Shown here: one piece after another, positions 1 to 21,006 of the stretch
How positions within the stretch are numbered: position 1 is the first letter of the stretch
Layout: each line of letters starts with the position of its first letter
Virus record (IMG/VR): IMGVR_UViG_3300025645_000559
Location: 1-21,006 of that record
Length of the DNA: 21,006 nucleotides
Reading direction: 5' to 3' (one strand)
Source of the DNA: a virus
Notes under the pieces: generated by a model
What the model saw: only the letters and a program-made list of their open reading frames with translations
What the model was told of the DNA's origin: nothing
The model's database searches: none
Position numbers and translations under genes: made by a program

Positions 1-1
1 C

Positions 2-1177
2 CTTCTGATGAACCACATCATGAAAACCGTGATCCAGGAGTACACAAACGCCTCCAAGCTTCTTGGGCAAACGCCCATCGACTATGAGGTAGCTCTCACT
101 GCCACGACTAACAAAGCAGTCGAAGTCCTCAGCGTAGCTACGGGCTTCCCTGCCACGACAGTCCACAGCTTCATGAACCTGAAGGTCGTGGACAACTACA
201 CCACAGGTGTCTCTTCGATCACCCGGACCAACTCCTGGAAAGTGCATAAGAACCAGCTCATCTTCGTTGACGAAGCCTCGATGATCGACACCAAGCTGCA
301 TGACTTCATCTTGCTCGGCACAGATTCCAGCTGCAAAATCATCTATCTGGGTGACCACTGCCAGATGGCACCGGTCTTTGAGACCATCTCCCCGGTCTAC
401 AAGCACCCCAAGAACTTCGTCAATCTGACGGAACCAATGAGGAATGCGGGCCAGCCTGCCCTCGTTGATCTGTGCGCACGTCTCCGCAACACCGTCGAAA
501 CTGGGAAGTTCTTCCAGCTCCCATCGGTTCCTGGTGTCATCGATTATCTCGACGGCCCGTCCGCTCAGCAGTTCATCGACACCACATTCAAAGTCGAGAA
601 CCCTGGCTGCCGGATGCTCTGTTACACCAATGCCCGGGTCCAAGAGTATAACGACTATGTCCGAAATCTAAGGGGTTACCCTGATCTGTTCACCGAGGGT
701 GAAGTCCTGATCAACAACTCCGGCATCCAGCTCGGCAAAACCTTTCTGCGTGTTGAGCAGGAACTCACAGTCAACAAGGTTCTCTCTACGCCTGCACCCC
801 ATTCTCTCGATGCCACAGACCCTAACGCCACGATCGATGTCTATCGGGTCGAACTTAGCACACCTGGTGGTTCCCCCATCTCCGTGATGATCCCGTCCAA
901 TACGGATCACTACAAAGCGATGATGAAGCACTTCGCCAGGATCAAAGACTGGACGAAATTCTACTTCCTCAAGAACAACTTCCCTGACCTTCGTCAGAAG
1001 GATGCGGCCACCGTCTACAAGGCCCAGGGCAGCACCTACAAGTCCGTGTTCCTGGATCTCGGCAACATCGGCAAATGCACCAAGGAAGATCAGCTGGCAC
1101 GGATGCTCTACGTCGGTGCCTCTCGTGCAACCACACGTCTGTTCTTGTTTGGCCAGCTTCCAGATCGCCTCTTTTAA
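2..1177 (+). CDS. RecD/Dda-type SF1B DNA helicase, 5' end cut by window
   Basis: This is an ATP-dependent 5'-3' DNA helicase of superfamily 1B, probably the replicative or recombination helicase of the phage; it corresponds in position to N4 gp37 (from memory). The frame is open to the left edge, and the first ATG in it (base 8) is preceded by two more open codons. The Walker A loop (motif I) is not in the window, so the true start lies upstream. Visible motifs in order: Ia (ALTATTNKAV), II (FVDEAS, Asp codon at 269), III (GDHCQMAPV), IV (LTEPMRN), V (VYKAQGSTY) and VI (YVGASRAT, near 1109-1132). Motifs V and VI match the UvrD_C_2 portion of RecD and Dda helicases. It is the first visible gene of a tightly packed rightward replication operon. 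Family is secure; the exact partner is not known. Confidence 0.93.
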   Translation, partial: LLMNHIMKTVIQEYTNASKLLGQTPIDYEVALTATTNKAVEVLSVATGFPATTVHSFMNLKVVDNYTTGVSSITRTNSWKVHKNQLIFVDEASMIDTKLHDFILLGTDSSCKIIYLGDHCQMAPVFETISPVYKHPKNFVNLTEPMRNAGQPALVDLCARLRNTVETGKFFQLPSVPGVIDYLDGPSAQQFIDTTFKVENPGCRMLCYTNARVQEYNDYVRNLRGYPDLFTEGEVLINNSGIQLGKTFLRVEQELTVNKVLSTPAPHSLDATDPNATIDVYRVELSTPGGSPISVMIPSNTDHYKAMMKHFARIKDWTKFYFLKNNFPDLRQKDAATVYKAQGSTYKSVFLDLGNIGKCTKEDQLARMLYVGASRATTRLFLFGQLPDRLF

Positions 1178-1187
1178 TGGAGAAGTT

Positions 1188-1457
1188 ATGACCAACCTCG
1201 AGAAGTTGTTCGGCCTCGATCAGATAGCCGATTTGTCCCAAATTGAACGGGACTGCCTCGCTGTCCGGTCAGAGTTTCCAGACATCTTGCGAGCTCTCGC
1301 ACTTGATGACTACGACCAGATCACGCTGACGATCTCCTCCGATTACGCCCTGATCCTTGCTGACGATATCGAGTTTGCCGCTCAGCATAATCCCCTTGGT
1401 GAGTTCGGTCCTCCTGCTTGGGTTCACCCTGACTGGGAGGACGACGACTTCACTTAA
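1188..1457 (+). CDS. Small acidic protein of unknown function
   Basis: This gene encodes 89 residues and I do not recognise the family. The start at 1188 is chosen because GGAG at 1179-1182 lies five bases upstream and the gene then begins 10 bases after the helicase stop. A longer reading in the same frame would run deep into the helicase gene and has no ribosome binding site. The protein is strongly acidic, with a C-terminal cluster of Asp and Glu after a Pro/Trp-containing stretch (PPAWVHPDW). It has no signal peptide, membrane segment or cysteine cluster. Its place between helicase and DNA polymerase suggests a replication accessory or DNA-mimic role, but that is inference only. Confidence 0.75.
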   Translation: MTNLEKLFGLDQIADLSQIERDCLAVRSEFPDILRALALDDYDQITLTISSDYALILADDIEFAAQHNPLGEFGPPAWVHPDWEDDDFT

Positions 1458-1483
1458 ACCCACCTCCATTGAGGAGTTTCCCA

Positions 1484-2008
1484 ATGTCTGCCCAATATCG
1501 CAATCCCATATACGTCAACCCTGTCATGGAACTCCTGGACCCAGTGGTCTCTGGTCTGATCATGCCTGAATGGCGCCGCCTGGATGCTATCCTAAAGGCA
1601 TTGATCCTCAAGAATTTCACCGCTGGTGGCCACGAAGATGGCTTCCTCCATGGGGGCGAAACCTACTGCCTCAAGAAGCCCTTCTATCTGCGTGGTGCGC
1701 AAATCTCCCCCATCCATTTCTCGCTCTTTGATGATGCAGAATTCTATCGGCAGTGTCGTGATGACTTGAAACGCGACATCAAGAAACTCCGTCAGTCACT
1801 GACTGTGGTTCTCCCTCGATGCCGCGACAAGCAGGATCTACGGGACGCATTCCCTGAAGTCTTGATCAGATACATCCCCGAGCTGCAGTCGCTGGCAAGA
1901 TCCAGAGAAGAGGGACACCTCCTGGAGTCCACTCCTGTGCTGCACCGCCAATTTGAACAAGCTGTGAAAATAGCCCTCGCTTACACAGCCAACCAGTTGA
2001 TATATTAA
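1484..2008 (+). CDS. Hypothetical protein upstream of DNA polymerase
   Basis: This gene encodes 174 residues of unknown family. The ATG at 1484 is preferred over an in-frame TTG at 1469 because GAGGAG at 1471-1476 sits seven bases before it. The N-terminal part is hydrophobic and mixed. The middle (near residues 85-110) is highly charged (DDLKRDIKKLRQS) and likely helical, and the C-terminal third also looks helical. No catalytic motif, cysteine cluster or membrane segment is evident. Its TAA stop overlaps the ATG of the DNA polymerase (TAATG at 2006-2010), so the two are probably translationally coupled, which hints at a role in replication. N4-like phages carry small unknown genes at this position. 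Confidence 0.8.
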   Translation: MSAQYRNPIYVNPVMELLDPVVSGLIMPEWRRLDAILKALILKNFTAGGHEDGFLHGGETYCLKKPFYLRGAQISPIHFSLFDDAEFYRQCRDDLKRDIKKLRQSLTVVLPRCRDKQDLRDAFPEVLIRYIPELQSLARSREEGHLLESTPVLHRQFEQAVKIALAYTANQLIY

Positions 2009-4611
2009 TGAAATATCTCACCTTTACGAAGCAAGAGCGCAACTCTTACGAGATATGCTTCCTTGTCCCCTCGCTACATATGGCAGATATCGACCGACAC
2101 TATGTCGAGCCGTTTCTCGATAATGAGCGTGAACACCTGCTGGCCTATGACCTGTTCCAACAGGGCAAGAAGACCCCAGTGAAACTCCAACGGGAGTACC
2201 TCGAGCAGCTCCTCCCAATTCTGGAGGATCTGCATGTCAAATACCTCGTCACCTGTGATGCAGAGTATTTCAAAACCCTCACCAAATCCCCCAAAGCAGA
2301 TGCTGCTCTAGGATACGTTCTGGATAGTGTCTGTGGCCGCTTCAAGGTCATCTACTGCCCAAATTACAAGACGATCTTTTACGATCCAGACCGTATCAAA
2401 ACGAATATCAGTGCTGCCCTGCGTGCTCTCGCAATGCACCGGCAGGATACCTACCTTCCCCCGGGCTACGAGATCATCAAGTCTGGCTCCTACCCTTCAA
2501 CCACGGCTGACATCAGATCCTGGCTCCAGCTTTTGTTGGATATGAACTGCGCTCTATCGGCAGACATCGAGACATTCTCTCTGAAGCATCATGAAGCCGG
2601 CATAGGCACCATCAGCTTTGCATGGAATGAGAGCGAAGGTGTTTCCTTCGCAGTTGACTATGAGCCAATCCCCGGTGCCACATCAGCCCCCTACGGCAGA
2701 GCCGTAGTCAATGGGCCTGTGCGAGAGTTGCTGAAGGAGTTCTTCCGCGCCTTCAAACATAAGATGATCTGGCACAACATCAGCTTTGATGTCTATGTGC
2801 TTGTTTATCAACTCTTTATGGATGACCTCCTCGACACGAAAGGTCTCCTAGATGGCCAAGCAGTTCTTCTCAACAACTGGCACTGCACCAAGCTCATCAC
2901 ATACCTCGCCACCAACTCGTGTGCCGGTAACAAACTAGGTCTGAAAGACCAGGCCCAGGAGTTCGCAGGCAACTACGCTGTGGGTGACATCAAAGATATC
3001 ACCATGATACCTTTGGACGTCCTGTTGCGGTACAATCTGGTGGATACCCTTTCCACCTGGTTCGTCTTCAACAAGCACTGGCCCACCATGGTCCAGGACG
3101 AGCAGCTCGAGATCTATAACGAGCTGTTCCAGCCCTGCATTTGGGACATAATCCAGATGCAGCTCACTGGCCTTCCCATTGATATGGAAGAGGTAAAGCG
3201 TCTCGAGATCGAGTTGCAAACTCATTCCGACAAAGCTGTCGCTGAGATGAACAACAACATTCTCCTGCAGGAGTTCCTCTACACGGAGAATGAGGCCTTA
3301 GTTCTCAAGAAGAACGCAGAATACAAGGTCAAGCGCATCACGCTTGCTGATGTCGATGTACCCTTCAATCCCAACTCGGGCCCGCAGCTTCAGCGGTTCC
3401 TCTTTGAGCAGCTTGACCTGCCTGTTCTGGATCTCACCGATACAAAGCAGCCGGCCACTGGAGGGGAAACTCTCGAGAAGCTTCTGAACCACACAGAGGA
3501 TCCAGAGATACTGGAGTTTCTGCAAGCTTTGCTGGAGTTCAAAGGCGTCGATAAGCTCCTCACCAGCTTCATTCCTGCGTTCCTCAAAGCGGCGCCGGAT
3601 GACAATGGTTGGCACTGGCTCTTTGGCAACTTCAACCTTGGTGGAACTCTGTCCGGTCGCCTGTCCTCATCGGGACCCAACCTGCAGAACCTACCGGCCA
3701 AAGGCAAATGGGCTAAGCTGGTCAAGAAGTGTTTCAAAGCCCCTCCTGGTTTTCTGTTTATTGGTCTGGATTTCGACTCCCTTGAGGACAAGATTTCAGC
3801 TCTCACAACAAACGATCCCAATAAGCTGAAGGTCTACACGGATGGGTATGACGGGCACTCTTTGAGGGCCTACTCGTATTTCACCGAGCGGATGTCTGAC
3901 ATTGATCCAGACTCAGTGGCCAGCATCAACTCGATCGGCAAGAAATACCCCAATGAACGGCAGGATTCTAAAGCTCCGACTTTTGCCCTCACTTACCAAG
4001 GGACCTACATCACCCTGATCAACAACTCAGGGTTCACCGAGCCCTTGGCACGCCACATCGAGAACCAGTACCACGAGCTGTACCGGGTCTCAGACGAGTG
4101 GGTTGCTGCCCGCATCCATGAAGCCTCAAAGACCGGTTTCATCACGGGTGCCTTTGGTCTCAAAGTCCGGACCCCTCTGCTGAAGCAGACCATCCTCGGA
4201 AACCGAGGCACACCCTATGAAGCAGAGGCCGAAGGTCGCTCAGCGGGCAATGCTTTGGGACAGTCTTGGTGTCTCCTCAATAGCCGGGCCCACAAAGAGT
4301 TCATGAAGGTCGTTAGATCTGGTGAATATCGCCTGGATATACGGCCCTGCGCTCAAATCCATGACGCAGGCTACTACGTCATCCCTGATGCGATGCCTGT
4401 TTTACGCTATGTAAACAAGCATTTAGTCGAGGCTGTGCAGTGGCAAGATCACCCAGATATCCAACATGATGCCGTCAAACTCAGCGGGCAATTAGGGGTC
4501 TTTTACCCTGATTGGTCAGCGGAGATGACACTCCCAATCGAAGCATCAAGTGAAACTATCAACGATCTTGCTTATAAACATCACTTGAAATACTGTGCTG
4601 AAACCGCTTGA
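2008..4611 (+). CDS. Family A DNA polymerase with 3'-5' exonuclease
   Basis: This is the phage replicative DNA polymerase, 867 residues, the counterpart of N4 gp39. The exonuclease domain has Exo I (D186-x-E188), Exo II (HN at 256-257 with D261) and Exo III (Y342-x3-D346), so proofreading should be active. The polymerase domain has motif A (D588...E593), motif B (R651, K655, F659, Y663, the exact R-x3-K-x3-F-x3-Y spacing of E. coli R754/K758/F762/Y766) and motif C (H785-D786). Motif C reads HDA rather than the usual HDE, and motif A reads LDFDSLEDK instead of DYSQIELR. No 5'-3' exonuclease domain is present. About 180 N-terminal residues precede the exonuclease and match nothing I know. The start overlaps the previous stop (TAATG) and has no clear Shine-Dalgarno, so translation probably depends on reinitiation. 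Confidence 0.97.
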   Translation: MKYLTFTKQERNSYEICFLVPSLHMADIDRHYVEPFLDNEREHLLAYDLFQQGKKTPVKLQREYLEQLLPILEDLHVKYLVTCDAEYFKTLTKSPKADAALGYVLDSVCGRFKVIYCPNYKTIFYDPDRIKTNISAALRALAMHRQDTYLPPGYEIIKSGSYPSTTADIRSWLQLLLDMNCALSADIETFSLKHHEAGIGTISFAWNESEGVSFAVDYEPIPGATSAPYGRAVVNGPVRELLKEFFRAFKHKMIWHNISFDVYVLVYQLFMDDLLDTKGLLDGQAVLLNNWHCTKLITYLATNSCAGNKLGLKDQAQEFAGNYAVGDIKDITMIPLDVLLRYNLVDTLSTWFVFNKHWPTMVQDEQLEIYNELFQPCIWDIIQMQLTGLPIDMEEVKRLEIELQTHSDKAVAEMNNNILLQEFLYTENEALVLKKNAEYKVKRITLADVDVPFNPNSGPQLQRFLFEQLDLPVLDLTDTKQPATGGETLEKLLNHTEDPEILEFLQALLEFKGVDKLLTSFIPAFLKAAPDDNGWHWLFGNFNLGGTLSGRLSSSGPNLQNLPAKGKWAKLVKKCFKAPPGFLFIGLDFDSLEDKISALTTNDPNKLKVYTDGYDGHSLRAYSYFTERMSDIDPDSVASINSIGKKYPNERQDSKAPTFALTYQGTYITLINNSGFTEPLARHIENQYHELYRVSDEWVAARIHEASKTGFITGAFGLKVRTPLLKQTILGNRGTPYEAEAEGRSAGNALGQSWCLLNSRAHKEFMKVVRSGEYRLDIRPCAQIHDAGYYVIPDAMPVLRYVNKHLVEAVQWQDHPDIQHDAVKLSGQLGVFYPDWSAEMTLPIEASSETINDLAYKHHLKYCAETA

Positions 4612-4612
4612 T

Positions 4613-4628
4613 ATTATCCCCCGATAAT
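4613..4628 (+). promoter_or_regulatory. Short hairpin between polymerase and next gene
   Basis: ATTATC and GATAAT form a six-base-pair dyad around a CCCC loop, two bases after the polymerase stop codon. There is no T-run after it, so it is not a standard terminator. It may be an RNA processing or stability element, or a protein-binding site within an AT-rich promoter region. Confidence 0.35.
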
Positions 4629-4647
4629 CAACTAGAAAGATTCCCCA

Positions 4648-4950
4648 ATGTCTAAGTCTGAAGTCCAAAGCCGTGCCATGTATTTCTACATCGCCTCGGT
4701 CGAAGCCAACTTTGAGCGTGACGGTGCAATCCGTCGACGCACGATGAATATCGTGTTGGAACTCCAGGAACGGAAGATCACAGCTGCGGCCCTGAACAAC
4801 GCTCAGCTCGCCATCACACAACGTCTCTTTGAAGAGATGGGTGTCGACCGTGAGTCCACCAAAGACCTGGTGTTCCTGAACATCAGCTACCTGGGTCACA
4901 TGCCTCGCCGGGCTTTCCACGACATGCAGCCAGAATCTTTAGACTCCTGA
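4648..4950 (+). CDS. Hypothetical 100-residue protein
   Basis: The family is not recognised. The protein has 100 residues with a charged, mostly helical N-terminal two thirds (Arg-rich near residues 27-32, RDGAIRRR) and a C-terminal segment ending in acidic and serine residues. There are no cysteines, membrane segments or catalytic motifs. The start at 4648 is the only reasonable ATG; the upstream AGAAAG is a weak ribosome binding site. The gene lies alone between the DNA polymerase and a terminator, so its transcription may end here while the next gene has its own strong ribosome binding site. Small unknown proteins also occupy this position (gp40-gp41) in N4, as I recall. Real gene status is supported by gene-tight spacing and lack of a convincing alternative frame. 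Confidence 0.75.
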   Translation: MSKSEVQSRAMYFYIASVEANFERDGAIRRRTMNIVLELQERKITAAALNNAQLAITQRLFEEMGVDRESTKDLVFLNISYLGHMPRRAFHDMQPESLDS

Positions 4951-4960
4951 GTCTTTTTTT
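4941..4960 (+). terminator. Short Rho-independent-type terminator
   Basis: AGACT/AGTCT form a five- to six-pair stem around CCTG and are followed directly by seven T residues (4954-4960). The stop codon of the preceding gene (TGA, 4948-4950) lies inside the hairpin. The stem is short, so termination is probably partial. A second small GC-rich hairpin (GGGGC/GCCTC, 4961-4974) follows. Confidence 0.5.
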
Positions 4961-4989
4961 GGGGCTGAAGCCTCCTTCTGCAACACCAA

Positions 4990-4999
4990 GAGGTGATCC
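4990..4999 (+). promoter_or_regulatory. Extended Shine-Dalgarno for the nuclease gene
   Basis: GAGGTGATCC is a ten-base uninterrupted complement of the conserved 16S rRNA 3' end and ends one base before the ATG at 5000. It is much longer than the ribosome binding sites of neighbouring genes, and it fixes the start. Confidence 0.75.
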
Positions 5000-5998
5000 A
5001 TGAACGTAATGACCAACAACTCCGATCTGTCTCTCTGCATGTCCGTCTGGCTTGCCCATGACGACTACGCCAATGGCGCAGACCAGTTCCCTGGGAAGAA
5101 CGTGATATCGGCCACCTCGTTGCTGAAGCCTACCCGCCAGCTTGTCCTGGGAAATCGTGTGCCCATGAAGGAGCGGACTGTCGACGTATCTGACATGATC
5201 CCCTCCCAATTGGGCCGCGCTATCCATGACAGCATCGAGGGAGCCTGGACCCATGGCTACCAAGAGGCCATGCTCAAGCTGGGGTACACCCAGAAAGTCA
5301 TCGACCGTGTCAGGATCAACCCTGAGACCGTCGAAGACGGGGACCTTCCCGTCTATCTCGAGCAACGGTTTTTCAAATCCATCACAGTTGATGGTGTGGA
5401 AATCATCATATCGGGCAAATTCGACCAGATTATCATGGGCGAATTGAACGACACCAAGACCACATCCGTCTACGCCTACATCAATCGCTCGAAGGAAGAG
5501 GACTACCGAATTCAGGGCTCGATCTATCGTTGGATCAGCCAAGACAAGGTGACCTCTGACATCATGCGTATCCAGCACGTCTTCACCGACTGGCAAAGGT
5601 CCATGGCCCGAGCCAGCAGAGATTACCCCCAAGAGCGGGTTGTCGAATTCAAAGTGGAGATGATGAACATCAAAGAGACCGAGAATTGGATGCGTCTCAA
5701 GGTCCGGGAAATCATTGCCAACCAGAACCTCCCAGAACCAGAAGTGATCCGGTGCTCTGACAAAGATCTCTGGAAATCTGACCCGCAATACAAGTTCTAC
5801 GCTGACCCCGCAAAAGCCACACAAGGTGGAAGATCTACAAAGAACTTCGCCAATTACCCCGCAGCTGCAGCCCACCGCAACAAGGCGGGAAAAGGCGTTG
5901 TCATAACAGTTCCCGGCCAGGTGAAAGCCTGTGGCTACTGCCCTGGCTTTACCGAATGCACTCAGAAAGACGAGTACCCTGAAAATGATCGATCTTAA
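5000..5998 (+). CDS. RecB/Cas4-type PD-(D/E)XK nuclease
   Basis: This 332-residue protein has the signature of the RecB/Cas4 exonuclease family. H76 sits in the GRAIHDSIE helix, E121 follows, D142 is in SGKFDQ, D151-x-K153 is in LNDTKTT, and Q172-x3-Y176 is the family's QxxxY motif. The C-terminus has C311-x2-C314-x5-C320, like the C-terminal half of the Cas4/AddB iron-sulfur cluster. The usual first cysteine before the H motif is absent (the matching stretch reads LLKPTRQ); C13 or C252 are the other cysteines. It probably trims DNA ends in phage recombination or replication, or degrades host DNA. It corresponds in position to N4 gp42 (from memory). Its 3' end overlaps the primase-helicase start by 14 bases, which suggests coupled translation. 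Confidence 0.9.
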   Translation: MNVMTNNSDLSLCMSVWLAHDDYANGADQFPGKNVISATSLLKPTRQLVLGNRVPMKERTVDVSDMIPSQLGRAIHDSIEGAWTHGYQEAMLKLGYTQKVIDRVRINPETVEDGDLPVYLEQRFFKSITVDGVEIIISGKFDQIIMGELNDTKTTSVYAYINRSKEEDYRIQGSIYRWISQDKVTSDIMRIQHVFTDWQRSMARASRDYPQERVVEFKVEMMNIKETENWMRLKVREIIANQNLPEPEVIRCSDKDLWKSDPQYKFYADPAKATQGGRSTKNFANYPAAAAHRNKAGKGVVITVPGQVKACGYCPGFTECTQKDEYPENDRS

Positions 5999-8132
5999 CA
6001 CTGTAGACCACCACCCTGCGATCGAGGAAATTGTCGAAATCCTCTGCAATAAAGCCCAGAAAACCGACCGTGGTTTCTTCCGTGTTGAGGTTGCCTATTT
6101 CCTCTCCAAGATGGCCGCTTCAATGCGTGCCACGATCCAGACAAAGGACCGGGGAGAGATCCCAGTGAATGTTTATGCACTGGCCCTGGCAACGTCCGGC
6201 TTTGGAAAAGGCCATTCCATAAGTATTATGGAAACTGACTTCATGGCTGGCTTCCGCAAACGCTTCATGGAAGACACATTTCCGGTAATCTCTGAAGGCC
6301 ACCTCGCCCGTCTGGCTCTCGAACGTGCAGCCATGTCAGGCAAGACCGAAGAGGAAGAAAAGCAGAAGCTTGACCGGGAATTCATGGATGCAGGCGCACT
6401 CGCTTTCACCTTCGATTCAGGCACTCCAGCAGCCGTCAAGCAGATGCGCCAGAAGCTTCTCCTGGCAAAGTGCGGCGCCATCAATCTCCAGATCGATGAG
6501 ATTGGTTCCAATCTTGTTGGCTCCACAGATGTTCTCAACGTCTTCCTCGAGCTTTACGATCAAGGACAGGTCAAGCAGAAGCTCATCAAGAATACCGCGG
6601 AGAACACCCGGGGCGAAGAGCTTGAGGGCAAGACCCCAACCAACGCTCTGTTGTTTGGCACACCGTCAAAGCTTCTCGACGGAGGCATCACTGAGGATCA
6701 CTTCTACTCCTTCCTGGAGATAGGCTACGCTCGTCGCTGCCTGTTTGCATGGGGTGAGCATGAACGTGCTTCCGCCTCTCTGTCGCCTGCCGAGATCTAC
6801 AAGCGGCTTACACAGAGCAGAAACACTGCCACTACAAACGCATGGACCAATCAGTTCGCGCTTCTCGCTGACCCAGCAAAGTATGGCTGGGAGATGGAAG
6901 TCCAGGACGACGTAGCAATCGAGCTGCTCACCTACAAGATTGAGTGTGAGGACCTTGCCGATCGCATGGCCGATCATGAGGATATCCGCAAAGCGGAGAT
7001 GTCTCACCGGTACTTCAAGTGCATCAAACTGGCCGGCGCATTGGCATTTGTCGATGAGTCTTCCGAAATCACAATGTCCCACCTGCACTCTTCCATGAAA
7101 CTGGTCGAGGAAAGTGGCGTTGCGTTCCAGAAGCTGATGAACCGTGAGAAGACCTACGTGAAGCTGGCCAAGTACATTGCGGCCAACGACACTGAGTTGA
7201 CCCACGCTGATCTGCACGAAGCCCTTCCGTTCTATAAGTCGGGCCAGGCTGCACGCAACGAGATGATGACCCTGGCGACTGCCTGGGGCTACAAGCAGCA
7301 CATCCTCATTCGGAAAACTTTCGTGGATGGTATTGAATTCTTCTCAGGTGACACGCTTGAGGAGACCAACCTAGACGAGATGCGTCTGTCGTACTCGGAC
7401 CACTTTGCTTACAACTATCAACCCGAGAAAGCTGCCTTCAAGCAGCTGCACCTGTTGACCCAAGCAAAGGACATGCACTGGGCAAATCACCACTTCACCA
7501 AAGGCCACCGTGCCGAGGAGAATGTGATCGAGGGCTTCAACATGGTCGTCATCGACTTTGATGGGGATGTGCAACTGGCAACAGTTCACGACCTCCTGAA
7601 AGACTACCAGTTCATGACCCACACCACGAAGCGTCACACACCTGAAGTGAACCGCTTCCGGGTCATCTTGCCGATCAACTATGTCCTGACACTGGATCAG
7701 GACGACTACAAAGAGTTCATGAACAACGTCATGGATTGGCTGCCATTCAAAGCTGACGAGCAAGCAAACCAGCGTGCCCGCAAGTGGATGACATTCGATG
7801 GTGGCACCCATCATTACAATGACGGGGACCTCCTCGACTCTTTGAAGTTCATCCCAAAGACCACGAAGAACGAACAGTACCGCAACTCTATGAGTGAACT
7901 GGAGTCTCTCGATAATCTCGAGCGCTGGTTCGCTCAGCGGATGGCGTCAGGCAACCGAAACAACCAGATGATCAAGTACGCCTTGGCTCTGGTTGATGGC
8001 GGTATGGATCTGACCCAAGTCGAGCAATCTGTTCTCAGCTTCAACGCTCGTATGAACTCACCTCTTACGGAAGATGAGATCAGATCTACGATTCTCGTCA
8101 CCGTAGCGAAAAAGATCTACTCGTCTCCTTGA
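5985..8132 (+). CDS. Primase-helicase: ATPase + AEP-like primase + PriCT
   Basis: This 715-residue protein occupies the position of N4 gp43, the primase. The N-terminal half resembles DUF3987-type phage helicases: a P-loop SGFGKGHS (G74-K75, followed by Gly instead of Ser/Thr), a Walker B IDE (D171-E172) and a YARR arginine pair near residue 243. The C-terminal half looks like an archaeo-eukaryotic-type primase: D524-x-D526-G-D, then H551 in the stretch TKRHTPEVNRFR, with R557/R559. The last ~75 residues (GNRNNQMIKYALAL, then NSPLTEDEIRSTI) match the PriCT domain. Order is therefore ATPase-primase-PriCT, the reverse of the common primase-PriCT-helicase order. The ATG at 5985 is chosen inside the nuclease 3' end; a longer upstream reading overlaps the nuclease by 68 bases. 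Primase assignment rests on motifs seen by eye. Confidence 0.85.
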   Translation: MIDLNTVDHHPAIEEIVEILCNKAQKTDRGFFRVEVAYFLSKMAASMRATIQTKDRGEIPVNVYALALATSGFGKGHSISIMETDFMAGFRKRFMEDTFPVISEGHLARLALERAAMSGKTEEEEKQKLDREFMDAGALAFTFDSGTPAAVKQMRQKLLLAKCGAINLQIDEIGSNLVGSTDVLNVFLELYDQGQVKQKLIKNTAENTRGEELEGKTPTNALLFGTPSKLLDGGITEDHFYSFLEIGYARRCLFAWGEHERASASLSPAEIYKRLTQSRNTATTNAWTNQFALLADPAKYGWEMEVQDDVAIELLTYKIECEDLADRMADHEDIRKAEMSHRYFKCIKLAGALAFVDESSEITMSHLHSSMKLVEESGVAFQKLMNREKTYVKLAKYIAANDTELTHADLHEALPFYKSGQAARNEMMTLATAWGYKQHILIRKTFVDGIEFFSGDTLEETNLDEMRLSYSDHFAYNYQPEKAAFKQLHLLTQAKDMHWANHHFTKGHRAEENVIEGFNMVVIDFDGDVQLATVHDLLKDYQFMTHTTKRHTPEVNRFRVILPINYVLTLDQDDYKEFMNNVMDWLPFKADEQANQRARKWMTFDGGTHHYNDGDLLDSLKFIPKTTKNEQYRNSMSELESLDNLERWFAQRMASGNRNNQMIKYALALVDGGMDLTQVEQSVLSFNARMNSPLTEDEIRSTILVTVAKKIYSSP

Positions 8133-8149
8133 TATATTATCTAGGATAT

Positions 8150-8176
8150 GTGACACCTTAATCCCCGCGATATAAT
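8150..8176 (+). promoter_or_regulatory. Candidate promoter before ATPase gene
   Basis: A perfect TATAAT (8171-8176) stands 15 bases after GTGACA (8150-8155), which matches five of six bases of the sigma-70 -35 box. The spacer is shorter than the ideal 17. It lies in the 119-base gap after the primase gene, where the downstream ATPase-SSB-RuvC group would need its own transcript. Confidence 0.4.
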
Positions 8177-8180
8177 CCAC

Positions 8181-8199
8181 GGATATTTCCCAAATATCC
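8181..8199 (+). promoter_or_regulatory. Perfect 19-base palindrome, possible operator
   Basis: GGATATTT and AAATATCC form a perfect eight-pair dyad around CCC. It lies four bases after the TATAAT above and 52 bases before the next ATG. Position suggests a repressor or activator site overlapping the transcription start. A run of six T occurs at 8209-8214 but is nine bases away, so a terminator reading is weaker. Confidence 0.4.
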
Positions 8200-8251
8200 A
8201 ATTGATTGTTTTTTCTGGTTGGTTCAATCCGCCAGATCGAAAGGACGCACT

Positions 8252-8980
8252 ATGTCTCAAAATTTTAATGATCAACTCGTCTTGATTGCGGGGGAATCCG
8301 GTACTGGCAAGTCAGCCAGCTTGATCGACCTCCCTAACCACGAACGGGTGATGTACCTGAACTGCGAGTCCGGCAAGAAACTGCCGTTCAAAAACAAGTT
8401 CAAGACATTCGTCATCACGGACCCATACCAGGTCCATGAAGCATTTGATCATGCTCTCAACAGCCCCGATTTCGATATCATCGTGGTCGACACTCTGACG
8501 TTCCTCATGGACATGTTCGAGACTCAGTATGTGCTGCCCTCCACCAATGGAATGCAGGCATGGGGCCAGTACGGTCAGTTCTTCAAAGTCCTGATGCAGG
8601 AGAAAGTCGCCGCCTCTGACAAGTCGGTGATTATCCTTGGCCACACACGCTCCGAGCTTGATGAAAAAGCAATGGAGATGAAAACAGCTGTGCCTGTCAA
8701 AGGCGCACTGAAAAACAACGGCATTGAAGCGTACTTCTCAACTGTTGTTGCAACAAAGAAGGTCTCACTCAAGGACCTCGAAGGCTACTCTTCTGGTCTG
8801 CTCACCCTGACAGAGCAAGATCATCTGCTTGGATTCAAGCACGTCTTTCAGACCGGACTGACCAAGGCCACGATTGGAGAACGACTTCGCTCTCCCATGG
8901 GTATGTTCACGACGGCTGAGACATTCATGAACAACGATGCAGGACTGCTCCTGAAGCGCCTCAACGAATATTACGCTTAA
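8252..8980 (+). CDS. RecA-fold ATPase, Sak4-like (N4 gp44 position)
   Basis: This 242-residue protein is a compact RecA/AAA_24-type ATPase: Walker A GESGTGKS at residues 14-21 and Walker B FDIIVVD ending at D80. A further strand, SVIILGHTRS, near residue 125-134 resembles the RecA-fold sensor strand. Phage proteins of this kind (Sak4 group) promote single-strand annealing together with a phage SSB, and the next gene here looks like an SSB. The ATG at 8252 is chosen because AAGGA at 8241-8245 lies six bases upstream; an earlier in-frame start at 8219 lacks a ribosome binding site. Length is close to N4 gp44 as I remember it. ATPase fold is secure; annealing activity is inferred from size and context. 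Confidence 0.85.
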   Translation: MSQNFNDQLVLIAGESGTGKSASLIDLPNHERVMYLNCESGKKLPFKNKFKTFVITDPYQVHEAFDHALNSPDFDIIVVDTLTFLMDMFETQYVLPSTNGMQAWGQYGQFFKVLMQEKVAASDKSVIILGHTRSELDEKAMEMKTAVPVKGALKNNGIEAYFSTVVATKKVSLKDLEGYSSGLLTLTEQDHLLGFKHVFQTGLTKATIGERLRSPMGMFTTAETFMNNDAGLLLKRLNEYYA

Positions 8981-9008
8981 AGCGTCCTCAAAAAGTGAAG
9001 GAATAAAC

Positions 9009-9743
9009 ATGAATATGTTTGCAAATGTGACCTCTGACGGTCTCGAAGATGCAGTAGACCGTCTCGGTGGTGGTGGTGTCCTGGAAACAGGCGGATACCC
9101 TGCAACGGTCAAACTGGCCTATGCTGGTAAATCCAACAGCTCCAACGCGCAGTCTGTCGTTGTGCACTTGGATATCGGTGGCATGGAAGTCCGTGAATCC
9201 CTCTGGGTCATGAACAAAAATGGCCAGAACTTCTACCAGGACAAGAATGACGCAACCAAACGTCAGCCTCTCCCTGGCTTCACAACTGCAGATGACCTGT
9301 GCTTGTTGATCACTGGCCAACCTCTCTCTTCTACCAACATCGAAGAGAAGATCGTTTCGCTCTATGACTTCGAAGCAAGAAAGGATCTTCCGCAGAATGT
9401 CCCTGTCTTGATCGATCTCATCGGCAAGCAGGTCACTGTTGGTCTCGTCAAACAGAACGTGGACAAGACTGCAAAGCAGCCTGATGGCTCCTACGCACCA
9501 ACCGGTGAAACTCGTGACGAGAACACGATCGACAAGTTCTATCACGATCCGAGCTTGCGGACTGTCTCCGAAGTCAAAGCTGGCATCGAAGAAGCTGCCT
9601 TCTACCAAAAGTGGGTAGCCAAGAACGAAGGCAAAACTCGTATGCGTGCCAAGGGTGCTGAAGGCAACACTGGCGCTCCAGGGCGTCCAGCAGCTGCACC
9701 AGGTGCCGCACCGGCTCCTGCTAAGTCTCTGTTCGCGGTCTAA
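9009..9743 (+). CDS. Probable single-stranded DNA-binding protein (N4SSB-like)
   Basis: This 244-residue protein is assigned mainly by context and shape. It sits directly after the RecA-fold ATPase and before the RuvC-like gene, in the place of N4 gp45, whose product (about 265 residues) is an SSB unrelated in sequence to bacterial SSBs. The body is beta-rich, with alternating strands (YPATVKLAYAG, SVVVHLDIGG, VRESLWVMN). It is followed by a Gly/Ala/Pro-rich tail from about residue 215 that ends in AKSLFAV, as expected for a flexible SSB tail. In N4 the SSB is needed for replication and also activates late transcription by host RNA polymerase. AAGGAA at 8998-9003 supports the ATG at 9009; M3 is an alternative start. 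The family match is inferred, not proven. Confidence 0.72.
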   Translation: MNMFANVTSDGLEDAVDRLGGGGVLETGGYPATVKLAYAGKSNSSNAQSVVVHLDIGGMEVRESLWVMNKNGQNFYQDKNDATKRQPLPGFTTADDLCLLITGQPLSSTNIEEKIVSLYDFEARKDLPQNVPVLIDLIGKQVTVGLVKQNVDKTAKQPDGSYAPTGETRDENTIDKFYHDPSLRTVSEVKAGIEEAAFYQKWVAKNEGKTRMRAKGAEGNTGAPGRPAAAPGAAPAPAKSLFAV

Positions 9744-9750
9744 GCAACAG

Positions 9751-10230
9751 ATGCTCGTAGGTATCGATCCAGGGTTCAGTGGGGCAATCGCCTTGCTGGA
9801 CCCGGTTACCGGGAAGCTGGCTGTCCATGATATGCCAACTGCCCCTAACCCGAAGGGTCGAAATGAAACCGATCTACATGGTCTTGCCAGGCTCCTCGCC
9901 CCAACTTGGGAAGGGCGCTCAATTGCCATGCTGGAGTTCGTCGCTGCCCGTCCAGGACAAGGGGTAGCCTCCATGTTCCGGTTCGGTCAGCACTACGGCA
10001 CAGTTCAAATGGCCCTCGCTGGCCATGGCTACGAAGTCCACTACGTCACGCCCCAACTCTGGAAAAAGCATTTCAAGCTTTCAAAGGACAAAGGGGTCAG
10101 CAGAGGTCTCGCTTCCCGCAGATTTCCTGCGAACTCAGAGAGCTACGGCCGAGTCAAAGATGACGGTCGAGCCGAAGCTTCTCTCATCGCTCTTTACGGT
10201 CTTGAGACCCTCAACAGATTGAAAGCATAA
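9751..10230 (+). CDS. RuvC-like Holliday junction resolvase
   Basis: This 159-residue protein has the RNase H-fold layout of RuvC: D6 in the opening strand (VGIDPGFSGAIAL), E62 at the end of a strand (IAMLEF) and a C-terminal helix with D138 and E142 (KDDGRAEASLIALYG). Bacterial RuvC uses D7, E66, D138 and D141, so spacing and length agree. The last acid is Glu rather than Asp. It would cut four-way junctions or branched replicative DNA before packaging. The ATG at 9751 begins eight bases after the SSB stop and starts exactly at the first catalytic strand. A longer frame back to 9646 would overlap the SSB gene. Its ribosome binding site is weak, so it probably depends on coupling with the SSB gene. 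Confidence 0.9.
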   Translation: MLVGIDPGFSGAIALLDPVTGKLAVHDMPTAPNPKGRNETDLHGLARLLAPTWEGRSIAMLEFVAARPGQGVASMFRFGQHYGTVQMALAGHGYEVHYVTPQLWKKHFKLSKDKGVSRGLASRRFPANSESYGRVKDDGRAEASLIALYGLETLNRLKA

Positions 10231-10233
10231 CCC

Positions 10234-10674
10234 ATGCAAATCACCATGAACCAAGTCGAGATCACAGAAGCCATCAAGGCCTATGTGTCGAGCCAGATCA
10301 ACATCAACCCGGGGATGAACATCACTGTCGGTTTTGACCATACCTCCCCCTTATCAGCTGTCCTGAGCATCTCCTCTGACAAGACGATCTCAGACGAAGT
10401 TGAGGACGAGATCATCCTCATTGCTGCTCACGGTGAACCAAAAGCAGCAAAAGCCCCGCCGAAACCTCGCAAGGCAGTCAAGACAAAGAAACCTGAATTG
10501 GTCGTCGAAACGCCTCAAGAGGAAGTCGCTGCTCCTGTTGAATCTGTGGCCAACCCGTTTACCGAAGCCAATGAAATCCAAGAGGCTGAGATTGTCGAAG
10601 AGGCTGCCGCTGAACCAGTAGAAGCAGCACCCGCTGCTGCAGCTCCTGTGTCCATCTTCAACTTCTCAAAATGA
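10234..10674 (+). CDS. Small protein with acidic Ala/Glu/Pro tail
   Basis: This 146-residue protein has an N-terminal domain of about 65 residues (a helix, EITEAIKAYVSSQ, then strands) and a Lys/Pro-rich hinge. A long low-complexity tail rich in Ala, Glu, Pro and Val follows, ending in SIFNFSK. The domain is not recognised. The tail is likely disordered and acidic, and its last residues echo the end of the SSB-like protein (both finish an Ala/Pro-rich stretch with S-[IL]-F). The start at 10234 follows the RuvC stop by three bases; M5 at 10246 is an alternative. The stop overlaps the next gene by ATGA. The operon position suggests a replication or recombination accessory factor. Confidence 0.8.
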   Translation: MQITMNQVEITEAIKAYVSSQININPGMNITVGFDHTSPLSAVLSISSDKTISDEVEDEIILIAAHGEPKAAKAPPKPRKAVKTKKPELVVETPQEEVAAPVESVANPFTEANEIQEAEIVEEAAAEPVEAAPAAAAPVSIFNFSK

Positions 10675-10832
10675 GCGACTGGTTCAAAGCCGTAGCGTTC
10701 GCCGTGATCCTGGCAATGGGATTCTTCGGTGCTCCTCTACTCTTCGTGGTTTTGAGCACCGTTCTAACAGTTGCTGCAATCGTCTTTCTGATCTGGTTCC
10801 TCCTTCAGATCGTCAAGGACGACAAGCAGTGA
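10671..10832 (+). CDS. 53-residue membrane protein
   Basis: This small gene starts at ATG 10671 and overlaps the previous stop in an ATGA, so coupled translation is likely. The product begins MSDWFK and is then almost entirely hydrophobic from about residue 7 to 48. A Gly-Ala-Pro break near residues 20-22 implies two closely spaced membrane helices. It ends in a charged tail (KDDKQ). Charge placement suggests both ends in the cytoplasm. Two-helix proteins of this size can be holins, superinfection-exclusion proteins or membrane anchors; nothing here decides between them. It is the last gene of the rightward replication operon, directly before a series of hairpins. Confidence 0.75.
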   Translation: MSDWFKAVAFAVILAMGFFGAPLLFVVLSTVLTVAAIVFLIWFLLQIVKDDKQ

Positions 10833-10834
10833 AA

Positions 10835-10870
10835 GTAGGGGGCCCTGCACCCACACCCGGGGCCTCCTAC
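10835..10870 (+). terminator. GC-rich hairpin after the operon
   Basis: GTAGGGGGCCC (10835-10845) pairs with GGGCCTCCTAC (10860-10870) over 11 positions with one G-T wobble, around a 14-base loop. It starts two bases after the last stop codon. There is no T-run, so it may stabilise the transcript end or cause pausing instead of acting as a classic terminator. Confidence 0.45.
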
Positions 10871-10894
10871 AAATCCTACATAATACCGGAATAG

Positions 10895-10917
10895 CCGAGG
10901 TTTCCTCCCCCCCTCGG
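10895..10917 (+). other. Second hairpin in the terminator cluster
   Basis: CCGAGG and CCTCGG form a six-pair stem (extendable by A-T and G-T pairs) around a pyrimidine loop. It lies between the hairpin at 10835 and the strong terminator at 10961. No T-run follows on either strand. Confidence 0.35.
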
Positions 10918-10960
10918 TTATCGTGCTGATGGCTACCCTCCCAGGTCTCGCATGTAACTA

Positions 10961-10998
10961 GGGCCCATCAGGATCAAACCTGATGGGCCCACTTTTAG
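10961..10998 (+). terminator. Strong hairpin terminator of the rightward operon
   Basis: A perfect 12-pair stem (GGGCCCATCAGG with CCTGATGGGCCC) encloses ATCAAA and is followed by ACTTTTAG. The T-run is short, but the stem is very stable and sits where the replication operon ends. The T-run direction fits rightward transcription. Confidence 0.75.
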
Positions 10999-11099
10999 AA
11001 AGCGGTAAAATGATCGCGTTCCCACGCTTTGCCAGAAATCCTGACGCATTTTCGGGCAATGACCACGATCGCGATCAAACACCATAGTGGTGTAATACA

Positions 11100-11156
11100 G
11101 TTCAACTAACTGGTCATATACGGCCGGTTGGTTCAATTAACTGGTCATATCCGGCC
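11100..11156 (+). repeat. Two 26-base direct repeats
   Basis: The 26-base unit at 11100-11125 recurs at 11131-11156 with two mismatches (GTTCAAYTAACTGGTCAT, then ATMCGGCC). The core CATATMCGRCC occurs a third time at 11156-11166. The second copy is also bounded by an inverted pair GGCCGG (11122-11127) and CCGGCC (11151-11156). The repeat spacing is 31 bases, about three helical turns, so bound proteins would lie on the same face of DNA. Confidence 0.75.
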
Positions 11157-11160
11157 ATAT

Positions 11161-11196
11161 CCGACCGATTGAAAGTGAGGGCCCGACCGATTGAAA
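11161..11196 (+). repeat. Two 14-base direct repeats
   Basis: CCGACCGATTGAAA occurs at 11161-11174 and exactly again at 11183-11196, 22 bases (two helical turns) apart. It abuts the longer repeats, and its ATTGAA is the inverse of the TTCAAT in those units. Confidence 0.75.
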
Positions 11197-11251
11197 CTTC
11201 ACGCATATGAAATACGTGAAGAACGGAGTTGTTAGGTTTCCTCGGACAGAT

Positions 11252-11312
11252 CGGTTTACTGTTTGAGGAATACACACAACCCGGGTGAGCAATACGTGTG
11301 TTCTGTAAACCG
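11252..11312 (+). repeat. Bulged long inverted repeat
   Basis: CGGTTTAC (11252-11259) pairs with GTAAACCG (11305-11312), and inside it ACACAC (11272-11277) pairs with GTGTGT (11296-11301). The loop carries the palindrome ACCCGGGT. The left arm has a 12-base bulge. This could be a cruciform, an RNA structure or an operator pair. Confidence 0.5.
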
Positions 11313-11400
11313 GGTTATTAGAACATATGTGTTACCATACGTCGCAAAAATCCAAAATTTACGACATAGCGTATAAACCCAGAATTTGCGCTCCAGCGTG

Positions 11401-11415
11401 TACGGCACTGCCGTA
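11401..11415 (+). promoter_or_regulatory. Six-pair hairpin with three-base loop
   Basis: TACGGC and GCCGTA form a perfect stem around ACT, 54 bases before the next gene's ATG. N4 virion RNA polymerase promoters are hairpins with five- to seven-pair stems and three-base loops, so this has the right shape, although the loop is not the purine-rich one of N4. It is followed by two GTGCAC sites (11420-11425 and 11431-11436). Confidence 0.35.
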
Positions 11416-11468
11416 TCTTGTGCACCCTGAGTGCACCTTCTCAGGATAAGTCAAAGTAGGACAAACCA

Positions 11469-11840
11469 ATGCCGATTGATAACCCAACCAATCTCAGCCG
11501 CATCCATAAGATCAACCAGATCCTCCTGTCGATCTTCAAGAGCGCCAAGTCCAACAAGGCAACGCTGCCTGAGGTCCTCGAGCTACTGGCTCCCATGCTC
11601 CAGGCCACTGAGGAGCTTGTGCAAGCATTCACGCCTGCTGGTTCCACCCCAGAGCCAAAGGTCACTCCTGAGCCAATTCCTGTGCCGTCGGGTCCTAAGC
11701 TGACGCCAACCAACAACAGAAGCATCAATGACTTCCTCAAGGGCAAATCCCCTCAGGATCTCATGGATGTGATTTTCGTCACCACGACACAGCTCGAAGC
11801 AGAGTTCCTCGATCTGGGCATCACAGAGAAAAAATCATGA
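11469..11840 (+). CDS. Hypothetical helical protein with Pro-rich middle
   Basis: This 123-residue protein is not recognised. Residues 1-55 look helical (SRIHKINQILLSIFKSAK, then LPEVLELLAPMLQATEELVQAF). Residues 57-80 are a proline-rich linker, and the last 40 residues form another helical, acidic segment (DFLKGKSPQDLMDVIF). There are no cysteines, membrane segments or catalytic motifs. AGTAGGA at 11455-11461 supports the ATG at 11469. It is the first gene after the structured control region and shares an ATGA stop/start overlap with the next gene. It may be a small structural or regulatory protein; no function can be claimed. Confidence 0.8.
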   Translation: MPIDNPTNLSRIHKINQILLSIFKSAKSNKATLPEVLELLAPMLQATEELVQAFTPAGSTPEPKVTPEPIPVPSGPKLTPTNNRSINDFLKGKSPQDLMDVIFVTTTQLEAEFLDLGITEKKS

Positions 11841-12100
11841 CAATCCTTCGGTACATCATTGAGCAAACCATGTCTGATAAGGTTCTACTGAAAATTGCCA
11901 CCTGTGAGCCATTCTCAATATGGCGCCCGTCGACGTATAATCCCTGGCGCCACGAAATTAGAGAGTTGGGCACGTTCCGCAATACGCTTGATGCTCACAA
12001 CGAGATGCGAGCCCACATTAGATGGAACAATCCGGATAATGTTACCGACACCTGGGTCTACACAGGAAACGGCAAAGAAATTCCATCTCTCTACCTCTAA
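11837..12100 (+). CDS. Hypothetical 87-residue protein
   Basis: The family is not recognised. The ATG at 11837 overlaps the previous stop (ATGA), which suggests translational coupling. An internal ATG at 11870 (MSDKVLLKIATCEPF) is a plausible alternative start. The protein is rich in Trp, Arg and Asn (WRPSTYNPWRHEIRELG) and looks like a small alpha/beta domain without membrane segments. Its stop codon ends one base before the stop codon of the converging giant gene, so the two transcripts must overlap unless one ends inside the other's coding sequence. Confidence 0.7.
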   Translation: MTILRYIIEQTMSDKVLLKIATCEPFSIWRPSTYNPWRHEIRELGTFRNTLDAHNEMRAHIRWNNPDNVTDTWVYTGNGKEIPSLYL

Positions 12101-12101
12101 C

Positions 12102-15100
12102 TCAGTTCGTCAGGTTGACCCAAGGGTTCAAACCTGGCGCATTGAACAACATTCCAGGACCGACGGAATACCCAAGACGGTCATCAGCTATCACAGACAA
12201 TGCGTTATCCGTGATCGGAGAGCCCATAGACATGCCTGGCATGTCGGGCAACATCGGAGCGCCCAATGTCGTCAGAAGAGCCCTCAATGGGTTGTTCACA
12301 ATATGACGATGGGCAATCTTGATCGATCTGATCTTATACGCCCAGAACCACGTCAGGCCCATGCTCTCAGCATATGAGCGGGTCCGACCCGGCAGCAGGT
12401 TGTAGTTCACAAATTCCTCAGTGATCTTCTCCAGCGCCTGTTCATGTGAGGCTTTTCCATTTTTCTTAACATGATCGTACAAAACTGCTTTGCCCAGGAA
12501 GTCACCATACTGGACTGCACGAGCCATTCCCTTGAACAAGGCTGTGTCCCGGGAGATGACAGCATAGCGGCCGGCAGTGCCCAATTTAGACGGCAGCTTG
12601 TCTGCTTTCTCTTGGATCCACTCGACCCATTTACCTTGGCCAATGGCAGCGTCAGCTTCCGTCAGGCCCTCGGAGATAGTCGAGAACTCACCAGCTTCAA
12701 TGAGAGGCCAGATAGACATACGCCTGCTGGAATCCTCCAGTGATTTTAGCTCTGTCTTCAGCTTCCGCGTCTCGGTGTCGTTGCCCCTGAAGCGAGCCAG
12801 GTTGGCTTTGATCTCAACACCCCGGCTAAGGTTCTTCAGATGCTGGTCAATCTCCACCAGCTTTGTGGTCATCCCCTTGTGGATGTCCCGAGGAGAAACC
12901 CCATTCACCAAGAGCTGCATGAAGTTCGAGCCCATGTTCGAGATAGGCACAATCACCGATCGGATCACGATGGTGTTCTTTGCCACCGAGACACCGGCTT
13001 GCCATGCGGTCTCTGCTGTTTTCAGGTACTTGTAAGCGTTCTGTCCTAGGACAGCTGTCATGGTATCGGTCAACAGCTTCTGAGACTTTGGATCCAGACG
13101 AGACAACCCAACCCAGGCATCCCCAATAGAGGCTTCACGATAGCCGATTGTATTGTTCAGCATGTCACGGCGCACAGGGAAATTACCCTCGCCAAAAATA
13201 TCCTCGATGTACTCACGACTTTCGATTGGAACCAGCTTCCAGGCATCCCGGATAACGGGGTCTGAGTTCTGCTGGTCAGCCAGGTTTACGAATTCGTCTT
13301 TGCGGCCCTGACGTCTGTCACGGTCGTAGACCTCCTTGACCCGGTCGATCAGCATGAAGTTGAACTCTTGCGCAAGCTCTTCCTCAGCCTGACGTCCTGC
13401 CCAGGCACCGATCATCTCATCGGCTCTGGTGTTTGGATCAAGGCTGGCAATCTTATCTGGGTCCATGGAACGCTCGTAGCCTACGACCTCGCCCGTTGAG
13501 TCATAGATTGGCATCAATGCCTCACCGAAGCTCCTGCGAGCTCCCTGGCCTGCTTTCAGGCGCCGTTTTACATTCCCGACTTCCGAATTTGCCAAACGAC
13601 CTGCAGTTTTACCCGTCACAGTGCGGCCGGTCCTTGGATCAACACCCATGGCCGAGATCTGCACAGTCTGGAGAGCTCCCTGCATGTACTGATTGTTGCC
13701 CGCTACGGTGGAGAAGTAATAGCCCTTCTTGCCTGCTTCAAAGCCCGATCCCTGGTAATCGCCGAGACGGGTATATCCCAGAGACTTTAGACGATTGAAC
13801 TCAGTGTCATCGGCAACCATCATCGTGGCACCTTCACGGCTCTCGCTTGGGATGTATCCTTTGTAGCCGTTCAGCCTTGCGGCATCCGTCGACTGCTTCT
13901 TGACTTCGTTCCGGCGAAGGTCAGCCAGATAATATGTCACGAAATCCATGCCGGCAGCTTCGGTCGCTGACAGCTTATTGACTGCCACCAGAGTATCATT
14001 TTCCAGATTGGCCACAGCGTACAGAGTGGTCAGGCGATCAATTGCATCAATGGATGCCTTGGTCGTGACCATTCCCTTCTTGTCCTCTCCCAACAGACGC
14101 GAGATTGCTTCCGCATTCCGCAGCAGATTGTTGTTGTTCGAGGCGATCTTGCCGCTGATCATGAACTCCGCAAGCTCTTGGGCTTTTCTGATGTAATCGT
14201 CGGCAACCTTAGGAGCTTGGCTTCTGACCTCAGTCTCAGCCTTCTCGATCTCCTCGGTCATATAAGCTGGATCATTGATAATCTTGCGGATCTGCTCAGC
14301 AGTGTACGTCTCCCCCAAAGCAGCGATGTCGGTTTTACCCAGAGCCATATGAAGCTGGCTCCACTCTGTCTTCGTGAGTTTGCGGCTGAACTGCTCCGTG
14401 AGAATCCGCGGCAGTGTCTCCCTGAAATCCTGACGCATTCCTGAAACCGCGTACTTCACCCGGTTGATCATCTCGTAGACGACTTTGTTCTCGTCGGTTT
14501 GTCCGATGGTTTCGTTGATCAATTCCAACACGACACGAGGAATGTTCTTGGTCTCGTTCAAGAGGCTGACCGTCGCATTGGCCATTGCTTTGCCTTTGTT
14601 GGCATTTACCGCCGAGGCGAGAATTCTAGCACTCCCCCACAGAACTTCCCGGTTCTTGCTGCGACCCTCAGCTCGGTCCTTCAGGGTCTTGGCATCTGCG
14701 AAATCCCCAAGGCGCTCACCAATGGTCGATAGGAAACCAGCTCCGGCTGCGTCTCCCTGGCTCAGCAGGGCCTGTGACTTCTTCTCCACCAATGTGTGAT
14801 CATCAGCTTCGATCTTAGAAAGAACTGCCGTCAGGCGATCCAGAGAAAGCAGGGTGCTCTTGTTTCCAAGTCCCTCTCCGGCGATCGACGTTGCCAAAGT
14901 ATTCAGAACGCTGTCTGCTGCTGACTCAAGGAACTCGTCCATTGAATCGAATGAGACATTCCGGTCTTTTGGCAATGCTAGAATCCGAAGAGTCTCCCGG
15001 AACTGCGGGTCCACCTGGCTCAGAGCCAGGAAAGAAGCCAGCAGGTTCGAGCGGCCCTCGAGATCTGTCTCCACGCCGTATTTACCAGTGAGCACGTTGA

Positions 15101-18100
15101 ACTTCTGCTGCGCCGTATAACGATCTTGCTGACCATTCAGATCGGGCTCGTCCATGAAGCTCTCGACCGTCAACTGCTTGGTGACGTGGGCGAAGATCTT
15201 CTGGATACGCACCAGTGCTTTGTTGTCGAACTCCATCGTCGACGCCATGGCAGCCTGAATGTTCCGGAAAGCTGAGAGCTGCTCGGCATCCATATCAAAC
15301 CCGGCACTCATGAAGGTGTTTGCTGCATGGTTGGCCAGATCAGTGATCTTCAGTTCTTCCGAATCAACCTTCAGCGGGTCCCGTGTTTTCAGGTGCGATG
15401 CGATCTTGCGATCAAAGGCATACATCATTCCTCTTAAGCGACTGTCTGAGGTTTTGCCCGAGACCTGATTGAGGAGTAATCCCGGGGGTGTCGCAGTCTC
15501 CCCTGACGATACGTCGTTAGATACCAGCAATGCTCCAGTATTGAAGGCGATGTTCGAGAAGATATCCAAGGACTGTTGTGGGGACAGGCCGAGCAACTTC
15601 CGCAGACCTTTCAGGCTGGCATCCACCAGTTTCTGCAAAGGTGTACGGACCCGCGCCGTACGGAGTGCATTGATCAGGTTCTGGTTCGTCAGTGTCCAAG
15701 CAATGAACTCGTTCATCGCTGAAGCGTTCCCAATCACACCGCCTTGTCCTTGGTATTTGGTGATCTCAGCCTGCACCAGCTCTGCTGCTTCTTTGGTCTC
15801 CAGACCATCAACAGCGAAATCCATCGTCTGGAACTGGGCCATCAGGCTTTCCAGATTCTGAATGGCAGCCCGCTGTGTCTCAGTCATCTGTGAAGGATCA
15901 TCGTAGAACTGCAGCAGTTGCTTGCTCAAAGCAGCGTGCAGCATCTCATGCAGGACAGTTTCGCCTGCCTGGTTCGAGATGTAGATCACCCCGTTCAGCA
16001 GGTCTATCTGACCGTTCTGAATGTCGCCGGAGCCTTTGCGCTCAGGGAAATTCTTATCCCGGAAAGCCGTCAACTTCTTGGAGGAACCAAAGAAGAAGGT
16101 GAATCCCGGCATGGCGTCTGCCACAGCCTTGACCAAGACCAGATTATCTTTGCTGGTCAGGTCGCTGTTCATCAGAACACGCACACCTTCGACATCCATT
16201 TTGACCAGACCAGGTCCGTCATCGCCGACCTCTGTGCCGACTTCACGAATGCGGTCCCGGAACTTCCGGAGAGGTTTTTCAATGGCGCTGTCCGAAGTTT
16301 GTATGTCTTTTTCGGACTTAAGTTTTGCCAGCTCCTCGTCATACATCAGGTTCATTCCCTCGACGAGATCACCTTCAATGACCTCACCCTCTTTCGAGAA
16401 TGGGTTCTCACCAGATGCCATGTGATCGATCGAGTAACCGATCCGCTTGTAGACGTTCTTTCGAGCCTGGATGGACTGGGCAATGATAGCGATGCGCTCG
16501 TTTATGCCCGCCATTTCCTCAGTAATATCTAAGATCGGATCCCCGACCCCGATGTCCACACCAAGAAGCTTGACGAGTGCCCCCAAGAGTTCGCTGTTTC
16601 TCTCGAGCCCTTTCAATGGCCCGTCTTTTTCCTGGCGCATAAAGTCAGTGAAGCTGTCGGACATATCCTGTGCTGGGTTTTCCAGCCAAGCATCAGAGAC
16701 GGCTTCGTTGATCAACGCTGAAAGTGTGTCGATGCCGTCGGCAGGCATCTCCAGACCGTCAAAGACAGGTAGAGTTTTCAGTGCTGTTGGATCCAGAGAT
16801 TCCTTGGCGAAGTAATTCACCATCATCTTTGCGTCACCCCGGGAGATCGTCAGAAGAGCAGAGACTTTTACGCCTGCTTCTGCTGGACGTGGGATCGTTG
16901 CATTTCCGGAATATTCGTTATCCATGCTCCGGAAGAATTCATCTTGCGACTTCGATGCTGCTTTGTTCGAGAGGTTCAGGTGGTGCTCATCATTCTGGAT
17001 CGGAGCGATCACGGCCCCGAACTTGGCCATCTTGTCGAACACAGCTTGATAATCATTCTCACTCATGAAGTCGGCGCCGCCCAGCTCACCCTTTTCCCGC
17101 TTCTCTTTGAGGACTTCTTGCACGGCATTGTCGAAGCGCGTGATCAGGATCAAAGACTGAGCCTGTGTAGCCTTCTGGAAGACTTCAAGTGTGGACTGGG
17201 TCCCGCCCATCATCTGTTTAATGGCCGCGTTCATTGGTGACACAAACAGGTTCTGCAGGTTCGTCGACAGCATCGCCATATTTCCACGGCTCAGCTGAAA
17301 ATTGACGCCATCGTTGATGTCCCCCAGAGGGTGGCGCTTCTTATCGAAGTCCTTGTCAGTGACATACCATTCGGTTTTGCCCCCTTTGCGAGACTTGCCC
17401 ACACGGGTTGTGGTCAACATCGTCAGGTCTTTAGCCAGTGTGGGATAATTCTGCAGGCTTGGGACGTCCGACAACTGCAGGCTTGGGTCTGCCAGATCGA
17501 CACGCATCTGCTCCAGCTCGGTCATCTTCTGGTACAGGACCTCTGTTACCGCAGAAGTAACTTTGTTGGCTATGCCTTTGACTCCAGAGCCATAAACGGT
17601 CACCGTCAGTGGGTTCTTCAGGATGCCCCGCCCAATGACCAACTCGCCCTTCTCGTTGAAGCTGGCGTCTTTGATCAGGTAGTTCATGATGTTGTTTACG
17701 GCCGTCATGTGCCCTTGGGCTTTTGTCCCCATGACACTTTTCTGGACCTTAGCAAGTTCGTTCTGGAACAGCACAGCCGCTGTCTCGTACAGATCGACGC
17801 TGTCGCCTTTGATGTATTCGTTCAGGGTCTTGCCCTGCTCGTTGGGGTAAAACCCGCCCTTAGCCATGTTCAAAAGCTGTGACGCATCAAACTTCCCAGT
17901 CAGGAAGTGGATCATCGCATTGATCGGGCCGTCGGTTTTACCGTCTGCCTCGAGGGAGAGGTTGTGCTTGAAGCTTGTCAGGGCTTCTCCACCTTCCGCT
18001 ACAGCCAGGTTATATTGGGCAACTGAAAGAATGGCGTGCAGGATTTTCGGTGTGCCTTCGCCGCCAAGTTCACCCAGAAGGACGTCTTTTTGGGCTTGGC

Positions 18101-21006
18101 TCAACTCGCCTCCGGCTTCCAGGAACTCCTCCATCACAGTGATCGAGTCACCGAATTTCTCGAAGATCTTCTCCTGGACAATGTCGATACCGTCGGCCCG
18201 GGCTTCTTTCTCTGTCTTCACCAGATCAGAGGACTGGGCCACAGTGAGCCAGAACAGCTCCCTGCCCTTCTCCGTCGTCATATCAAGCGTCGATACCGTG
18301 GCGACGAAAGCTTCCCGCATTGTCTTGTCCGACTGGGGGTTAAAGCCATCAGCATGGATACGTTCGTTTGAGACCACATACCAATCGAAGTGTGTCTCTA
18401 CCTCGTCGGGGTTCTTGCCTTCTCTGTCGGCATAGCCCTCCAGCTGAGCATTATGGCTTTCCACTCCATTCCAGGAATAGTCGACAGAGTTATTCTTGCC
18501 TTGGATCGAAACCACGTCGACTTTGTTCATCCGGGTCTCTTCAATTACCCGCTTGCCCATCAGCTCACCAAAGGTCTCCCGGCCGATCGCCTGCATCATA
18601 TTGAGATACGGCGTGTTCCGCATGAACGCGATATCCTGGTGACGCCTCAGAGCCTTGGTCATCTTCGCACCAAGCTTGCCGAGTGGGTTGTTCTTCTGGC
18701 TCTTGCGAACAGCGTCCGGTGTCTGATCAAAGTAGAACGCACGCTCAGCTTCTGGGAGAAACGCATCCTGCAGGAACATACGTGTTCCCTTCAGCTGCTC
18801 GATGACCTCTGCAGAAGTTTCGTTCGTCAGCTGAATGAAAATAGCATCTGCTGTGACGCCTGTTTCGGCTATTTCAAGCTCGAAGGTGGACTTGGTCACC
18901 AAGTGCCCGTCCATGACTGATAGCAGTTCAGCAGCGATTGCCTGAGATATCCCCAAAGTATCCGACATAGGGGCATCTTTGTTGGTGGTTACACCCCAGA
19001 ATTCCCGGATGGTTCTGGCGAGAGATTCAGCAGCAGTATTTGCACCCAGACCAGAGTTGGCAGCGTGCATCATTCCTGGTGTCACGGCGTCTTCTTCGAC
19101 ACCAAATATCTTGGCGACCTCCTCCGCAGAGTTGTTCCGGCTGCCGGATGTGTTCATCGTCCAATGCAAGGCGGCCAGTGCTGCTGCCTGGATCAAACGT
19201 GGATCGTACACCTCTGCTTCTGGATCAACCAAGTTGAGGGCCCGTGTTTCACGGAAGCCTGTGTAGTCCTTGTCTTGCGCCAGAGCTTCCAGCGGTGTCA
19301 GCTTTCCACTGCTGAGAGCTTTCTTCTTGGTTTTCAGAGACGCATTCATGCGATTGACCAAGCCACCGACTTGGCGTTCGATGAGCGTGTTCCAGGCTTT
19401 GATTTGGTCTTGGTCCATCCGGTAGTTCAGCGCCAGCTGATCCCGGTACGTCTCGTAGGAACCAAGGAGCTCTAGAACACCCCGGGCCGGGTTATCACTT
19501 TGCATCAACAGAGACTTCTTGGTGTCGACTGTGTAGGCCCGCACGAAACGAACGACGCCTTTGGCTGTCTTGGCTAGGTTATCAAAGCTGAGGCTTCTTC
19601 CGGGTTCAGCAATGACAGAGTCACTTGCTGGTTCAGTTCCCGCTTCATCTTGGTCCGGAGTGCTTTGCGACACGCTCTCCGTGACGCTTTCCTCAGCAAT
19701 TTGTTCTCCTGTAATTTCCTGAGAAACAACCTCTTGTTCGCTTTCTGCTCCGACTTCGACAGATACTGCGACATTCTGCTGCTCCTGAGTTTGGACTACT
19801 TCTTGGGTGGCAGCTTCCTCAGTCTCTCCAGGAAGCCCTTGGGTATCTTCGATGACGGGTGCACTGGTTCCCGCATCAGCTTCTTCGACGGCAGGGATTT
19901 TTCCTCCGGCTTGTCCGATGGTTTCTTCAACGTAAGCTACTCCTTTAGGCATCAGTGTTTTTGCTACATCAGCGTCGATGAGCAACATTAGGGCGCCGAT
20001 CTCAGCGAAGAGTTCCGAAGCCAGAATTGCAGGGTCTTCCTGACCCAGAGCGTATTCAAAATACTCGGCCATTTCCGGGTCTGATTCAACAAGTCCCAGG
20101 ACTTCTGCGTGTATTTTGCCACCCACCATCAGCTCGTTTTGTTCCATGGATGCTGTGCGGCCGAAGGTCTTTGAGGCCGCCGCATCAATCATGTGCATCA
20201 GCTCGTGATACGCAACGTGAATCCCATCTTTGTCGACACCCGCAATCATCTTCTTCAAGACAGACGGCTTCAAAGAGAGCACCCGCTCGGTCCAGTAAGC
20301 TTGACCCAGATGATCTTTTTCTGGCGACTTGAGCCAGGCTATCCGACGAATAAGTGAGGGGGCGAGATTGAACCTTTCGAGGATAGGGTTCACTACGTCC
20401 CGCACCTGTTGAACCCTCTGAGGGATCATTGGCAGGCTCTCAACGTCAGCTTCCCAGCCATTAACCGAAGTCAGTAACTGGTCATCGGTCATCGCATCGA
20501 AGTCAGCTTTTGTCCGTGTCTCGTTGTCGGCCAGCTCCAGCGCATCAGGCTCGGCTTCGTTGACAATCGTTTCAGGCTCAATCTGATCCACAACCTCGGT
20601 TGTCTCTACTGGAGTAACCTCAACAGGGTCCGCTACATTCTCGGTATTTTCCTGAACTGCAGGGGCCGGTGTAGCTTCACGCAACGGTGGCAAAGCCTGA
20701 CCAGTCAACTCACTGCCGTAGATCGTGATCAGATTGTTGTAGAGATTGGACACAGTCTCTGCGTCGATCGCTGCTTCTTTTCCCAGCTGAATCGAATTCG
20801 GGGAGTTTGCGTTGATCCCTATCTTGCCTGCATTGTCCTTGTTGGCCTCAATCCAGGCAACTCCAGTCCATGTGCGATAGGGCACAGTGTTGTTCTTGGA
20901 TTTCCCAAGCGCAAACGACTCTCTGGCTGCCTTCACTTTGTTCTGCATGTGCTCGCCAAAGTTCCGGAGGTTATCCAGTGCAAGCTGTGCCATGAGTTGA
21001 TCGCCA
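12102..21006 (-). CDS. Giant virion RNA polymerase (N4 gp50-like) with two zincin motifs
   Basis: At least 2,963 residues; numbering is from the ATG at 20993. No ribosome binding site precedes that ATG and the frame stays open to the window edge, so the true start may lie outside. Layout: N-terminal domain (1-105); acidic linker (about 107-158); first zincin motif H263-E-L-M-H267, possible third ligand E327 or E331; second acidic Glu/Gln/Val/Thr linker (about 368-465); single-subunit RNA polymerase core (about 460-1565); second zincin motif H1682-E-M-L-H1686, possible third ligand E1762; then about 1,200 mostly helical residues. Polymerase residues: D1017 (motif A, DGKTDG), R1122/K1126/Y1134-GSG (motif B, the R-x3-K-x7-Y spacing of T7 R627/K631/Y639) and D1412 (motif C, VFDGLEMPADG). 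In N4 the homologous 3,500-residue protein is packaged and injected to transcribe early genes. Cells would receive this one together with the DNA. Confidence 0.92.
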   Translation of the reverse strand, partial: GDQLMAQLALDNLRNFGEHMQNKVKAARESFALGKSKNNTVPYRTWTGVAWIEANKDNAGKIGINANSPNSIQLGKEAAIDAETVSNLYNNLITIYGSELTGQALPPLREATPAPAVQENTENVADPVEVTPVETTEVVDQIEPETIVNEAEPDALELADNETRTKADFDAMTDDQLLTSVNGWEADVESLPMIPQRVQQVRDVVNPILERFNLAPSLIRRIAWLKSPEKDHLGQAYWTERVLSLKPSVLKKMIAGVDKDGIHVAYHELMHMIDAAASKTFGRTASMEQNELMVGGKIHAEVLGLVESDPEMAEYFEYALGQEDPAILASELFAEIGALMLLIDADVAKTLMPKGVAYVEETIGQAGGKIPAVEEADAGTSAPVIEDTQGLPGETEEAATQEVVQTQEQQNVAVSVEVGAESEQEVVSQEITGEQIAEESVTESVSQSTPDQDEAGTEPASDSVIAEPGRSLSFDNLAKTAKGVVRFVRAYTVDTKKSLLMQSDNPARGVLELLGSYETYRDQLALNYRMDQDQIKAWNTLIERQVGGLVNRMNASLKTKKKALSSGKLTPLEALAQDKDYTGFRETRALNLVDPEAEVYDPRLIQAAALAALHWTMNTSGSRNNSAEEVAKIFGVEEDAVTPGMMHAANSGLGANTAAESLARTIREFWGVTTNKDAPMSDTLGISQAIAAELLSVMDGHLVTKSTFELEIAETGVTADAIFIQLTNETSAEVIEQLKGTRMFLQDAFLPEAERAFYFDQTPDAVRKSQKNNPLGKLGAKMTKALRRHQDIAFMRNTPYLNMMQAIGRETFGELMGKRVIEETRMNKVDVVSIQGKNNSVDYSWNGVESHNAQLEGYADREGKNPDEVETHFDWYVVSNERIHADGFNPQSDKTMREAFVATVSTLDMTTEKGRELFWLTVAQSSDLVKTEKEARADGIDIVQEKIFEKFGDSITVMEEFLEAGGELSQAQKDVLLGELGGEGTPKILHAILSVAQYNLAVAEGGEALTSFKHNLSLEADGKTDGPINAMIHFLTGKFDASQLLNMAKGGFYPNEQGKTLNEYIKGDSVDLYETAAVLFQNELAKVQKSVMGTKAQGHMTAVNNIMNYLIKDASFNEKGELVIGRGILKNPLTVTVYGSGVKGIANKVTSAVTEVLYQKMTELEQMRVDLADPSLQLSDVPSLQNYPTLAKDLTMLTTTRVGKSRKGGKTEWYVTDKDFDKKRHPLGDINDGVNFQLSRGNMAMLSTNLQNLFVSPMNAAIKQMMGGTQSTLEVFQKATQAQSLILITRFDNAVQEVLKEKREKGELGGADFMSENDYQAVFDKMAKFGAVIAPIQNDEHHLNLSNKAASKSQDEFFRSMDNEYSGNATIPRPAEAGVKVSALLTISRGDAKMMVNYFAKESLDPTALKTLPVFDGLEMPADGIDTLSALINEAVSDAWLENPAQDMSDSFTDFMRQEKDGPLKGLERNSELLGALVKLLGVDIGVGDPILDITEEMAGINERIAIIAQSIQARKNVYKRIGYSIDHMASGENPFSKEGEVIEGDLVEGMNLMYDEELAKLKSEKDIQTSDSAIEKPLRKFRDRIREVGTEVGDDGPGLVKMDVEGVRVLMNSDLTSKDNLVLVKAVADAMPGFTFFFGSSKKLTAFRDKNFPERKGSGDIQNGQIDLLNGVIYISNQAGETVLHEMLHAALSKQLLQFYDDPSQMTETQRAAIQNLESLMAQFQTMDFAVDGLETKEAAELVQAEITKYQGQGGVIGNASAMNEFIAWTLTNQNLINALRTARVRTPLQKLVDASLKGLRKLLGLSPQQSLDIFSNIAFNTGALLVSNDVSSGETATPPGLLLNQVSGKTSDSRLRGMMYAFDRKIASHLKTRDPLKVDSEELKITDLANHAANTFMSAGFDMDAEQLSAFRNIQAAMASTMEFDNKALVRIQKIFAHVTKQLTVESFMDEPDLNGQQDRYTAQQKFNVLTGKYGVETDLEGRSNLLASFLALSQVDPQFRETLRILALPKDRNVSFDSMDEFLESAADSVLNTLATSIAGEGLGNKSTLLSLDRLTAVLSKIEADDHTLVEKKSQALLSQGDAAGAGFLSTIGERLGDFADAKTLKDRAEGRSKNREVLWGSARILASAVNANKGKAMANATVSLLNETKNIPRVVLELINETIGQTDENKVVYEMINRVKYAVSGMRQDFRETLPRILTEQFSRKLTKTEWSQLHMALGKTDIAALGETYTAEQIRKIINDPAYMTEEIEKAETEVRSQAPKVADDYIRKAQELAEFMISGKIASNNNNLLRNAEAISRLLGEDKKGMVTTKASIDAIDRLTTLYAVANLENDTLVAVNKLSATEAAGMDFVTYYLADLRRNEVKKQSTDAARLNGYKGYIPSESREGATMMVADDTEFNRLKSLGYTRLGDYQGSGFEAGKKGYYFSTVAGNNQYMQGALQTVQISAMGVDPRTGRTVTGKTAGRLANSEVGNVKRRLKAGQGARRSFGEALMPIYDSTGEVVGYERSMDPDKIASLDPNTRADEMIGAWAGRQAEEELAQEFNFMLIDRVKEVYDRDRRQGRKDEFVNLADQQNSDPVIRDAWKLVPIESREYIEDIFGEGNFPVRRDMLNNTIGYREASIGDAWVGLSRLDPKSQKLLTDTMTAVLGQNAYKYLKTAETAWQAGVSVAKNTIVIRSVIVPISNMGSNFMQLLVNGVSPRDIHKGMTTKLVEIDQHLKNLSRGVEIKANLARFRGNDTETRKLKTELKSLEDSSRRMSIWPLIEAGEFSTISEGLTEADAAIGQGKWVEWIQEKADKLPSKLGTAGRYAVISRDTALFKGMARAVQYGDFLGKAVLYDHVKKNGKASHEQALEKITEEFVNYNLLPGRTRSYAESMGLTWFWAYKIRSIKIAHRHIVNNPLRALLTTLGAPMLPDMPGMSMGSPITDNALSVIADDRLGYSVGPGMLFNAPGLNPWVNLTN

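Follow-up and report, generated by a model that had tools for sequence, protein, structure and literature searches.

For more than 50 years, the virion RNA polymerase (vRNAP, gp50) of phage N4 has been investigated as a polymerase, and its structures have now been described (Bellis 2025 preprint, PMC12633501). The same preprint pointed out an HExxH motif in the C1 region, reported that the C-terminal domain (CTD) restrains or autoinhibits the polymerase, and presented a beads-on-a-string model for ejection of the protein. The C1 region of N4 had already been described as a zincin or MPTase domain (region 2130-2448; Iyer 2017, PMC5512222), and the zincin in the vRNAPs of N4 and Cbunavirus was restated in a 2021 review (PMC8472413). 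Furthermore, the N4 vRNAP was counted among the polyvalent proteins, which are likewise large injected multidomain phage proteins with HExxH...E zincins, and it was reported to be packaged unprocessed (Iyer 2017, PMC5512222). For recombinant N4 gp50, 'no evidence of degradation' was noted (Bellis 2025 preprint, PMC12633501); the preparation was kept in 0.5-1 mM EDTA, and the statement is thus no test of a metallopeptidase. Apart from the word zincin, the main text of this preprint contains neither 'zinc' nor 'Zn2+', and the available text of the literature on N4-like vRNAPs reports a tested function for neither zincin domain.

The stretch of viral DNA analysed here (the window, 21,006 nucleotides, IMG/VR virus record IMGVR_UViG_3300025645_000559) encodes an N4-type (Schitoviridae) virion RNA polymerase. 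Its ORF matched the virion RNA polymerase profile phrog_2206 (E 0) over residues 2-2962 and profile positions 717-3405. The three N4 vRNAP Pfam domains (PF21894, PF21769, PF21867) were all above cut-off, at residues 780-895, 1077-1291, and 1379-1526, and the best PDB matches of the ORF by phmmer were solved N4 vRNAP chains. Judged by this homology, the protein would be encapsidated and injected as in N4. The features of the ORF are as follows.

12102..20993, minus strand: virion RNA polymerase ORF; 2963 aa lie within the window, N terminus lost at the contig end
20499..20696, minus strand: acidic low-complexity tether upstream of the N-terminal zincin, residues 100-165 (D+E 26%, K+R 5%, E/S/T/P/V/A/Q 71%)
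19896..20492, minus strand: predicted N-terminal accessory zincin domain, residues 168-366 (alignment A3; AlphaFold2 pLDDT 92.7, pTM 0.90; PDB neighbours)
20193-20207, minus strand: HELMH, residues 263-267, first zinc-site motif (H, E, and H invariant in 11/11 aligned and 18/18 environmental domains)
20013..20015, minus strand: E327 (SELFA), putative third ligand of the N-terminal zinc site (invariant in 11/11 and 18/18; in a helix of the model)
19566..19898, minus strand: acidic low-complexity tether from the N-terminal zincin to the polymerase, residues 366-476 (D+E 23%, K+R 2%, E/S/T/P/V/A/Q 77%)
16362..19565, minus strand: T7-like polymerase core (mini-vRNAP), residues 477-1544 (phmmer to PDB 2po4, E 1.5e-93; Pfam domains)
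15510..16262, minus strand: C1 zincin domain, residues 1578-1828, homologous to N4 vRNAP C1 (A4 profile; AlphaFold2 pLDDT 89.6, pTM 0.86)
15936-15950, minus strand: HEMLH, residues 1682-1686, second zinc-site motif (HExxH and Glu in 88/91 vRNAPs found by their core)
15708..15710, minus strand: E1762 (NEFIAW), putative third ligand of the C1 zinc site (Glu in 21/21 reference and window rows and in 88/91)
12105..15509, minus strand: C2 region, residues 1829-2963, corresponding to the C-terminal C2 of N4 (phrog_2206 and N4 vRNAP matches reach residue 2962)

The missing N terminus can be estimated from the relative L003, which is identical to the window protein across 1450 overlapping residues and starts 798 residues further upstream, so that HELMH would come to lie at residue 1061 in a full protein of about 3761 aa. 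Window residue 371 aligned by phmmer to N4 residue 925, which lies within the N4 NTD-RNAP linker (907-1006; Bellis 2025 preprint, PMC12633501). The N-terminal zincin is predicted to be a small folded bead in this flexible tether, an arrangement in keeping with the beads-on-a-string model that the preprint gives for ejection.

HELMH and HEMLH are the only two HExxH motifs of the 2963-aa ORF, and they bracket the polymerase core, HELMH upstream and HEMLH downstream, with the three N4 vRNAP Pfam domains between them. The original prediction had placed two metallopeptidase-like motifs on the flanks of the polymerase core, and the residues and bases it gave for both motifs were exact. A motif as short as HExxH does arise randomly, for example at residue 1390 of L027, where it is the third of that protein. 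Nevertheless, chance motifs in helices that form no metal site are a very improbable explanation here: protein shuffles contained a mean of 0.032 HExxH and two in 0/2000 cases, and a chance origin is further contradicted by conservation over deep divergence and by the zincin folds predicted for both domains.

The downstream domain corresponds to C1 of the N4 vRNAP (gp50 2124-2375). Both occupy the same place behind the RNAP core, are homologous (27% identity), and have the same fold, the HExxH, and the Glu; only sequence divergence and no difference in kind was seen between them. N4 itself carries HELVH at 2228 with an aligned Glu, as Iyer 2017, the 2021 review, and the Bellis 2025 preprint all state, and because the downstream domain is N4 C1, the earlier remark that N4 vRNAP has no zincin was wrong. 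In the AlphaFold2 model (model numbering), HExxH 108-112 lies in helix 103-124 and E188 in helix 178-195, which is the HExxH helix and later Glu helix expected of a zincin fold. The best structural match of the model was N4 vRNAP (9pnr, Z 13.3, 208 aligned, rmsd 4.7; 9pnt, Foldseek E 9.3e-8). LF-type zincins matched it weakly (Z 7.8), and Pfam MPTase-PolyVal (PF18818) was absent among the C1 matches listed. In addition, the C1 profile matched PDB chain 9sfn_G (E 2.5e-14), an internal virion protein of 1337 aa that was absent among the PDB matches of the whole window vRNAP. Its HEAVH and KELVAWGLT fell on the C1 site in the alignment, so the C1 module may extend beyond vRNAPs.

The C1 site is conserved over a wide range of vRNAPs. 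An HExxH was found behind the polymerase in all 20 reference vRNAPs, a hand-picked set (468 phage records matched, some added from other searches), and the proposal of E1762 as a candidate ligand is borne out by the Glu kept in every reference and window row. This third Glu is conserved even at 17% identity in LIT1 and JA-1, whose C1 was assigned by alignment because the A4 profile matches neither of them; the LIT1 and JA-1 reference records were chosen by accession. In the first environmental survey, the search patterns included the third Glu and the best 80 of 120 matches were taken; 16 near-copies were dropped, and 49 of the 68 left were 5'-complete and >2500 aa. Among the matches listed, HExxH was present in 87/87 covering rows (there were 88 rows from 87 proteins, with L065 counted twice and L007 beginning past the motif). 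In the second survey, vRNAPs were retrieved via the RNAP core (A7 and A8 scans, A7 being the best 80 of 92 matches), so they were not selected for the C1 site, and 96 distinct rows were left when near-copies with >=95% identity over the polymerase segment were dropped. A C1 region was covered in 91/96 of them, and H, E, H, and E were complete in 88/91 (among the matches listed). The five other rows comprise four contigs that end before C1 and L134, whose ORF breaks within C1.

The exceptions are informative. In L197 (= L112) and L198, LEEIIQ replaces HExxH and Ala replaces the Glu, by which all three ligands are lost. The two are 88.5% identical and form one lineage, and the N-terminal zincin is intact in both despite the dead C1. 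L173 gave no C1 match even at E 10; its N terminus lies outside the available sequence. An invariant C1 site is refuted by this dead site and by the C1-less L173, and the expected conservation of HExxH in relatives was found in most of them, with one dead-C1 lineage and one vRNAP without C1 as the exceptions. C1 is thus nearly constant but not indispensable, and at least one lineage, which has an intact N-terminal zincin, does without C1 catalysis.

The upstream domain is of another kind. Its AlphaFold2 model (model numbering) has strands 50-55, 63-66, and 71-74, HExxH 96-100 in helix 88-105, and E160 in helix 154-172, and it thereby shows the three-stranded sheet, HExxH helix, and later Glu helix of a predicted zincin. 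Each motif of the window therefore lies in a predicted zincin fold and is accompanied by a conserved third Glu, as had been supposed. A strand followed by a helix had been proposed around each motif; the HEMLH helix does have a strand before it, whereas GIHVAYHELMH is wholly one helix (255-272) and the strands lie further upstream. Likewise, of the two glutamates named as the third ligand of HELMH, E327 is invariant and E331 is not conserved. Common to the 11 aligned N-terminal domains are the H, E, and H of the motif, the D that follows it three residues later, E297, and E327. An Asp at this distance from HExxH is a feature of one widespread clade of polyvalent zincins (Iyer 2017, PMC5512222).

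Among the PDB neighbours listed, those most like the N-terminal model were the catalytic domain of anthrax LF (Z 11.5 with rmsd 3.7 over 160 aligned residues), PPEP-3 (Z 8.9), and 3dl1 (Z 8.6), the last described as a putative metal-dependent hydrolase, which we take to be MtfA. We assume that LF and PPEP belong to MEROPS M34 and MtfA to MEROPS M90. The M34-type (LF/PPEP) likeness appears in these Z values, but Foldseek gave nothing at E <=0.001 (best 0.018) and the window has no ATLF match. No Pfam family claimed the window N-terminal domain at cut-off: MPTase-PolyVal (PF18818), the family of the polyvalent MPTases, scored 11.5 bits against a cut-off of 27.5, and Peptidase M90 (PF06167) did not match. 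PF06167 did match 3/6 A1 members (best E 1.1e-8) and 2/11 A3 members (best 1.2e-5), and some relatives, not the window, match Pfam M90 or ATLF. The domain may have the gluzincin fold in common with the LF catalytic domain, PPEP, and MtfA without membership in their sequence families; unlike secreted toxins or cytosolic peptidases, it belongs to a virion protein of a phage. On these models, it would be an LF/PPEP-like zincin different from C1. That the two domains arose by recent duplication is unsupported, since hhalign of A3 against A4 gave a probability of 27.6% (E 0.00065) for 44 columns surrounding the motif, although a very old common origin of both domains would be conceivable. With an RNAP core and two predicted zincin folds in one ORF, the window protein has the composition of a polyvalent protein.

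It may be asked whether these sites still belong to proteases. As the Bellis 2025 preprint (PMC12633501) points out, HExxH is found also in radical SAM enzymes, and a paper on fused alphaKG-HExxH domains is cited there; such a fused domain (8s5f) matched our N-terminal model with Z 6.4. Both sites could then hold a structural metal or serve other chemistry, such as alpha-ketoglutarate-dependent hydroxylation. Consistent with this, no proteolysis by a vRNAP domain is reported in the available text of the literature, and L197 and L198 retain C1 without any ligand, which means that C1 can be of use even when it binds no metal. We nevertheless regard a non-protease role of both sites as quite unlikely. 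The general-base Glu, which a structural zinc would not need, is kept together with the ligands in 88/91 C1 and 18/18 N-terminal domains, and peptidase neighbours outscore 8s5f (up to Z 11.5).

The distribution of the N-terminal zincin is patchy. It was found in 5/20 references (R7L, DS-1410Ws-06, DSS3phi2, V13, and DFL12phi1), all Rhodovirinae roseophages with an upstream zincin of the same type and a downstream C1, and it was absent from N4 and from the Rhodovirinae CB2047-B and RD-1410W1-01. The window domain is only 18-23% identical to those of the roseophages. Among the matches listed, an N-terminal zincin was present in 8/49 rows of the first survey, of which L027 came via the N-terminal query, and in 18/80 5'-complete rows of the second survey, a frequency that is overstated because all four A8 seeds carry the domain; the site was complete in 18/18. 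Two of these 18 came via A7 (one being the near-copy of the window) and 16 via A8. L034, L051, L065, and L066 have other HExxH motifs upstream of the polymerase that are unmatched by the A3 profile, and they were left uncounted. On a 77-row polymerase tree, the domain needs about six changes vs 13.1 with shuffled labels, the six being approximate because seven 5'-truncated rows (L043, L063, L065, L084, L093, L097, and L104) were scored as without it. The A5 genome-contig scan for a relative that would mark the domain as a recently acquired bacterial gene gave 230 pattern matches and no relative, which is weak evidence of absence given the narrow A5 patterns. Single-sequence scans of IMG/VR gave 4 and 1 loci, three of which were a small stand-alone zincin-like ORF. 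Upstream of its zincin, L091 (near DSS3phi2) carries ART-PolyVal, another cargo domain, whereas the window relative L003 has no Pfam match at E 0.01 in the corresponding region.

Moreover, the N-terminal zincin and the polymerase core of the window have different nearest relatives. The window core is nearest to L031 (44% identity), of which the N-terminal zincin is only 22% identical. The window N-terminal zincin, on the other hand, is 42, 40, and 38% identical to those of L027, L057 (= L028), and L064, of which the cores are 24, 26, and 24% identical; L112 (= L197; 41%) and L116 (38%, both as matched) complete the nearest cassettes, L112 with a dead C1 site, unlike the window. In AU tests, a clade of the window with L031 was rejected by the domain data (p 0.0084, to be read with care, as the groups were defined once the identities were known and some branches are long), and a clade of the window with L027, L057, and L064 was rejected by the core data (p 1.5e-22). 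The reciprocal pattern of domain and core identities is a stronger point than the domain p value. The N-terminal zincin is therefore a module exchanged between vRNAPs by recombination.

A patchy, exchanged module, together with ART-PolyVal upstream in one relative, suggests accessory cargo. These same observations, fold neighbours that include secreted or injected proteases, and the mention of this possibility by Iyer 2017 (PMC5512222) would also suit two host-directed effectors that cleave host proteins early, with the polymerase as a mere carrier. For both domains at once we consider this unlikely, since the C1 site is near-constant over very divergent phages and hosts (20/20; 88/91), unlike a fast-changing effector.

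Somewhat more weight, though still on the unlikely side, may be given to self-processing by both domains, which would overlap in function and cut the tethers flanking the polymerase to free it in the head or after entry, so that one can suffice. Both domains adjoin flexible tethers (the acidic tethers and the RNAP-CTD linker), the CTD of N4 autoinhibits the RNAP (PMC12633501), and autoproteolysis was proposed for polyvalent MPTases with the processing of phage P1 DdrB as precedent (Iyer 2017, PMC5512222). The functions suggested in the original prediction (self-cleavage, head processing, and host attack) are close to the list in that paper. The dead-C1 lineage keeps its intact N-terminal zincin, as if this were covering for C1, which hints at a possible overlap between the two domains; one such event is no proof by itself. 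However, the N-terminal zincin is absent in 15/20 references, so a cut by it cannot be generally needed, and N4 vRNAP was reported to be packaged unprocessed (PMC5512222).

We hypothesize, with about even confidence, that the vRNAP carries two different gluzincin-type domains with different roles, in which C1 serves the vRNAP itself and the N-terminal domain is an exchanged accessory cargo or a stand-in. HExxH...E is kept in almost all examined schitovirus vRNAPs, which makes it most likely that C1, being nearly constant in the enzyme, is a zinc-binding domain that acts on the vRNAP. Its likeliest job would be regulated self-processing or a conformational switch that depends on zinc, close to the flexible RNAP-C1 linker and timed during or after entry, at the place where the N4 C-terminal domain restrains the polymerase. 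The N-terminal zincin, in a minority of lineages, would be an accessory bead on the acidic tether before the polymerase, injected as cargo and acting as a putative protease on a host target, and it may replace C1 in the dead-C1 lineage. A bolder version, which we hold to be improbable, is that C1 works as a regulated self-protease whose cut, made close to the RNAP-CTD linker once the protein has entered, lifts the autoinhibition, that the traded N-terminal zincin takes over this cut or attacks the host, and that vRNAPs are delivery vehicles with an exchangeable protease bay. C1 is already in print; the present analysis shows a contrast between a near-constant C1 and a swappable N-terminal cassette, together with a lineage in which C1 is dead and the cassette is live. 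This contrast raises the questions of why vRNAPs need C1, whether the cassette can replace it, and whether the cassette acts on the hosts.

The vRNAP gene of the window is cut by the contig end (20994-21006). The window's first ATG does not mark its start, which in the relative L003 is found another 798 codons upstream. In the relative L091:4517-7219, an ART-PolyVal (ADP-ribosyltransferase) domain (E 3.6e-9) lies upstream of the N-terminal zincin. A small zincin-like ORF of about 110 codons also stands alone in three environmental loci:
L004:2122-2454
L005:5170-5502
L006:5442-5774
It shares 47% identity over 45 residues with the N-terminal zincin of the window. By eye, L006 additionally carries a GroEL-like ORF.

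C1, the zincin domain downstream of the polymerase core, was found without any of the three candidate zinc ligands in two vRNAPs:
L197 (= L112), residues 2180-2306
L198, residues 2146-2271
In both, the N-terminal zincin is intact alongside the ligand-less C1. In the vRNAP of L173:1-6633, known here without its N terminus, the polymerase is followed by the C-terminal C2 region, and neither a C1 match nor an HExxH was found in this sequence. A C1-like zincin was also found in an internal virion protein (PDB 9sfn_G, residues 420-559), whose HEAVH and KELVAWGLT align with the C1 site; weak matches were 8vb2 (gp48, E 0.064) and 23sg (gp10, E 0.14).

Two further vRNAPs carry an HExxH upstream of the polymerase:
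L034, residue 1196, HEFQH, Asp absent at +3
L051, residue 1100, HELEH, Asp absent at +3
The missing Asp distinguishes both motifs from the N-terminal zincin of the window, and neither was matched by the A3 profile of that domain; they may represent another cargo peptidase. In L065, the profile of C1 (A4) matches a second C1-type zincin upstream of the polymerase (residues 358-532, HEMLH at 389). As read from the sequence, this arrangement is an alternative route to two putative zincins per vRNAP.
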